NCBI RefSeq assembly: GCF_900110225.1
Contig: NZ_FOCW01000001.1
Location: 310,001 to 374,000, forward strand
Length of the DNA: 64,000 nucleotides
Direction of reading: 5' to 3'
Source of the DNA: Allobrachymonas denitrificans DSM 15123
GTDB taxonomy: Bacteria > Pseudomonadota > Gammaproteobacteria > Burkholderiales > Burkholderiaceae_C
The notes below the pieces were generated by a model, which worked only from the letters and a program-made list of their open reading frames with translations, was not told the origin of the DNA and made no database searches. The translations under genes were made by a program, and so were the position numbers. Shown one piece after another: positions 1-64,000 of this stretch. The first letter of the stretch is position 1. The number at the start of each line of letters is the position of its first letter.

Positions 1-262
1 AACCAATGCCGGCACGGTCACGCAGGCCCTGATGGCGCGCCTGCGCGAGGGCGGGCAAGGGCAGCAGGCCCAGGTCGACGCAAGTGCGCTGCAGAGCTTC
101 GACTCTTCGGCGCTGGCGACCTTGCTGGCCCTGCAGCGGCAGGCGATGGAGCGGGGCGCCAGCCTGCACCTGCACGCTGCGCCGCTGCGCTTGGTCGAAC
201 TGGCGCGCTTGTATGGTGTGCATGAGTTGCTGCTCCCCGCGCCGGCCGCACAGCCTGCCTGA
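1..262 (+). CDS. mlaB: STAS-domain protein, MlaB-like (5' end outside window)
   Basis: The reading frame is open from the window edge and ends with TGA at 260-262, so only about the last 86 residues are visible. They carry the second half of a STAS fold: the stretch VDASALQSFDSSALATLL matches the conserved D-S/T-S loop of anti-sigma-antagonist-like proteins. The C-terminus (LVELARLYGVHELL) is typical of betaproteobacterial MlaB, the cytoplasmic STAS subunit of the MlaFEDB phospholipid transporter that keeps the outer membrane asymmetric. The start and the upstream mla genes are off the window, so the MlaB assignment is inferred from the domain alone. Confidence 0.6.
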   Translation, partial: TNAGTVTQALMARLREGGQGQQAQVDASALQSFDSSALATLLALQRQAMERGASLHLHAAPLRLVELARLYGVHELLLPAPAAQPA

Positions 263-285
263 GCGCCTGCCTCGCGCAACGCACG

Positions 286-324
286 AAAAAAACGCCCCGG
301 TCTGCCTTGCGGCATCGGGGCGTT
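286..324 (-). terminator. Rho-independent terminator of the 356-838 gene
   Basis: A 9-bp inverted repeat (AACGCCCCG at 291-299, CGGGGCGTT at 316-324) is followed on the minus strand by a run of seven to eight T. It lies about 30 bases past the stop of the minus-strand gene and between two convergent genes, so it may also stop transcripts from the left. Confidence 0.8.
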
Positions 325-355
325 GTCACGTATGGCCCTGACGGGGCCGGCGTGC

Positions 356-838
356 TTACGACTTGCTGCTGTCCTTGGCGGCGGCAGCTGGTGCTGCCGG
401 CTCGGCTGCAGGCGGCACGGCTTCAGCCTTGGCCGGTTCTGCCGCCTTCTTCGGGGCCGCTGCCTTCTTGGCAGCAGGCTTGGCAGCCTTGGCTGCGGCT
501 TTCATCGCTTCGGACGGCTTGGTGCTGGCGGCCTTCTTCTTCGGTGCCGGCTTGACAGCAGCCTTCGGGGCGGCCGGAACGTCGCCCGCCGCCGTCATGC
601 CGGCCAGATGCATGGAGGCATCGTACAGGCGGGACTTGCCGGCAAAGTGGCGATCCAGGCGCCACTCCTGCAGGATTTCCAGGGCCAGCTTGAACTTGTC
701 ATAGTCCAGCAGATAGATGTCGGTGATCGGGAAGTCGATTTCCGACTCCAGCGCCAGCACCAGACGCGACAGGGTAATGGCGTCGGCACTGCTGGAGTTG
801 CTTTCGATGAGCTTCCGCGCTTCTTTGATGGCACGCAT
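356..838 (-). CDS. Conserved small protein with Lys/Ala/Pro-rich histone H1-like tail
   Basis: 160 residues. The start at 838 (MRAIKEARKLIE) is preferred over an in-frame upstream start because AGGA lies 8-9 bases before it. The first 80 residues are a compact alpha-helical conserved domain (LSRLVLALESEIDFPITDIYLLDYDKF, quoted here as two pieces around the central E). The last 80 are a low-complexity tail of repeated PAAKKAA/PKKAA units resembling histone H1-like or AlgP-like DNA-binding tails of beta- and gammaproteobacteria. The N-terminal domain recurs in Burkholderiales as an uncharacterised family. Binding to nucleic acid through the tail is an inference from composition. The gene stands alone with its own terminator. 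Confidence 0.7.
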   Translation of the reverse strand: MRAIKEARKLIESNSSSADAITLSRLVLALESEIDFPITDIYLLDYDKFKLALEILQEWRLDRHFAGKSRLYDASMHLAGMTAAGDVPAAPKAAVKPAPKKKAASTKPSEAMKAAAKAAKPAAKKAAAPKKAAEPAKAEAVPPAAEPAAPAAAAKDSSKS

Positions 839-1030
839 GTTGAAATTTCCTAGGCTGTGGGTTCTGGTATCCGATTCTCGCCGGGCAATCCGCATTATCC
901 AGATACCGTCCGACCGATACGGGCGGGTTAGCCGGATTTTAGGGGCAACCCTGATACGCCAGAAGGGGGTGTCATGAATCTTTCACACCGGTGTCGCAGA
1001 GAGGCCCTTGTGCGCCAAGTCCGCGCCGGA

Positions 1031-1068
1031 AAAAAGAAAAACCCGCATGCCTGATGAGGGTATGCGGG
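1031..1068 (-). terminator. Terminator downstream of tRNA-Leu
   Basis: Stem CCCGCAT / ATGCGGG (1042-1048 and 1062-1068) is followed on the minus strand by TTTTTCTTTTTT. It starts 33 bases past the tRNA 3' end. Confidence 0.8.
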
Positions 1069-1100
1069 CTTGTCTGCTGGCTGTTGTCCAGTGCCATAAC

Positions 1101-1187
1101 TGGTGCCGAAGGCCGGAATCGAACCGGCACGAGGTCGCCCCCGGCAGATTTTGAATCTGCTGCGTCTACCAATTTCGCCACTCCGGC
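1101..1187 (-). tRNA. tRNA-Leu (anticodon CAA)
   Basis: 87 nt including an encoded CCA. The acceptor stem is GCCGGAG / CTTCGGC with one G-U pair. The anticodon stem-loop is GCAGA-TTCAAAA-TCTGC, giving anticodon CAA. The long variable arm (GGGGGCGACCTC) is the class II arm expected for leucine, and the T-arm is GCCGGTTCGATTCCGGC. Confidence 0.97.
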
Positions 1188-1266
1188 AGGAGAAGTAGAA
1201 TCAAGCCGATAATTATGACATAAAGCCGTTCCCACGGCGTGGCCTCTACACCACTGCGAGCAGAGC

Positions 1267-2169
1267 ATGCACTACCCCACCATCGAACATTTCATTGGCA
1301 AAACCCCGCTGGTGCGGCTCCAGCGCATCGGCGCCCAGGCCAACGCGGCACGCGGCAACGTGGTGCTCGGCAAGCTCGAGGGCAACAACCCCGCAGGTTC
1401 GGTCAAGGACCGTCCTGCGCTGTCCATGATTCTGCAGGCCGAGGCGCGCGGCGAGATCCGCCCCGGCGATGCCCTGATCGAAGCCACTAGCGGCAACACC
1501 GGCATCGCGCTGGCCATGGTAGCCGCCATCCGCGGCTACCGCATGATCCTCATCATGCCCGAGGATCTCAGCATCGAGCGCGCCCAGTGCATGCGCGCCT
1601 ATGGCGCCGAACTCATCCTCACCCCGCGCAGCGGCGGCATGGAATACGCGCGCGACCTGGCCCTGCAGATGCAGGCCGACGGCAAGGGCCGCGTGCTCGA
1701 CCAGTTCGGCAACAGCGACAACCCGCTCATCCACTACCAGACCACCGGCCCCGAGATCTGGCAGGACACCCGTGGCCAGATCACCCATTTCGTCAGCGCC
1801 ATGGGCACCACTGGCACCATCACCGGCGTGGCGCGCTACCTCAAGGAGCAGAATCCCGCCATCCGCATCATCGGCGCGCAGCCGGCCGATGGCTCGCGCA
1901 TTCCCGGCATTCGCAAGTGGCCGCAGGAATACCTGCCCAAGATCTATACGCCCGAGCTGGTGGACGAACTGGTGCTGGTCTCCCAGTCTGACGCCGAGGA
2001 CATGTGCCGCCAGCTGGCGCGCGAAGAGGGCATCTTTGCCGGCATCTCGGCAGCCGGCGCCTGCTGGGTGGCCCAGCAACTGGCCGCTACCGTCGAAACT
2101 GCCACTATCGTCTTCGTCGTCTGCGACCGCGGCGACCGCTACCTGTCTACCGGTGTCTTCCCCGCCTGA
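1267..2169 (+). CDS. cysM: Cysteine synthase B (O-acetylserine sulfhydrylase B)
   Basis: 300 residues, full length for CysM. This cytoplasmic PLP enzyme makes cysteine from O-acetylserine and sulfide or thiosulfate. The PLP lysine lies in NNPAGSVKDRP (about residue 44), the phosphate/substrate loop is EATSGNTG (about 78), and the glycine-rich PLP-phosphate loop is SAMGTTGTITG (about 177). The EYLPKIY and GIFAGISAAGA segments favour the B isozyme over CysK. A TusA-like sulfur carrier gene starts 12 bases after the stop, so the pair probably forms a sulfur-metabolism operon. Confidence 0.95.
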   Translation: MHYPTIEHFIGKTPLVRLQRIGAQANAARGNVVLGKLEGNNPAGSVKDRPALSMILQAEARGEIRPGDALIEATSGNTGIALAMVAAIRGYRMILIMPEDLSIERAQCMRAYGAELILTPRSGGMEYARDLALQMQADGKGRVLDQFGNSDNPLIHYQTTGPEIWQDTRGQITHFVSAMGTTGTITGVARYLKEQNPAIRIIGAQPADGSRIPGIRKWPQEYLPKIYTPELVDELVLVSQSDAEDMCRQLAREEGIFAGISAAGACWVAQQLAATVETATIVFVVCDRGDRYLSTGVFPA

Positions 2170-2181
2170 GGATCCTGTTTC

Positions 2182-2436
2182 ATGCCTACCGATGCAAGCG
2201 CAACCCCCCTGCACCACGACACCGAAATCGACACCAGCGGTCTGCAGTGCCCGCTGCCCATTCTGCGCGCCAAGAAGGCGCTGAATGCCATGGAAAGCGG
2301 CCAGGTGCTGCGCGTCATCACGACCGACCCGGGTGCCGAGCGCGATTTCCAGGCCTTTGCCGTGCAGACTGGCAACACCTTGCTCAGCCAGCAGATGGAC
2401 GGCCAGCGCGGCGTTCACTATCTGCGCCGGCGCTGA
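2182..2436 (+). CDS. tusA: TusA-family sulfur carrier protein
   Basis: 84 residues with the TusA signature CPLPILRAKKAL, in which Cys24 (approximately) is the sulfur-carrying residue of the CPxP motif. The rest (GQVLRVITTDPGAERDFQAF) matches the two-layer alpha/beta fold. TusA proteins pass persulfide sulfur for tRNA 2-thiolation, molybdenum cofactor synthesis or sulfur oxidation. The location 12 bases behind cysM supports a general sulfur-transfer role, but the exact acceptor cannot be read from the sequence. Several TusA paralogues are common in this order, so the symbol marks the family. Confidence 0.85.
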   Translation: MPTDASATPLHHDTEIDTSGLQCPLPILRAKKALNAMESGQVLRVITTDPGAERDFQAFAVQTGNTLLSQQMDGQRGVHYLRRR

Positions 2437-2508
2437 GCCGCCGGAGGAGGGCCGCACACAGGCAGCCGCGCCTGCCCTCCGGGCTTGTCTCCTTGCCCCC
2501 GACGAAGC

Positions 2509-2599
2509 AAAAAAAGCCCCAAGTCTTGTGGACTTGGGGCTGAATCCACCTGATAGGAGGGTGGAGGAGACAACTATTGCATGAAACTGAATAATGCAA
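2509..2599 (-). ncRNA. Candidate small RNA with CUCCU loops and strong terminator
   Basis: Read on the minus strand there are three consecutive hairpins. The first is TTGCAT / ATGCAA (2599-2577) with an 11-base loop. The second is CCACC / GGTGG (2564-2546) whose 9-base loop is CTCCTATCA, preceded by unpaired TCTCCTCC. The third is an 11-bp terminator (2541-2515) followed by seven T. The exposed CUCCUCC and CUCCU are anti-Shine-Dalgarno sequences, as in several trans-acting regulators. No open reading frame explains this layout. A promoter could not be fixed; TAAACT lies in the right place upstream on the minus strand. The rest of the 2437-2769 gap holds no other gene I can see. Confidence 0.5.
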
Positions 2600-2769
2600 C
2601 GGTTCAAAGTTTAGCCAAAATTTTGCTGCAGCGCACATAAGCAGCGTGACCAAATGCACGGCGCTGCCCAAAAACCTCGTTTTTTTGCGAACGTCTGTGC
2701 TTTCCTGGCAACACTTTGGGGGCTAAGTCCGCATTTTTCCGAGAAATTCAGAAAAATTTCACAAATTTG

Positions 2770-3234
2770 TCATGGCTGAGCCTGTTTGCTGTCGATCAGG
2801 GTGAGGCTGGTCGTGATCTCTGCCGTGCGGCCGAGCATGGCGCTGGCAGAGCAGTATTTTTCGTGGCTCATCGCAATGGCGCGCTCCACGGCGGCTTGCG
2901 GCAGGCCCGCGCCACGCACCTCGAAAGCCATGTGGATGCGGGTAAATACCTTGGGATCGGTCTCGGCGCGTTCGGCCTCGATCGCCACGCTGCAACCCTC
3001 CACGGCATGGCGCCCGCGCTTGAGAATCAGCACCACGTCATAGCTGGCGCAGCCGCCCAGGCCGGCCAGCAGCATTTCCATCGGGCGCGGCGCCAGGTTC
3101 TGTCCGCCATTTTCCGGACGCACGGCATCCGGCGCGCCATCCATCATCACCGTATGGCCGCTGCCGGTTTCAGCCACAAACCCCATGCCCGACCGTGTGG
3201 CCAGGCCGCCAGTCCAACTCACCCTGCATTCCAT
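2770..3234 (-). CDS. OsmC-family protein
   Basis: 154 residues. The start has AGGAGAG 6 bases upstream. Two conserved cysteines sit in GLGGCASYDVV (about residue 61) and SHEKYCSASAML (about 127), the positions of the peroxidatic and resolving cysteines in OsmC/Ohr/YhfA proteins, which reduce organic hydroperoxides. The sequence resembles the YhfA-like branch more than Ohr. It follows coq7 on the same strand with a gap of 106 bases, so co-transcription is possible. Substrate is unknown. Confidence 0.85.
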   Translation of the reverse strand: MECRVSWTGGLATRSGMGFVAETGSGHTVMMDGAPDAVRPENGGQNLAPRPMEMLLAGLGGCASYDVVLILKRGRHAVEGCSVAIEAERAETDPKVFTRIHMAFEVRGAGLPQAAVERAIAMSHEKYCSASAMLGRTAEITTSLTLIDSKQAQP

Positions 3235-3340
3235 CGTGCCTCTCCTGAAAGATCCGGAGCGCTGATTGTAGGGGCCAGCCGGTTGCCCGGGCCGAAGCGG
3301 GGCTGTTCGACGGGAAAATGCCGGGGCCGGCCCGCGGCGG

Positions 3341-3994
3341 TCAGAGGCGGTGCGCCACCGTCGTCATCACCTTGGCGGCGAGCCGCATCAGGCCCTGCAC
3401 TGGCGTGCTCAGGGGTGCGGCACCGGCATTGAGGGCGGCATCGGCGTGGCGCTGTTCGTCTTCCTTCATCTGTTGCACGATCACGCGCGAAGCCGCGTCG
3501 CCGGCAGGCAGGCGCTCCAGATGGCTGTGCAGGTGCGACTCGACCTGGCGCTCGGTTTCCACCACAAAGCCCAGGCTGTTGCGGTCGCTCACGCGGCCCA
3601 TCACCATGCCCAGCGCAAAGGCGCCGGCATACCACAGGGGGTTGAGCAGGGAGGGGCGGTCGTTCAGCTCGTCCAGGCGCTGTTTGGTCCAGGCCAGATG
3701 GTCCATCTCCTCGCGGGCCGCTTCCTCGAAGTGGGCGCGCAGTTCGGGATCGCGTGTGGCCAGGGCCTGCGACTGGTACAGCGCCTGGGCGCAGATCTCG
3801 CCCACATGGTTCACGCGCATCAGCGCACCTGCCAGGCGCTTGTCGGCATCGGACAGCTTGGCATCCTGCACCAGGCTGTGCATGCCCTCGCGCTCGGGCG
3901 GGTAGGGCGCGCTGGCGTGAGGGGGCGCGAACAGCACGCGCAGCGAGGCATCGGCGGCGTGCAGCCAGGAATCCAGGGCAGAGGGGTGTTGCAT
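3341..3994 (-). CDS. coq7: Demethoxyubiquinone hydroxylase (Coq7)
   Basis: 217 residues from the chosen ATG at 3994; an upstream in-frame ATG would add 31 arginine-rich residues not seen in the family. Coq7 is a membrane-associated di-iron enzyme for the last hydroxylation in ubiquinone synthesis. The ligand motifs are present: [17 protein letters not shown] (ExxH), [16 protein letters not shown] and [10 protein letters not shown] (ExxH). No clear ribosome binding site is visible before 3994, so the start is the least certain part. Confidence 0.92.
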
Positions 3995-4411
3995 GGACAG
4001 GTTGAAATTCGTTGAAGGGGAAAGCCGCCGAATGTTGCGTCGGGGATAAAGGTGATTGTAAGGACGGGCTTTGGGGTGCGTCATCACGCGTCTGGCGAAA
4101 CCGGCGCGGCGGGAATCAGGGCAAGCTGAAACATGAGACGCCGCATACGATGTCGCGCATACCGCGAGGATAGTCCGGACCTTGGTGATGTGTCCGGGTG
4201 GTGTAATATGTTGTAAGTAAACTACGTAATTGTCATCTTTTTACAAGAAAAGAGTGAAAAGCGTAACTTTTTTGGCGGTGATGCAGCGATATCTGCTGCA
4301 ATAAAGGTGCCTTTCGAGTTGGGGCCAGAAGCTCGGATGCGGTGGTGGAAATGCCCGCCATGCGCGTTCTGCAGCAAACTGGTATCCCATGATTAACCTT
4401 GGAGAACTTGC
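3995..4411. other. Gap between coq7 and first porin
   Basis: No gene is evident. The right half is AT-rich compared with its surroundings and should carry the promoter of the first porin: TGCAATAAAG at 4297-4306 resembles TGCAATAGAG in front of the second porin and may be a shared -10 region. A small inverted repeat GCAGC-N7-GCTGC lies just before it. A GGAG ribosome binding site is at 4401-4404. Confidence 0.4.
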
Positions 4412-5563
4412 AATAAAAAAACACTGATCGCCATCGCCGCTCTGGCTGCCGTGGGTGCCGCTTCTGCCCAATCTTCCGTCACGCTGTATGGCGTGGCTGA
4501 TGTCTATGCTGGCCAGACCAAAACAACGCTTACCCTGCCGGCGTGGGGGCAGGAGATGCCGACGGCGGTCGCTGTGCGCCCTATCCCGATGCGTAAAATC
4601 GTGAACAAGGACACCGGCTTCAAGTCCGGCGGCCTGCAGGGCAGCCGCATTGGCGTGAAGGGTGTGGAAGACCTGGGCAATGGCCTGAAGGCCGTGTTCA
4701 ACTACGAAATGGGCTTCAACGCTATTGATGGTGATCTGGCTAACCACAGCGGCACCGGCGTTGGTTTTGGTCGCCGTGCTGTCGTTGGTTTGGAAGGTGG
4801 CTTCGGCAGCGTGCTGCTGGGTACCGACTACACTCCGCTGTTCAACCTGCTGGATGCCAGCTCTGTAGACGGCCTGTCCTCTTTCGAAACCGTAAGCGCC
4901 CACATCTACACTCCGCGCGCCTCCGGCGTGCACTACGCCGGCAACTTCTCCGGCGTGGGCATCCAGGCTTTCGCTGGCTACAACAAGGTAAGCGAAACCG
5001 AGAGCGGTGCTTGGGGTTCTTACAATGAAACCACCAAGGAGCAGGGCTACGGTCTGGGCGTGAGCTATGCCAATGGCCCCTTCATGGTGGGCGTGGCCGG
5101 CCAGGAGTTCAAGAACAGCTATTCCGACAGCGATCCTTCCTCTTTCCAGATCAAGCGTACGGAAGCCGCCGTAGGCGCTACTTATGACTTCGGCGCAGCC
5201 AAGCTGTTCGCCAACTACATCAATGCTCGCCTGCGCGCTACCGACGGTGGTGCCTCCATGGGCAAGCTGAAGGCTGAAGAAGCCAACATCGGCGTGCGCG
5301 TGCCGTTTGGTGCTGCTTCCGTCATGGCTGGCTACGGCCATAACCGTGTCAAGGCCTACAACGGTAACGGCGATCAGCTCGGCAGCGCCAAGGGCAACGA
5401 CTGGGTGGTGGGCGCCAACTACGCTTTCAGCAAGCGTACCGATGTATACGCCCGCGTTGGCCGTACGGATGATTTGAAAGTGAAAGCCAAAGTGGCCAAT
5501 GGTCGTGAAATCGGTTCTTACAAGGTTGAAAACGTGGCCGTTGGCCTGCGTCACAAGTTCTGA
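4412..5563 (+). pseudogene. Gram-negative trimeric porin with destroyed start codon
   Basis: The frame from 4415 encodes a complete 16-strand-type porin of about 380 residues: signal peptide KKTLIAIAALAAVGAASAQ, mature start SSVTLYGVADVY, and the C-terminal GLRHKF ending in phenylalanine. It is strongly similar to the neighbour at 5989-7164. The expected start reads AT-AAAAAAACA, where the second porin has ATGAAAAAATCT; the G of ATG is missing. No ATG, GTG or TTG lies in frame between the preceding in-frame stop at 4394 and the signal-peptide interior (GTG at 4451). A short ORF from ATG 4389 enters a slippery A7 run and could reach the porin frame by a -1 shift. The rest of the gene is intact, so the lesion is recent or a sequencing error. 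Confidence 0.75.
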
Positions 5564-5607
5564 TTTATGAGGCCGGCTGCTGGCTGGCCTGAAATCGGAA
5601 TGACGGA

Positions 5608-5635
5608 AAGCCACCCGGTCGGGTGGCTTTTTCTT
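5608..5635 (+). terminator. Terminator of first porin
   Basis: Stem AAGCCACCC / GGGTGGCTT (5608-5616, 5621-5629) with loop GGTC, followed by TTTCTT. The second porin has an almost identical terminator. Confidence 0.9.
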
Positions 5636-5640
5636 GGTTT

Positions 5641-5988
5641 GCAACGGGTTGGCATGCTACTTCAAGTGATTTGTAAGCTGTGGGTGGCAATCAGGCGTCA
5701 GTTCTCAAGCCTTGCTGCAGCCGCCCCCGGATGCAAATGCCACGGAATGCGTGGATTGTCCAGTTTCCCGCCGACTTGTTGCGGCCAGGCAACGCAATTG
5801 TTGTCGGTGTGCGACATGGGGCGAATAAAAGTGTGTTTTCCTTGGCTGAAAGGGGAAACCTCTGGTGCAATAGAGACAACTTCCGAAAAGGAGGTTGGCC
5901 CGGGGAACCGGGGGCTGCGCAAAAAAGGCACAACGCCAGCGCAAGCCCACGAACCGGTGCCCTATGTTTAACCTTGGAGAAACTTGCA
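5641..5988 (+). promoter_or_regulatory. Leader and promoter region of second porin
   Basis: No gene is evident. The last 40 bases (AACCTTGGAGAAACTTGCA before the ATG) are nearly the same as the leader of the first porin, including the GGAG ribosome binding site. A putative -10 is TGCAATAGAG near 5867-5876. In-frame extension of the porin ORF back to 5680 is rejected because the signal peptide starts at 5989. Confidence 0.45.
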
Positions 5989-7164
5989 ATGAAAAAATCT
6001 CTGATTGCTATCGCTGCTCTGGCTGCTGTGGGCGCCGCTTCCGCTCAGTCTTCCGTGACCCTGTATGGTCTGGCTGACGTCAACCTGGGCTACAGCAAGG
6101 ATACCGTTACCGTAACCACCCCCGATGGCTCTGGTAAGCTGACCAACCGCAAGACCGGCTTCCAGTCCGGTGGCCTGCAGGGCAGCCGTCTGGGCGTGAA
6201 AGGTGTTGAGGACCTGGGCAACGGTCTGAAGGCTGTGTTCAACTACGAGCTGGGTTTTGACGCCATCAATGGCGCCTTCACCGACAACAGCAAAGACGGC
6301 ATCGGCTTCAGCCGCCGTGCTGTGGTGGGCTTGCAGGGTGGTTTCGGCAGCGTGCTGTTCGGTAAGGACTACACCCCCCTGTACAACCTGATCACCGCCA
6401 CCTCCGCTGACGGTCAGTCTTCGTTCGATGCAGGCGCACTGACGACTGGCGCCCCGAACCTGAACGGCGTGGGCGGCAGTTCGTACAAGCTGGGCGGCTA
6501 CAAAGAGCGTGCTTACGGTGTGCACTACGCTGGCAACTTCTCTGGCGTTGGCGTGCAGGCTTTTGGCGAATACAGCAACTCCAAGACTGAATTGGCCGTG
6601 ACCGGCCAGCAAACCAATGTTTCGGCAAACACCAAGAGCCAAGGTTACGGCCTGGGTGTGAGCTACGCTAACGGCCCGTTCATGGTCGGCGTTGCTGGTC
6701 ACCAAGTGAAAGATACGGCGGCGGGTACGACTGTGTCCAAGATCACTGAGTATGGCGTGGGCGGTACCTACGATTTTGGTGCAGCCAAGCTGTTCGCTAA
6801 CTACCTGTACAGCAAGAACCGTCCCAACGCTGTTTTGGATGCCCTCAATGCAAACGTGAATACCAAGGCTGAAGAAGCCAACATTGGCGTTCTGGTACCT
6901 TTCGGAGCCGCTTCCCTGGTTGCTGAATACGGCCACAACCGTGTGAAGTTCTACGACGGCGTGAGCGGTGAGCAAATGGCCAAAGGCAAGGGCAACGACT
7001 GGATGATCGGTGCCAACTACGCTTTCAGCAAGCGCACCGACGTATACGCTCGCGTTGGCCGCAGCAACGACCTGAAGGTTGAAGGCGTGAACGGCTATTT
7101 CGACGACATTACTGCTCGCGCCAAGACTGAAAAGGCTGCCATCGGCCTGCGTCACAAGTTCTAA
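5989..7164 (+). CDS. Gram-negative trimeric porin (outer membrane channel)
   Basis: 391 residues, the usual size for betaproteobacterial general porins. The signal peptide is MKKSLIAIAALAAVGAASA, cleaved before QSSVTLYGLADVNLGY, the characteristic mature N-terminus. The C-terminus GLRHKF ends in the phenylalanine recognised by the BAM machinery. Conserved porin segments include SRLGVKGVEDLGNGLKAVF (first half), RRAVVGLQGGFGSVLFG and YAFSKRTDVYARVG. The start is fixed by GGAG 10 bases upstream. It has its own promoter region and terminator and is a tandem duplicate of the gene at 4412-5563, differing mainly in surface-loop segments. Confidence 0.95.
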   Translation: MKKSLIAIAALAAVGAASAQSSVTLYGLADVNLGYSKDTVTVTTPDGSGKLTNRKTGFQSGGLQGSRLGVKGVEDLGNGLKAVFNYELGFDAINGAFTDNSKDGIGFSRRAVVGLQGGFGSVLFGKDYTPLYNLITATSADGQSSFDAGALTTGAPNLNGVGGSSYKLGGYKERAYGVHYAGNFSGVGVQAFGEYSNSKTELAVTGQQTNVSANTKSQGYGLGVSYANGPFMVGVAGHQVKDTAAGTTVSKITEYGVGGTYDFGAAKLFANYLYSKNRPNAVLDALNANVNTKAEEANIGVLVPFGAASLVAEYGHNRVKFYDGVSGEQMAKGKGNDWMIGANYAFSKRTDVYARVGRSNDLKVEGVNGYFDDITARAKTEKAAIGLRHKF

Positions 7165-7206
7165 TTCACGGCTGGCGTCAGCCAGCTTTGAATCAGCTTG
7201 ATGCGA

Positions 7207-7232
7207 AAGCCACCCTTCGGGGTGGCTTTTTT
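7207..7232 (+). terminator. Terminator of second porin
   Basis: Stem AAGCCACCC / GGGTGGCTT (7207-7215, 7220-7228) with a TTCG tetraloop and a run of six T. Confidence 0.93.
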
Positions 7233-7274
7233 GCGTCTGCCATTAAGCTGGGCAGTGTCCAAAACACAACGATT

Positions 7275-7294
7275 TAGCACGATCGTTCGGGATT
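7275..7294. promoter_or_regulatory. Putative TetR (fatty-acid regulator) operator before fadL-like gene
   Basis: TAGCACGATCGTTCGGGATT contains the perfect palindrome ACGATCGT. The same motif with one change (TAGCACGACCGTTCG) lies just before the TetR gene at 60453. It is 104 bases upstream of the FadL-type start, a suitable place for control of that promoter. Confidence 0.5.
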
Positions 7295-7397
7295 GTCCCT
7301 ATTCGAACTTTCCGCGTGCTTTTTACAATTTGATCCAGCGAATCAATGGGATACGCTGTATCGAAAAGCGTTGTTTGGACACAGTTTAGGAGACAAG

Positions 7398-8771
7398 ATG
7401 AAACGTAATGCTATTGGCGCCGCCGTTCTGCTGGCCATGCTGCCTGTCACGGGTGCATTTGCAGCCGGCCTCGATCGTTCCGGCCAGCCGGTGGCCCCGA
7501 TTTTCCAGCAGGGCAACCTCATCGAGCTGGGCTGGACCTCGCTCTTTCCTACTGTGGAGGGCAAAGAGAGCATCGGCCTGAAGCGCGACATTCCCAACAT
7601 GGCTGACAAGTACTCCTTCCCGTCCGGAGCCATCAAGTACCAGGCGAATGACCAGTGGTCGTTCTCCTTCCTGTACGACCATCCGTTCGGTGCAGATGCT
7701 GCCTATGAAGGTACCAATATCTTTACCACCACTCCGGCCGAGCGCGGGGCGGCTGCCACGCTTCCATTGGCAGCCAAGCTGGCGGCCGCCAACCCCACAT
7801 GGAGCCAAGACCAGATCAAGGCGGCCGTCCAGGGTTTGCTCGCGCCCACGCCCACGCCTAGCCCCGAACAAATTGCAGCACGTCAAGCCGTAGCGAAGTA
7901 TTCGACCTTGGCAACGGGTTCCGATGCGACCAACGTCAGCGTTACCACACAGAGTTTCTCCCTGATTGCCGGCTTCCAGCCCAACAAGAACTGGCACTTC
8001 TACGGCGGCCCGGTCTACCAGACCGTCAAGGGTGACTTGAGCCTGCGCGGTGCGGCTTACTCCGTTTTCAACGGCTACGACGCCACCTTCCATAACTCGG
8101 GTGCCTGGGGCTTCCTGGCGGGTGCCGCCTACCAGATTCCCGACATCGCCTTCCGCGCTGCGCTGACTTACCGTTCGGCCATCAAGCATGATGTGGACAC
8201 CACCGAAAACTTCGTCAACTACCAGAAGCTGGGCGGTGCAGCCGGCACCAGCGGCACCACGCGGATCAAGACGCCGCAATCCGTCAACCTGGACCTGCAA
8301 AGCGGCGTGGCGCCCAACACGGTGGCCTTTGCCAACCTGCGCTGGGTGGACTGGTCCAGCTTCAGCATCCGTCCGGGCCAGTTCGGCGCCGTTTCGAAGG
8401 ATCTTGGCCCGTACGTTGGCAAGCCCAACGGCTTCAACCTGGTCGAGTACGGCAAGGACCAATACAGTGCCACCGTAGGTGTGGGCCGCAAGTTCAACGA
8501 GCAATGGGCCGGCAACATGTCCCTGGGCTGGGACAGCGGCACGGGCGAATACGTGACCACCCTGGGCCCGACCAAGGGCAACTGGAACCTGGGCATCGGC
8601 GCGCAGTACAGCCCGACCAAGAACTTCTACGTGGGCGTCGGCGCCAAGTACTTCTGGCTGGGGGATGCCAAGGCCCAGGTCGCCTCCAATGTCGGTAGCA
8701 CAACGTATCAGGCCGACTTCAAGGACAACAACGCCGTGGCCGTGGGCGTGAAAGTGGGTTACCGCTTCTGA
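7398..8771 (+). CDS. FadL/TodX-family outer membrane transport protein
   Basis: 457 residues. AGGAGA 5 bases before the ATG at 7398 fixes the start; signal peptide MKRNAIGAAVLLAMLPVTGAFA. FadL-family proteins are 14-strand barrels with an N-terminal hatch that move long-chain fatty acids or other hydrophobic compounds across the outer membrane. Matching features are the N-terminal hatch region after the signal, the central SFSLIAGFQPNKNWHFYGGPVY strand region, the block RAALTYRSAIKHDVDTT, and the C-terminal VGVKVGYRF. A proline-rich insertion (LAPTPTPSPEQ) occurs near residue 155. Substrate is not readable from sequence, but the shared operator with the beta-oxidation cluster at 60-64 kb argues for fatty acids. 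Confidence 0.88.
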   Translation: MKRNAIGAAVLLAMLPVTGAFAAGLDRSGQPVAPIFQQGNLIELGWTSLFPTVEGKESIGLKRDIPNMADKYSFPSGAIKYQANDQWSFSFLYDHPFGADAAYEGTNIFTTTPAERGAAATLPLAAKLAAANPTWSQDQIKAAVQGLLAPTPTPSPEQIAARQAVAKYSTLATGSDATNVSVTTQSFSLIAGFQPNKNWHFYGGPVYQTVKGDLSLRGAAYSVFNGYDATFHNSGAWGFLAGAAYQIPDIAFRAALTYRSAIKHDVDTTENFVNYQKLGGAAGTSGTTRIKTPQSVNLDLQSGVAPNTVAFANLRWVDWSSFSIRPGQFGAVSKDLGPYVGKPNGFNLVEYGKDQYSATVGVGRKFNEQWAGNMSLGWDSGTGEYVTTLGPTKGNWNLGIGAQYSPTKNFYVGVGAKYFWLGDAKAQVASNVGSTTYQADFKDNNAVAVGVKVGYRF

Positions 8772-8795
8772 TCCCGGTCCGCTGACCCAGTTGGA

Positions 8796-8826
8796 AAGAG
8801 CGTCGCTTGTGCGGCGCTCTTTTTTT
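8796..8826 (+). terminator. Terminator of fadL-like gene
   Basis: An 11-bp stem (AAGAGCGTCGC with GCGGCGCTCTT, one G-T pair) around loop TTGT, then seven T. Confidence 0.92.
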
Positions 8827-8895
8827 AACCAATCACCCTCCCCGAAACCTTGGGTGGTTCAAAATTGCGTGGCGAGATCGAATCCGCTCTGCACC

Positions 8896-9276
8896 CTAAT
8901 GCAATGCCGGCTCGTAAGCGACGAAAAATCGTTGTGCGAGCTTGGCAAGACGTTTGTCGGCTGTCCACAGCAGGGCTCCGGCTGTGAGCAGGGTGGACGA
9001 CAGCAGCAACAAATCCACCAGGCCGCAGCCCAGGCCATACAAGTGCTCACGCTGGATGAAATCGAGGACTTCCGGCAAGGCCGCTTGCTGGGGCTGCGGA
9101 AGGAGCAACAAGCTGCTCAGGGTTTGGTCCCGCTGGGGGGGAGTGCCGCAGGCTATTTCGCCGATCACGAGCGGGTGTGCCATGACCCGGTTGAGACTCA
9201 GCAACTCAACCAGCGTGGAGTTTCCATGCCTGAAGTGTTCGACCCAGATCGAAGTGTCAACCAGAACCTGTTTCAT
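8896..9276 (-). CDS. vapC: VapC-type PIN-domain ribonuclease toxin
   Basis: 126 residues with a PIN fold. Likely metal-binding acids are Asp7 in VDTSIWVEHF, Glu in VIGEIACG, and Asp residues in LGLVDLLLL-type (here GLGCGLVDLLLL) and WTADKRLAKLA. PIN toxins of this group cleave tRNA or rRNA when not held by VapB. The start overlaps the stop of the upstream vapB gene by 4 bases (ATGA), the usual translational coupling. It reads as intact. Confidence 0.9.
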   Translation of the reverse strand: MKQVLVDTSIWVEHFRHGNSTLVELLSLNRVMAHPLVIGEIACGTPPQRDQTLSSLLLLPQPQQAALPEVLDFIQREHLYGLGCGLVDLLLLSSTLLTAGALLWTADKRLAKLAQRFFVAYEPALH

Positions 9277-9476
9277 TGCTCGCCACTTTCGCGGCGGCGT
9301 GGAATCTCCTGCATCTGAGGGGCGGTGCCGCCCAGTGCGGCCAGCCGTTTTCCGGCCTGCACCTGGATGAAAATCTTGATGGCCTCCCGGAACAGGTCAG
9401 CCTTGTCCATGGAAGCGTCCGCAACTTCCAGCGCTTGCCTGTACAGCCGATCATCAATCGTCACGGTGGTTCTCAT
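9273..9476 (-). CDS. vapB: VapB-type antitoxin
   Basis: 67 residues. The N-terminus MRTTVTIDDRLYRQALEVA is a ribbon-helix-helix DNA-binding segment of the VapB/DUF2191 type. The C-terminal part (RLAALGGTAPQMQEIPRRR) carries the toxin-binding tail with a conserved ALGG element. A ribosome binding site AGGAG lies 6 bases before the start. It heads the vapBC operon and should repress it through the inverted repeat just upstream. Confidence 0.9.
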   Translation of the reverse strand: MRTTVTIDDRLYRQALEVADASMDKADLFREAIKIFIQVQAGKRLAALGGTAPQMQEIPRRRESGEQ

Positions 9477-9486
9477 ACTTGCTCCT

Positions 9487-9532
9487 GCATCAAATTTGTT
9501 ATCACATTACATCATATTTGATGCGACTTCAA
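9487..9532 (-). promoter_or_regulatory. vapBC promoter with operator palindrome
   Basis: Perfect 9-bp arms GCATCAAAT (9487-9495) and ATTTGATGC (9516-9524) are 20 bases apart, two turns centre to centre of roughly three. On the minus strand TTGAAG (9532-9527), 17 bases and TAATGT (9509-9504) form a weak -35/-10 pair inside the repeat. The arrangement fits autorepression by VapB. Confidence 0.65.
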
Positions 9533-9553
9533 GTGGCTCCCGTATGTTGGAAC

Positions 9554-9576
9554 AAAAAGAGGCGCTTGCGCGCCTC
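9554..9576 (-). terminator. Terminator of metK
   Basis: Stem GAGGCG / CGCCTC around a 6-base loop, followed on the minus strand by TTTTTG. It lies 29 bases past the metK stop and insulates vapBC from metK. Confidence 0.85.
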
Positions 9577-9604
9577 GTTCGTATTCAGGGTCGTCAATCA
9601 GGTG

Positions 9605-10783
9605 TCATAGCCCGGCTGCCGCCCGCAGCAGCGCCGCCTTGTCCGTCTGCTCCCAGCTGAATTCCGGCTCGCTGCGGCCAAAGTGGCCATAGGCGGCGGT
9701 CTTGGTGTAGATCGGGCGCTGCAGGTTCAGCATCTCGATGATGCCCTTCGGACGCAGGTCGAAGTGGTCCTGCACCAGCTTTTCGATGGCATGGTCCTCG
9801 ATCACGCCGGTGCCTTCGGTGTACACCGTCACGTTGATCGGGCGCGCCACGCCGATGGCGTACGACACCTGGATCTGGCACTGGCGCGCCAGGCCGGCCG
9901 CCACGATGTTCTTGGCCACATAGCGCGCGGCATAGGCGGCAGAGCGGTCCACCTTGGTCGGATCCTTGCCGCTGAAGGCGCCACCGCCGTGCGGGCAGGC
10001 GCCGCCGTAGGTGTCCACGATGATCTTGCGGCCGGTCAGGCCGCAGTCGCCCTGCGGGCCGCCCACCACGAAGCGGCCGGTGGGGTTGATCAGGAATTCG
10101 GTGTCCACCAGCATCTCGGCCGGAATCACCGGCTTGATGATGCTCTCGACGATGGCCTCGATGAACTCGGGCTTCATCTTGTCGCCCACGCTCATTTCGG
10201 GCGTGTGCTGGCTGGAGATGACCACGGTCTGCACGCTCTGCGGCTTGCCGTCCAGATAGCGCATGGTGACCTGGGCCTTGGCGTCCGGGCGCAGGAAGGG
10301 CAGGGTGCCATTCTTGCGCAGTTCGGCCTGGCGTTCCATCAGGCGGTGGGCGTAGTGGATGGGCGCGGGCATCAGCTCGGGCGTTTCATCGCAGGCGTAG
10401 CCGAACATCAGGCCCTGGTCGCCGGCGCCGGTGTTGAGGTGGTCGTCGCTGGCGTGGTCCACGCCCTGGGCAATGTCGTTGCTCTGCTTGTCGTAGCAGA
10501 CCATCACGGCGCAGCCCTTGTAGTCGATGCCGTAGGCGGTGTCGTCGTAGCCGATCTGCTTGATGGTGTCGCGCGCCACCTGGATGTAGTCCACGTTGGC
10601 ATTGGCGGTGATTTCGCCGGCCAGCACCACGAGGCCGGTGTTGGTCAGCGTTTCGGCCGCCACGCGCGCGCGCGGGTCCTGCTCGAGCAGGGCGTCGAGG
10701 ATGGCATCGGAGATCTGGTCGGCAACCTTGTCGGGGTGGCCTTCGGAGACGGATTCGGAAGTGAAGAGAAAGTCGTTCGCCAT
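9605..10783 (-). CDS. metK: S-adenosylmethionine synthetase
   Basis: 392 residues, normal length. MetK makes SAM from methionine and ATP in the cytoplasm. The start [23 protein letters not shown] region (split here at SEGHPDK) is the canonical N-terminus with the methionine/ATP loop. Other signatures are [12 protein letters not shown], the P-loop-like [22 protein letters not shown] segment (GGGAFSGKD), and [15 protein letters not shown] site lies upstream of the ATG at 10783. The frame is open far upstream, but that part is antisense to the acyltransferase gene and lacks coding features. Confidence 0.97.
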
Positions 10784-10824
10784 GCGGGGAAGCTCCATTT
10801 TTTGTTGGCACGGTTGAAACAGAC

Positions 10825-10853
10825 GCGTTGCCAATCGAGAGCCTGGCGAACGC
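10825..10853 (-). promoter_or_regulatory. Hairpin in the metK leader
   Basis: On the minus strand GCGTT-C-GCCAG pairs with TTGGC-AACGC around an 8-base loop: ten pairs with one bulge and one G-T. It lies about 42 bases before the metK start. It does not match any SAM riboswitch consensus I can recall. A control role is only a possibility. Confidence 0.25.
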
Positions 10854-10977
10854 TTTAGCAGTAGGCCGCTGTGCCGGTGGGCAGGCCCTGGATGGTTGGC
10901 GGCCGGGGGTTCCGGTCTGCCTTCCCGCATCCCCGTGCGACAATGTCGGAGGATGGATCGCCCTGCAAGTTGCTCGT

Positions 10978-11005
10978 TTAACTCGGCGATGGGGGCTATT
11001 GTAAT
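10978..11005 (+). promoter_or_regulatory. Promoter of the acyltransferase pair
   Basis: TTAACT, a 16-base spacer and TGTAAT match the sigma-70 consensus at 4/6 and 5/6 positions. The start codon follows at 11063. Confidence 0.5.
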
Positions 11006-11062
11006 GAATCCGTCAAAACCCGGCCAGAAGTGCAGGTTCTGCCCTGGCTGCAAACACTTGCC

Positions 11063-11926
11063 ATGGATCAACTGTTTCGATTTTTTGCCCGTTTTCCTCT
11101 CTGGCTGCTGCACGGCATGGGCGCCGTGGTGGGGTGGCTGGTGTATGGCCTGTCGTCGCGCTACCGCCAGCGCTGGGCCGAGAACCGCGATCAGGCCGGC
11201 CTGAGCAAGGCGCAGGTGCGTGGCGCCATTGCGCACGGCGGACGCATGATTTTCGAGTTGCCGCGCATCTGGTTCGGCAAGCCCGCGCCCTATCAGTGGC
11301 AGGGTGTCGAACATGTGGAGCGCGCCTATGCGGCTGGCAAGGGCGTGGTGTTCCTCACGCCGCACATGGGCTGTTTCGAAATCACGGCGCAGGCGCTGGC
11401 CGAGAAATTCGGCCCGCAATATGGCGATCTCACCGTGCTGTACCGCCCCGCGCGCCAGGCCTGGCTGGCCGAGATGATGAAGCATGTGCGCCACCGTCCG
11501 GGGCTGAAGTCGGCGCCAACCACGCTGGCCGGCGTGCGCCAGATGATCAAGGCCTTGCGCAAGGGCGAGGCCGTGGGCCTGCTGCCCGATCATGTGCCGC
11601 CGGAAGGGCAGGGACTGTGGGTGCCATTCTTCGGGCGCCCGGCCTACACCATGACGCTGGCGGCCAAGCTGGTGCAGCAGACCGGGGCCGAGGTGATCGT
11701 GATCTGGGGCGAGCGACTGCCGCACGGGCGGGGATTCCTGCTGCATTGCAACCCGCTGTCCGAACCCCTGCCGGCCGAACTGGAGCCTGCGGTGGCGCAG
11801 ATCAACCGCGAGATGGAAAAGGTGATCCTGGCTGACCCCAATCAGTACATGTGGAGCTATGCGCGCTATCGCCAGCCGCGGCCGCAGCCGGCGGTGGAGC
11901 AGGCGGGCAAGGAGCCTGTGGCATGA
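11063..11926 (+). CDS. LpxL/HtrB-family lipid A or lysophospholipid acyltransferase (first copy)
   Basis: 287 residues from ATG 11063 ([20 protein letters not shown]); 11 further residues are possible upstream. It has an N-terminal membrane helix followed by the LpxL acyltransferase domain with catalytic HMGCFE (HxxxxE, about residue 106), the [12 protein letters not shown] block and the [19 protein letters not shown] block. The family transfers acyl chains from acyl-ACP to lipid A on the inner membrane. It overlaps the next gene by 4 bases (ATGA). Which chain each copy adds cannot be told. Confidence 0.88.
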
Positions 11927-12933
11927 GCGAGCCGTCGCAGCGTGACATGACGCCCCCGGTTGCGGGAAGTACACCCGTGGGCGAGGCGCGGGCGCCCGCT
12001 CAGGCGGCGAAGGCTTCGGAGCGCCCGCTGAAGCCGCAGGAAAAGGAGTTGCCCCCGCTCGGCGGCCGGGAGCGTCTCTGGTACGCGGTGCTGGGCGTGC
12101 TGGCGTATCTGCCGTTGTGGGTGTGGCGCGCCCTGGGGGCTGCGCTGGGAAGCCTGTTGTACTGGGCCATTCCGCGTCGCCGCCATGTGGCGCTGGTGAA
12201 CCTGGCGCTGTGCTTTCCGGAGTGGAGCGAGGCCGAGCGCAAGCGCGTGGTGCGGCGCCACTTCATCGTCTTTGTGCAGACCTTTTTCGACCGCATCTGG
12301 CTCTGGCATGGCAGCCCGGAGCTGTTGCGCAAGCGCCTGCGCATGGTGGGCGATGTGCAGGCCCTGCAGGGCGATGAGCCCACCATCCTGTTTGCGCCGC
12401 ATTTCGTCGGGCTGGATGCCGGCGGCATGGCCTTGTCGGGGCAGCTGCCGCAGCGCGACTTCATCTCCATCTACACGCCGCAGCGCAATGCGGGGGCCGA
12501 CCGCTGGCTGCGGCGCGGCCGCACGCGCTTCGAGAATGCGCGCGTGGTGTGGCGGCGTGACGGGGTGAAGCCCATCATTGCGGCGCTGCGGCAGGGGGGC
12601 ATGCTCTACCTGCTGCCCGACATGAACTTCGGCCCGCAGGAGTCGATTTTCGTGACCTTCTTCGGCCAGCCCGCGGCCACCGTGCCTTCGCTGTCACGCT
12701 TTGCACGGCTGGGCAGGGCGCAGGTGGTGACCACTGTCACCTTTCTCGATCCGCATGGCTACACCATGCATGTGGAAGGGCCGTGGAAGGACTTTCCCAC
12801 GGCCGATGTCGAGGCCGATACCCAGCGCATGAATACTTACCTCGAGGCCTGGGTGCGCAAGCGCCCGCACGAGTATTTCTGGGTGCACAAGCGCTTCAAG
12901 ACGCGGCCGGAGGGGATGCCGCCGGTGTATTGA
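11923..12933 (+). CDS. LpxL/HtrB-family acyltransferase (second copy)
   Basis: 336 residues. An N-terminal cytoplasmic extension of about 45 Pro/Ala-rich residues precedes the membrane helix ([20 protein letters not shown]). The catalytic motif is HFVGLD (HxxxxD form), with [17 protein letters not shown] and [19 protein letters not shown] as substrate-binding blocks. The C-terminus [12 protein letters not shown] is the typical end of LpxL proteins. The ATGA overlap with the first copy shows translational coupling, so the two late acyltransferases are made together. The long N-terminal extension is unusual for the family. Confidence 0.88.
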
Positions 12934-12948
12934 GGGTGAGCGCGGAAT

Positions 12949-12978
12949 TTGACTTTTGGCATCAATGTGGAATGATGC
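12949..12978 (+). promoter_or_regulatory. Promoter and operator of the MNT/HEPN module
   Basis: TTGACT (12949-12954), 16 bases and AATGAT (12971-12976) form a good promoter. An inverted repeat GCATCA (12959-12964) / TGATGC (12973-12978) overlaps the -10. The transcript would start near 12984, which favours the start codon at 13002 or 13008. Confidence 0.55.
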
Positions 12979-13001
12979 AATTGTCTTTTCGCATTCTTCT
13001 G

Positions 13002-13298
13002 ATGACCATGCGTCCTTCCGTAGCCCTCCACGCCAGACGATATGCTGTGCTTGCAGCAACGCAGCGTTTTGGTGTGTCCAATCCGCGCGTGTTTGGCTCG
13101 GTGTTGCGGGGCACTGATACAGAGGGCAGCGACCTGGATCTTCTGGTGGATGCGAAGCCGGGAACGACCTTGTTTGACCTTGGGGGGCTCAAGGACGAGC
13201 TTGAGGAGGCTTTGGGAATCACCGTGGATGTGCTGACGCCGGCCGATTTGCCCGCCAAGTTCCGCGCCGCTGTTCTGGCGGAGGCGCGGGCCATATGA
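13002..13298 (+). CDS. MNT-domain nucleotidyltransferase (antitoxin of a HEPN/MNT pair)
   Basis: 98 residues from ATG 13002; ATG 13008 is an equal alternative, and no strong ribosome binding site separates them. The minimal nucleotidyltransferase motif GSX10DXD is complete (GSVLRGTDTEGSDLDLLVD), and the C-terminal LGITVDVLTPADLP carries the third acid. MNT antitoxins of this kind (MntA) inactivate the HEPN toxin by attaching AMP to a tyrosine in its RX4HXY motif. The stop overlaps the HEPN start by 4 bases (ATGA). This gene is intact although its partner is broken. Confidence 0.88.
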   Translation: MTMRPSVALHARRYAVLAATQRFGVSNPRVFGSVLRGTDTEGSDLDLLVDAKPGTTLFDLGGLKDELEEALGITVDVLTPADLPAKFRAAVLAEARAI

Positions 13299-13655
13299 GC
13301 ATCAACCGGTTGCCGGACTATATCGAGCACATGCAGCAGGCTGCGTCGGATGCCTGAGTCTTTACAGCGGGGCTGTCCAAGGCGGATTTTCTTGAGGACA
13401 AGCGCACGCAGCAAGCAGTCATCATGAGTCTCATCATTCTTGGCGAAGCGGCCACCAAGGTGATGGATGGCTATCGTGATTTTGCGGCCAGCCATGCAGA
13501 AATTCCATGGCGCGGCATGGGGGATGCGTAATCGCATCGCGCACGGCTACTTCGAGATCAATCTGGAGCTTGTTTGGGATACTGTGCAGCAGGCTTTGCC
13601 CGAGCTGTTGGCGCAGCTGCCTCGGGTGCATGCCGCTGCTATGGAGCAGGGCTAG
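13295..13655 (+). pseudogene. HEPN-domain (DUF86) toxin, broken by a stop codon and a frameshift
   Basis: The frame starts MSINRLPDYIEHMQQAASDA and then meets TGA at codon 21 (13355-13357), where the family usually has Cys (TGC). Reading resumes with VFTAGLSKADFLEDKRTQQ and SLIILGEAATKVMDGY and runs to PWRGM near 13515. There a loss of two bases in the G-rich run (about 13516-13524) shifts the frame; the remaining part GMRNRIAHGYFEINLELVWD continues in another frame to TAG at 13655. The RX4HXY toxin motif RNRIAHGY is still encoded but cannot be reached in frame. The 3' end overlaps engB by 17 bases. Confidence 0.85.
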
Positions 13656-14436
13656 CGTCGTCTCCCATGTTGTCGGGGTCGTCAAGACATTCCGGCTCAT
13701 CGGGAGCATCTGCATCAGGGAACCCGCTCTCGGATGTGGGCAGGTCACCATTGTCGTGCGTCCAGTCCCACAGCAGTTGCGCCACTTCGGCCACGCCCTG
13801 CTTCTTCAGGGCCGAGAACAGCATCACGTCGCCGCCGCCAGCCTGCAGGCGCGTGATGGAGAGCACCTTGGCGGCTTCGCTGCGGGTGAGCTTGTCGGAC
13901 TTGGTGAGCAGCACCAGGAATTTCAGGCCTTCCTCCACGCGCGGGCGGATGGCTTCCAGCAACAGTTCGTCCAGCTCCGTCAGGCCCAGACGCGGATCAC
14001 TCATCAGCACCACGCCCTTGAGGTTCTTGCGCGTGACCAGGTAGTTGGCCATGACGCGCTGCCAGCGCTGCTTGTCGGCCAGCGGCACCGAGGCGTAGCC
14101 GTAGCCGGGCAGGTCGGCCAGCACCGCATCGGTCTCGCCCTGGCGGCCGAGCGCGAACAGGTTGATGTGCTGGGTGCGGCCCGGCGTCTTGGAGGCGTAG
14201 GCCAGCTGGCGCTGCTGCGTGAGCGTGTTGATGCAGGTGGACTTGCCGGCGTTGGATCGGCCGACGAAGGCAATCTCGGGAACGTCCAGCTCGGGCAGCT
14301 GGTGCAGCTGCGCGGCAGTGGTGAGGAAGCGCGCGGTGTGCGTCCAGCCCAGCGCGGTTGGCGTCTTGGGCGGTTTGGCGGGAGCGGCGGGCTTGCTGCG
14401 GGACGCAGACTTGGGGGAGCGCGGAGAGGCGGCCAT
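13639..14436 (-). CDS. engB: Ribosome biogenesis GTPase YsxC/EngB
   Basis: 265 residues from ATG 14436. A basic Pro/Ala/Lys-rich leader (about 40 residues) precedes the GTPase domain: G1 VGRSNAGKST (P-loop), G2 TPGRTQHINLF, G3 DLPGYGYA, G4 TKSDKLTR, G5 SALKKQG. The C-terminus has an acidic tail of about 35 residues (DADAPDEPECLDD). EngB helps assemble the large ribosomal subunit and is often essential. It is transcribed toward the HEPN remnant and divergently from the cytochrome c4 gene. Confidence 0.95.
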   Translation of the reverse strand: MAASPRSPKSASRSKPAAPAKPPKTPTALGWTHTARFLTTAAQLHQLPELDVPEIAFVGRSNAGKSTCINTLTQQRQLAYASKTPGRTQHINLFALGRQGETDAVLADLPGYGYASVPLADKQRWQRVMANYLVTRKNLKGVVLMSDPRLGLTELDELLLEAIRPRVEEGLKFLVLLTKSDKLTRSEAAKVLSITRLQAGGGDVMLFSALKKQGVAEVAQLLWDWTHDNGDLPTSESGFPDADAPDEPECLDDPDNMGDDASPAP

Positions 14437-14603
14437 GGCGGAATCGCTGTGAAGGGTCTTGCCCGGGAGCAAGCATTGCTGCGCGAATGGCAACAGAAAA
14501 TGAAGGCAGGGTTATTTTTGGTTACCTTGCGTTGTAGAATGAAAGAGTTTACCCGGATTGAGCGGTCTTCCGGGGTCTCTGTTCACTACGGACCCATGCA
14601 ACC

Positions 14604-15242
14604 ATGAAGCCTGTTATCTCTTTTGCTGCTTCCCTGATTTCCGCCGCGATGCTGGCTGCTGCCGGTTCGGCCGTGGCTGCCACGCCCGCTGCTGCTCCTG
14701 CTGCTCCCAACCTGGAAAAGGGCAAGGCATCGTTCAATGCAGTGTGTGCTGCCTGCCACGCGGCTGACGGCAACTCCACCATTGCTGCCAACCCGGTGCT
14801 GGCCCAGCAGCACCCCGAGTACATCATCAAGCAGCTGCAGGAATTCAAGGAAAACAAGCGCAAGGGCACCGTCATGGCCGGCTTTGCCGCTCCGCTGAGC
14901 GATGAAGACATGCGCAACATCGCCTACTTCGTGCACAGCCAGAAGGCCAAGCCCCAGGCCGCCACCAACAAGGATACGCTCGCCCTGGGCGAGAAGATCT
15001 GGCGCGGCGGCATCATCGCCCGTGGCGTTCCTGCCTGCGCAGCCTGCCACAGCCCCAACGGCGCCGGCATGCCGATCAAGTATCCGCGTCTGGCAGGCCA
15101 GCACGCCGGCTACACCGAGCTGCAGCTCAAGGAATTCCGCGACGGCATCCGCACCAACGACAAGGTCATGCCCGAAGTGGTCAACGGCATGAACGATGCC
15201 CAGATCAAGGCGGTTTCCGACTTCATCCAGGGCCTGCGCTGA
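14604..15242 (+). CDS. Cytochrome c4 (dihaem c-type cytochrome)
   Basis: 212 residues with signal peptide MKPVISFAASLISAAMLAAAGSAVA. Two CAACH haem-binding motifs (about residues 49 and 141) lie in two similar class I cytochrome c domains, with axial methionines likely in GTVMAGFA and DKVMPEVV. This periplasmic carrier passes electrons from the bc1 complex to terminal oxidases. It sits directly before resB-ccsB, the machinery that attaches the haems, and has its own terminator. Confidence 0.93.
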   Translation: MKPVISFAASLISAAMLAAAGSAVAATPAAAPAAPNLEKGKASFNAVCAACHAADGNSTIAANPVLAQQHPEYIIKQLQEFKENKRKGTVMAGFAAPLSDEDMRNIAYFVHSQKAKPQAATNKDTLALGEKIWRGGIIARGVPACAACHSPNGAGMPIKYPRLAGQHAGYTELQLKEFRDGIRTNDKVMPEVVNGMNDAQIKAVSDFIQGLR

Positions 15243-15312
15243 TCCTGACGCTTTCGGCGGCCAGCAGTTCGCGCTGCCGGAGCAGCAGGTGCAGGGCTCC
15301 TGCCATACCTCA

Positions 15313-15345
15313 AGAGCGGGCTGCGGCCCGCTTTTGTGTTTTTTG
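15313..15345 (+). terminator. Terminator of the cytochrome c4 gene
   Basis: Stem AGCGGGC / GCCCGCT (15315-15321, 15326-15332) with loop TGCG, followed by TTTGTGTTTTTT. Confidence 0.88.
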
Positions 15346-15440
15346 AATCTGGTTAAGACCGGCTTCAGTGAATACCCGTATCATGTGCGCGGGTGCGGTG
15401 CGCGCCTGATGTTTGCCCCAGACCACAGATTTTCCCGAGC

Positions 15441-17597
15441 ATGACGACTTTTTCCACACAAGGCCTGCAGGTACGCAGCGGCGGACGCTGGTGGCGCTCT
15501 GCCGTCGAACTGGTGTCGTCCATGCGCTTTGCCATTGCGCTGCTGACCATCATCTGTGTGGCGTCGGTAATCGGCACCGTGGTCAAGCAGCACGAGCCGT
15601 TCAACAACTACATCAACCAGTTCGGCCCGTTCTGGGCGCGCGTGTTCGAGGCGCTCAGCCTGTACAGCGTGTACAGCGCCTGGTGGTTTCTGCTGATCCT
15701 GGCGTTTCTGGTGGTGAGCACCAGCCTGTGCATTGCCCGCAACCTGCCCAAGATCGTGCAGGATCTGCGCAACTACAAGGAAAACATTCGCGAGCAGGCG
15801 CTCAATGCCTTCGGCCAGAAAGCCACAGCGCAGTTTGGCGAACAGCCCGAACAGGCGGCCCAGCGTATCGGCCGCACCCTGGCCAGCGGCGGCTGGAAGG
15901 TGAAGCTGCAGCAGCGCCAGACCGCGCAGGGCGCAGGCTGGATGGTGGCGGCCAAGGCGGGCGGCATGAACAAGATCGGCTATCTGGCTGCGCACAGCGC
16001 CATCGTGCTGATCTGCATCGGCGGCCTGTTCGATGGCGACCTGATGGTGCGTGCCCAGACCTGGTTCAACGGCAAGAGTGCCTACACCGGCGGCGGCATG
16101 ATTGCCGACATCAAGCCCGAACACCGCCTGAGCGCCAGCAACCCCAGCTTCCGCGGCAACCTGTTCGTGCCGGAGGGCACGGCGGCCGACAACGCCATCC
16201 TCAACCAGAAGGATGGCGTGCTGATCCAGGAGCTGCCCTTCATCCTGGAGCTGAAGAAGTTCATCGTCGAGTATTACCCCACCGGCATGCCGCGTGTGTT
16301 TGCCAGCGAGGTCGTCATCATCGACAAGGAAACCGGCAAGCGCGAGGACGCCCGCATCGAGGTGAACAAGCCGGCCAGCTTCAAGGGCATCGAAATCTAC
16401 CAGTCCAGCTTCGAGGATGGCGGCTCCGAGATCACGCTGCAGGCCATCGGCATGGGCAATCCCACTGCGCCGTTCGAGGTCAAGGGCGCGGTCGGCACTT
16501 CGCAGACCATGGTGGGCGGCAGCGACAAGCGCACGCTGGAGATCACCAACCTGCGCACCATCAACGTCGAGAACTTCGGCGACGATGGCAAGGGCGACCG
16601 TGGCGTGGACGTGCGCAAGGTCGACCTGCAGCAGACCCTGAAGCAGAACCTGGGTTCGGCGCAGAACAAGAAGGAACACCAGTTGCGCAACGTGGGCCCG
16701 AGCGTGACCTACAAGCTGCGTGATTCTTCTGGCCAGGCGCGCGAGTTCAACAACTACATGCTGCCGATCAACTCAGGCGAAGGCGTGCCAGAGTTCATGT
16801 TCGGGGTGCGCGCCAATACCGCCGAGCCCTTCCGCTACCTGCGCATTCCGGCTGATGAGAAGGGCGAGCTGAACGAATTCCTGCGCCTGCGCGAGGCGCT
16901 GATGGATCCGGCGCTGCGCGCCGAGGCCGTCAAGCGCTACGTGGCGGCCAATGCCGGCACCGAAAGCCCCGAAATGACCGAGCAGCTCAGCGCCTCGGCC
17001 GAGCGCGTGCTGTCGCTGTTCGCCGGCGACCCGGCGCTGTTGCCGCAGGCGCGCCTCGATCCCAACAGCGAGGCCGCCCGCAGCTTCGGCCTGCAGGCGA
17101 TTGCCGCCTTCATCGAGAAAACCATCCCGCCGGACCAGCAGACGCGCTTTGGCGATGTGCTGCTGCGCATTCTCAATGGCACGCTGATCGAGCTGCTGCA
17201 GGTGGAGCGTGCCAGGGCCGGCCTGCCCGAGCTGGACTTGAACAAGGAACAGAACCGTGCCTTTATGGCCCAGGCCGTGGTGGCGCTGAGCGATGCGCCG
17301 CTGTATCCTGAACCCCTGCTGTTCCACATGAAGGAATTCAAGCAGGTGCAGGCCAGCGTGTTCCAGGTGACGCGCAGTCCGGGCAAGTGGGTGGTCTATC
17401 TGGGCTGCCTGTTCCTGATCCTGGGCGTGTTTGCCATGCTCTATATCCGCGAGCGCCGCGTGTGGGTGTGGATTACCCCGACAGGTGAGCAGGGACAAGC
17501 GAGCAGCGCTACCATGGCGCTGTCCAGCAACCGTCGCAATATCGACAGCGACAAGGAATTTGCAGTGCTTAAAGACAAACTGCTGGGAGTCCGATGA
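15441..17597 (+). CDS. resB: ResB-family cytochrome c biogenesis protein (system II)
   Basis: 718 residues from ATG 15441 (MTTFSTQGLQVRSGG). Three N-terminal membrane segments are visible (FAIALLTIICVASVIGTVV; WWFLLILAFLVVSTSLCIA; GYLAAHSAIVLICIGGLF), then a long periplasmic domain and a fourth segment near residue 665 (WVVYLGCLFLILGVFAMLYI). ResB and its partner CcsB export haem and ligate it to apocytochromes outside the inner membrane. A conserved haem-ligating histidine is probably the one in LAAHSAIV. The stop lies 1 base before the ccsB start. Confidence 0.93.
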   Translation: MTTFSTQGLQVRSGGRWWRSAVELVSSMRFAIALLTIICVASVIGTVVKQHEPFNNYINQFGPFWARVFEALSLYSVYSAWWFLLILAFLVVSTSLCIARNLPKIVQDLRNYKENIREQALNAFGQKATAQFGEQPEQAAQRIGRTLASGGWKVKLQQRQTAQGAGWMVAAKAGGMNKIGYLAAHSAIVLICIGGLFDGDLMVRAQTWFNGKSAYTGGGMIADIKPEHRLSASNPSFRGNLFVPEGTAADNAILNQKDGVLIQELPFILELKKFIVEYYPTGMPRVFASEVVIIDKETGKREDARIEVNKPASFKGIEIYQSSFEDGGSEITLQAIGMGNPTAPFEVKGAVGTSQTMVGGSDKRTLEITNLRTINVENFGDDGKGDRGVDVRKVDLQQTLKQNLGSAQNKKEHQLRNVGPSVTYKLRDSSGQAREFNNYMLPINSGEGVPEFMFGVRANTAEPFRYLRIPADEKGELNEFLRLREALMDPALRAEAVKRYVAANAGTESPEMTEQLSASAERVLSLFAGDPALLPQARLDPNSEAARSFGLQAIAAFIEKTIPPDQQTRFGDVLLRILNGTLIELLQVERARAGLPELDLNKEQNRAFMAQAVVALSDAPLYPEPLLFHMKEFKQVQASVFQVTRSPGKWVVYLGCLFLILGVFAMLYIRERRVWVWITPTGEQGQASSATMALSSNRRNIDSDKEFAVLKDKLLGVR

Positions 17598-17598
17598 C

Positions 17599-18984
17599 AT
17601 GAGTACCCCTATGAGCACCACCAGTCCGCAGGCGCCCATTGGCGCTCCGGTCACCATCACGCTGAGCGAAGGCTATTTCAGCCGGCGCAACTGGTTCGAC
17701 TGGCTGTTTGCCCTGCTGGTCGTGGCAGGCGGCGTGTTTGCCTTCCTGCAATACAACCACGCCATGGATGGCTACGAGAAGGGCATCCTGATCGGTACCG
17801 TGCCGGTGCTGATCTGGCTGGGCTGGTTCTGGCGTCCGGCGGCTGTCCTGATGCTGGTGGTGGCGGCGTTTTCGCTGCTGTCCATCTCGCTCTATGACGG
17901 CGACCTGAAGCGCGCCGACAGCGTGTTCCTGCTGAAGTATTTCCTCTCGAGCCAGTCGGCCATCCTGTGGATGTGCATGCTGTTCTTCATCAGCACGATC
18001 TTCTACTGGATCGGCATGTTTACCGGCAAGATCGAGTCCGATGGCGTGGACGCCTACCGCAGCAACACCATGGAAGTGCTGGGTTCGCGCATCACCTGGA
18101 CGGCAGTCGGCATGGCGCTGATCGGCACCATGGTGCGCTGGTACGAAAGCCACCACATCGGAGCCGGCATCGGCCACATTCCGGTCAGCAACCTGTACGA
18201 AGTGTTCGTGCTGTTCTGCTGGATGACGGCGCTGTTCTATCTGTATTACGAGATGCAGTACCGCACGCGGGCGCTGGGCGCCTTCGTGATGCTGGTGGTG
18301 AGCGCAGCCGTGGGCTTTCTGCTGTGGTACACGCTGGTGCGCGAGGCGCAGGCCATCCAGCCGCTGGTGCCGGCACTGCAGAGCTGGTGGATGAAGCTGC
18401 ACGTGCCCGCCAACTTCATCGGCTACGGTACCTTTGCCCTGGCTGCCATGGTGGCCTTTGCCTATCTGATCAAGAAGCAGGCGACCGAGACCAAGTGGTA
18501 CAAGCTGGCGCCGCTGTGGCTGCTGGGCATCGTGCTGTGCCTGGAGCCGGTGGTGTTCCGCCAGAGCGGCATGCAGACGCTGAGCACCTACTGGGCGATC
18601 TATTTCGGCATTTCCGCGCTGATCGTGGCCGGCATCCTGCTGGGCCGCAAGGCGATTGCGGCGCGCCTGCCGGCACTGGAAGTGCTGGATGACGTGATGT
18701 ACAAGTCCATCGCCGTCGGCTTTGCCTTCTTCACCATTGCCACCGTGCTGGGTGCCCTGTGGGCGGCCGAGGCTTGGGGCGGCTACTGGAGCTGGGACCC
18801 GAAGGAAACCTGGGCCCTGATCGTGTGGCTGAACTACGCGGCCTGGCTGCACATGCGCCTGATGAAGGGCCTGCGCGGCACCGTGGCGGCCTGGTGGGCG
18901 CTGGCCGGTCTGGCAGTGACGACCTTTGCCTTCATCGGCGTGAACATGTTCCTGAGCGGCCTGCACAGCTACGGTACGCTCTGA
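17599..18984 (+). CDS. ccsB: Cytochrome c biogenesis protein CcsB (haem handling, system II)
   Basis: 461 residues, polytopic. The WWD haem-binding motif WGGYWSWDPKETW is near residue 395. Conserved haem-ligand histidines lie in KLHVPANFIGYG and WLHMRLMKG, and the end is FSG-like (NMFLSGLHSYG). Together with ResB it forms the CcsBA-type synthetase. The start ATG 17599 is one base after the resB stop. The function is supported by the upstream cytochrome c4 gene. Confidence 0.95.
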   Translation: MSTPMSTTSPQAPIGAPVTITLSEGYFSRRNWFDWLFALLVVAGGVFAFLQYNHAMDGYEKGILIGTVPVLIWLGWFWRPAAVLMLVVAAFSLLSISLYDGDLKRADSVFLLKYFLSSQSAILWMCMLFFISTIFYWIGMFTGKIESDGVDAYRSNTMEVLGSRITWTAVGMALIGTMVRWYESHHIGAGIGHIPVSNLYEVFVLFCWMTALFYLYYEMQYRTRALGAFVMLVVSAAVGFLLWYTLVREAQAIQPLVPALQSWWMKLHVPANFIGYGTFALAAMVAFAYLIKKQATETKWYKLAPLWLLGIVLCLEPVVFRQSGMQTLSTYWAIYFGISALIVAGILLGRKAIAARLPALEVLDDVMYKSIAVGFAFFTIATVLGALWAAEAWGGYWSWDPKETWALIVWLNYAAWLHMRLMKGLRGTVAAWWALAGLAVTTFAFIGVNMFLSGLHSYGTL

Positions 18985-19004
18985 TCGCGGCGACGCACGG
19001 CAGG

Positions 19005-19036
19005 AACGGGCATCCGGTGACGGGTGCCCGTTTTTC
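19005..19036 (+). terminator. Terminator of resB-ccsB
   Basis: Stem AACGGGCA / TGCCCGTT around a 14-base inner region, followed by TTTTT. Confidence 0.85.
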
Positions 19037-19192
19037 ATGGAGGGTGCGACTGGATACCTTGCTTGGTGCACAGCGTACGGATTGCCGCTGCGGGCGCTAT
19101 CCCTGACACCGTGGTGAGGACTCTGCCCCCAGGCCGGGGCGGGGAGTTGCATGTCTGCAAGAATGACGCTTCCACGTTGCAAGGAGCCAGCC

Positions 19193-20185
19193 ATGCATTA
19201 CCACCGCGAGCGGGGATTCGAGCACCGGATCTCCAGCGAGATCACCGATCCTGCACAGTACGCCGCACGGCGCCAGTGGCTGCGCGAGGCGGGGCTGCTG
19301 GCGACAGCAGCCGTTGCCGGAGGCATGGGCGTGGCCGGCGTGGCGCACGCCCAGGCGACGGGCACACCCGGGGCACGCAAGCTGGCAGCCAGCAAGTCGC
19401 GCGTGCTGGGTGCCAGCAGCAGCGAAGCGCAGACGAGCTACCGCGACGCCACGCGCTACAACAATTTCTATGAATTCGGCACCGGCAAGGATGATCCTTT
19501 CCGCCACGCAGGCCGCCTGCGGACCTCGCCCTGGACGGTCCGCATCGAAGGCGCCGTGCACAAGCCGGTCACCCTGGGGATCGAGGACCTGCTGAAGCTC
19601 GCTCCGCTGGAGCAGCGCGTGTACCGCCTGCGTTGCGTGGAAGGCTGGAGCATGGTGATTCCGTGGGTGGGCTATTCCCTGTCCAGCCTGCTGCGGCGTG
19701 TGGAGCCTACGGGCAGCGCGCGCTTCGTGGAGTTCGTGACGCTGGCGGATGCGAAACAGATGCCGGGGCTGCGCTCCTCGGTGCTGGAATGGCCGTATGT
19801 CGAAGGCCTGCGGCTGGACGAGGCCATGCACCCGCTGACGCTGCTGGCGCTGGGCATGTATGGCGAGGTGCTGCCGGCGCAGAACGGGGCACCGGTGCGC
19901 CTCGTGGTGCCGTGGAAATACGGTTTCAAGAGTGCCAAGAGCCTGGTCCGCATCCGCCTGACCGAGCAGATGCCGCGCACGGCGTGGAACAAGGTGGCGC
20001 CGAACGAGTACGGGTTCTATTCGAACGTGAATCCCTCCGTGCCGCACCCGCGCTGGAGCCAGGCGACGGAGCGCCGTATCGGCGACAGCCTGTGGACGCC
20101 GCGGCGCAAGACGCAGCTGTTCAACGGTTACGCGCCGCAGGTGGCCAGCCTCTACACTGGCATGGATCTGACGAAAAATTTCTGA
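19193..20185 (+). CDS. msrP: Periplasmic methionine sulfoxide reductase, molybdopterin subunit MsrP
   Basis: 330 residues. The start at 19193 has AAGGAG 8 bases upstream. A twin-arginine signal ([19 protein letters not shown]) sends the folded protein to the periplasm. The molybdenum-ligating cysteine lies in [15 protein letters not shown]. MsrP (YedY) repairs oxidised methionines in envelope proteins, with electrons coming from the quinone pool through MsrQ, whose gene starts 7 bases downstream. The 42-residue N-terminal stretch before the mature domain is normal for the family. Confidence 0.95.
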
Positions 20186-20192
20186 AGGAACG

Positions 20193-20825
20193 ATGATGGA
20201 TGTGATCAAGCGCATGCTGGCCAGCCGCAAGGCCAAGCCCGTGCTGTGGATGCTGGGGCTGTTGCCGCTGGCCTGGATGGTGTGGCAGACGATGCAGGGC
20301 GCTTACGTGAACCCGGAAGAGTCGCTGGTGCGCGGGGCGGGGGACTGGGCGCTGCGCTTTCTGTGCCTGACGCTGGCCGTCACGCCGGCGCGGGTGACTT
20401 TCAAACTGCCGCAGGTGCTGCGTTTCCGGCGCGTGCTGGGCTTGCTGATGTTCAGTTATGCCGTGGTGCATCTGGTGCTCTACATGGGGCTGGCCATGGG
20501 CTTCAGCTTGGGCGAGATCGCCACCGACATTGCCGACCGGCCCTTCATCCTGGCCGGGATGCTGACCTTCCTGCTGTTGCTGCCGCTGGCGCTGACCTCG
20601 AACAACGCCGCGATCCGGGCGCTGGGGGCGTCCAACTGGCAGGCGCTGCATCGCCTGATCTATGTGGCGGCCGGCACGGCGGTGCTGCATTTCCTGTGGA
20701 TGCGCGCCGGCAAGAACGATACGGCCGAGGTGTGGGTCTACACCGCCATCCTCGGCCTGCTGCTGGGCTGGCGGCTGTGGTACTGGAACCGCAGCCAGCC
20801 GGCGGCGGGGGCTTGCGGACATTGA
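20193..20825 (+). CDS. msrQ: Haem-binding membrane subunit MsrQ
   Basis: 210 residues with six predicted membrane segments. Haem-ligand histidines are likely in SYAVVHLVLY, NWQALHRLIYV and AVLHFLWM. MsrQ takes electrons from quinones and passes them to MsrP. AAGGAACG lies just before ATGATG at 20193. The two genes form a compact operon. Confidence 0.93.
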   Translation: MMDVIKRMLASRKAKPVLWMLGLLPLAWMVWQTMQGAYVNPEESLVRGAGDWALRFLCLTLAVTPARVTFKLPQVLRFRRVLGLLMFSYAVVHLVLYMGLAMGFSLGEIATDIADRPFILAGMLTFLLLLPLALTSNNAAIRALGASNWQALHRLIYVAAGTAVLHFLWMRAGKNDTAEVWVYTAILGLLLGWRLWYWNRSQPAAGACGH

Positions 20826-20973
20826 ATGTAGATCACACAGATACCGAATCCGGGCGGCTGTGGTGGAATGTCGCCCTCCGCCAAAGACAGCCAAGGCAAG
20901 CCCCAAATCAGCTGAGCCTGGCCACTCGGAACAGGGCTTGGGCAGCACTGTCCTTCGTGGCTGCCTTGCTAGA

Positions 20974-22257
20974 TCAGAGCAGGCGCTCGCGCGCGTAGAT
21001 GGCGCTTACGGTTTCGCGTTCGGCCACCAGATGCGCCTTGCCGTCGGCAATCAGCACTTCGGCGGCACGGCCACGGCTGTTGTAGGTGCTGGACATGCTC
21101 ATGCAGTAGGCGCCGGCAGACAGCACGGCCAGCAGGTCGCCCTGCTGCACGGACAGGGCGCGGTCGCGACCCAGCCAGTCGCCGCTTTCGCAGACCGGAC
21201 CGACCACATCGTAGGTGGTGGCGGCTGCGTCCGCTTGCGCCTGTTTCACCGGCACGATCTGGTGGTAGGCCTCGTACATGGCGGGGCGCGGCAGGTCGTT
21301 CATGGCAGCGTCGACGATGCAGAAATTTTTGGCTTCGGCATGCTTGAGGAACAGCACTTCGGCCACGCAGATGCCGGCGTTGCCGACCAGCGAGCGACCG
21401 GGTTCGATCAGCAGCTGGCGGTCGCCCATGCCGCGGGCGTCCATCTCGGCCAGCAGCTCCTTCCACAGGTCGTTGGCGGCAGGCGGGGTTTCATCGGCGT
21501 AGGTGATGCCCAGACCGCCCCCGAAATCGAAATGCGGCAGCGGGATGCCGTGTGATTCGATCAGCTGCACCAGATCCAGCATGCGCTGCATGGCGTCGAG
21601 GTAGGGGCCGGGCTGGGTGATCTGCGAGCCTATGTGGCAGTCGATGCCGACTACCTGCAGGCCCGGCAGGCTGGCGGCCAGCTGGTAGGCGCCCAGCGCC
21701 TCTTCGTGCGCCACGCCGAACTTGTTGCCCTTCAGGCCGGTGGAGATGTAGGGATGGGTGCGGGCGTCGACGTTGGGGTTGACGCGGATGCTGATGGGCG
21801 CCTGGCAGCCCAGCTCCACGGCAACCTCGTTGAGCACGTGCAGTTCGTTGATGCTTTCGACGTTGAAGCAGCCGATGCCGGCCTGCAGCGCCTGGCGCAT
21901 TTCGCTGCGTTTCTTGCCGACGCCGCTGAAGATGATCCTGGCCGGGTCGGCCCCGGCTGCCAAGGCGCGCTCGAGTTCACCGCCGGAGACGATGTCGAAG
22001 CCGCAGCCGGCCTGGGCAAACACCTGCAGCACGGCCAGCGTGGAGTTGGCCTTCATGGCGAAGCAGATCAGGGCGTTGCGGCCGGCAAAGCCCTGCTGGT
22101 AGGCCTGCAGCGCGCGCAGCATGGTGGCCTTGGAATAGATGAACAGCGGCGTGCCGTGCTCGCGCGCCAGATCGGCGACGGACACGCCGTCGACACAAAG
22201 CTGGTTGTTGGCATCGTAGGCCAGGGAGGGGGCGCCGGGGAGTTGCAGGGTGGTCAT
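20974..22257 (-). CDS. lysA: Diaminopimelate decarboxylase
   Basis: 427 residues. LysA is the PLP enzyme for the last step of lysine synthesis. The PLP lysine is in ICFAMKANSTLAV; other signatures are GCGFDIVSGGELERA, the HIGSQI motif, FDFGGGLGI, the EPGRSLVGNAG phosphate-binding loop, and the dimer-interface CESGDWLGRDR with catalytic Cys. The start at 22257 (MTTLQLPGAP) follows the lptM stop by about 60 bases on the same strand, the common lptM-lysA arrangement of proteobacteria. Confidence 0.96.
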   Translation of the reverse strand: MTTLQLPGAPSLAYDANNQLCVDGVSVADLAREHGTPLFIYSKATMLRALQAYQQGFAGRNALICFAMKANSTLAVLQVFAQAGCGFDIVSGGELERALAAGADPARIIFSGVGKKRSEMRQALQAGIGCFNVESINELHVLNEVAVELGCQAPISIRVNPNVDARTHPYISTGLKGNKFGVAHEEALGAYQLAASLPGLQVVGIDCHIGSQITQPGPYLDAMQRMLDLVQLIESHGIPLPHFDFGGGLGITYADETPPAANDLWKELLAEMDARGMGDRQLLIEPGRSLVGNAGICVAEVLFLKHAEAKNFCIVDAAMNDLPRPAMYEAYHQIVPVKQAQADAAATTYDVVGPVCESGDWLGRDRALSVQQGDLLAVLSAGAYCMSMSSTYNSRGRAAEVLIADGKAHLVAERETVSAIYARERLL

Positions 22258-22318
22258 GATGGCGGTGCTTCGCAGGAGGGAAGGGGATCGGGGCCGAAGG
22301 CCGAAAGGGGACGGGGCG

Positions 22319-22624
22319 TCAGCGGATGTCGTCGTGTTGCAGCGGGTCTGCTTCAACGTCTGGCGCGAGGATGGGGGCCGGTAGAGGGGCAACGGCCGGC
22401 GTGGCGCCCGAAGCCGTGACGGAAGCGGACGCCGCGCTGGCGGCGGGCGTGGCTGCCCTGGCGCGTGGCAGTACCGGGCCAAGCAGTGTTTCGGGCAGCG
22501 TGGCACGGTGGGCCGCTTCCGGCGCGGTGGGCAGATACAGAGGCCCTTTCTGGCCACAGCCCATCAGCGGGGTACAGCACAGGCCGAGCAGGGCGCTGTT
22601 TACAATGATTCGGACATTCAACAT
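22319..22624 (-). CDS. lptM: LPS translocon maturation lipoprotein LptM
   Basis: 101 residues. The lipobox LMGC (Cys about residue 23) is followed at once by GQKGPLYLP, the hallmark of LptM (formerly YifL), a small outer-membrane lipoprotein that helps LptD/LptE mature. The remainder is a Pro/Ala-rich low-complexity tail, longer than in enterobacteria. It is upstream of lysA, as in many proteobacteria, and divergent from cyaY, with only 14 bases between the two start codons. Confidence 0.85.
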   Translation of the reverse strand: MLNVRIIVNSALLGLCCTPLMGCGQKGPLYLPTAPEAAHRATLPETLLGPVLPRARAATPAASAASASVTASGATPAVAPLPAPILAPDVEADPLQHDDIR

Positions 22625-22638
22625 AGGCTGGAATTGTA

Positions 22639-22965
22639 ATGACTGACCTGGAATACCTGGAAGCGGCGGAGCAGGTGTTGCGCCGTATCGAAGCAGCATG
22701 CGACCGCATCAATGACGACACCGACGCCGATATCGACAACCAGCGCGTGGGCGGCATGATCACGCTGGTGTTCCCCAACCAGAGCCAGATCGTGATCAAC
22801 CTGCAGAAGCCGCTGCACGAGATCTGGATGGCGGCCCGTGCGGGCGGTTTCCATTACAAGTTTGATGGCAGCCAATGGCAGGACACCAAGGGCCATGGCG
22901 AATTCTTTGCCCACCTGAGCCGCTGTGCCAGCGAGCAGGCGGGCCTGGCGCTGGAATTTGCCTGA
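22639..22965 (+). CDS. cyaY: Frataxin homologue CyaY
   Basis: 108 residues. The acidic first helix ([20 protein letters not shown], read as a ridge with DTDADIDN) binds iron, and the beta-sheet segment [20 protein letters not shown] and [17 protein letters not shown] match the frataxin fold. CyaY modulates iron-sulfur cluster assembly through IscS. The gene is divergent from lptM-lysA, as often seen. Confidence 0.95.
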
Positions 22966-22981
22966 ACCCTGCCCAGACGAA

Positions 22982-23005
22982 TCAGGCAGCCCGCGGGCTG
23001 CCTGA
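22982..23005. terminator. Perfect 24-bp palindrome between convergent cyaY and mrcA
   Basis: TCAGGCAGCCCG is followed directly by its reverse complement CGGGCTGCCTGA. It lies between two convergent stops, 17 bases after cyaY. It has no T-run on either side, so termination would be inefficient or factor-assisted. Confidence 0.4.
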
Positions 23006-23017
23006 AGGGGTGCGGCC

Positions 23018-25474
23018 TCAGTTGCCGCGGAAAACGTCATCGGTGGCCAGCGGACTGTTGGAGGGGGCGCCGGCCGGGTCGGCTCCCTGGGGTTCGCCGT
23101 CACTGCTGTCGCTGCCCTGGCCTCCCGACTTGGAACGGCCGGGATTGGGGTTGTAGTTGGAGACGCCGATCCGGCTGATGCCGCGTCCGCCGGCGTATTC
23201 CTCATAGACCCAGTCGCCCTGGCGCGTCACGCCTTCCGGCGCCTTGCGGTTGAGATCGGTGACCGGCACGCCCTTGAGCGCCGTCTGCATGTACTGGATC
23301 CAGATCGGCAGGCTCAGGCCGCCGCCGGTTTCGCGGTCGCCCAGGTTGCGCGGGTTGTCGAAGCCCATCCAGACCACCGCGACCTGGGTAGCCTGGAAGC
23401 CGGCAAACCAGGCGTCTTTCGAGTCGTTGGTCGTGCCGGTCTTGCCATACAGGTCGGAGCGGCCCAGCGTGCCGGTGGCGCGTGCGGCGGTGCCACGGGT
23501 GGTCACCTCGTTCATCAGGCTGTTCATGATGAAGGCATTGCGCTCGGGGATGGCGCGGCGGTCTTCGGTCAGTTCGACCGGCTTGACTTCGGAGATGGTG
23601 TTGCCGCGCTGGTCCTTGATCAGCGAGATGATGTAGGGATTGACGGCATAGCCGCCGTTGGCAAACACCGAGTAGCCCACCGCCATTTCCAGCGGCGTGA
23701 CGGTGCCGGCGCCCAGCGCCATGGTCAGGTAGGGCGGGGTGCGTTCGGCCGGGAAGCCGAAGCGGCCGGCCCATTCCTGGGTTTTCTGCGTGCCCACGGA
23801 CTGCAGGATGCGGATGGACACCATGTTCTTGGACTTGGCCAGGGCCTGGCGCACGGACAGCGGCGGACCGTTGCCTCCATCGTAGTTCTTGGGCGCCCAG
23901 GGTTTGCCGCCAGTGACGTCGGAGCCGAAGTACAGGGGCGAGTCGCTGACGATGGTGCCCGGCATGATGCCCGTTTCGAGGCCGGCCGAGTAGATGAAGG
24001 GCTTGAAGCTCGAGCCCGGTTGGCGGTAGGCCTGCGTGACGTGGTTGAACTTGTTCTTGTTGAAGTCGAAGCCGCCGACCAGGGCCTGGATGGCGCCGGT
24101 GCGCGGGTCCATGGCAACGAGGGCGCTTTCCACTTCGGGCAGCTGGCGGATTTCCCAGCCGCCCTTGCCCTTGACGATGCGGATGACGGCACCGGGGCGG
24201 ATCTTCTGCGTGGCCGAGGCCTTGGACGACAGCGCAAAGCTGGCAAAGCGCAGGCCGTTGCCGGTGATGGCGATGTCCTCGTTGTCGCTGCGGCGCACCA
24301 CGACCTTGCGCGGCGAGGCTTCGGTGACGATGGCAGCGACCATTTCGCCGGCATCCGGATAGTCGGTCAGGGCATCGGAGATGGCTTCTTCCAGCAGCTC
24401 CTTGTCCTTGGGCAGCGTCACGAAGTGCTCGGGGCCACGGTAGGCGCGTCGGCCATCATAGGTGAGGATGCCGCGGCGCACGGCCTCGTAGGCGGCATTC
24501 TGGTCGCGGGTGGAGATGGTGGTGTAGACGTTCAGGCCGCGCGTATAGGCTTCGGGGCCGTACTGGTCGTAGATGAGCTGGCGCACCATCTCGCCCACAT
24601 AGTCGGCGTGCACGGTATCGCCGAAGCTGGCGCGCTTGTACACCAGCTGTTCATTGCGGGCTTCCTCGGCCTGTTCGGGCGTGATGAAGCGGTTCTCGAC
24701 CATGCGTTCCAGGATGTAGACTTGGCGCGTGCGGGCGCGGCTGGGGTTGACGATGGGGTTGTAGAGCGAGGGGGCCTTGGGCAGGCCGGCCAGCATGGCG
24801 GCCTCGGCAATGCTCACGTCCTTGATCGACTTGCCGAAATAGGCTTCGGAAGCCGCGGCAAAGCCGTAGGCACGATTGCCCAGGAAGATCTGGTTGAGGT
24901 AGATCTCGAAGATCTGGTCCTTGGTCAGCGAGTGCTCGAGCTTGAATGCCAGCAGCATCTCGTAGATTTTGCGCGTGAAGGTCTTTTCGGAGGAGAGATA
25001 GACGTTGCGCGCCACCTGCATGGTAATGGTGGAGGCGCCCTGGCTCTTGGACTTGCTGAAGTTGGCCAAGCCGGCACGGGCCACGCCGACGTAGTCGATG
25101 CCGCCGTGCTCGTAGAAGCGGGCGTCCTCGATGGCGAGCACGGCGTCCTTCATGACCTTGGGAATTTCATTGAAGGGCACGTAGCTGCGGCGCTCCTCGC
25201 CGAATTCGGAAATCAGGTTGCCTTCGGAGCTGTAGATGCGCAGCGGCAGCTTGGGCTGGTAGTTCTGCAGGCTTGTGACGTCGGGCAGGTTGGGATAGGC
25301 CACCGACAGGGCCACCAGCACCAGCAGCGCCAGCGTGGCCGCACCTGCCACCGCCAGGCCGAACAGCCACATCAGCAGGCGGACAAACCAGTGCCGTTTT
25401 TGGGGTGGAGGGGGAGCGGGGGGCTGTGCCCGATTGGAGGAGCCGGAAAGGACGGGATCGATCGGAGAGGTCAT
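23018..25474 (-). CDS. mrcA: Penicillin-binding protein 1A (bifunctional glycosyltransferase/transpeptidase)
   Basis: 818 residues from ATG 25474. Order: cytoplasmic Pro-rich tail, one membrane segment (about residues 40-65), GT51 glycosyltransferase with catalytic Glu in AIEDARFYEHGG and the QGASTITMQVARN motif, an OB-like insert, and a transpeptidase domain with SXXK in QPGSSFKPF, SKN-type motif KSKNMVS and KTG in YGKTGTTND. The low-complexity Gly/Ser/Asp end is not conserved. It is divergent from the pilMNOPQ operon, the same neighbourhood as mrcA and hofMNOPQ in gammaproteobacteria. Confidence 0.96.
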   Translation of the reverse strand: MTSPIDPVLSGSSNRAQPPAPPPPQKRHWFVRLLMWLFGLAVAGAATLALLVLVALSVAYPNLPDVTSLQNYQPKLPLRIYSSEGNLISEFGEERRSYVPFNEIPKVMKDAVLAIEDARFYEHGGIDYVGVARAGLANFSKSKSQGASTITMQVARNVYLSSEKTFTRKIYEMLLAFKLEHSLTKDQIFEIYLNQIFLGNRAYGFAAASEAYFGKSIKDVSIAEAAMLAGLPKAPSLYNPIVNPSRARTRQVYILERMVENRFITPEQAEEARNEQLVYKRASFGDTVHADYVGEMVRQLIYDQYGPEAYTRGLNVYTTISTRDQNAAYEAVRRGILTYDGRRAYRGPEHFVTLPKDKELLEEAISDALTDYPDAGEMVAAIVTEASPRKVVVRRSDNEDIAITGNGLRFASFALSSKASATQKIRPGAVIRIVKGKGGWEIRQLPEVESALVAMDPRTGAIQALVGGFDFNKNKFNHVTQAYRQPGSSFKPFIYSAGLETGIMPGTIVSDSPLYFGSDVTGGKPWAPKNYDGGNGPPLSVRQALAKSKNMVSIRILQSVGTQKTQEWAGRFGFPAERTPPYLTMALGAGTVTPLEMAVGYSVFANGGYAVNPYIISLIKDQRGNTISEVKPVELTEDRRAIPERNAFIMNSLMNEVTTRGTAARATGTLGRSDLYGKTGTTNDSKDAWFAGFQATQVAVVWMGFDNPRNLGDRETGGGLSLPIWIQYMQTALKGVPVTDLNRKAPEGVTRQGDWVYEEYAGGRGISRIGVSNYNPNPGRSKSGGQGSDSSDGEPQGADPAGAPSNSPLATDDVFRGN

Positions 25475-25723
25475 GGGTGCATTGGGTACTGGGCGCAAGA
25501 CTGCACGTTGCGCGCATGGCAAGGGTACGGGCAGGCCCAGGCCCCCGCCGGATCACGACATTGTGCATCAGAGGGGAAGATCTGTGTCGCGGCCGGGCAG
25601 GGGGCTTGTAACAAGGACTTGCGGTTGTGGGGTGTTCGCCACTGGACTGCGAAATTGCAATCTGCTCCATTCTGGTCGATTGTTTGCGAATAAAATAAAT
25701 CAAAAGTATTATTTTATTCAAAG

Positions 25724-26716
25724 ATGAAATGGAACAAGCAAGGAGCTGGCTGGCCCTGGAGGCGGGCTGCCGTGCCGCTGCCTGGGGCGCTGGGGCTGGC
25801 GCGGGATGCGCGGGGCTGGCACATGGTGCAGCTGGCACGGGAGCCCGACGGCGGTGTGCGCCTGCTGGCGGCGAGCCGGCTGGGGCCGGTCGCTGCCGGT
25901 GATCCGGAGAGCATGGGGGCGGACAGTCTGCGGCTGCAGGACTGGATGGCCGATTGCGCCTGTGTGCGGGAGTCGAGGGTGGTTGCAGGCTTGCCGCGCT
26001 CGTCCGTGCGCGTGTGGCGCATGACGGCGCCTGCGGGGCTGGAGGAAGCAGATCTGGAGCACATGGCACGCGTGGATGCCCAGAGCCGTCACGGCCTGTT
26101 GCCGGATGTGTGGCAGCTGGACTTTGGCGTGGTACCTGCGTCGGCGGAGGGGGGAGAGGTCGAGCTGCTGGTGGCGGCAGCGCCGCGGGCGGAAGTGGAA
26201 GGCTGGCAGCAGGTTCTGGGCGGCGCGGGGTTGAAGCTGGGGGTGCTTGAGGTGGCCGCCCATGCTGCCCGGGCCGCTGCCCTGCGGGCGTGGCGGGTGC
26301 AGGCCGGGGAAGTGGCGGGCAGGCATGGCATCGTGGTGTGGACCGAGGGCGGCGCCTCGCTGCTGTGGATGCTGGATGGTGCGTTGCTGGCGGAGCAGGC
26401 TCTGGAAGTGGAAGCACTGGCGGATCTGGCCGGCGTGCTGGGGCATGCGTGCCGGGGGCATGTGACGTCGCTGCGAGGCATATGGCTGGCGAGGGATGAG
26501 GCGGCAGAAGAGGCATTGATGCAGCAGGTGCGGGAGGCACTGCATGGGGGCGTGGCTGGCACCGAGGTATCGCGAGTCTCCGTGCAATGGCTGCATCCCT
26601 GGGCGGGGATGCGGGTGGAGGACGCTGGCTTGCAGCGGCTGTCGGCCATCGAGGCTTCGGGGTGGTGGGCGGCTTGCGGGCTGGCGCTGCGGGGAGTGGA
26701 TGCATGGTCCCGCTGA
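25724..26716 (+). CDS. pilM: PilM-like type IV pilus assembly protein (divergent)
   Basis: 330 residues. The actin-like fold of PilM/HofM is recognisable from position and from the segments ALGLARDARGWHMVQLAR, VVAGLPRSSVRVWRM, LLVAAAPRAEVEGWQQVL and IVVWTEGGASLLW, but the protein is divergent. PilM sits on the cytoplasmic face of the inner membrane and binds the PilN tail. The 249-base gap before it, up to mrcA, includes an AT-rich stretch (25680-25722) suitable for the operon promoter. The stop overlaps pilN by 13 bases. Assignment rests heavily on the pilN-O-P-Q genes that follow. Confidence 0.75.
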   Translation: MKWNKQGAGWPWRRAAVPLPGALGLARDARGWHMVQLAREPDGGVRLLAASRLGPVAAGDPESMGADSLRLQDWMADCACVRESRVVAGLPRSSVRVWRMTAPAGLEEADLEHMARVDAQSRHGLLPDVWQLDFGVVPASAEGGEVELLVAAAPRAEVEGWQQVLGGAGLKLGVLEVAAHAARAAALRAWRVQAGEVAGRHGIVVWTEGGASLLWMLDGALLAEQALEVEALADLAGVLGHACRGHVTSLRGIWLARDEAAEEALMQQVREALHGGVAGTEVSRVSVQWLHPWAGMRVEDAGLQRLSAIEASGWWAACGLALRGVDAWSR

Positions 26717-27294
26717 ACCTGTTGCCGCACCGCGAGGCGGCGCGCAAGTTTCATCGACGGCGCTGGCACGCCATGCTGGGCGCGGCCTTGGTGGTCGCGA
26801 TGCTGACCGGCGGGCTTCTGCATCTGCAGGCGCAGCAGCGCATCAGCCGGGAGGAACAGGCGACGCAGGTGCTGGAAGCTGCCCTGGCGCAGCAGGGGCC
26901 GAAGGCTGCAGAGGTGCAGAAACTGGAGGCGGCATTGCGTCAGGGGCGTGAGCGCCTGCAGCAGTGGCAGGCCTGGCAGCAGAAGGCACAAGCCCCCTTG
27001 CGCTTGCTGGAGGTGGTCGTGCGTGAACTGCCGGCAGGCGGTAGCCTGTCGCGGGTGGAACTGGAGCCGGGGCAACTGCTGGTGCAGGGCACTGTGCCAT
27101 CGCGTGAAGCGGCCACGGCTTTGCGCGAGGGGATTGATGGCGCCGGTGTGACGCGGCAGCCGGCTTTGCTGGCCGATGTGCGGGAGGACAAGGACGGGGC
27201 GGTGTTCCGGCTGGTGCTGCCACTGGAGAAGGAGGCCTTGCCTGGGCGCTTGTCTGCTGCCGGTGCCGTTGACGGTGGGGAGGCTGCAGAGTGA
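26704..27294 (+). CDS. pilN: PilN-like pilus assembly protein
   Basis: 196 residues. The short cytoplasmic start MVPLNLLPHREAARK contains the NLLPxRE motif that docks into PilM. One membrane segment (AMLGAALVVAMLTGGLLHLQ) is followed by a coiled coil and a periplasmic ferredoxin-like domain (LRLLEVVVRELPAGGSLSRVEL). The C-terminus overlaps the pilO GTG start by 4 bases. Confidence 0.85.
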   Translation: MVPLNLLPHREAARKFHRRRWHAMLGAALVVAMLTGGLLHLQAQQRISREEQATQVLEAALAQQGPKAAEVQKLEAALRQGRERLQQWQAWQQKAQAPLRLLEVVVRELPAGGSLSRVELEPGQLLVQGTVPSREAATALREGIDGAGVTRQPALLADVREDKDGAVFRLVLPLEKEALPGRLSAAGAVDGGEAAE

Positions 27295-27962
27295 TCGGGA
27301 TACGGGAGGGGGCTGCGGATGGCTGGCGTGGCAGCTGGCAGCGGCTGCAGGGGCGGCCCTTGGGCGAGTGGCCTGTCAAGGCGCAGGCGGGGGTGGCGGT
27401 GCTGCTGGCGCTCGGGGTGTCTGTGGCTGCGGGCGTGGTGGTGCTGCGGCTTGGGCAGGAAGACCTGACCCTGCAGCGGGAGCGCCAGTTGAAACTGCAG
27501 CAGGACTACCGGTTGCGCGTGGACGCCGTGGCGCGCTTGCCCGCCTTGCGCGGGCAGGCCCGAGAGATGGCGGAGCAACAGGCGGTGCATCCTGCACTTG
27601 CGCCAACGGCGGCCCGGGAGGCGGCGCTCCTGTCGGCCCTGCATCAGGCTGCAGCCAGGCAGGGCTTGCAGGTGGGGCGGCTGCAGCCTGGCAAAGAGAA
27701 GCTGCAGGACGGCCATGCGCGGCAGGGGCTGCAGATGCGCGTCGAGGGAGGCTACGAAGGGGTGCAGGGCATGCTCGGCGCCTTGCAGCGCTTGCCGTGG
27801 AGTGTCGTGGCGGAGCGCTGGAGTCTGGCACCCGAACGCAGCAAGGCAGGGCGCAGTCGGGGCACGCTGGTCTTACAGGGCAAGTTTTCCGTGTACCGGT
27901 TCACGTTGCCGGGCGAGCGTCCGGTACGCAAGACGCGCAAGAGCGGAGGAAAGACGCCATGA
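27291..27962 (+). CDS. pilO: PilO-like pilus assembly protein
   Basis: 223 residues from GTG 27291. A cytoplasmic tail, one membrane segment (AGVAVLLALGVSVAAGVVVL), a coiled coil and a periplasmic domain (LLSALHQAAARQGLQVGRLQP, then GYEGVQGMLGALQRLPW) match PilO, which pairs with PilN. A basic tail RKTRKSGGK ends the protein. ATGA overlap with pilP shows tight coupling. Confidence 0.85.
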   Translation: MIGIREGAADGWRGSWQRLQGRPLGEWPVKAQAGVAVLLALGVSVAAGVVVLRLGQEDLTLQRERQLKLQQDYRLRVDAVARLPALRGQAREMAEQQAVHPALAPTAAREAALLSALHQAAARQGLQVGRLQPGKEKLQDGHARQGLQMRVEGGYEGVQGMLGALQRLPWSVVAERWSLAPERSKAGRSRGTLVLQGKFSVYRFTLPGERPVRKTRKSGGKTP

Positions 27963-28474
27963 GGATGAGAGCAAGCGTTGGAGGCATGGTGCTGGCGGTC
28001 TTGACGCTGGCGGGATGTGCCGATCCGGCCGATCCGGTAGCTGGCATGCATGCCTGGATTCAGGCGCAAAAGCCGGGGCCGGTGCAGACGCTGGAGCCGT
28101 GGCCGGAACTGGCTGCGGGTGGCGAGTCGGGGCGCGGGGAGATGGGGCGGCCGGCGGATGAGATCGGGCGTGATCCGTTTGCTGCGGCGCCGGTGATGGG
28201 CGCTGCCAGTGATGCAGCAGCTTCGGGAGCGGCATCCGCCGGTCCCGTCTATCTGGGCTTGTTGCGTCGTGGTAGCGAGACTGCAGCAGTGGTACGACAG
28301 GGGGATGCCGTGGAGCTGGTGCGGGTGGGGCAACGGGTCGGGCGCAGTGGGGCCAGAGTCAGCGGCATTGACGCACAGGCCTTGACGCTTCGGCTGGAGG
28401 GCCGAGGCAGCACTGGCCCAGACGGCGAACAGCGTCTGCAGCGTTTGCCGCTGGCGCAGGAAGGAACACGATGA
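27959..28474 (+). CDS. pilP: PilP-like pilus assembly lipoprotein
   Basis: 171 residues. The lipobox LAGC (Cys about residue 20) predicts a lipoprotein. A disordered linker is followed by a beta-sandwich (VYLGLLRRGSETAAVVRQGD, then VELVRVGQRVG) as in PilP/HofP. PilP links the PilNO complex to the secretin. It overlaps pilQ by 4 bases. Confidence 0.85.
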   Translation: MRMRASVGGMVLAVLTLAGCADPADPVAGMHAWIQAQKPGPVQTLEPWPELAAGGESGRGEMGRPADEIGRDPFAAAPVMGAASDAAASGAASAGPVYLGLLRRGSETAAVVRQGDAVELVRVGQRVGRSGARVSGIDAQALTLRLEGRGSTGPDGEQRLQRLPLAQEGTR

Positions 28475-29967
28475 AACAGAAGCAGCAGGGGAGTGGGCGA
28501 TGGCGGCAGGCTGTGGCGCTGGTCGCGATCGGATTGGCGGGAGTGGCGGCGCAGGCGGCTCCTTTGCGCGGGGATGTCAATGTGCCGGCACAGACGGGCG
28601 AATATGCACCGGTGGCGGAGGAGCAGGAGCAGCCGGTGTTGAAGGGCAGCACACCGTCCGTGCGTGGTGTCATTCCGCGTGGCGCCAGAAGCAGGGGAGC
28701 GCGCAGTGAGCGCATCTCGCTGCATTTCCAGAATATCGAGGTCCGTGCGCTGCTGCAGGTGATAGCCGACTTCACCGGCCTGAACGTGGTGGCGTCGGAT
28801 TCGGTCACCGGCAGCATGACGGTGCGCCTGAAAGACGTGCCCTGGGAGCAGGCGCTCGACATCATCCTGCAGGCGCGCGGGCTGGCCATGCAGCGCAAGG
28901 ACAATGTGCTGTGGGTGGCGCCGCGGGAAGAGCTGGCGGCCAGGCAGAAGCTGGAGCTGGAGGCGGGTTCCGCCATTCAGGGGCTGGAGCCGGTGCGCAC
29001 ACAGGGCTTTGCGCTCAACTATGCGCGGGCGTCGGACCTGGTGCGGCATCTGGCTGGCAGCGGTTCGGGAGCTTCGCGCATGCTGAGTGCGCGCGGGCAT
29101 GCGTTTGCCGAGCCGCGTACCAATCAGCTGTTCGTGACGGATGTGCCAGCGGTGCTGGAGCAGGTACAGGGCTTGCTGTCCCGGCTGGACATTCCGGTGC
29201 GGCAGGTGATGATCGAGGCGCGGATCGTCGAGGCGGGCGACAGCTGGGGGCGTTCGCTGGGTGCGCGCCTGTCGATTCTGGGGCAGGGTCAGGGTAGTGC
29301 TTCGCTGGGGTCGATCAACGGGCGTGACTACCGGATCGGTGTGGCCTCGAAACCTGGAGCGGCAGAAACCACCCTGTACAACCTGCCCGCCATGGGGCAG
29401 AACGGCTATGCGCCGGCGGCGCTGGGGCTGAGCATCTTCAGCCCGGCAGCGGCGCGTTTCCTGAGTCTGGAAATTTCGGCACTGGAGGCTGACGGCAAGG
29501 GCAAGCTGGTGTCCAGCCCGCGCGTGGTGACGGCAGACCAGACCAAGGCACTGATCGAGCAGGGTACCGAGCTGCCGTATCAGGTGGCGACGGCCAGCGG
29601 GGCGACTTCGCTGGCTTTCCGCAAAGCCAACCTCAAGCTGGAGGTCACGCCGCAGATCACGCCCGAGGGCAATGTGGTGCTGGATCTGGATGTCAACAAG
29701 GATTCGGTAGGGCGCGCGACGCTGGATGGTTTTGCCATCGACACCAAGCATATCCAGACCAATGTGCTGATCGAGGATGGCGGTACGCTGGTGATTGGCG
29801 GCATTTTCGAGATGAGCGAACGCAACGATGTGAGCCAGGTGCCGCTGCTGGGGGACATTCCCGTACTGGGCAACCTGTTCAAGACGCGCACGCAGGCCAC
29901 CGAAAAGAAGGAGATGCTGGTGTTCATCACGCCTAAAATCCTGTCAGGCGGCGTGGCAATGCGCTGA
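28471..29967 (+). CDS. pilQ: Short PilQ/HofQ-type secretin
   Basis: 498 residues with a signal peptide ending in AAQAAP. Domains in order: a linker; an STN/N0 domain (ISLHFQNIEVRALLQVIADF); an N1-type domain (FALNYARASDLVRHLAGS through TNQLFVTDVPAVLEQVQGLL); and the secretin barrel (VMIEARIVEAGDSWGRSLG ... VSSPRVVTADQTKALIEQGT ... LVIGGIFEMS and VPLLGDIPVLGNLF). The usual pilus PilQ of this order has about 700 residues with one or two AMIN peptidoglycan-binding domains; none is present here. The length and domain set are closer to the competence secretins ComE/HofQ. Partner of PilMNOP in the outer membrane. Confidence 0.9.
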   Translation: MKQKQQGSGRWRQAVALVAIGLAGVAAQAAPLRGDVNVPAQTGEYAPVAEEQEQPVLKGSTPSVRGVIPRGARSRGARSERISLHFQNIEVRALLQVIADFTGLNVVASDSVTGSMTVRLKDVPWEQALDIILQARGLAMQRKDNVLWVAPREELAARQKLELEAGSAIQGLEPVRTQGFALNYARASDLVRHLAGSGSGASRMLSARGHAFAEPRTNQLFVTDVPAVLEQVQGLLSRLDIPVRQVMIEARIVEAGDSWGRSLGARLSILGQGQGSASLGSINGRDYRIGVASKPGAAETTLYNLPAMGQNGYAPAALGLSIFSPAAARFLSLEISALEADGKGKLVSSPRVVTADQTKALIEQGTELPYQVATASGATSLAFRKANLKLEVTPQITPEGNVVLDLDVNKDSVGRATLDGFAIDTKHIQTNVLIEDGGTLVIGGIFEMSERNDVSQVPLLGDIPVLGNLFKTRTQATEKKEMLVFITPKILSGGVAMR

Positions 29968-29986
29968 CCGGACAGGAGACGCAAGA

Positions 29987-30550
29987 GTGATCGTACTGGT
30001 AGGCATGCCCGGCTCGGGCAAATCATCGGCAGGGCGGCAGGTGGCACGCCGCTTTGGCCTGCCCTTCATCGATTCGGACCACCTGATCGAATCGGGCATC
30101 GGCATGCCGATCAAGGACTATTTTGCGCAGCAGGGCGAGGAAGCCTTTCGCGATCTGGAGACGGCGACCTTGCGCCGCATTGCCGAGGATCCGCGCCAGT
30201 GCGTGCTGTCCACCGGCGGCGGTTCGGTGCTGCGGCCGGAGAACCGCGCGCTGCTGCGCGAGAAGGGCACGGTGCTGTACCTGCGCGCCTCGCCCGATGA
30301 AATCTACCGCCGCCTGCGCCATGACACCAAGCGTCCGCTGCTGCAGGTGGCCGATCCGCGTGCCAAGCTGCAGGAGCTGTTCCAGGCGCGTGACCCGCTG
30401 TACCGCGAGACGGCGCATTTCGTGATCGATACCGGGCGCAGCTCGGTGCAGGGGCTGGTGCATCACATTGCCATGCAGCTGGAGGTGGCGGGCATCCTGC
30501 CGGCACGTGCGCGGCGTGCGCCGGGCGACAAGGCAGAACGGCAATCCTGA
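29987..30550 (+). CDS. aroK: Shikimate kinase
   Basis: 187 residues from GTG 29987, with AGGAGA 9 bases before. The P-loop GMPGSGKSS, the shikimate-binding DSDHLIE and STGGGS motifs and the lid segment RPLLQVADPR are complete. It phosphorylates shikimate in aromatic amino acid synthesis. It lies 19 bases after pilQ and before aroB, an order conserved in many proteobacteria. Confidence 0.96.
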   Translation: MIVLVGMPGSGKSSAGRQVARRFGLPFIDSDHLIESGIGMPIKDYFAQQGEEAFRDLETATLRRIAEDPRQCVLSTGGGSVLRPENRALLREKGTVLYLRASPDEIYRRLRHDTKRPLLQVADPRAKLQELFQARDPLYRETAHFVIDTGRSSVQGLVHHIAMQLEVAGILPARARRAPGDKAERQS

Positions 30551-30595
30551 GGGAGCGCCGAGGGCGCCTGCACATTCTTGCGTCACAATGGCAGC

Positions 30596-31939
<1,344 letters not shown>

Positions 31940-31946
31940 GCGCATC

Positions 31947-33131
31947 GTGGCGATCTTTGTTCCGGACCTGCCAGACAGCCTGCGTGGCGATGCGCCGGCA
32001 CAGGAACACGCCCCGTGGGCGGCGCATCCGCTGCAGTCGCGCGGGCGCCGCCATGCCGAGCCGGAGGCCCCGACGCGCGGCATGTTCCAGCGCGACCGGG
32101 ATCGCATCGTGCACTCCTCGGCCTTTCGCCGGCTGGTGTACAAGACGCAGGTATTCCTGAATCACGAAGGGGACCTGTTCCGTACGCGGCTCACGCATTC
32201 GCTGGAAGTGGCCCAGCTGGGCCGCAGCATTGCGCGCGCGCTGGGGCTGGACGAGGATCTGGTGGAGGCGATTGCGCTGGCGCATGACCTGGGCCACACG
32301 CCGTTCGGCCACGCCGGTCAGGATGCGCTCAACGCCTGCATGGCGGATTACGGCGGCTTCGAGCACAACATGCAGAGTCTGCGGGTGGTGGATGTGCTGG
32401 AGTTGCGCTATCCGGAGTTCGACGGTCTGAACCTGTGCTTCGAGGCGCGCGAAGGAATTCTCAAGCACTGTTCGGCCCGCAATGCGCGCTGGCTGGAGCA
32501 GCGCGAGCCGGGAGGTGTCGGGCAGCGTTTTCTGCAGGGCACGCAGCCGAGCCTGGAAGCGCAGTTGTGCAATCTGGCGGACGAGATTGCCTACAACGCC
32601 CACGATATCGACGACGGACTGCGCAGCGGCCTGCTGACCTGGGAGCAGGTGCTGACGGTGCCGCTGGTGGCGCGCCACCATGCCAGCGTGCAGCGCGATC
32701 ATCCGCAGCTGACCGGGCGCCGCCTGCTCTACGAAACCATCCGCCGCATGCTGAGCGAGCAGGTGTATGACGTGATGCGCGCCACGCGTGCGGCGCTGGC
32801 ACAGCACCGGCCGCAGCATGTGGACGAGGTGCGGCAGTGCCCGCCCCTGGTGGGCTTCAGTGCGGACATGCGCGCCGAATCGTTGCAGCTCAAGCAGCTG
32901 TTGCTGCATGCGCTGTATCGCCATCCGCAGGTGATGCAGACCATGGGTGTGGCGCAGCAGGTGGTGCGCGAGCTGTTTGCCATCTACCTGCAGCAGCCCG
33001 GCGAGATGAAGCCCGATTTTGCCGCGCGCACCGATACCGAACGCGCCGTGGCCGACTACATCGCCGGCATGACGGACCGCTTTGCCCTGCGCGAACACGC
33101 GCGCCTGACCGGCCAGCAGGTGCTGATGTGA
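31947..33131 (+). CDS. dgt: Deoxyguanosinetriphosphate triphosphohydrolase-like HD protein
   Basis: 394 residues from GTG 31947. The HD-domain metal motif is spread over RTRLTHSLEVAQL (His), AIALAHDLGHTPFGHAGQ (HD) and DEIAYNAHDIDDGL (Asp), as in type 2 dGTPase-like proteins that turn dNTPs into deoxynucleosides and triphosphate. The end FALREHARLTGQ is also typical. The start is 8 bases after aroB and the stop overlaps the next gene (GTGA), so the operon continues. Confidence 0.92.
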   Translation: MAIFVPDLPDSLRGDAPAQEHAPWAAHPLQSRGRRHAEPEAPTRGMFQRDRDRIVHSSAFRRLVYKTQVFLNHEGDLFRTRLTHSLEVAQLGRSIARALGLDEDLVEAIALAHDLGHTPFGHAGQDALNACMADYGGFEHNMQSLRVVDVLELRYPEFDGLNLCFEAREGILKHCSARNARWLEQREPGGVGQRFLQGTQPSLEAQLCNLADEIAYNAHDIDDGLRSGLLTWEQVLTVPLVARHHASVQRDHPQLTGRRLLYETIRRMLSEQVYDVMRATRAALAQHRPQHVDEVRQCPPLVGFSADMRAESLQLKQLLLHALYRHPQVMQTMGVAQQVVRELFAIYLQQPGEMKPDFAARTDTERAVADYIAGMTDRFALREHARLTGQQVLM

Positions 33132-34336
33132 CAGGGACGGCCGGGCGCGGCATGGGGGCCGCCCGGGTGGTGATGGTCACCGGCGTGTGCGCGGCGATGA
33201 TCATCGGCAAGCTGCCGCCGGCCGTGCCCGCGCTGCAGCGCGAACTGGGCATGACGCTGATGCAGGCGGGCTGGCTGCTGTCGCTGGTGCAGGTGGCATC
33301 GCTCAGCATGGGACTATTTCTGGGGCTGGCGAGCGACCGGTTCGGCCTGCGCCGCTCCATGCTGACGGGCCTGAGTTTGATGAGCCTGGCCAGTCTGGTC
33401 GGGGGCTTCACCGAAAGTGCTTCCGTGCTGCTGGTGTTGCGCGCCTTCGAAGGGCTGGGTTTTCTGCTGACCTCGCTGTCTGCGCCCGCAGTGCTGCGCC
33501 GGCTGGTGCCGCCGGAGCGTCTCACGCAGGTCATGGGCATCTGGGGCGCCTATGTGCCGTTTGGCACGGCGCTGGCCATGTTGCTGGGGCCGGCGGTGAT
33601 TCTGGCGGGAGGCTGGGAAAGCTGGTGGTGGCTGATTGGCCTGTTGTGCGTGCTGTGCCTGGCGGCCGTGTGGCGCTGGGTGCCGGCCGATCCATCGCGC
33701 GCAATAGCGCAGGCGGGAGAGGGCGGACTGGGCAGCAAGCTGCGCCTGACGCTCTCCAGCACTGGCCCGTGGCTGCTGTTCCTGACCTTCTGTGTCTATG
33801 CCGCGCAGTGGATGGCGGTGATCGGTTTTCTGCCCACCATTTATGCCCAGGCGGGCGTCACGGGCTGGACGTTGGGGGTGCTGATGGCGCTGGTGCCGGC
33901 CATGAACATCTTCGGCAACGTCGCTGCCGGCATGCTGCTGCACCGCGGTGCGCAGCCGGGCAGCCTGTTGATCGCGGGCTTTGTGGTGATGGCGCTGGGC
34001 TCCTGGCTGGCCTTTGTCGGACTGGAACTGTCGCCTGCCGTGCGCTATGGCGGCATGCTGCTGTTCTCGCTGGTGGGCGGGCTAGTGCCGGGGACCCTGT
34101 TTGCACTGGTGCCGCGGCTGGCACCCAACACCGGACTGATTTCCACCACGGTGGGGTGGATGCTGCAGGGCTCGTCGACTGGCCAGTTCTTCGGGCCGCT
34201 GGTGGCGGCCTGGCTGTCGGCACAAGTGGGGGGCTGGCACTGGACCTGGGTGGCGACCGGCGCCTGTGCCCTGGCCGGTTGCCTGCTGGCCACGCGCTTC
34301 GGCCGGCTGGCCAGTGGTCATCCGGTGCGGCATTGA
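33128..34336 (+). CDS. MFS transporter
   Basis: 402 residues from GTG 33128, which overlaps the dgt stop; ATG 33152 is an alternative. About twelve hydrophobic segments are visible, with the MFS signature SDRFGLRRSMLTGL between segments 2 and 3 and a second-half counterpart around AAGMLLHRGAQPG. The sequence suggests a cyanate/CynX-like or drug-exporter branch, but the substrate cannot be told. It is the last gene of the pil-aro-dgt run on this strand. Confidence 0.8.
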   Translation: MTGTAGRGMGAARVVMVTGVCAAMIIGKLPPAVPALQRELGMTLMQAGWLLSLVQVASLSMGLFLGLASDRFGLRRSMLTGLSLMSLASLVGGFTESASVLLVLRAFEGLGFLLTSLSAPAVLRRLVPPERLTQVMGIWGAYVPFGTALAMLLGPAVILAGGWESWWWLIGLLCVLCLAAVWRWVPADPSRAIAQAGEGGLGSKLRLTLSSTGPWLLFLTFCVYAAQWMAVIGFLPTIYAQAGVTGWTLGVLMALVPAMNIFGNVAAGMLLHRGAQPGSLLIAGFVVMALGSWLAFVGLELSPAVRYGGMLLFSLVGGLVPGTLFALVPRLAPNTGLISTTVGWMLQGSSTGQFFGPLVAAWLSAQVGGWHWTWVATGACALAGCLLATRFGRLASGHPVRH

Positions 34337-34393
34337 GGCTGACAGGGGTGCACAGTGGTCATCCGGCGCGGCATCGAGATTGACAGGGTTGCG
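34312..34393. repeat. 41-bp tandem duplication at the 3' end of the MFS gene
   Basis: The 41 bases from 34312 (starting CAGTGGTCATCCGG) are repeated at 34353-34393 with about five substitutions. The first copy covers the last codons and the stop of the MFS gene, so the second copy is non-coding. A weaker trace of a third copy (GCGATCAT) follows. Confidence 0.85.
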
Positions 34394-34466
34394 CAGCGAT
34401 CATTAGTGACTGGATCTGCCGCCGCACGTGGTACCGCAGCAGTCCCCTGCGTGGCACAATGCGCGC

Positions 34467-35117
34467 ATGACTACCGAACTCGCCGCCACCGTCGTCGCAG
34501 ATGTCCGCCACTGGCTGGAGCAGGCCGTGATCGGCCTCAATCTGTGCCCCTTTGCCAAGGCCACTTACGTCAAGGAGCAGGTGCACTATGCCGTGTGCGG
34601 TGCGCAGACCGAGGACGAGGCGTTGCAGGCCGTGCACGATGAGCTGATCGCGCTGATGGAAACGCCGATGGAAGAGCGTGAAACCACGCTGATGATCTTT
34701 CCGGCGATGTTCGACGACTTCCTGTATTTCAACGATTTCGCCGGTGCGGCGGATGACATCCTGGCCGACCTGGGATTGGAAGGCGAACTGCAGATTGCCT
34801 ATTTCCACCCGCGCTTCCAGTTTGATGGCACCGAGCCGGAAGAGATCAGCAACGCCACCAATTGGGCGCCGTATCCCATCCTGCATTTGCTGCGCGAGGA
34901 GAGCATCGACCGCGCGGTGGAGACCTATCCCGAAGTGGATGACATTCCCGATCGCAACATCGAATTGTTGGAGCATCTGGGTGTGGAAGGCTGGAACAAG
35001 CTGGGCATCGTCACGCGCGTGAGTGCGGACGAGTGGGTGAAGCAGTGCCCGGTGCATGGTCAGGCACCGGCAGACGATGCGCAGGACAAGCACGAAGGTG
35101 AAGACCACCATGGCTAA
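34467..35117 (+). CDS. DUF1415 family protein
   Basis: 216 residues. The family motif is the N-terminal GLNLCPFAKATYVKEQVHYA, where the Cys-Pro-Phe stretch is invariant, followed by TLMIFPAMFDDFLYFNDF and IAYFHPRFQFDGT. Its biochemical function is unknown. The following methyltransferase gene starts inside its last codons (8-base overlap), so the two are translated together. Confidence 0.85.
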   Translation: MTTELAATVVADVRHWLEQAVIGLNLCPFAKATYVKEQVHYAVCGAQTEDEALQAVHDELIALMETPMEERETTLMIFPAMFDDFLYFNDFAGAADDILADLGLEGELQIAYFHPRFQFDGTEPEEISNATNWAPYPILHLLREESIDRAVETYPEVDDIPDRNIELLEHLGVEGWNKLGIVTRVSADEWVKQCPVHGQAPADDAQDKHEGEDHHG

Positions 35118-36102
35118 GGCCGCGCGTGGAGAGCGTGGCGGAGCCGTTGCCGCTCGCGGGCCGGGGACGGCGCCAGCCCGTCGCTCCGAACGCCAGCCGG
35201 GCCAGGTTGGTGGCCGCACGGCCAAGGCCGATGTCATGGCACGTCAGGTGCAGGAAGCGCTGCGCCCCGGCCAGTCGGTCGAGCTGCTGCAGGAGTTGCA
35301 CATCCTCACGCGCGAGGGTGGCCTGAACCAGGATTCGCGCCGCAAGCTCAAGCAGGTGTACCACCTGTTCGGTTTCATCGAGAAGATCCTGCTGCAGCTG
35401 GAAAGCGCGGGCCACGCGAACATCACGCTGGCCGACCATGGGGCGGGCAAGTCCTATCTCGGCTTCATCATCTACGACCTGTTCTTCCGCCAGCGCGAGG
35501 CCGGCACCATCTACGGCATCGAGACGCGGCAGGAACTGGTCGAGAAGTCGCGCGAGCTGGCGCAGCGGCTGGGTTTCGAGCGCATGCGCTTTCTGCCGCT
35601 GACGGTGCAGGAGTCCGCGCAGAGCGATGAGCTGCCGGCGCAGATCGATGTGGTGACGGCGCTGCATGCCTGCGACACGGCCACCGATGATGCGATTGCC
35701 TTCGGACTGCAGAAGCAGGCACGCCACATGGTGCTGGTGCCGTGCTGTCAGGCGGAGACGGCGGGATTCCTGCGCAAGCACAAGGCGCTGAACCTGTCGC
35801 GCACGCCGCTGGCCGAGCTGTGGCGCCACCCGCTGCACACGCGCGAGATGGGCAGTCAGCTCACCAACGTGCTGCGCTGCCTGTACCTGGAGTCGCAGGG
35901 CTACAGCGTGACTGTGACGGAGCTGGTGGGCTGGGAGCACAGCCTGAAGAACGAGCTGATCCTGGCCGAATACACGGGCCAGAAGAAGCGCAGCGCGGCG
36001 CATCGCATGCACGAGATCGTGCAGCAGTTCGGCCTGCAGGAGTTGCTGGCGGCGCGCTATCCGCTGGTGGCCGGCAGCGCGCCTGCACCCGAGATGGCCT
36101 GA
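35110..36102 (+). CDS. SAM-dependent methyltransferase (Methyltransf_32-like)
   Basis: 330 residues from ATG 35110. A disordered basic N-terminus (about 45 residues) precedes a Rossmann methyltransferase domain: motif I ITLADHGAGKSYLGF, motif II IYGIETRQELVEKS, and DVVTALHACDTATDDAI followed by VLVPCCQAE. The CHACD and PCCQ elements are typical of the family related to eukaryotic METTL25/GSTCD-like proteins. The substrate is unknown. Coupled to DUF1415. Confidence 0.8.
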   Translation: MAKAARGERGGAVAARGPGTAPARRSERQPGQVGGRTAKADVMARQVQEALRPGQSVELLQELHILTREGGLNQDSRRKLKQVYHLFGFIEKILLQLESAGHANITLADHGAGKSYLGFIIYDLFFRQREAGTIYGIETRQELVEKSRELAQRLGFERMRFLPLTVQESAQSDELPAQIDVVTALHACDTATDDAIAFGLQKQARHMVLVPCCQAETAGFLRKHKALNLSRTPLAELWRHPLHTREMGSQLTNVLRCLYLESQGYSVTVTELVGWEHSLKNELILAEYTGQKKRSAAHRMHEIVQQFGLQELLAARYPLVAGSAPAPEMA

Positions 36103-36255
36103 GCGACGCACCACCGCGATTCGCGCATCGTCGAAACGGCAGTAGCCCCAGACCCAGTGCCGGAATTCGTGCCGGCGCTTGGTGTATTTGGCCCTTCCCG
36201 CCTAGCATCAAGCGCATGCGCCAGCGTGGCGCGGTCTTTGCGTGGAGGAGCGCTT

Positions 36256-36519
36256 ATGTACACATCCGGCTACGACATGCCCGCCCTGTTCAAGCAGCTG
36301 GGCCTGGACAACGACCAGGCCTCCATCGACGCCTTCATTCGCCAGCACAACCCGCTGCCGGATGGTGTGCGCATCCACCAGGCAGCGTTCTGGAACGAGA
36401 GCCAGGCGCGCTTCCTGTGCGAGGAGATCGCCCGCGATGCCGCCTGGACCACCGTGGTGGACGAACTGTCGGAGCGCCTGCGTTGCTGCATGCCGGCAGA
36501 TCCATGCGCATCTGTCTGA
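36256..36519 (+). CDS. DUF2789 family protein (first copy)
   Basis: 87 residues. GGAGGAG lies 6 bases before the ATG. The core MPALFKQLGLDND, FIRQHNPLPDGVRIHQAAFW and FLCEEIARDAAW defines DUF2789, a small helical family of unknown function in beta- and gammaproteobacteria. It ends in a Cys-containing tail (RCCMPADPC) that the second copy lacks. Confidence 0.85.
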   Translation: MYTSGYDMPALFKQLGLDNDQASIDAFIRQHNPLPDGVRIHQAAFWNESQARFLCEEIARDAAWTTVVDELSERLRCCMPADPCASV

Positions 36520-36601
36520 CACGCGGCGCCGGAGTTCCTGCTTACAGTGACTGTGTGGACCGGTTCTGATTGACCCGGCCGGTAATGACAAGGAGAGCAC
36601 C

Positions 36602-36862
36602 ATGTATACCGACAGTTTTGACCTGCGCGCCCTGTTCGATCAACTGGGACTGGAGAGCAGTGCAGCCGCCATCGAGTGCTTCTGCGCCCAGAACAAGCTG
36701 CCTGACGGATTGCCTTTGCACAAGGCGGCCTTCTGGAGCGAGCACCAGTCGCGCTTCCTGCGCGAGGAGATTGCCTGCGATGCGGCCTGGGCTCCGGTGG
36801 TGGATGAGCTCAACGCGCTGTTGCGCGGTTCGCCCGAAGATACCGACGCGTGCCGCATCTGA
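36602..36862 (+). CDS. DUF2789 family protein (second copy)
   Basis: 86 residues with AAGGAGAG before the ATG. It aligns with the first copy across its length (LRALFDQLGLESS, NKLPDGLPLHKAAFW, FLREEIACDAAW, PVVDELNALLRG) at roughly half identity. The pair is a tandem duplication, 82 bases apart, ended by one terminator. Confidence 0.85.
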   Translation: MYTDSFDLRALFDQLGLESSAAAIECFCAQNKLPDGLPLHKAAFWSEHQSRFLREEIACDAAWAPVVDELNALLRGSPEDTDACRI

Positions 36863-36882
36863 TGGCGGTGGACGGCAGCAGA

Positions 36883-36910
36883 AAGCGGACCTTCGGGTCC
36901 GCTTTTTCGT
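36883..36910 (+). terminator. Terminator of the DUF2789 pair
   Basis: Stem AAGCGGACC / GGTCCGCTT with a TTCG tetraloop, followed by TTTCGT. Confidence 0.92.
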
Positions 36911-36960
36911 GTGCAGGCTTTTCCGCCTGAGCCGGGCGCCAGGCGGGGGTCATGCTGCCT

Positions 36961-37314
36961 TCAGTGGGCTGTTGCCATGGCACGGCAGGCTTCGGCACAA
37001 GCGCGGCAGGCCTTGGCACAGGCTTGGCAATGCGCCATGTCATGGCGTGCGCATTCGGCGCCGCAGGCATCGCAGATCTCGGCACACAGCTCACACAGTG
37101 CGACGGCATGCTGACTGCCACGCGCAGTGAACGCGGCGCACAGGCGGCAGATCTGGGCGCAGTCCATGTCGCTGCGGATGCAGGCGGCCATGGGGGTGAC
37201 GTCGGCCTCCTGCAGACAGGAAGCGGCGCAGAAATCGCAGGCCTGGGCACAGGCATTGCAGGCATCGATGCAGGCCTGCATGGCGGGAGAAAGGGCGTGG
37301 GTGGCTTGATTCAT
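36961..37314 (-). CDS. Four-helix bundle copper-storage protein (Csp-like)
   Basis: 117 residues with 20 cysteines, mostly as CxxxC pairs along predicted helices (ACIDACNACAQACDFC, ELCAEICDACGAEC, CQACAKACRACAEAC). This is the pattern of the Csp family, in which the core of a four-helix bundle is lined with thiols that bind many Cu(I) ions. There is no signal peptide, so it should be the cytosolic Csp3-type. AAGGAG lies 8 bases before the ATG at 37314. No copper regulator or exporter is adjacent. Confidence 0.85.
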   Translation of the reverse strand: MNQATHALSPAMQACIDACNACAQACDFCAASCLQEADVTPMAACIRSDMDCAQICRLCAAFTARGSQHAVALCELCAEICDACGAECARHDMAHCQACAKACRACAEACRAMATAH

Positions 37315-37508
37315 GAGAATCTCCTTGTTCCGGTGGAGGAGTCCTTTCACCGTAGCCCTGTGCGCATGGCGTGGCTGTAGGACGTCGCCGCTTGCCATGG
37401 CAGGCCGGCTTCAGGGGCGGAATTCGGGGTTATCCTGATCGGGCAGGGACGGGATGCCGAGGCATGATGGTCCTGTCCGTGTTTCACATCCCATCTCAGG
37501 AGCCTGTC

Positions 37509-37814
37509 ATGACGCTTGCCCATCCGATCGCCACCGAGAACGACATCCTCCGCCCCGAGCGCAACTGGGATCATCATCCGCTGTACCTGACGGTGCAGCC
37601 CGATCCGGACATGGACGGCCAGTGGGAGTGGGTCATCGTCGAGCGCGACGGCAACGAGATGATCATGCACGCCGAGTCGGAAGGCAGTTACCCCGTGTTT
37701 GCCGATGCCCTGCGCGCCGGTGCCGTGGCGTTTGCCGTGCACACGGGGCAGGACTACGAGGACGAGGCTGCCGAGCCGGTGGGCAATGTGGCCGGCGTGG
37801 GGTATACGGAGTAG
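37509..37814 (+). CDS. Small acidic protein of unknown function
   Basis: 101 residues from ATG 37509, with CAGGAG 7 bases before. The sequence is acidic and rich in Trp, Tyr and Asp (ERNWDHHPLYLTVQPDPD, QWEWVIVERDGNEMIM). I do not recognise the family. Codon use and the ribosome binding site support a real gene. Confidence 0.65.
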   Translation: MTLAHPIATENDILRPERNWDHHPLYLTVQPDPDMDGQWEWVIVERDGNEMIMHAESEGSYPVFADALRAGAVAFAVHTGQDYEDEAAEPVGNVAGVGYTE

Positions 37815-37825
37815 GCGCTGCCAAC

Positions 37826-37859
37826 GAAAAATGCCGGAACTGCGCTGCAGCTTCCGGCA
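37826..37859 (-). terminator. Terminator of tRNA-Arg
   Basis: Stem TGCCGGAA / TTCCGGCA (37832-37839, 37852-37859), followed on the minus strand by TTTTTCG. It also lies just past the 37509-37814 gene and may act on both strands. Confidence 0.7.
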
Positions 37860-37965
37860 AGTTCATGGCATTGCGACGATGGGGTCTGCCTTGATGGCGG
37901 CACACCGTTGCCTGTGGGGGCCTCGGGTTCAGGATGGCAGCCATTCGGCCAGACAGTCGGGCTGC

Positions 37966-38040
37966 TGGCCTCCCCGGCAGGAATCGAACCTGCATTTGAG
38001 CCTTAGGAGGGCCCCGTTCTATCCATTGAACTACGGAGAG
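37966..38040 (-). tRNA. tRNA-Arg (anticodon CCT)
   Basis: 75 nt with encoded CCA. The acceptor stem is CTCTCCG / CGGGGAG with one T-G pair, the D-stem GTTC/GAAC, the anticodon loop CTCCTAA (anticodon CCT, reads AGG) and the T-arm GCAGGTTCGATTCCTGC. Confidence 0.96.
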
Positions 38041-38121
38041 ATGGTGCTGCGGTATTGTAAAGCCGGACGCACCCTCTGGCAGACGGCAGCCAACTCCGGC
38101 CGTGTCACGCAGTTTGCCGGC

Positions 38122-38706
38122 TCAGTGCGACGCTTGCGCCGGCCCCTTGACCATCACGCGTGCCATCAGCAGGCGGAAGGGCAGCAGCAGGCCCACGCCA
38201 AGTACCAGCTTCACGCCCAGATCGCCCAGCGCCCAGGTGACCCAGGGCTCGGCCACGCCGTAGAAGGCGATGCTCCAGAACAGGAAGGTGTCCAGCAGCG
38301 CGGCGAGCAGGGTGGCGACCAGTGGCGCGCGCCACCAGCGGCCGTGGCGCAGGCGGTGGAATACGCCCACGTCCAGCCACTGTGACAGCAGAAAGGCGGT
38401 GCCGGATGCCACGGCGATGCGCACCGGGGCCAGCACCAGCGAGGCGGCCACGGCCACGGCAAAGCCGACCCAGACCACGCGGCGGGCCGCATGCGGGCCA
38501 TGGGCGCGGTTCATCAGTTCGGTGACCAGGAAGGCGAACGGATAGGTGATGGCACCCCAGGTCAGCCAGTCGTTGATGGGGTATTGCACCAGGATGTTGG
38601 AGGCCAGCACCACGGATGCCATGTAGAGCGCCGCGATCACGAAGCGGCGCAGGGTGGGCGCCACGAAGGCGGGTGCGGAGGAGGTAGCGGAGTCGAGAGT
38701 GATCAC
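38122..38706 (-). CDS. VUT-family (YhhQ-like) queuosine precursor or vitamin transporter
   Basis: 194 residues from GTG 38706, overlapping the upstream stop by 4 bases. Five to six hydrophobic segments and the conserved NILVQYPINDWLTWGAITYP, LVTELMNRAHGP and SQWLDVGVFHRLR blocks identify the VUT/YhhQ family of energy-independent importers, which take up queuosine precursors. It is the last gene of the guaD operon. Transport of a 7-deazaguanine base would suit a purine-related operon. Confidence 0.82.
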   Translation of the reverse strand: MITLDSATSSAPAFVAPTLRRFVIAALYMASVVLASNILVQYPINDWLTWGAITYPFAFLVTELMNRAHGPHAARRVVWVGFAVAVAASLVLAPVRIAVASGTAFLLSQWLDVGVFHRLRHGRWWRAPLVATLLAALLDTFLFWSIAFYGVAEPWVTWALGDLGVKLVLGVGLLLPFRLLMARVMVKGPAQASH

Positions 38707-39791
38707 GTTGTTCTGTTCCAGCGCCAGTACAGGTAGAGGACAGCCGCCAGCAGCGCCGCCAGGGGCAGCACGTACAGGGTCTGGCTGACTGCCAGCGAGT
38801 CGGCATGGCGCATCAGGTATCCGGGAATGAAGACAAAGAAGGCACCGGCAAGAAACTGGCTGCCGTTCACCAGGGCCGCGGAGGTGCCAATGTAGCGCAC
38901 ATCCACGGCACTGGCTGCGATGGCGAAAGGCAGCATGGAGGTGCCGGCAAAGAATCCGAAGAGCAGCAGCAGGGGGCCGGCCACCGAGAGCGTCTGGACA
39001 GGCATCGTCACCAGAATCACCAGCAGCAGAACCTGACCGGCAAGACCATAGCCCAGTGCACGCACGTCATCCTGCATCCAGCGGCCCAGCCAGCTGAAGA
39101 AGGGGGCGCCCAGTGCCAGACCGAGCCAGCTCAGCGCGATCGCCACGTTAGCCTGTTTTTCGTCCATGCCGTAGGAGCGCAGCAGGTGCCCGCCCCAGAC
39201 GATGCTGAGGCACAGCATCACGCCGAAGGACACGGCGCCGACCGCCATGGACAGGCGCACTTCGCGCTTCTGCAGCGTCGCCCACAGATCCTGCAGGCAG
39301 CCCTGCAGCAGGTGGCGGGTGGTGGCCAGGCTGAAACGCTCGGCCTGGAAGCCCGGCGGGTTGTTCAGACCCATCACCATGGCCAGCACCACGCACAGGC
39401 CCATCATGCCGTAGCCGTTTATGACCCAGTCCCAGGGCAGGCTTTCCAGCATGCGGATGAAGACCAGCTGCGTGAGGAAGGCAGAGAGGGAGGCGACGAA
39501 CTGCACCCAGGCGAACATGGTGCCGTATTTCTCCTTGGAGAACCACAGCTTGCCGGTGAAGGCCGCGCCGATGAAACCGAAGGAAGCGCCCAGTGCCACC
39601 AGGATCTGTGCGGCGACAAAGCCGCCGACAGTGGTGGAGAACGCGAAACTGAAAATGCCCAGGGTCAGCAGGGCGCAGGCCACGGGCAGGACGGTACGGA
39701 TGCCGAGCCGGTCGAGTACCGAGCCGGAGAAGATCTGGAACAGGGCGAAAAAGAACGTGTAGGTGGCGCCGCTTTCCTCAGGGTTTTTCAA
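38703..39791 (-). pseudogene. MFS transporter lacking its N-terminal membrane segment
   Basis: The ORF gives 362 residues from TTG 39791, against 416 in the homologue directly upstream. It begins inside the equivalent of segment 2 (ATYTFFFALFQIFSGSVLDRLG aligns with ATYTWSFAIAQMFSGALLDKLG; both quoted for comparison), so the first 50-55 residues with membrane segment 1 are missing. There is no ribosome binding site before the TTG. The frame is the same as that of the upstream gene, separated only by its TAA and six codons, as expected from a deletion between tandem genes. It is still coupled to the VUT gene by a 4-base overlap. It may be non-functional, or expressed by reinitiation. Confidence 0.65.
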
Positions 39792-39809
39792 GAAACGGGT
39801 GGAGGAATC

Positions 39810-41060
39810 TTAGCGCTTGGGATAGCGCTCCTTGATCAGCAGGGCGACCAGCAGGGCCAGCACCAGGGCGGCAATCGGAACCAGCATGGCGTGCTGGTAG
39901 TCGGCCAGGGCTTCCTGGGTACCGGCCAGCAGCTTGCCGGGCAGGCCCATCAGGATGCCGCCGAACACGAACATGGAACCGTTCACGATGGAGGCAGAGG
40001 TACCGATCAGGCGGGGCGGAACGTTGTCGGCTGCGGCCGTGAAGTTCAGCATGTGGCCGGCGTTGCATAGACCGAAGATGAAGTACAGCACCATGGCCAT
40101 CACGCTCGTTACGGGCAGGTAGACCACTGCCAGCAGCGCCACCAGTTGCACCAGCGTGGTACCCAGGATGGGCAGCTTGCGGGACTTCATGGCGTTGGAG
40201 AGCTTGTCCACCATCGGGCTGCCGACGGCCAAGCCCAGCCACAGGCAGGCGGTTGCGTAGTTGGCGGAACGTGCGTCCAGACCGTGGGCGAGCAGCAGTT
40301 TCGGACCCCACACCACGCCCAGCGCCAGGATCAGGCCGAACACCAGGGCACCCTGGATGCTGATGAACCAGATCTGGGGCTTCTTCAGCACTTCGGCGAT
40401 GGAGGCGAACACGGAGCTGACGAACTGGCCGATGCTCTGCTTCTCGGAGTGGATCTCGGTCGGGTTACGGACGAACAGGATGGCAACCAGCAGCAGCAGC
40501 GCGCCGAAGATGCCGAAGCCCGTGATGATGGTGCGCCAGTCCCAGTTGGCCAGGGCGAAGTCGAAGCCAGCCTGACCAAAGGCCGAGGACAGGGCTGCAA
40601 CCAGCTGCACCAGACCGAACATGAAGCCGAACTTGGCCATGCCGAACCAGGTACCGCCCACGTAGCCGGCGCCCACGAATCCCGCGCTGGAGCCGATCGC
40701 GAGGATCACCTGCGACAGCAGCAGCATCTCGAAGCTCTGTGCAAAGGCGAACAGGAACACGCCGATGGCCACCAGGGTGATGGCAGGCAGCAGTACCTTG
40801 CGGCTGCCCAGCTTGTCCAGCAGGGCGCCGGAGAACATCTGGGCAATGGCGAACGACCAGGTGTAGGTCGCCGCGATCAGGCCGATCTGGTCGATCGACA
40901 GGTTCAGGGATTTCTGGACGCTGCCGTTCACGATGGCATAGCCGGTCTGGACGTTGAACAGCCAGACCACGAAGGTCACGGCGATCGTCCAGACAATCCA
41001 GGCGCGTGCGCCGCCCAGTGCGAACTGGGGCTGGGCCGCGGGCATTGTGGTGGTACTCAT
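39810..41060 (-). CDS. MFS transporter (OFA-like), probably purine-related
   Basis: 416 residues with AAGGAG before the ATG at 41060. Twelve membrane segments are apparent, with the MFS loop SGALLDKLGSRKVLLPA after segment 2. The overall form resembles the oxalate/formate antiporter branch. It lies 39 bases after guaD in the same operon, so import of guanine or a related compound, or export of a product, is plausible but not shown. Confidence 0.85.
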   Translation of the reverse strand: MSTTTMPAAQPQFALGGARAWIVWTIAVTFVVWLFNVQTGYAIVNGSVQKSLNLSIDQIGLIAATYTWSFAIAQMFSGALLDKLGSRKVLLPAITLVAIGVFLFAFAQSFEMLLLSQVILAIGSSAGFVGAGYVGGTWFGMAKFGFMFGLVQLVAALSSAFGQAGFDFALANWDWRTIITGFGIFGALLLLVAILFVRNPTEIHSEKQSIGQFVSSVFASIAEVLKKPQIWFISIQGALVFGLILALGVVWGPKLLLAHGLDARSANYATACLWLGLAVGSPMVDKLSNAMKSRKLPILGTTLVQLVALLAVVYLPVTSVMAMVLYFIFGLCNAGHMLNFTAAADNVPPRLIGTSASIVNGSMFVFGGILMGLPGKLLAGTQEALADYQHAMLVPIAALVLALLVALLIKERYPKR

Positions 41061-41099
41061 GGTTTTACTCCTTGTTATTGTTCAGGCGGGCCTGCGCGC

Positions 41100-42407
41100 T
41101 CATTGCGCGGCGTAGACCTCTTTGCCGGCCACGTAGGTGGCGGCGATGGCACGGTCATCGGCCAGGGTCATCTGGATGAACAGCACTTCTTCCAGGCTCT
41201 TGGCGTAGCGCATGCGGTAGTCGATGATCGGGGTCGATTTCAGGTTGATCACGGCCAGGTCGGCTTCCATGCCGGGTTCGATGGAACCGATCTTGTCGGA
41301 CAGGCGCAGTGCCTCGGCGGTGCCGCGGCTGGCCAGGTAGAAGGCGTGCAGCGAGCTGTAGGGCGCGTTGTTCATCTGCGCGGCCTTGTAGGCCTCGTTC
41401 ATGGTCTGCAGGATGGAGAAGCTGGTGCCGGCACCCAGGTCGGTGGCCAGGCCGATGCGGACCGGACGATCGGCGTTCTTGAGCTTCTTCACGTTCAGGC
41501 AGCCGGAACCGAGGAAGAAGTTGGACGTGGGGCAGTGCGCGATGGCAGCGCCGGTTTCGCTGAACACGTTCAGTTCACGCTCGGTCAGGTGGATGCCGTG
41601 GCCGTAGATGGCGCGGTCACGCAGCAGGCCGTACTTGGCGTAGGCGTCGGTGTAGTCCTGGGCTTCGGGGCACAGTTCCTTCACCCAGGCCACTTCGTTC
41701 ACGTTCTCGGAGACGTGCGACTGGATCAGGGTGTCGGGGAATTCCATGGCCAGCGCGCCGACGGCTTCCATCTGCTCGGGCGTGGAGGTGGGGATGAAGC
41801 GCGGGGTGATCACGTATTCGGCGCGGCCGTTCTTGTGCCACTTCTGGATCAGGGCCTTGGATTCGTCATAGGCGCGCTGGGCGGTGTCGAGCAGCTCCGG
41901 CGGGGCATTGCGGTCCATGCAGACCTTGCCGGCCATCACGCGCATGTTGTGCTTGGCGGCTTCCTCGAACAGGGCATCGACGGACTGCGGGAAGATGGTG
42001 CAGTACACGGTGGAGGAGGTCACGCCGTTGCGGAACTGCTCCTTGATGAACACCTCGGCCACTTCGGCGGCGTGGTCCTTGCTGGCAAAGCCCTGCTCGG
42101 CGATGAAGGTGTAGTTGTTGAGCCAGTCGATCAGCTGCTCGCCGTAGGCGGCAATCATCTCGGTCTGGGGGTAGTGCACGTGGCTGTCGATGAAGCCGGG
42201 CACGATGATGCTGTCGGTGTAGGCCTTGACGGGGACATCACCCAGTGTGGGCAGGATCTGGCTGGCGGCGCCGGCCTGAACGATCTTGCCGTCTTCCATG
42301 ACGACGATGGCGTCGGATTCATACACCATGCATTCGGACATGTCGTGAAAGAACGGGTCCTTCTTGAACGTCAGCATGGCTCCGCGAATGGCAGTCTTGG
42401 TACTCAT
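41100..42407 (-). CDS. guaD: Guanine deaminase
   Basis: 435 residues from ATG 42407 with AGGAGAT before it. An amidohydrolase-fold zinc enzyme turning guanine into xanthine. Zinc and catalytic motifs: PGFIDSHVHYPQTEM (HxH), QSHVSENVNEVAW (His-Glu), YGHGIHLTERE (His), AHCPTSNFFLGSG and IGLATDLGAGTSFS (Asp). It heads the operon, and its promoter contains a perfect palindrome that recurs before the divergent marR gene. Confidence 0.95.
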   Translation of the reverse strand: MSTKTAIRGAMLTFKKDPFFHDMSECMVYESDAIVVMEDGKIVQAGAASQILPTLGDVPVKAYTDSIIVPGFIDSHVHYPQTEMIAAYGEQLIDWLNNYTFIAEQGFASKDHAAEVAEVFIKEQFRNGVTSSTVYCTIFPQSVDALFEEAAKHNMRVMAGKVCMDRNAPPELLDTAQRAYDESKALIQKWHKNGRAEYVITPRFIPTSTPEQMEAVGALAMEFPDTLIQSHVSENVNEVAWVKELCPEAQDYTDAYAKYGLLRDRAIYGHGIHLTERELNVFSETGAAIAHCPTSNFFLGSGCLNVKKLKNADRPVRIGLATDLGAGTSFSILQTMNEAYKAAQMNNAPYSSLHAFYLASRGTAEALRLSDKIGSIEPGMEADLAVINLKSTPIIDYRMRYAKSLEEVLFIQMTLADDRAIAATYVAGKEVYAAQ

Positions 42408-42453
42408 CTCTGATCTCCTGGTGTGGGGTTGAACGCAAACTCTCAGTGCGTTC

Positions 42454-42488
42454 ATCATGCGCCGGTTTTATCTTGAAGTCAAGATAAA
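42454..42488 (-). promoter_or_regulatory. guaD promoter with MarR-type operator
   Basis: On the minus strand TTGACT (42482-42477), 17 bases and CATGAT (42459-42454) form the promoter. The -35 lies inside a palindrome with perfect 10-bp arms, TTTATCTTGA and TCAAGATAAA (42467-42488, 2-base centre), so a bound repressor would block RNA polymerase. Confidence 0.75.
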
Positions 42489-42570
42489 TGTGCAAATCTT
42501 CGCGTGTTGCTGAAACCGCACAGGCGGTGGCGTCTTTTCAGGAGGAGATGGGGATGGGGCGTGCCTGGTG

Positions 42571-43110
42571 TCAGGCAGCCAGGGCGCTGCGGTCTGCGGG
42601 GTTTTCCAGCGCCAGCAGCAGCGTAGAGAGGCGTGCGTTGAGTTCGGCCAGCATGTGCGCGGGCATCACGGAGAGGATGCGGCGCTCGTTCTCGACATGT
42701 CTGTCGACCGCGCGGTCGATCAGCTTCAGACCGGTGTCGGTCAGCTGCACCAGCATGCTGCGGGCGTCCTGTTCATTGGGTTTGCGCGCGATCAGGCCAC
42801 GCTGCTCCAGGCGCTTGAGCCGGTGTGTCATGGTGCCGGAAGTGACCATGAGCGCGGAGAAAAGGGCGGTCGGGCTCAGGCAATAGGGGGCGCCGTTGCG
42901 TCGCAGCGTGGCCAGCATGTCGAACTCCCAGTAGCTCAGGTCGAACTCGGCCAGACCCGCCTCCAGATACTGCTCCAGCAGGGCCGCGCAACGCTTGATG
43001 CGGCCGATTGGGCCCATGGGGCGGGCGTCCAGATCGGGGCGTTCGCGCTCCCAGTGCTTCAGAATGAGGTCCAGCGAATCGAAGGGTTGGGGGGCAGGGG
43101 GAGGTGTCAT
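42571..43110 (-). CDS. MarR-family transcriptional regulator
   Basis: 179 residues. A winged-helix domain is clear: helix LSYWEFDMLATLRRNG, recognition helix region LSPTALFSALMVTSGTMTHRLKRLEQRGLI, and the wing NEQDARSMLVQLTDTGL with the conserved D-x-R. Its N-terminal 30 residues are longer than in many members. It lies upstream of guaD on the same strand, with an operator half-similar to that of guaD before its own start, so it likely represses itself and guaD; the ligand may be a purine. Confidence 0.9.
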   Translation of the reverse strand: MTPPPAPQPFDSLDLILKHWERERPDLDARPMGPIGRIKRCAALLEQYLEAGLAEFDLSYWEFDMLATLRRNGAPYCLSPTALFSALMVTSGTMTHRLKRLEQRGLIARKPNEQDARSMLVQLTDTGLKLIDRAVDRHVENERRILSVMPAHMLAELNARLSTLLLALENPADRSALAA

Positions 43111-43112
43111 AA

Positions 43113-43132
43113 TATCTTCACATCAAGCTATA
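43113..43132 (-). promoter_or_regulatory. Putative MarR autoregulatory operator
   Basis: TATCTTCA-CA-TCAAGCTATA is an imperfect version of the guaD operator TATCTTGA-N2-TCAAGATA. It ends 3 bases before the marR start codon. Confidence 0.6.
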
Positions 43133-43217
43133 TCATTTTGGCCATGATAGTGGATATGGCCTTTTTTGGAAACCTGAAGGGCGGGGGCAAACTGCCAACT
43201 CTTGACGGAAATCGGCT

Positions 43218-46200
43218 TCAGTCATAGCTGATGGTGTAGATCAGGTCGATGGCGCTTTCGGTGCCGGTTTCGCCCCGCAGCTTGAGCCGGCGGCTGATGT
43301 CGTAGAAGAAATACAGCGTACCCATGGTGGCGTCCAGACCACGTTCGTAGGCCACATAGAAGTTGCGCGAGAAGCGCTTGCCCAGGGTGACGCTGCCCGA
43401 GGCCACGCCGTTTTCACCGCCCTTGAAGGACAGCTCGTCCAGCCCCAGCGCGTCGGCCAGTTCGCCGGTGATGCCCCGGCCGCTGCCGGAGAGCAGGGCG
43501 AGTGCCGCCTGTTGCAGCAGCGCGGCATCTGCGGCGCCGGCGGAAGAACGGCCCAGCACCAGCCAGGAGAGTTTTTCCGAATCCGGCATGGCAGGTTCGG
43601 AGAACAGTTGTACCCAGGGCAGTTGCGCCGTGCCGTGCACATGCACGCCCACGCGCATGTCGCCCAGGTTGGGGCGGATGGCGATGATGTCCAGCGTCGG
43701 GTTGTCTAGCGCGCCGTTGAAGGTGATGCGGCCACGCTCGACCTGCAGATCCTGACCGTAGGCGCGGAAGGTGCCGCGGTCGGTGCGGATGGTACCGGTA
43801 AGGCGCGGCATGGATTGCAGCGTGGGGCCGTTCACCACGGTGAGCTTGCCGCGCAGGCGCGTGTCCAGCCCGCGGCCGCGTACGCGCAGGTCGTCGCCCA
43901 GGTCGATGTCGATATTGATGTCCGGCGTGATGCTGGCGTTGGTGCGTGCGGTGCCGGCCTTGACGCGCGGATCCTGCAGCACGGCGCGGGCTTCGGGGGT
44001 GAGTGACGGTTTGGTCGCGGGCGTCTTGCCGGAACCGGTGCGGCTGCCAGTTGCAGGCTTGGCGGTCTGGGTGCCCGAAGAACGCGTGCCAGAGTTGCTC
44101 ACGGTTGCGGCAGGAGAAGTCGGGGCAGGTGTTCCGGTGCCGGAACGGCTCGGCCGGATCACGATATCGCTGCCATCAGCCACTGCAGCAGCCTGGGCCG
44201 CCTGCTCGGGCTGCGCCAGCACCGCCTTGGGATGCCTGCGGCTCGGCAGGATCACCACGTCCTTGTCCAGCTTTGGGGCGGTGTCAGTGGACAGTTCGAT
44301 CAGGGCATGATCCACCTTCAGGCCGCCGCGCATCACCAGGCGCAGATTGGCCAGCTGGGTGCTGATATTGCCGGAGAGCACGATCTGCCGCTCCGGCATG
44401 CTGGAGAGTTGCAGTTCGCGCAGCTGCGCGGTCAGATCCATGCGCATGGACTGCAGCAGCGATCCGCCGCCACCCCATTGCACATGACCCGTAATGCTGG
44501 CCGAACCGCCGGCACGGCGGTTCACGCTCGGGCCTTGCAGCGAGAATTCGTCGATATCCAGCCGCTGGCCACTCAGGCGCGTACGCAGGCGGCCCCGGCT
44601 GAACTCGATGCCGTCCACCACCGAACGCACGCCGAGGTCGTCGGCATTGAGTGTGCCGTGCACCAGCGGTGCACGCAGGGTGCCGCCCAGTGTGGTGTCG
44701 GCCTGCAGCGTGCCGCGCAGGCGCCAGCCTGGCGGCGCAAACACGCTCCACAGGCCCATGCGTGGCAGGTTGGCCTGCAGGCTGCCGCTGAGCGGGGCGC
44801 TGTCGGGCAGGGTCCAGCCACCGCCGGCGCGCGCCAGACGGGTGTTGACCACGGCATTGGCCGTGCCCGCATTGCTGCTGTCCCAGGTGAATTTGGTCTG
44901 GATGGCGCCGCCGCTGCCCGTCACATCCAGCCGCGCGGTGCGGATGCCGGCCTGCACGCGGCCGCGGCCTCCCATGCCGTCGGCCTGCACGATCAGGTCG
45001 CCCTGGCTGCGCTCCAGCGTGGCGTTGATGCGCATGGCGTTGCCCAGTTGCACATCCCAGTTGCCGCCCAGCATCAGGTCGCCGGTCAGGCCGGAACCGC
45101 TGATGGAACTGCTCATCAGCGCGTCCACCCATTCCAGCGGAACATCGCTCAGGCGGCCCTTGCTGCTCAGCGTGTAGCCGCCGCCGCTCTGCACGTAGCG
45201 GATCGGTTCGGCCAGGATCTGTGCGCTGCCCGGCACCGAGCCGGTCAGGTCGATGCGGAAGGCGCTGGTGCTGGCCTGCAGCGTGCTGCCGGATTGCTGC
45301 AGGCGGATCTGCACCGGGTTGGCCAGGGCGGCCTGCCAGGCCTTGTTCTGCAGGGTGTCGCGCAGCTGCAGTTGCGTGGCCTGCAGGTTGGCCTGCCAGC
45401 CGTTGGCCAGCTTGCCGCCGCTACCGCGCAGCGCCACCGTCATGTCGCGCGTGCCCTGCTGCATCTCGCTGCGGCCGTCGAGTGCGGCATTGGCCAGCGT
45501 GCCATTAACGCTCAGGCGTGTATTACGCAGATAGGTGGCCGATTCGGCGGGTTTGCCGGCCGTGTTGAGGGTGATGGCCGGGGCGTCGAGCAGGGCGTTG
45601 AGATGCAGGTTGCGCCCGTTGTTCTGCCAGCCGCCGCGCCAGTTGCCGTTCAGGCGGATGCTGCCGCTGGCAATCTGCCCGCGCAGCCCTTCGGTGCCGG
45701 GCCACTGCTGCAACCAGTTCAGGGTCTGCTGCAGGTTGCCCACTGCCAGTTGCAGCTGACCCTGGCCGCTGGTTTCGCTCAGCGTGCCCTTGACGTTGCC
45801 GCTGGTGCCGGGCAGGGCCAGCTGCAGATCGGCCTGAGCCGCCTGGGTGGCGATGGCATAGCTGCCGCTGCCCTTGAGTTCGGCATCGTGCGAACGCGCC
45901 AGCAGGCGGGGCAGCGTCAGGGTCTCGTTCTGCCAGCGTCCCTGCACGTCGATCACGTCGACGGCCAGACCCTTGGCAGCGCGCGCTGCCTTGCCCTTGC
46001 TGCCGCCATCCGAGCGCAGCAGGATGGTGAAGTCGATCGGCGCCTGTGCCACGGCCTGGCCGGCGCCGAGGTCGGATGTGGCCTTGAGCGTGCCGCTGAT
46101 GGGCGCTGCCGCGAAACGGGTGTCGATCAGGCCGGGGTTGAGGTGGTTGACCGTCACGTCGCCAGTCCAGCCCTGTTCGGGCAGGTAACGCCCCTGGCCC

Positions 46201-47948
46201 TGCAGCGTGCCGCCGTTGCGGCCCTGGGCCAGCAGCAGGCGCCGGATATCGAGCGCGCCGCGCTGGTAATGCAGTTCTGCATCCAGCTGGCTCAGGGGCA
46301 GCAGGCCCTTGTCCCAGGCGCCGCTGTCGTCGTTGCTGGCCTGGATCCAGGCTTTCCACTGCTGGTCGCCGAGGAAGCCGAGCATGCCGGGGGCCTGATC
46401 CGGGGCGCTGGAGGATGCGGCAGCGGTTGCCGTACGCGGCACACTGGCTGCGTCCTGTCGGGCTTGCGAACGGCTGGCAGCTTGCGCGGGCGGAAGTGCC
46501 GGCGTATTGCCGGTGGCGACCGGTTCCAGCGCCAATGCACCATGCAGCCGTGTGCGGGGCGCGCTGGGCCAGAAGGCCTGCACATCGAGTTGCTGCCATT
46601 GCGCACGCGCACGCGCCAGCGGCTGGGTTTTCCAGGGATGAATGCCGGCCTGCAACTGCAGGCGGGTGCCCGCCGACGCCGAAGCAGCCCCTCCCGCAAC
46701 CGGAGTCACCTGCAGCGGCACCACCGTGGCGTCCACATCCAGCAGCGCATCTGGCCCCGCCAGCGTACCGCGGATTTGCGCGCTGGCTTGCAGGCGCTGC
46801 GCGGGCATGGTGGCGCTGGCCGGCAACTCCAGCAGACCCTTGGCGCTGATGTCAGCGCGCATGGGGGCTTTGCCGTCGATTTTGGCATCGGCCTCGTAGG
46901 TGCCGTTGGCCACGGTGAGGGAATCCAGACGCAGCGTGTGCTGCGCCGTTACGCGGTCGTAGTCGTAGCGTCCGCGCAGATGGGTGATGACGGTGTCCTG
47001 CGCGGCGGCCGGCCCGGAGATTTCGGTGTCGCTGGTCGCCAGGGCCTCCCCGCGGGCCGCAGAGGCGGCGAGTCCGGCCGCCGACGCCACCAGCTCTGCC
47101 GGTGTGGCTGCGCTGCCGGAAACGGCAGGTGCCTGCAGGCGCTTGCGTTCGCTGGCCTGCTCCTGATGGTCCTGCGCGCGCTTGGCGGCAGATGCCTTGG
47201 CAGCGGCCTCCTCGGGAGACTGGTACTTGATGTCCTCGGCTTGCGGACGCCCCACGATGCGCAGCGTGTCGATGCGGAAGGGCAGTTCCACGCTGACGGG
47301 CAGGGTGAAGGATTGCAGCGGCTCCTTGGGCGCCGTCAGCGGCTTGGCGATGCGGGTGTCCTGCAGTGTGGCGGTACGCACGTCCACCTTGCTGAAGCGC
47401 GTGGCGCGATCCCACAGCGCAGCCAGCTCCCAGGCCACGTCCACATCGTCGAGTGTCACCACCAGTTCGCCGCCGGTGTAGCCGCCTTCGTCCGTGCCCT
47501 GGCTGGTCCAGATCAGCCGGTCGATATGGCCACCCTGGCGCACCGTGCCGCTCACGCCCTCGGCCTGCAGCGTCATGGTGGCGGGCATGTAGCCCTGGAT
47601 GATGCGCAGCACCGTCGCCAGCGACTGGTCGCGCGCCGACCAGTACCAGATTCCGCCACCAATCAGTCCGATCAGCAGGATCAGCCCGAAGATGGACCAG
47701 GCGCTCCAGCGTGCAGTGCGGCGGGCTGCACGACCCAGTCGCTGGCGCCGCGTCAACGCGGGGGGAGCGGCACCCTGCGTGGCAGCACCGGCAGCACCGG
47801 CAGCACCGGCAGCACCGGCAGCACCATCCGATGGACCGGAAAACGCTCCTGCATCGACCGATGCTGCTTCGGGCAGACCGGAGGCCTGCACCGCATCAGT
47901 CGGCACGGCAGGGCTCGAATCAGGAGAGGAACGGGGCGGCTGTGCCAT
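43218..47948 (-). CDS. tamB: Translocation and assembly module protein TamB
   Basis: 1576 residues from ATG 47948. A cytoplasmic low-complexity start with five Gly-Ala-Ala repeats is followed by one membrane anchor (WSAWSIFGLILLIGLIGGGIWYW region) and a very long periplasmic beta-taco of the AsmA-like type. The C-terminal DUF490 domain is clear (PTLDIIAIRPNLGDMRVGVHV, SDSEKLSWLVLGR-like PDSEKLSWLVLGRSS, LKLRGETGTESAIDLIYTISYD). TamB-type proteins bridge the envelope and move phospholipids to the outer membrane and help insert some proteins. The start shares one base with the tamA stop (TGATG). Confidence 0.93.
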   Translation of the reverse strand: MAQPPRSSPDSSPAVPTDAVQASGLPEAASVDAGAFSGPSDGAAGAAGAAGAAGAATQGAAPPALTRRQRLGRAARRTARWSAWSIFGLILLIGLIGGGIWYWSARDQSLATVLRIIQGYMPATMTLQAEGVSGTVRQGGHIDRLIWTSQGTDEGGYTGGELVVTLDDVDVAWELAALWDRATRFSKVDVRTATLQDTRIAKPLTAPKEPLQSFTLPVSVELPFRIDTLRIVGRPQAEDIKYQSPEEAAAKASAAKRAQDHQEQASERKRLQAPAVSGSAATPAELVASAAGLAASAARGEALATSDTEISGPAAAQDTVITHLRGRYDYDRVTAQHTLRLDSLTVANGTYEADAKIDGKAPMRADISAKGLLELPASATMPAQRLQASAQIRGTLAGPDALLDVDATVVPLQVTPVAGGAASASAGTRLQLQAGIHPWKTQPLARARAQWQQLDVQAFWPSAPRTRLHGALALEPVATGNTPALPPAQAASRSQARQDAASVPRTATAAASSSAPDQAPGMLGFLGDQQWKAWIQASNDDSGAWDKGLLPLSQLDAELHYQRGALDIRRLLLAQGRNGGTLQGQGRYLPEQGWTGDVTVNHLNPGLIDTRFAAAPISGTLKATSDLGAGQAVAQAPIDFTILLRSDGGSKGKAARAAKGLAVDVIDVQGRWQNETLTLPRLLARSHDAELKGSGSYAIATQAAQADLQLALPGTSGNVKGTLSETSGQGQLQLAVGNLQQTLNWLQQWPGTEGLRGQIASGSIRLNGNWRGGWQNNGRNLHLNALLDAPAITLNTAGKPAESATYLRNTRLSVNGTLANAALDGRSEMQQGTRDMTVALRGSGGKLANGWQANLQATQLQLRDTLQNKAWQAALANPVQIRLQQSGSTLQASTSAFRIDLTGSVPGSAQILAEPIRYVQSGGGYTLSSKGRLSDVPLEWVDALMSSSISGSGLTGDLMLGGNWDVQLGNAMRINATLERSQGDLIVQADGMGGRGRVQAGIRTARLDVTGSGGAIQTKFTWDSSNAGTANAVVNTRLARAGGGWTLPDSAPLSGSLQANLPRMGLWSVFAPPGWRLRGTLQADTTLGGTLRAPLVHGTLNADDLGVRSVVDGIEFSRGRLRTRLSGQRLDIDEFSLQGPSVNRRAGGSASITGHVQWGGGGSLLQSMRMDLTAQLRELQLSSMPERQIVLSGNISTQLANLRLVMRGGLKVDHALIELSTDTAPKLDKDVVILPSRRHPKAVLAQPEQAAQAAAVADGSDIVIRPSRSGTGTPAPTSPAATVSNSGTRSSGTQTAKPATGSRTGSGKTPATKPSLTPEARAVLQDPRVKAGTARTNASITPDINIDIDLGDDLRVRGRGLDTRLRGKLTVVNGPTLQSMPRLTGTIRTDRGTFRAYGQDLQVERGRITFNGALDNPTLDIIAIRPNLGDMRVGVHVHGTAQLPWVQLFSEPAMPDSEKLSWLVLGRSSAGAADAALLQQAALALLSGSGRGITGELADALGLDELSFKGGENGVASGSVTLGKRFSRNFYVAYERGLDATMGTLYFFYDISRRLKLRGETGTESAIDLIYTISYD
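47781..47825. repeat. Five tandem copies of a 9-bp unit in tamB
   Basis: GGCAGCACC occurs five times without change (47781-47825). In tamB it encodes a run of Gly-Ala-Ala in the cytoplasmic tail before the membrane anchor. Copy-number change keeps the frame. Confidence 0.95.
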
Positions 47949-50161
47949 CAGAACGTGAATCCCAGGTTCATGTGCAGCCGCACCTTCTTGCTCTGGATGC
48001 CATAGGCGACCGACATCTGCACCGGCCCCACAGGGCTGCGCCACAGTGCGCCGGCGCCCACGCCGACTTTCAGCGGGCGCAGATCCTGCGGCCGGTTGGC
48101 GACCGAACCGGCATCCACATACAGCACCGTATCCCAGTCGGACGGCCTGCCGCGCAGGAATAGCGGGCGCCGGTATTCCAGGCTGCCGGCCACCATGTAG
48201 CGGCCAGGCGTGATGAAGCCGTTGGCATCTTCCACGCCGATATCCTGGTAGCCATAGCCGCGCACGGTGGCGTCACCGCCGGTAAGGAACAGCAGGTTGG
48301 AGGGAATCACCGCGCCCTGCTTGGCATACAGGCCGGCACCTTCCAGCCGTACCACCAGTTCGCCGTTGCGGCGCTTGAGCACACTGGAGGAAGTGGGCGC
48401 CTGCAGCAGCGGCTGATCGCTCAGGCCCGCAGCATTGCCGGTGGCCACCGCCTTCAGGTCCTTGGGCAGCGGCAGGGCCTTGCCCACGCCTTCGCGCAGG
48501 CCTTCGTCCAGCGACAGGAAACCCAGATAGCGCGCGGCAACGCGGCCAAAAGGCGTGTGCTGCGGCTGCAGCGTGACACCGCCTCCCAGCTCCAGCCCGA
48601 TGCCGTAGCCGCTGGTCGGATAGGTCTGGCTGTTGAAGCGGCGGTAGGTCCACACATAGTTGGCACTCAGCGCCTGCGAAACATCCCTGGTGCCGTCGTT
48701 GAAGCGCACGCTGTCGTGGTCGTACTGCAGGTAGTAGGTGCGGTCAATGCTTTTCTCGAGCTTGGTGCGGCCGAAACGCAGCTGCTGCGTGTTGTAGGTC
48801 ACATCGCCGTACTTCTCGCGCGTGACCGAGGCGTTGGCCAGCCAGCGCCACAGCTTGTCGTCGGGCGGAGCCAGCAGGGCGGTGCTGAAGGCCTGCCGCA
48901 CCTTGTCCACCTGCAGCTTGTTGATGCCGCGCCAGCCGAACACCGGCTCCTTGTTGTGCGTATGGTCGATGGAGACGCGCGGCCCGCGGTCGGTGCTGAA
49001 GCCCACGCCGAATACCAGTTTCTGCAGCTTGGCTTCCTGCACCTGCACCAGCACCGGGGCGTCCTCGGGATTGGATTCGGGGCTGGTATCGACACTGACA
49101 AAGGCGCCCGTGTAGTAGCCGCTGTCGAGCAGGCGCTGCTGGGCATCGACCATGTCGCGCTGCTTGTAGTCGGCGCCGCGCGGCACGCGCGTGAGGCGTT
49201 CGATGATGACCGGATCGTAGCGCTCGGCTCCCTTGATCTGCACCGGGCCGTACTTGTAGACCGGGCCCGAGTCGTAGCTGATGCGCAGACTGGCGCTGCT
49301 GGTGTCCGGGTCGATCACCGCCTGGCTGTCGGTCAGCTTGGCGGTGGGGAAACGCTCGGCCTGCAGTCCGCGCAGCGCCAGCGTCTTGGCGTCGCTCCAG
49401 GCGTTCTGCATGAAGGGGTCGCCCTGCGGCAGGCCCCAGCCGTTGTAGATTTCGCCGAGCTGCGGCAGGGCAGGGGGATAGTTGGTGATGGCACCGGCAA
49501 AGTTCAGGTCCACCTGTTTCACGGTGGTGCGCGGTCCGGGGTCGACGGTGATCACCACCTCGGGCAGCGGGCCGCCCGCAGCGGCGGCGCTGCTGGCCAC
49601 ATGGGCCTGCAGTTCCTGCCTGATCTCGGGCGTGAAATAGCCCTGCGTGCCGAGCAGCTGGCGGATATTGGTTTCGGAATTGGTCAGCAGCTGACGCAGT
49701 TCGGCATCGTCCAGGTCGGATACCTTCTGGTAGCGCTTGAGTTCCAGATGGCGATCCAGCAGCTTGCGCACCTCGTCATCGGGGGATTCGATGCGGATGT
49801 CGAAGGACTTGCCCTGGGAAATGGGGGAGAAGGCCGGATCTTCGCTGGCTGGCGTGGAGCCATCGCCGTCGGTTGCCGTGCCGGTTTGCGCCAGATCGGC
49901 AGCCGGTTTCGCCTGGGCAGAGCTGCTGGTGTCGCCGGATGCCGGCTGCGGAGCCAGTTCGCTCGCCGTATTCATCTGGGCCTGCGCGCCGGTGCAAGCG
50001 CCGGCCAGCACGACTCCCGCCAGCAGGGGCAGGGGCCAGGAGAAGGAACGGCAGGACGAAGGCGTAAATCGCAAGGGACAGGGCAGACGGGCGGTGGCTG
50101 ACAACAGGGCACGCTGCCTGAAATGCACGCACACGCGACCCTGCCTCGGGGCAACGCACAC
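47948..50161 (-). CDS. tamA: TamA/Omp85-family outer membrane protein
   Basis: 737 residues if the GTG at 50161 is used; the first 20-25 residues look unlike a signal start, so a start nearer the hydrophobic stretch LPLLAGVVLAGACTGAQA is likely, and the N-terminus is uncertain. POTRA domains follow (about residues 115-370; YFTPEIRQELQAH, VVITVDPGPRTTVKQVDLNF, GYYTGAFVSVDTSPES). The barrel has the Omp85 motifs RGYGYQDIG (VRGY lid-lock) and ends in MNLGFTF. TamA works with TamB, whose gene overlaps it by one base. Confidence 0.92.
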   Translation of the reverse strand: MCVAPRQGRVCVHFRQRALLSATARLPCPLRFTPSSCRSFSWPLPLLAGVVLAGACTGAQAQMNTASELAPQPASGDTSSSAQAKPAADLAQTGTATDGDGSTPASEDPAFSPISQGKSFDIRIESPDDEVRKLLDRHLELKRYQKVSDLDDAELRQLLTNSETNIRQLLGTQGYFTPEIRQELQAHVASSAAAAGGPLPEVVITVDPGPRTTVKQVDLNFAGAITNYPPALPQLGEIYNGWGLPQGDPFMQNAWSDAKTLALRGLQAERFPTAKLTDSQAVIDPDTSSASLRISYDSGPVYKYGPVQIKGAERYDPVIIERLTRVPRGADYKQRDMVDAQQRLLDSGYYTGAFVSVDTSPESNPEDAPVLVQVQEAKLQKLVFGVGFSTDRGPRVSIDHTHNKEPVFGWRGINKLQVDKVRQAFSTALLAPPDDKLWRWLANASVTREKYGDVTYNTQQLRFGRTKLEKSIDRTYYLQYDHDSVRFNDGTRDVSQALSANYVWTYRRFNSQTYPTSGYGIGLELGGGVTLQPQHTPFGRVAARYLGFLSLDEGLREGVGKALPLPKDLKAVATGNAAGLSDQPLLQAPTSSSVLKRRNGELVVRLEGAGLYAKQGAVIPSNLLFLTGGDATVRGYGYQDIGVEDANGFITPGRYMVAGSLEYRRPLFLRGRPSDWDTVLYVDAGSVANRPQDLRPLKVGVGAGALWRSPVGPVQMSVAYGIQSKKVRLHMNLGFTF

Positions 50162-50389
50162 TGTAGCGCATTCTGCGCCGCTGCCCGGTGCCCAGATGTA
50201 AACAGGAATCTGTCAGGCCAGGATGCCTGCCTGAGCTGCCGGCCTCCATGACCTGTCGCTTTGCCGATACGCTGGCGGCGCCGGCAGTGCCATTTCCCTG
50301 ATCTGCCAGACAAGTGCGACGTGCCGGCTGGCACAATGCCCGGCGCGATCTGCCGGGGATCAGCCCGGTCATCTTTCCTTCAACACACC

Positions 50390-51220
50390 ATGTCCCTCTT
50401 CACCCCCACGCGTGCGGCGCTGGCCGCCGCACTGAGTCTGACCACGCTGGCCGCCAGCGCTGCCGAATGGCGCGATTTCTCGCTCGCCTACACCTATGGC
50501 ACGCGCTTCAAGGAGCCCTATGTGGCCGATGGTGGCAACATCGCCAAGAACATTGTTACGGCCCGCTATGTGGACGGCGACAGCTGGGGTGGCAACTTCT
50601 TCAACGCCGATGTCATGAAGTCCGACGCGGTCGACAACAAGGCGACCGAGGTGTTCGTGATGTACCGCCGCCTGTTCGATTTCGGCAAGATCAGCCAGCG
50701 CGACCTGAGCTTCGGCCCGGTGAAAAGCGTGGGGGCCACGGTGGGCTTTGACTGGAACACCAAGAACAGCCCCGAATACGGTTCGCGCACACGCACCCTG
50801 GTGGCCGGTCCGACGCTGGTCATGGATGTGCCGGAGGGCTTTCTGAACGTGAGCGTGCTGGCGATCTGGGAAAGCAACCGCCCCACAGCCGCCAATCTGC
50901 CCGAGCGCTACTGGTACAAGACGCACCCAGCGCTGGACCTGTCCTGGGGCATTCCGCTGGGCAACAGCCACTGGCAGTTCGGCGGCTACGGGCAGTACAT
51001 TGCGGCGAAAGGGCAGAACGAGTTCGGCGGCCCCACCTCGCCCGAGACCCATATCAACGCCAACCTGATGTATGACCTGGGTCCGAAACTGGGCCTGCGC
51101 CAGGGGCAGCTGAAGGCCGGCTTCGGCTACGACTACTGGCGCGCCAAGTTTGGCAATCCGGCCAGCGTACCGGGCGCCGTGGCCAGAACGCCGTACCTGA
51201 GCGCCGAATACCACTTCTGA
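50390..51220 (+). CDS. Tsx-like nucleoside-specific outer membrane channel
   Basis: 276 residues from ATG 50390, signal peptide MSLFTPTRAALAAALSLTTLAASAA. The 12-strand Tsx-like barrel is suggested by EWRDFSLAYTYGTRFKEPY, WGGNFFNADVMKSD, FGPVKSVGATVGFDWNTKN and the last strand TPYLSAEYHF. Tsx channels pass nucleosides across the outer membrane; the substrate here is only inferred from the family. It is divergent from tamA and convergent with the VWA gene. Confidence 0.82.
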   Translation: MSLFTPTRAALAAALSLTTLAASAAEWRDFSLAYTYGTRFKEPYVADGGNIAKNIVTARYVDGDSWGGNFFNADVMKSDAVDNKATEVFVMYRRLFDFGKISQRDLSFGPVKSVGATVGFDWNTKNSPEYGSRTRTLVAGPTLVMDVPEGFLNVSVLAIWESNRPTAANLPERYWYKTHPALDLSWGIPLGNSHWQFGGYGQYIAAKGQNEFGGPTSPETHINANLMYDLGPKLGLRQGQLKAGFGYDYWRAKFGNPASVPGAVARTPYLSAEYHF

Positions 51221-51289
51221 CGCGGGGGATTCCGCGCGCAAGAGACAGCGCTTCCGCGCGAGGGCTTTGTCACACGTGCTTTTTCGCGC

Positions 51290-52474
51290 TTACAGCAGCG
51301 TCTTCATCCCCGTTTCCAGCCCCTGCAGCGTCAGCGGCACCATCTTTCCGTGCCCGACGATCTGCTGGATGATGTCGATGCTCTGGCGGTACTGCCACAC
51401 GCCCTGCGGCTCGGGGTTGATCCAGATGTGCTTGGGGAAGGCCTGCAGCAGCCGCTGCAGCCACACCGCGCCGGCTTCCTCGTTGTTGTATTCCACGCTG
51501 CCGCCGGGCTGCAGGATCTCGTAGGGGCTCATGGTGGCGTCGCCCACGAATATCAGCTTGTAGTCCTTGTTGTACTTGCGGATGATGTCCCAGGTCGGGA
51601 ATTTCTCGGCGTAGCGGCGGTGGTTGTTCTTCCACATGTAGTCGTAGACGCAGTTGTGGAAGTAGTAGAACTCCAGGTGCTTGAACTCGGTCTTGGCCGC
51701 GCTGAACAGCTCTTCCACGCGCTGGATGTGGTCATCCATGGTGCCGCCCACGTCCATCAGCAACAGCACCTTCACCGTGTTGTGGCGTTCGGGCTGCATG
51801 CGGATGTCGAGCCAGCCGGCATTGGCTGCGGTGGCGCGAATGGTGTCGTCCAGCGCCAGTTCCTCGTGCGCGCCCTGGCGCGCGAACTTGCGCAGCTTGC
51901 GCAGCGCCATCTTGATGTTGCGCGTGCCCAGTTCCTGGCTGTCGTCGTAGTCGCGGTAGGCGCGCTTTTCCCACACCTTGACGGCGCTGCGGTTGCGGCT
52001 GGCGCCCCCGATGCGGATGCCGGCCGGGTTGTAGCCGCCATGGCCGAAGGGCGAGGTGCCGCCGGTGCCGATCCACTTGCTGCCGCCGGCGTGGCGCTCC
52101 TTCTGTTCTTCCAGACGCTTCTTCAGCGTCTCCATCAGCTCGTCCCAGCCCATGGCCTCGATCCTGGCCTTTTCCTCGGGCGTGAGCAGCTTCTCGAAAG
52201 TCTGCTTCAGCCAGTCGGCAGGAATTTCCTTCAGGATTTCGCCCACATGCTCGATGCCCTTGAAGTACAGGCCGAATGCCTGGTCGAACTTGTCGAAATG
52301 GCGCTCGTCCTTCACCAGGCAGGTGCGTGCCAGGAAGTAGAAATCGTCCATGCTGCAGGCGTCGCTTTCCGGGCCGACCACATTGGCCTGCAGCGCTTCG
52401 AGCAGCGTGAGGAATTCGCGTACCGAAACCGGCACCTTGGCGTTGCGCAACGCCTGGAAGAAGGGGATCAGCAT
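51290..52474 (-). CDS. VWA-domain protein of the MoxR-associated type (CoxE-like)
   Basis: 394 residues from ATG 52474 (MLIPFFQALR), with AAGGAA before it. The N-terminal helical part is followed by a VWA domain with a degenerate metal site (VLLLMDVGGTMDDHIQRVEELF, DVGGT in place of DxSxS). The end LTLQGLETGMKTLL is conserved in the family. MoxR ATPases and VWA partners act as chaperones for metal-centre or complex assembly. Here the MoxR gene lies one gene upstream. It overlaps the GNAT gene by 7 bases. Confidence 0.88.
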   Translation of the reverse strand: MLIPFFQALRNAKVPVSVREFLTLLEALQANVVGPESDACSMDDFYFLARTCLVKDERHFDKFDQAFGLYFKGIEHVGEILKEIPADWLKQTFEKLLTPEEKARIEAMGWDELMETLKKRLEEQKERHAGGSKWIGTGGTSPFGHGGYNPAGIRIGGASRNRSAVKVWEKRAYRDYDDSQELGTRNIKMALRKLRKFARQGAHEELALDDTIRATAANAGWLDIRMQPERHNTVKVLLLMDVGGTMDDHIQRVEELFSAAKTEFKHLEFYYFHNCVYDYMWKNNHRRYAEKFPTWDIIRKYNKDYKLIFVGDATMSPYEILQPGGSVEYNNEEAGAVWLQRLLQAFPKHIWINPEPQGVWQYRQSIDIIQQIVGHGKMVPLTLQGLETGMKTLL

Positions 52475-53088
52475 GGTGTCGATTCCTTGTAGAAGGCCAG
52501 GCGGTACAGCAGCTGTGCTTTCGCCTCGGGCCACTCGCCAGCCGTCATGCTGTACATGACGGTATCGCGCACGGTGCCGTCGCGGCGCAGTGCGTGGTGG
52601 CGGATCACGCCATCCTTTTTCGCGCCGAGGCGCTCGATGGCGCGCTGGCTGGCGAAGTTGAAGTTGTCGGTGCGCCAGCCCACCACGCCGGCCTGCAGTG
52701 TCTCGAAGGCATGCGTCAGCAGCATCAGCTTGGCCGTGGTGTTGACATGGCTGCGCTGGGCACTGCGGGCGTACCAGGTGTAGCCAATCTCCAGCCGTTT
52801 CACCGCGGGGAGGATGTCGTGGTAGCTGGTGCTGCCCAGCACGCGGCCGCTGGCCTCGTCGATCACGGCGAAGGGCAGGCGCGAGCCGGCGTCCTGCATC
52901 TGCGTCGCCGTGGCGATGTACGCGGCCTCGTCACCGGGATCGGGCACGCCGGTCACGCGCAGCTTCCACAGTTCGCCATCGCGCGCGGCCGCGGCCAGTC
53001 CCTCGGCATGCTGCGGGCCGAGCGGCTCCAGCCTCAGGCCGTTCCGGCACAAGGTGACAGGGCTGATCCAGGGCGTGGTGTCGGTCAT
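52468..53088 (-). CDS. GNAT-family N-acetyltransferase
   Basis: 206 residues. The RimJ/RimL-like GNAT fold is seen in LRLEPLGPQHAEGLAAA, VLGSTSYHDILPAVKRLEIGYTWY (read in two parts), the acetyl-CoA loop RSHVNTTAKLMLLTHAFE and NFASQRAIERLGAKKDGVIRHH. It is inserted between the MoxR and VWA genes and overlaps the VWA start, so the three form one operon. The substrate is unknown. Confidence 0.85.
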   Translation of the reverse strand: MTDTTPWISPVTLCRNGLRLEPLGPQHAEGLAAAARDGELWKLRVTGVPDPGDEAAYIATATQMQDAGSRLPFAVIDEASGRVLGSTSYHDILPAVKRLEIGYTWYARSAQRSHVNTTAKLMLLTHAFETLQAGVVGWRTDNFNFASQRAIERLGAKKDGVIRHHALRRDGTVRDTVMYSMTAGEWPEAKAQLLYRLAFYKESTPC

Positions 53089-53124
53089 GGTGCTTGCTGT
53101 GAGCGGTGGAACGGTGGCAGCGGC

Positions 53125-53973
53125 TCAGCGGTTGCGATTCTGCATCGCCACCAGCTTCTCGAACAGGGCCAGATCCTGCTCGTTCTTCAGCAGCGCGCCC
53201 AGCATGGGCGGCACCTGCATCTTGCCGCCTTCGCTGGCCTTGAGCGCAGCGGGTGGCACGTCTTCGGCCAGCAGCAGCTTGAGCCAGTCCAGCAACTCGG
53301 AGGTGGAGGGCTTTTTCTTGATGCCCGGAATGCTGCGCAGCGTGGAGAAGGACTCGATCGCCGCGGACAGTAGTTCCTGGCGCAGGTTGGGAAAGTGCAC
53401 TTCCACGATCTTTTCCAGCGTCGGCGTATCGGGAAACTGGATGTAGTGGAAGAAGCAGCGGCGCAGGAAGGCGTCCGGCAGTTCCTTCTCGTTGTTGGAG
53501 GTGATGAACACCAGCGGGCGGTGCCTGGCCTTGATCAGCTCGCGCGTTTCGTAGCAGTAGAACTCCATGCGGTCCAGTTCGCGCAGCAGGTCGTTCGGGA
53601 ATTCGATGTCGGCCTTGTCGATCTCGTCGATCAGCAGGGCGACCGGCTGGTCGGCCGTGAAGGCCTGCCACAGCACGCCCTTGACGATGTAGTTCTGGAT
53701 GTCCTTGACGCGGTCATCGCCCAGCTGCGAGTCGCGCAGGCGGTTCACGGCATCGTACTCGTACAGGCCCTGCTGCGCCTTGGTGGTGGACTTGATGTGC
53801 CACTGCAGCAGCGGCATGTTCAGCTCGCTGGCGACTTCCTCGGCCAGCATGGTCTTGCCGGTGCCGGGCTCGCCCTTGACCAGCAGCGGGCGCTTGAGCG
53901 TGATGGCGGCGTTGACCGCGAGTTTCAGGTCGTCGGTGGCGACGTAGTGGGAAGAACCCTGGAATTTCTGCAT
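53125..53973 (-). CDS. MoxR-family AAA+ ATPase
   Basis: 282 residues from ATG 53973 (MQKFQGSSHYVA). Walker A is VKGEPGTGKTMLA, Walker B LLIDEIDKAD, sensor 1 FITSNNEKELPDAF, with an arginine finger in LRRCFFHYI. The length and sequence place it with the short MoxR proteins paired with CoxE-type VWA proteins. The VWA partner is two genes downstream in the same operon. Confidence 0.92.
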   Translation of the reverse strand: MQKFQGSSHYVATDDLKLAVNAAITLKRPLLVKGEPGTGKTMLAEEVASELNMPLLQWHIKSTTKAQQGLYEYDAVNRLRDSQLGDDRVKDIQNYIVKGVLWQAFTADQPVALLIDEIDKADIEFPNDLLRELDRMEFYCYETRELIKARHRPLVFITSNNEKELPDAFLRRCFFHYIQFPDTPTLEKIVEVHFPNLRQELLSAAIESFSTLRSIPGIKKKPSTSELLDWLKLLLAEDVPPAALKASEGGKMQVPPMLGALLKNEQDLALFEKLVAMQNRNR

Positions 53974-54079
53974 GGTGGAGGATCCGGTGGTCACGGGGTT
54001 GAACACAAATGGAAAAGGAAAACCCGGCTCCGCCTGCCGGATGCGGAATGCGTCCGGCGCGGGCCGTCAGGCAGCCGCC

Positions 54080-54958
<879 letters not shown>

Positions 54959-54987
54959 GTGTTTTTCCTTGTGCTGACAGAGAGAAA

Positions 54988-55428
54988 TCAGTTCTGCGTG
55001 GCCTTGCGCTGCACGCAGTCGAGGTAGGACTGCCCGTCCGGCGGGCGGCCGGCGCGCTGGCTTTCCCACAGCATGCGGCCCAGGCAATCCATCACCGCGT
55101 GATGCGCATCGTGCAGATCGCCACGGCGGGCCGCCAGCAGTTCCACCGCCTGACGGATGCCGCGCGGCTGGTCGATGCTGCACTGCTCGCTGATGGTGAG
55201 ATGCATGGACAGGTGCAGGAAGGGGTTGGTGCTGCCGGCCACGTCGGGCTTGTGCATGCTGGCAATGGCCGCATCGACGTCGGCAAAGTCCGCGTGGTAT
55301 TCGGGATGCTCGTCCATCCAGCCGGCGATCAGCGTCTCCATGGCATCCAGCGGCTGGCTGGCACGCCACTTGGCGTAGGTGGCGCAGAAGTAGCGGCGCA
55401 CATCGGTCTGGCTGGGTTGCATCAACAT
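54988..55428 (-). CDS. DUF1841 family protein
   Basis: 146 residues from ATG 55428. The family pattern is clear: SQTDVRRYFCATYAKWR at the start, HPEYHADFADVDAA, and NPFLHLSMHLTISEQCSIDQPRG (the LHLSMHL and EQ residues recall a metal-binding helix pair). The function is unknown; the family is common in betaproteobacteria. It lies 30 bases upstream of ppk2. Confidence 0.85.
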   Translation of the reverse strand: MLMQPSQTDVRRYFCATYAKWRASQPLDAMETLIAGWMDEHPEYHADFADVDAAIASMHKPDVAGSTNPFLHLSMHLTISEQCSIDQPRGIRQAVELLAARRGDLHDAHHAVMDCLGRMLWESQRAGRPPDGQSYLDCVQRKATQN

Positions 55429-55703
55429 GGAAAACGGCTCTCGCAATGGGTTCTCCGTCTATTCTTACATGCCTGCGTCAGGCGTGCAGGGAGCTGGGGG
55501 CGTGCTGCAGCGCCTGTTTCCTGTCCAGGGACACGAAAAACAGCAAAAAGCGATCCCGAACGACCGTTTTACGGTAGATGACAAAGCCGTTTAGGGGGTA
55601 CAGTGCGCTGATGCCCCGCAGGGGCGACGCCCGGTGCGTCCGGTTGCCGTTTTCCATGGCCGGCACGCAGGCAAGGGTGCCGTGTTCACGAGGAGGTCAT
55701 TTC

Positions 55704-56378
55704 ATGCCAGTTGTCGTTGTTGTCAATCCCAAGGGGGGAGTCGGCAAGTCCACGGTGTCCACCAATGTGGCGGGGTATTTTGCATCCAAGGGGGCCCAGG
55801 TGATGCTGGGCGATGTGGACAAGCAGCAGACTTCGCGCTGGTGGCTCGAGCATCGTCCGGCCAATGCCAACCCCATCCATCCCTGGGACATCGATGACGA
55901 TCACAAGCTCAAGGTGCCCAAGGGCGTGACCCACGTGGTGCTCGATACGCCGGCCGGCCTGGAAGGCAAGGCACTGAAGGAAGTGCTCAAGCTGGCCACC
56001 AAGGCCATCGTGCCGTTGCAGGCCAGCGTGTTCGACATGCACGCCACACACGAATTCCTGCATGCCCTGGCTGACTACAAGAAGGCGGCCCGCATCGACA
56101 TCGGCCTGCTGGCCATGCGCGTGAAGGACAACACGCATTCCTTCCAGCACCTGCAGGACTTCTGCAAGGAGCTGCCGTTCCCGCTGCTGGGCGCCGTGCG
56201 CGACACGCAGAATTATGTGCATCTGGCCGCACAGGGCCTGACCCTGTTCGACGTGACGCCGGGCCGTGTGCAGCGCGACCTGCAGCAGTGGGAACCGATC
56301 ACCCGCTGGCTGGACGAGCCGGCACGGCCGCAGATGGGCAAGGGCAAGGGCGCATCAGACCCCAACGCCTGGTACTGA
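55704..56378 (+). CDS. ParA/MinD-like ATPase without a ParB partner
   Basis: 224 residues with a perfect AGGAGG 8 bases before the ATG. The deviant Walker A is NPKGGVGKSTVSTN, Walker A' GDVDKQQTSRWW and Walker B HVVLDTPAG. It is shorter than chromosome-partition ParA and lacks an N-terminal DNA-binding domain; no parB follows. Such orphan ParA proteins often position other cargo. An isolated gene between convergently read neighbours; its role is unknown. Confidence 0.88.
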   Translation: MPVVVVVNPKGGVGKSTVSTNVAGYFASKGAQVMLGDVDKQQTSRWWLEHRPANANPIHPWDIDDDHKLKVPKGVTHVVLDTPAGLEGKALKEVLKLATKAIVPLQASVFDMHATHEFLHALADYKKAARIDIGLLAMRVKDNTHSFQHLQDFCKELPFPLLGAVRDTQNYVHLAAQGLTLFDVTPGRVQRDLQQWEPITRWLDEPARPQMGKGKGASDPNAWY

Positions 56379-56485
56379 GGGCAGCAGGGCGGCGGGATAC
56401 CCCTACGCCCCTGTAAGGATGTAGCTCCTGCCATCCGCATAAGCGTTGCGCCCATGCGCATACTGCGCGTTTTGGCTTTTTCTGC

Positions 56486-57088
56486 ATGAATCCCATGTCA
56501 TCCAACCGCCTGAACGACGCCGCCCTGGCGCAACTGTTTCTCGATGCCCGCACCGCCAACGGCTTTACCGATGAGCCGGTGGCGCCCGAACTGCTGCAGC
56601 AGATTTACGACCTGGCCAAGATGGGCCCGACCTCGATGAACTGCCAGCCGGCACGTTTCGTTTTCCTGACCACGCCCGAAGCGCGCGAGCGCCTGCTGCC
56701 CTACCTGATGGAAGGCAACAAGGCCAAGACGCTGCATGCGCCCGTGTGCGTGATCGTGGCCACCGACACGCGCTTTCACGAGCACATGGACAAGACCTGG
56801 CACGACCCGTCCGGCCAGCAGCTGTTTGCCGGCAACGAGGCGCTGGCTGCAGCCACGGCGCAGCGCAACGGCACGCTGTCGGGCGCGTACTTCATGCTGG
56901 CAGCGCGTGCGCTGGGGCTGGATTGCGGTCCGATGAGCGGCTTCGATGCCGCCGGTGTGAACCGCGAGTTCTTCCCGGATGGACGCTTCCAGGCCAACTT
57001 CCTGCTGAACCTGGGCCATATCGACTCCAGCAAGACCTTCCCGCGCAACCCGCGCCTGGCTTTCGACGAGGCTTGCCAGGTCCTGTAA
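56486..57088 (+). CDS. Nitroreductase family protein, RutE/HadB-like
   Basis: 200 residues (ATG 56495 is an alternative start). The FMN-binding nitroreductase fold is of the RutE type: MGPTSMNCQPARFVFLTTPE, AAATAQRNGTLSGAYFMLAARALGLDCGPMSGFD and NFLLNLGHID. RutE enzymes reduce malonic semialdehyde in uracil breakdown, but no other rut gene is near, so a general NADPH oxidoreductase role is as likely. Confidence 0.87.
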   Translation: MNPMSSNRLNDAALAQLFLDARTANGFTDEPVAPELLQQIYDLAKMGPTSMNCQPARFVFLTTPEARERLLPYLMEGNKAKTLHAPVCVIVATDTRFHEHMDKTWHDPSGQQLFAGNEALAAATAQRNGTLSGAYFMLAARALGLDCGPMSGFDAAGVNREFFPDGRFQANFLLNLGHIDSSKTFPRNPRLAFDEACQVL

Positions 57089-57101
57089 GCGGCTGCGTGC
57101 G

Positions 57102-57869
57102 ATGTCCCTTCCCCTGATCACCGACTGGCATTTCTACGCCTTTGCCATTCCCGCCGTGCTGCTGCTTGGCATCAGCAAGAGCGGTTTCGGCGCGGGCTTC
57201 GGCTCGCTGGCCGTGCCGCTGATGGCGATGAGCGTGAGCGTGCCCAAGGCAGCGGCCATCCTGATGCCGCTGCTGCTGGTGATGGACCTGATGGGCATCC
57301 ACGCCTTCCGCCGCCATGTGGACTGGCCGCTGTTCAAGCGCCTGATTCCGTGGGCGCTGCTGGGCACGGTGATTGGCACCGTGCTGTTCGGCTACCTGAG
57401 CGCGCCGGTGGTGGCGGGCATCGTCGGCATCCTGACGCTGCTGTTCCTGGCGCAGCGCCTGCTGTTTCCGCCGCGTGCCGACAGCCCGGCGCCGCCGCAC
57501 TGGCTCGGTAGCCTGCTGACCACCACTTCCGGCTTCACCAGCTTCGTGGCCCATGCCGGAGGGCCGCCGCTCAATGCCTATGTGATTCCGCTCAAGCTGC
57601 CGCCGCTGCTGTTCACCGGCACCATGGCCTACATGTTTTTCATCATCAACCTGAGCAAGTGGGTGCCCTACGGCTTCCTCGGCCTGCTCAACTGGGAGAA
57701 CCTGGGCACTTCACTGGCGCTGCTGCCGTTCGCGCCGATCGGCGTGTTCATCGGCGTGCGCATCGCGCACCGCATCAATCCGCTGTGGTTCTATCGGCTG
57801 GTCTATACCGGCATGTTTCTGACTGGCTGCAAGCTGGTGTGGGATGGGGCGAAGCACCTGCTTGGCTAA
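57102..57869 (+). CDS. TauE/SafE-family (TSUP) anion exporter
   Basis: 255 residues, about eight hydrophobic segments. The duplicated TSUP motif occurs as GISKSGFGAGFGSLAVPLMA (first half) and FTSFVAHAGGPPLNAYV (second half). The family exports sulfite or related organic sulfur anions. It starts 13 bases after the nitroreductase stop and may share its transcript. Confidence 0.88.
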   Translation: MSLPLITDWHFYAFAIPAVLLLGISKSGFGAGFGSLAVPLMAMSVSVPKAAAILMPLLLVMDLMGIHAFRRHVDWPLFKRLIPWALLGTVIGTVLFGYLSAPVVAGIVGILTLLFLAQRLLFPPRADSPAPPHWLGSLLTTTSGFTSFVAHAGGPPLNAYVIPLKLPPLLFTGTMAYMFFIINLSKWVPYGFLGLLNWENLGTSLALLPFAPIGVFIGVRIAHRINPLWFYRLVYTGMFLTGCKLVWDGAKHLLG

Positions 57870-57936
57870 GTGCTGACCGAGGCCTGCCGGATGCGGCATC
57901 AGGCGCTTGAAGGCCAGGCGGCAGGAGTGCAGCTGA

Positions 57937-58404
57937 CTACGGCGTGGCAAACCCGCACTGCCGCCACGCCTCGTACACCACCACCGCCACCGCATTGCTC
58001 AGATTGAGACTGCGTTGCCCCGGCAGCATCGGCAGGCGCAGCCGCTGTCCGGCAGGGAACTGCTCGCGGATCTCCGGTGGCAATCCCGCCGTTTCGCAGC
58101 CGAACACCAGCCAGTCGCCCGGCTGAAAGGCCATTGCATGCGCCGGCTGCGAGCCCTTGGTAGTCAACGCAAACAGGCGTGCCGCATCCGGCTGCGCATC
58201 GCGCAAAAAGCTCGCCCAGTCCGCATGCCGCTGCACGCTGGCGTATTCGTGGTAGTCCAGCCCGGCCCGGCGCATCTGCTTGTCTTCCATGCTAAAGCCC
58301 AGCGGCTCGATCAGGTGCAATTGGCAGCCCGTGTTCGCCGACAGGCGGATCACGTTGCCGGTGTTGGGCGGGATCTCGGGGTGGACCAGGACGATGTGGA
58401 ACAT
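57937..58404 (-). CDS. trmL: tRNA (cytidine/uridine-34-2'-O)-methyltransferase TrmL
   Basis: 155 residues from ATG 58404 (MFHIVLVHPEIPPNTGN). SPOUT-fold motifs are complete: NTGNVIRLSANTG, the central LVFGCETAGLPPEI and RLPMLPGQRSLNLSNAVAVVVYE, which forms the SAM-binding knot. It modifies the wobble base of tRNA-Leu isoacceptors, including CAA. Confidence 0.95.
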   Translation of the reverse strand: MFHIVLVHPEIPPNTGNVIRLSANTGCQLHLIEPLGFSMEDKQMRRAGLDYHEYASVQRHADWASFLRDAQPDAARLFALTTKGSQPAHAMAFQPGDWLVFGCETAGLPPEIREQFPAGQRLRLPMLPGQRSLNLSNAVAVVVYEAWRQCGFATP

Positions 58405-58437
58405 GGGGCGCAAGTGTACGGCAGGGGTGGCAGGGGA

Positions 58438-59745
58438 TTACGCGATACGCAGCGCCATTTCCTTGATGACGGTATGCACCACCGCCCTCAGGCAACGTGC
58501 TTCGCCTGCGAGGGTGGCGCTGAGGTGTGGCTGTGCTGCTGCCAGCCGCGCATTTTCCGCAACGGTTTCGTCGTAGAGACGCACCGCTGCTGGCAGCATG
58601 CGTGCGCGCATGCTTTCCAGGATGCGTTCGGCCGTTCCCCGCGCCAGGCCCAGGGCACCACCTGCCTGCAGCAGTACTTCCCGGGTGATGCCGGCAAAGT
58701 GGTGAACGCCCAGTACCGGCCAGGCCAGACGGGTATGCGTGGGCCAGCCCGGCTTGTCAAAGGCGGTGGAGTCGTAGACTGCAACGCTCAGCAAGTCATA
58801 CAGTGGCGCCAGTTGTACGCCTTCATGCGACACTAGGAAGCTGAGGTTTTTCAGGTGGGCATCGCTGTTGCCGACCAGCATGTTGAACGCCAGCCAGCCA
58901 AACAGGCGCGAGCGTGCGACGGCCGGGCTGCGGCAGGCATTGGCTAGGGCAGCCAGGCTGTCCATGCTGCCCTGGCTGTACTTGAAGCTGCGATCCAGCC
59001 CGAGAAGCTGGCAGGCATCGATCACATGGCGGCGTTGCCATCCCTGACTGTCTTCCAGCCTGTCAAACCGCTCGATTACGTAGACCGGCGAAGGCACGTA
59101 ACGCCGATGGACGCGTGGCACATCCAGCCCAAGCCGACCCGCCAGGCGCATCACGAACCATTCGTTGATGACCGAATGGGGGTAGTCTTCGTCGGGATGA
59201 TCCGGCTTGAGGATGTGAGTGGATGGCGTGGCCCCGGCGGGTTCGAGCAGCGCGTCATGCTGCATCACCACTGCCAGCTTGTGCTGCGCTCCCGCCAGTG
59301 ACATGCGCTTGATGGCGCCGCGCGTCAGCGGAGCCTTGGGGAGCAGGCGGATGCGTGCTTCAAGAGCAGCGTCCGGCAAGGGGCGCAGGGGAGTCGCGAG
59401 CGGGGGAGGGGCCTCCGGTGGCAGCAGGGTCAGGGAGCCAGCGGACTCCGCGCCATACCAGGCGAGCAGGCCAAAGGCGTCTGCAGCTTCTATCCTGGCG
59501 TCACTGGCCAGCAGCAGGCGCTGCCCTTCCTCGGGAAGCAGATTGTCAAAATACCACTGCACCGGACGCAGGCTGGCACCGTCCACTACCCGCCCGGCGG
59601 TGAGTGGAAGGTGCGGACTGAGGGGATAGCGTTGCGGGTGCTCCAGCCAGCTACTTGCATACTGGAAACCCCAGAGCCCGCTCTCCTCCTGCAAGTTGCC
59701 CACATCGATCTGGTTGATGAAAGCGCGCAGGACCCGGCTGCTCAT
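58438..59745 (-). CDS. hipA: HipA-type serine/threonine kinase toxin
   Basis: 435 residues from ATG 59745, overlapping hipB by 4 bases. The N-terminal HipA domain (FINQIDVGNLQEESGLWGF, YFDNLLPEEG) precedes the kinase: the phosphate loop MSLAGAQHKLAVVM, ATP-site HILKPDHPD, the catalytic loop VGNSDAHLKNLSF and the metal site LAPLYDLLS. HipA kinases phosphorylate targets such as a tRNA synthetase to arrest growth. All catalytic residues I can check are present. Confidence 0.93.
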   Translation of the reverse strand: MSSRVLRAFINQIDVGNLQEESGLWGFQYASSWLEHPQRYPLSPHLPLTAGRVVDGASLRPVQWYFDNLLPEEGQRLLLASDARIEAADAFGLLAWYGAESAGSLTLLPPEAPPPLATPLRPLPDAALEARIRLLPKAPLTRGAIKRMSLAGAQHKLAVVMQHDALLEPAGATPSTHILKPDHPDEDYPHSVINEWFVMRLAGRLGLDVPRVHRRYVPSPVYVIERFDRLEDSQGWQRRHVIDACQLLGLDRSFKYSQGSMDSLAALANACRSPAVARSRLFGWLAFNMLVGNSDAHLKNLSFLVSHEGVQLAPLYDLLSVAVYDSTAFDKPGWPTHTRLAWPVLGVHHFAGITREVLLQAGGALGLARGTAERILESMRARMLPAAVRLYDETVAENARLAAAQPHLSATLAGEARCLRAVVHTVIKEMALRIA

Positions 59746-60008
59746 GGCGTGCTTTCGTCGGGGCTGGCATGAGGCAGATGCCTGGCGACCTGTTCGGGTA
59801 CATCGACGATCAGGCGAATGCCCAGGCCTTCGAGGACCTGAAACAGCTTGCCCCAATGTACCGAATCGGCGCCGCGTTCGACCTTGCCGAGGAAGTTCTC
59901 ACTGACGCCCATGCTGCCAGCAGCATCATCCTGCCGGATGCCTTGGGCCTTGCGACTGGCGCGCACTACCTTGCCGATGGCGGCTGCGTTGGAAATCGGT
60001 ATTTGCAT
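59742..60008 (-). CDS. hipB: HipB-type HTH antitoxin
   Basis: 88 residues from ATG 60008. The XRE-type helix-turn-helix is IGKVVRASRKAQGIRQDDAAGSMGVSENFLGKVERG (split around QDDAA). The C-terminal half (WGKLFQVLEGLGIRLIVDVP) adds the HipB dimer strand. GAGAGG lies upstream. It binds HipA and should repress the operon through three operators just upstream. Confidence 0.92.
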   Translation of the reverse strand: MQIPISNAAAIGKVVRASRKAQGIRQDDAAGSMGVSENFLGKVERGADSVHWGKLFQVLEGLGIRLIVDVPEQVARHLPHASPDESTP

Positions 60009-60011
60009 GGT

Positions 60012-60136
60012 CAATCCTCTCGATCATGAGGATTCTGAAGTGTTTGAAGTGCTCTTGCAAGAAAATCCTTACGGTCGAAAGGATTTTTTGATGGGAATGA
60101 AGTCCAGCCCGAAAATCCTTGTGATTATGTGGATTT
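60012..60136 (-). promoter_or_regulatory. hipBA promoter with three phased operators
   Basis: Three inverted repeats share the form (A)ATCCT-N8-AGGAT(T): O1 60012-60035 (CAATCCTC-N8-GAGGATTC), O2 60062-60087 (AAAATCCTT-N8-AAGGATTTT, perfect) and O3 60113-60136 (AAATCCTT-N8-GTGGATTT). Their centres are 51 and 50 bases apart. The promoter on the minus strand is TTGCAA (60060-60055), 17 bases, CAGAAT (60037-60032), so O1 covers the -10 and start site and O2 abuts the -35. Confidence 0.8.
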
Positions 60137-60413
60137 CATCGGTGCGCCGCCATGTGAATTTGTGCATCCGTGGATGCATGGAGCTGCCCGCAAGCGCCCC
60201 TAACCGGAAGTTGCAATGGATGCATCCGGCCCTCCACAAATCGGGCTAACCCCATCCTGCGCACGGCCGTACGTGCTATACCATCGCATCCGGGAGAACT
60301 GTTACATCTCGCATGTTGCATCTGCACATGCGGGGCAGCAATCCCGGGCGTCATCCCGGCACAACGTGAACGGATCGGGATAAACCCGGAATTTACCGGC
60401 TGACGCCCATAAA
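60137..60413. other. Gap between hip operators and the TetR promoter
   Basis: No gene is evident. It has lower GC than its surroundings at both ends and contains an interrupted repeat GGGGCAGCAATCCCGGGCGTCATCCCGG region (around 60331-60360) with no clear role. The short ORFs here lack ribosome binding sites and family resemblance. Confidence 0.4.
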
Positions 60414-60444
60414 TAGCACGACCGTTCGCATTCTTTGTTATAGT
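60414..60444 (+). promoter_or_regulatory. TetR promoter and operator
   Basis: TAGCACGACCGTTCGCATT (60414-60432) matches the motif before the FadL-type gene at 7275. A -10-like TATAGT lies at 60439-60444, only 8 bases before the ATG at 60453, so the mRNA may be leaderless or nearly so. No good -35 is seen; the operator occupies its place. Confidence 0.55.
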
Positions 60445-60452
60445 CTCCAGCC

Positions 60453-61136
60453 ATGTCCAACCCCAAGCACCTTTCTTCGCAAACCGCTGACAGCGCCGAC
60501 GGCGCCAAGCGACGCGTCCTGCAAAAAGGTCAGCAGACCCGTGCGGTGCTGCTGGATGCAGGCCTGTCGCTGGCCAGCCAGCTCGGCTTGGAGGGCATCA
60601 GCATTGGTGCCCTTGCGGAAATGGTGGGCATGAGCAAGTCCGGCGTGTTTGCCCATTTCGGCTCGCGCGAGGACCTGCAGATTGCCATCGTGGACGAGTA
60701 CTACCGCCGTTTCGAGCATGAGGTCTTCCAGCCTGCGCTGGAAGTGCCGCGCGGCCTGCCGCGCGTGCGCGCCATGTTCGAGAACTGGATCCGCCGCGTC
60801 ACCGAGGAGGAAGTGCAGTCCGGCTGCATCTTCATCAGCGGTGCGGTGGAATTCGATGACCGGGAGGGTCCGGTACATGACGCGCTGCAGCGCGCCATCA
60901 ATACGTGGCTCACCGCCCTGCAGCGCGCCGTCGAGCAGGCCAAGCAGGAGGGCCATCTGCGCCCCGATGCCGATGCCCTGCAGATGGTGTTCGAAGTGCA
61001 CGGACTGATCCTGTCCGTGCACTACGAAGCCCGCTTCCTGCAGAACCCGGCCGCCATCGACCGCATCCATCGCGGCTTTGAACGAATTGTGGCGTACTAC
61101 GCCTCGCCCGCTGCTGCCACTGGCGGCGGCACCTGA
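60453..61136 (+). CDS. TetR/AcrR-family regulator of fatty-acid oxidation genes
   Basis: 227 residues. A 25-residue leader precedes the HTH (TRAVLLDAGLSLASQLG, ISIGALAEMVGMSKSGVFAHF, with SREDLQIAIVDEY after it). The C-terminal domain (YRRFEHEVFQPALEVPRG, IRRVTEEEVQSGCIFISGA) is that of TetR_C-type ligand binders. The next genes encode an acyl-CoA dehydrogenase and a 3-hydroxyacyl-CoA dehydrogenase, so control of beta-oxidation by an acyl-CoA ligand is likely, as for betaproteobacterial FadP-type regulators. No ribosome binding site precedes the ATG. Confidence 0.88.
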   Translation: MSNPKHLSSQTADSADGAKRRVLQKGQQTRAVLLDAGLSLASQLGLEGISIGALAEMVGMSKSGVFAHFGSREDLQIAIVDEYYRRFEHEVFQPALEVPRGLPRVRAMFENWIRRVTEEEVQSGCIFISGAVEFDDREGPVHDALQRAINTWLTALQRAVEQAKQEGHLRPDADALQMVFEVHGLILSVHYEARFLQNPAAIDRIHRGFERIVAYYASPAAATGGGT

Positions 61137-61218
61137 CAGGATGTGCGTGCAGCCGGGCTGGCCGGATGGCACCACGTTTGGATTGATTGACCCAGATACC
61201 GCAACAGGAGACTGAACG

Positions 61219-63012
61219 ATGCCTAGCTACAACCCGCCGCTGCGCGACATGCAATTCGTACTGCATGAAGTGTTCAACGTCGCTGAAGACTTCAAGCAGA
61301 TGCCGGCCTACGCCGAAGTCGATGCCGACACCATCAATGCCGTGCTGGAAGAGGGTGGCAAGTTCGCCTCCCAGGTGATCCAGCCGCTGAACATCAGCGG
61401 CGACACCGAGGGCTGCACGCTGGACAAGGCCACGCACGAAGTGACGCCGCCCAAGGGCTACAAGGAAGCCTACCAGCAATACATCGAAGGTGGCTGGCCG
61501 GCATTGAGCTGCGACCCCGAATACGGTGGCCAGGGTCTGCCCGCCACCATCAACGGCTGCTTCTACGAGATGCTGAACGCCGCCAACCAGGCCTGGACCA
61601 TGTACCCCGGCCTGAGCCACGGCGCCTACGAGGCATTGCTGGCGCACGGCACCGACTGGCAGAAGAAGGTCTACCTGCCCAAGCTGGTGAGCGGCGAGTG
61701 GACCGGCACCATGTGCCTGACCGAACCCCACTGCGGTACCGATCTGGGCCTGCTGCGCACCAAGGCCGAGCCCGATGGTGACAGCTACCTGATCAGCGGC
61801 GAGAAGATCTTCATCAGCGCCGGCGAGCACAACATGGTGGACAACATCGTGCACCTGGTGCTGGCACGCCTGCCCGACGCACCGGCCGGCAGCAAGGGCA
61901 TCAGCCTGTTTGCCGTGCCCAAGTTCAACGTGGACGAGAACGGCACCATCGGTGAGCGCAACGGCATCTACTGCGCCGGCCTCGAGCACAAGATGGGCAT
62001 CCACTCCAACGCCACTGCCCAGCTGGTTCTGGACAAGGCCCGTGGCACCCTGATCGGCCAGCCGAACAAGGGCCTGCAGGCCATGTTCGTGATGATGAAC
62101 GCGGCACGCCTGGGCGTGGGCAACCAGTCCCTGGGCCTGACCGAAGTAGCGTTCCAGAACGCACTGGCCTATGCCAAGGACCGCATCCAGATGCGCAGCC
62201 TGTCTGGCGTGAAGGCCAAGGACAAGCCGGCCGATCCGATCATCGTGCACCCCGACGTTCGCCGCATGCTGCTGACGGCCAAGGCCTACGCCGAAGGCGG
62301 CCGTGCGCTGAGCGTGTACGCCGGCATGCTGCTGGACAAGGAACACCATCACCCCGACGAGAAGGTGCGCAAGGACTCCGGCGAGATCCTGGCCCTGCTG
62401 ACCCCGATCGTGAAGGCCTTCCTGACCGAGAACGGCTTCAAGGCCACGGTGGAATGCCAGCAGGTGTTCGGCGGCCACGGTTACATCAAGGAATGGGGCA
62501 TGGAGCAGTTCGTGCGCGATGCCCGCATCAACATGATCTACGAAGGCACCAACACCGTGCAGGCGCTCGACCTGCTGGGCCGCAAGGTGCTGGGCAACCA
62601 GGGCGCCACGCTGAAGAAATTCGGCAAGGAAATCGCCGTGTTCATCGAGGCCGAAGGCGTGAACGAGAAGATGGCCGAGTTCATCAACCCGCTCGCCATG
62701 CTGGCCGACCAGATGACCAAGTTCACCACCGAGATCGGCTTCCGCGGCTTCCAGAACGCCGATGAAGTGGGCGCCGCCGCCTTCGACTACATGAAGGTCG
62801 CCGGCCATCTGGTGTTTGCCTACATGTTCGCCCGCATGGCCCAGGTGGCCCTGCAGAAGATTGCCGAAGGCAACACCGATCCGTTCTACCAGGGCAAGCT
62901 GCAGACGGCACGTTTCTACTTCGCCAAGCTGTTCCCCGAAACGCTGACGCTGATGAAGACGGCGCGCAACGGCGTGAAGGTGCTGCTGGATACCGACGCG
63001 GCCCTGGCCTGA
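61219..63012 (+). CDS. Acyl-CoA dehydrogenase (DmdC/FadE5-like, 600-residue class)
   Basis: 597 residues with ACAGGAG before the ATG. It belongs to the long acyl-CoA dehydrogenases with an extra C-terminal domain. Landmarks: GGWPALSCDPEYGGQGLP, the FAD loop MCLTEPHCGTDLGLL, SGEKIFISAGEHN, the catalytic-glutamate region YEGTNTVQALDLLGRK and the RDARINMIYEG stretch. It oxidises acyl-CoA to enoyl-CoA with FAD, passing electrons to ETF. It follows the TetR gene by 82 bases. Chain-length range is not readable. Confidence 0.93.
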   Translation: MPSYNPPLRDMQFVLHEVFNVAEDFKQMPAYAEVDADTINAVLEEGGKFASQVIQPLNISGDTEGCTLDKATHEVTPPKGYKEAYQQYIEGGWPALSCDPEYGGQGLPATINGCFYEMLNAANQAWTMYPGLSHGAYEALLAHGTDWQKKVYLPKLVSGEWTGTMCLTEPHCGTDLGLLRTKAEPDGDSYLISGEKIFISAGEHNMVDNIVHLVLARLPDAPAGSKGISLFAVPKFNVDENGTIGERNGIYCAGLEHKMGIHSNATAQLVLDKARGTLIGQPNKGLQAMFVMMNAARLGVGNQSLGLTEVAFQNALAYAKDRIQMRSLSGVKAKDKPADPIIVHPDVRRMLLTAKAYAEGGRALSVYAGMLLDKEHHHPDEKVRKDSGEILALLTPIVKAFLTENGFKATVECQQVFGGHGYIKEWGMEQFVRDARINMIYEGTNTVQALDLLGRKVLGNQGATLKKFGKEIAVFIEAEGVNEKMAEFINPLAMLADQMTKFTTEIGFRGFQNADEVGAAAFDYMKVAGHLVFAYMFARMAQVALQKIAEGNTDPFYQGKLQTARFYFAKLFPETLTLMKTARNGVKVLLDTDAALA

Positions 63013-63022
63013 TCGATGACTG

Positions 63023-63049
63023 CCGCAGGCGGGACATGCCTGCCTGCGG
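63023..63049 (+). other. Intergenic hairpin after the acyl-CoA dehydrogenase gene
   Basis: CCGCAGGC (63023-63030) and GCCTGCGG (63042-63049) form an 8-bp stem followed by a pyrimidine-rich stretch (CTTTCCCTTTCC). It is not a standard terminator, and could reduce read-through into the next genes or protect the upstream mRNA. Confidence 0.4.
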
Positions 63050-63108
63050 AACTTTCCCTTTCCTTTCCATCCCCCTACATACGCATTACATATTTCCAGG
63101 AGACAAGG

Positions 63109-63546
63109 ATGAAAAAGATCACCACTTTCGCTCTGGGCCTGCTGCTGGCAGGCGTTTCCTTCGCTTCCGACATGACGCCCGTGGGCACCTGGCGCAGCAT
63201 CGATGACAAGACCGGCGCTGCCAAGGCACAGATCGTCATCAGCGACAAGGGCGGCGTGCTGAGCGGCCGCATCGAGAAGCTGCTGCGCAAGGAAGCCGAC
63301 CAGAACGCCGTGTGCGAGAAATGCACTGACGACCGCAAGGGCAAGCCCATGGTGGGCCTGGAAATCATCCGTGGTGCCAAGAAGGCCGACGGCAAGGATG
63401 TGTGGGAAGACGGCAAGATTCTTGACCCGGAAAGCGGCAAGAACTACACGCTGCGCCTGACCCCGAAGGACGGCGGCAGCAAGCTGGATGTGCGTGGCTC
63501 GGTGCTGGGCATCGGCCGTACGCAGACCTGGGTGCGTGTGAAGTAA
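63109..63546 (+). CDS. DUF2147 periplasmic protein
   Basis: 145 residues with signal peptide MKKITTFALGLLLAGVSFA and AGGAGACAAGG before the ATG. The DUF2147 lipocalin-like pattern is clear: PVGTWRSIDDKTGAAKAQIVI, GVLSGRIEKLLRK, a CEKC cysteine pair, DGKILDPESGKNYTLRLT and GSVLGIGRTQTWVRV. Function unknown. Its place between two beta-oxidation genes is common in Burkholderiales and hints at a lipid-related role. Confidence 0.88.
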   Translation: MKKITTFALGLLLAGVSFASDMTPVGTWRSIDDKTGAAKAQIVISDKGGVLSGRIEKLLRKEADQNAVCEKCTDDRKGKPMVGLEIIRGAKKADGKDVWEDGKILDPESGKNYTLRLTPKDGGSKLDVRGSVLGIGRTQTWVRVK

Positions 63547-63635
63547 GCCGCGCGCCTGACCAACCGACAACCGACTGCCGGAGCCGGCGCTGCAGCATGG
63601 GCTGACAGCCCGCCCGGCGGATCAGAAAGAGAGCC

Positions 63636-64000
63636 ATGTCCCGATTCCAAGTGAAGAAAGTCGCCGTGCTGGGCGCCGGCGTGATGGGTGCGCAGATTGC
63701 CGCCCACCTCGTCAACGTGAAGGTGCCGGTGGTGCTGTTCGACCTGCCCGCCAAGGAAGGCCCGAAGAACGGCATCGCGCTCAAGGCCATCGAGAACCTG
63801 AAGAAGCTCAAGCCCTCGCCGCTGGGCGTGGCCGATGATGCCGGGCTGATCCAGCCCGCCAACTACGAAGAGCACATGGGCCTGCTCAACGAGTGCGACC
63901 TGGTGATCGAGGCGATTGCCGAGCGCATGGACTGGAAGACGGACCTGTACCACAAGATTGCGCCGCACGTGGCCCCGCACGCCATCCTGGCGTCCAACAC
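63636..64000 (+). CDS. 3-hydroxyacyl-CoA dehydrogenase/enoyl-CoA hydratase (3' end outside window)
   Basis: The first 121 residues are visible from ATG 63636 with AAAGAGAG before it. The NAD-binding Rossmann motif KKVAVLGAGVMGAQIAAHLVN and the segment LVIEAIAERMDWKTDLY identify a FadB/FadN-type 3-hydroxyacyl-CoA dehydrogenase, the third step of beta-oxidation. The start (dehydrogenase domain at the N-terminus) fits the FadN or FadB-C-terminal arrangement rather than E. coli FadB, which begins with the hydratase. The rest lies beyond the window. Confidence 0.88.
   Translation, partial: MSRFQVKKVAVLGAGVMGAQIAAHLVNVKVPVVLFDLPAKEGPKNGIALKAIENLKKLKPSPLGVADDAGLIQPANYEEHMGLLNECDLVIEAIAERMDWKTDLYHKIAPHVAPHAILASN

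Follow-up and report, generated by a model that had tools for sequence, protein, structure and literature searches.

What holds three nearly identical palindromes at almost equal distances in front of a hipBA operon, and is the distance itself under selection? The hipBA genes are a bacterial dormancy toxin-antitoxin gene pair, and one such pair lies in the 64,000 nucleotides of the Allobrachymonas denitrificans DSM 15123 genome analysed here (the whole stretch is referred to as the window). A sequence-only reading of this DNA had proposed that three HipB operators (O1, O2 and O3) precede hipB, that their even spacing puts them on one face of the helix and that they carry a looped or stacked HipAB repression complex comparable to that of enterobacteria. 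To our knowledge, the silencing of HipA by adjacent HipAB complexes on a multi-operator promoter has been worked out for E. coli-type spacing.

Results

The gene pair and its operators

In the window, hipB lies directly upstream of hipA and the two overlap by 4 bases (Table 1). The predicted HipB matches HTH_31 above and HTH_3 below the cut-off, and its match to NCBIfam couple_hipB (E 2e-15) is likewise below the cut-off of that model. Couple_hipA and HipA_C both match the predicted HipA above cut-off and within a single protein, and this fusion of N-domain and C-domain rules out a tripartite HipBST system at this locus. The window HipA has equivalents of the E. coli residues S150, D309 and D332, as do all aligned HipAs covering the position (the alignment comprises the HipAs with gene sequence available). 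By gene order, coupling, domains and kinase residues, the predicted pair qualifies as a hipBA type II toxin-antitoxin module. Its closest solved proteins by sequence are those of PDB 4pu3-4pu8 (E 4e-6 for HipB, 1.5e-36 for HipA), which we take to be HipB and HipA of Shewanella oneidensis.

Table 1. Predicted genes, operators and promoter elements of the hipBA locus (positions in the window)
Feature	Position	Strand	Basis
hipA, HipA-family kinase toxin, 435 aa (predicted)	58438..59745	-	Couple_hipA and HipA_C domains
hipB, helix-turn-helix antitoxin/repressor, 88 aa (predicted)	59742..60008	-	domain matches; relatives share the same ATG start
O1, putative palindromic HipB operator	60012..60035 (core 60014-60033)		matrix score 31.3 bits
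Candidate Shine-Dalgarno GAGAGG, inside O1	60016..60021	-	read from sequence
Candidate -10 hexamer CAGAAT, overlapping O1	60032..60037	-	read from sequence; A-rich -10 entering O1 in relatives
Candidate -35 hexamer TTGCAA	60055..60060	-	read from sequence; TTGCCA-like element at equal offset in relatives
O2, putative palindromic HipB operator	60063..60086 (core 60065-60084)		matrix score 31.4 bits
O3, putative palindromic HipB operator	60113..60136 (core 60115-60134)		matrix score 28.2 bits; one arm mismatch

The three near-palindromes upstream of hipB follow the pattern AATCCT-N10-AGGATT with a core of ATCC-N12-GGAT, and a repeat search returned them as one family of 22-nt copies. Both this search and the core positions confirm that the centres are 51 and 50 bp apart, as are the starts. 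That the palindromic sites are real is borne out by a symmetric 24-bp matrix built from 221 operators of relatives (consensus AAATCCTCACGATCGTGAGGATTT), which gives them 28.2-31.4 bits against 4.4 for the best other site in the 64 kb. Likewise, the exact pattern ATCCT-N10-WGGAT occurs at 6 places in the 2.71-Mb genome, three of which are O1-O3. The design ATCCT-N8-AGGAT that had been ascribed to them must be corrected: the arms are 10 bases apart, and the N8 pattern with up to two mismatches is found 15 times in the window but never at O1-O3. The common arms ATCCT and AGGAT hold for O1 and O2, but O3 has TGGAT in place of AGGAT on one arm. An RNA element was rejected as the identity of the region, 59900-60500 giving no Rfam match at the gathering threshold, and a plasmid search with the intergenic DNA gave no match. 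Between O3 and a divergent TetR-family gene (60453-61136) lie two copies of TGGATGCAT, 46 bp apart (60164-60229) and inside short palindromes such as GCATCCGTGGATGC, which are possible candidate sites of the divergent regulator.

The candidate -35 and -10 hexamers, read from the sequence with a spacer of 17, are absent from the list of a stricter promoter scan. In 76 relatives, O2 is followed by a TTGCCA-like element and an A-rich -10 extends into O1, both at the same offsets as in the window. The hexamer positions together with these conserved elements place O1 over the candidate -10, the presumed start and the ribosome site, and the end of O2 2-4 bp from the candidate -35 on its upstream side, with O3 further upstream, in agreement with the sequence-only reading.

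Spacing in close relatives

A profile from five HipBs yielded 80 related hipBA loci (53-87% identity on the best segment), mostly of Betaproteobacteria and also of Pseudomonas, Halopseudomonas, Cellvibrio and a few Alphaproteobacteria such as Stappia. A scan of their upstream DNA (at most 300 bp) for ATCC-N12-GGAT that tolerated one mismatch gave adjacent gaps of 49 (8), 50 (124) or 51 bp (19) in 151 of 163 cases, and the remaining 12 gaps involve extra weak sites. The even spacing of the window is thus kept in related hip loci at 49-51 bp: O1 and O2 are present in 76 of the 80, the O1 counterpart lying at about -15 from the hipB start, and O3 in 71 of those 76. Four loci were left out of the positional analysis, namely L068, L076 and L088, whose sites are degenerate, and L111, whose array is 21 bp further from the called start and keeps 50/50/50. 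L084, L109 and L111 have a possible fourth operator, one further 50-bp step upstream.

The sequence between the sites is conserved unequally. The O1-O2 spacer is more alike between loci (43.2% against 25.2%) because the promoter sits in it, whereas the O2-O3 spacer is near random (28.7% identity against 26.5% when shuffled) and the sequence is random over the 30 bp past O3 (26.2% against 25.3%). The O2-O3 spacer measures 30 bp in 59 loci, 29 bp in 5 and 31 bp in 7. This retention of length with loss of sequence is the main argument for selection on spacing, and the comparison suggests that a centre-to-centre distance of 50 (49-51) bp is being selected.

Spacing in distant relatives

One locus with a HipB 44% identical (L011) carries AT-rich palindromes at -125, -75 and -25, that is, a 50/50 spacing of sites quite unlike the window operators in sequence. 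A search independent of any assumed operator looked for two similar 20-bp palindromes at a distance of 22-90 bp within at most 900 bp of DNA preceding the HipA N-domain, and a pair was considered significant if it scored above all 40 Markov shuffles of its own locus. Sample 1 comprised 130 loci among the PF13657 matches listed (369 genomes of the class searched, 128 with a match) and sample 2 comprised 89 loci among the matches listed (398 genomes of the phylum searched, 123 with a match). The samples have no locus in common, but L215, L332, L342 and L343 are the genes L131, L133, L130 and L138 of a 38-locus HipB-like set (see below).

A significant pair was found in 72 of the 130 and 51 of the 89 HipA loci; the other 58 and 38 had no significant array. 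Best-pair distances in samples 1 and 2 were 26-29 bp (11 and 13 loci), 39-41 (6 and 2), 49-51 (22 and 17), 52-57 (11 and 10) and 70-72 (2 and 1), with the rest of sample 1 elsewhere; 10 of its 11 pairs at 52-57 bp are twice a 27 or 28 step. Control segments from the window and from locus flanks were significant in 8 of 186 cases, with none at 49-51. The excess at 49-51 over flat spacing has a binomial p of about 2e-13 in sample 1 and 3e-11 in sample 2, a calculation that treats non-independent loci as independent. On this sequence comparison, the window locus belongs to a 50-bp class of hip promoters, defined in this analysis, that is widespread. The same genome holds a second hipB-hipA pair (L217, contig C12, about 1284801-1285428), upstream of which the motif-free search found no significant palindrome pair and the matrix no match to the window operator.

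Spacing classes, HipB lineage and helical phase

When the arrays of sample 1 were extended (71 loci; L200, significant but without a HipB frame found, was left out), they formed regular series of 27/27 or 28/28, 31/3x/31, 40/4x/40, 49-50/50 and 71/71-72. Class labels were taken from the smallest gap of each array, except for L185 (27/23), which was labelled by hand. The best pair is at 48-51 in 23 extended arrays; in 20 of these, two or more adjacent gaps measure 48-51. The other main class, at 27-28 bp, includes E. coli (28/39/28). Four-site arrays made of two pairs (31/3x/31, 40/4x/40) occur in L210, L234, L242, L250 and L251, comparable to the E. coli pairing at other distances. N-domain frames of only 103 aa are found in L192, which is one of the two 71-bp loci, and in its mate L204; on this account both look like HipBST, and their 71-bp step beside HipS-like frames is in line with the Legionella HipBST layout. 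A C-terminal Trp in HipB is found in 15 of 22 members of the 28-bp class, 10 of 12 of the 40-bp class, 4 of 21 of the 50-bp class and 5 of 16 of the rest.

On a HipB tree of 74 rows, which is poorly resolved with few columns and many open forks, the 50-bp label changes 4 times against 19.9 in shuffles, and all 23 rows bearing it fall into one 34-row part whose split has a weak support of 54. Since the label is clustered in this way and the operators of the same rows vary widely in sequence, the step appears to follow the HipB lineage more than the motif.

At 10.5 bp per turn, 50 bp correspond to 4.76 turns, so that each step falls about 86 degrees short of completing a turn, and the 101 bp from O1 to O3 correspond to 9.62 turns, 137 degrees short. 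The placement of O1-O3 on the same face is therefore doubtful; as the modal spacing in relatives is 50 and not 52-53, the conserved feature is not same-face stacking on straight B-DNA. Over 32 HipB clusters, which share ancestry, the helical-phase statistic R is 0.64 at 10.5 bp, equal or higher at 10.6-11 and 0.60 at 11.5, and coarser clustering leaves only 7 groups. For steps of 27-28, 39-41, 50 and 71, the residual phase is 0.57-0.90 turn, which, with a statistic that is only suggestive, may point to one shared contact geometry that differs in reach. Tentatively, and with some reserve, one may generalise that hip promoters use a few quantised steps (about 27-28, 40, 50 and 71 bp) of roughly one helical phase, each marking a different higher-order HipA-HipB assembly, and that descent within the HipB/HipA lineage fixes the step but leaves the operator sequence free to vary. 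In that case spacing rather than motif would be the conserved part of the hip promoter code.

Link to HipA

Among the 38 loci of the HipB-like set, from which close HipB relatives and duplicates were left out, a 49-51 array is found in 16 of 30 with hipA nearby and in 0 of 8 without, a comparison that is small and phylogenetically uneven. At the HipA positions that correspond to P86 and D88 of E. coli, the classes differ: P or A (19/22) and D or S (20/22) in the 28-bp class, D (13/16) and A (14/16) in the 50-bp class, and A (6/6) and mostly G (4/6) in the clade of the window. P86L and D88N are reported as high-persistence HipA variants (PMC12321266), and several mutations of this kind map to a HipA subdomain at the N terminus that forms dimers as DNA is bound (PMC6581861). 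For G22S, the authors suggest a disturbed dimerisation of HipA in operator complexes (PMC7029023; for this dimerisation see also PMC6581861). The class-specific residues would fit an altered contact surface for an altered geometry, but common descent could be enough by itself to produce this pattern. At the position of E. coli HipA D291, the window HipA clade has Ala in all six relatives aligned (L036, L041, L070, L083, L100, L113), the residue of the hipA7 high-persistence allele, and other HipAs of the 50-bp class have D (7) or Q (7) of 16.

Discussion

We consider it probable that the array consists of the HipB autorepression operators of the hipBA operon and that its spacing is selected, likeliest through contacts between neighbouring HipB2-HipA2 complexes. 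HipB dimers, we infer, would bind the three 24-bp palindromes; occupancy of O1 would block the -10, the start and the ribosome site, that of O2 would abut the -35, and O3 would be filled further upstream. Neighbouring complexes could touch via HipA, by analogy with its dimerisation at the E. coli promoter, or via bent DNA, and HipA would bridge them as a co-repressor, so that repression is proposed to be cooperative and dependent on the HipA:HipB ratio. Given the non-integral turns, the bound DNA might be bent or overtwisted, or the complexes might meet at an angle; the looped or stacked HipAB complex of the sequence-only reading is a conjecture. Against this explanation as a whole speak the non-integral turns themselves, the lack of significant arrays at many HipA loci and at L217, the degenerate sites of L068, L076 and L088, and the other spacing of E. 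coli-type promoters. For Legionella HipBST, the authors describe bands suggesting intermediate occupancy rather than cooperativity (PMC10653801).

The spacing could alternatively reflect nothing but the room around the promoter, with HipB binding three independent sites. Indeed, O1 on the -10 and O2 behind the -35 tie their distance to the promoter, conserved elements of which lie between them (43% identity), and Legionella HipBST is described as binding its three sites separately (PMC10653801). However, the O2-O3 distance is equally strict, and promoter geometry cannot explain a spacer of constant length and near-random sequence; moreover, L011 keeps its 50/50 with the array 10 bp further from the start codon, and L111 its even series as well. 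Promoter geometry as the sole cause is therefore rejected, and independent binding appears unlikely. Even less probable is that HipB acts alone, operator bends giving a phased, curved DNA path that aids repression or HipB-HipB cooperativity in the absence of HipA contacts: E. coli HipB is reported to bend its operator by about 70 degrees (PMC3920265) and to bind cooperatively (PMC3376134), but the 49-51 array was found only beside hipA, in the small and uneven comparison given above.

With 101 bp between the outer two of the three sites, a DNA loop from O1 to O3 with O2 as an auxiliary might also be considered, a very improbable arrangement in view of the 9.62 turns between them, of an O2 conserved as well as O3 or better, and of five of the 76 relatives that lack a recognisable O3. 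We give practically no credence to the even spacing being a functionless relic of the tandem duplication of a 50-bp unit. Two 18-nt stretches adjoining O1 and O2 in the window do match at 72%, but in 71 relatives spacers within a locus are no more alike than between loci (29.5% against 28.5%), on which ground this origin is rejected, and a length kept through sequence drift needs selection.

E. coli HipB represses hipBA via four cooperatively bound sites (PMC3376134, PMC3920265), and the K-12 promoter sequence has four TATCC-N8-GGATA sites at 28/39/28 bp. The window resembles this promoter in that a series of palindromic HipB sites covers the hipB promoter and extends upstream of it, in TCC/GGA-type arms and in the order hipB-hipA. 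The enterobacterial parallel drawn earlier thus stands for the multi-operator promoter but not for the sites, as the arms (CC to GG) are 8 bases apart in E. coli and 12 in the window, and four sites at 28/39/28 bp are set against three at 51/50. With up to one mismatch, TATCC-N8-GGATA has 0 matches in the 64-kb window, and in view of this and of the missing pairing at about 28 bp an E. coli-type array is rejected there.

Multi-operator hip promoters are already known from other systems. Legionella HipBST has three evenly spaced operators before hipB, one of them overlapping the promoter, with a spacing kept across species; its 18-nt operators are separated by 53-bp gaps, or 71 bp centre-to-centre if the gaps are edge to edge (PMC10653801). 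It differs from the window in its motif and in being tripartite, whereas the window HipA carries its own N-domain. Caulobacter hipBA1 and hipBA2 share with the window the number of three operator sites, with inverted repeats that recur at intervals, and their authors regard the layout as consistent with the E. coli complex (PMC8545095, PMC7029023). HipB of Acidovorax citrulli binds its own promoter, in a report whose text contains none of the terms operator, palindrome and inverted repeat (PMC11990009). The literature searched, mostly open-access texts, yielded no description of a 50-bp hipBA class, which does not by itself prove novelty. Beside the E. coli type, there is thus a second class, widespread and fixed in its 50-bp step but variable in its operators; it offers a direct test of how general contacts between complexes are, makes spacing-swap experiments interpretable and cautions against modelling hipBA autoregulation on E. 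coli.
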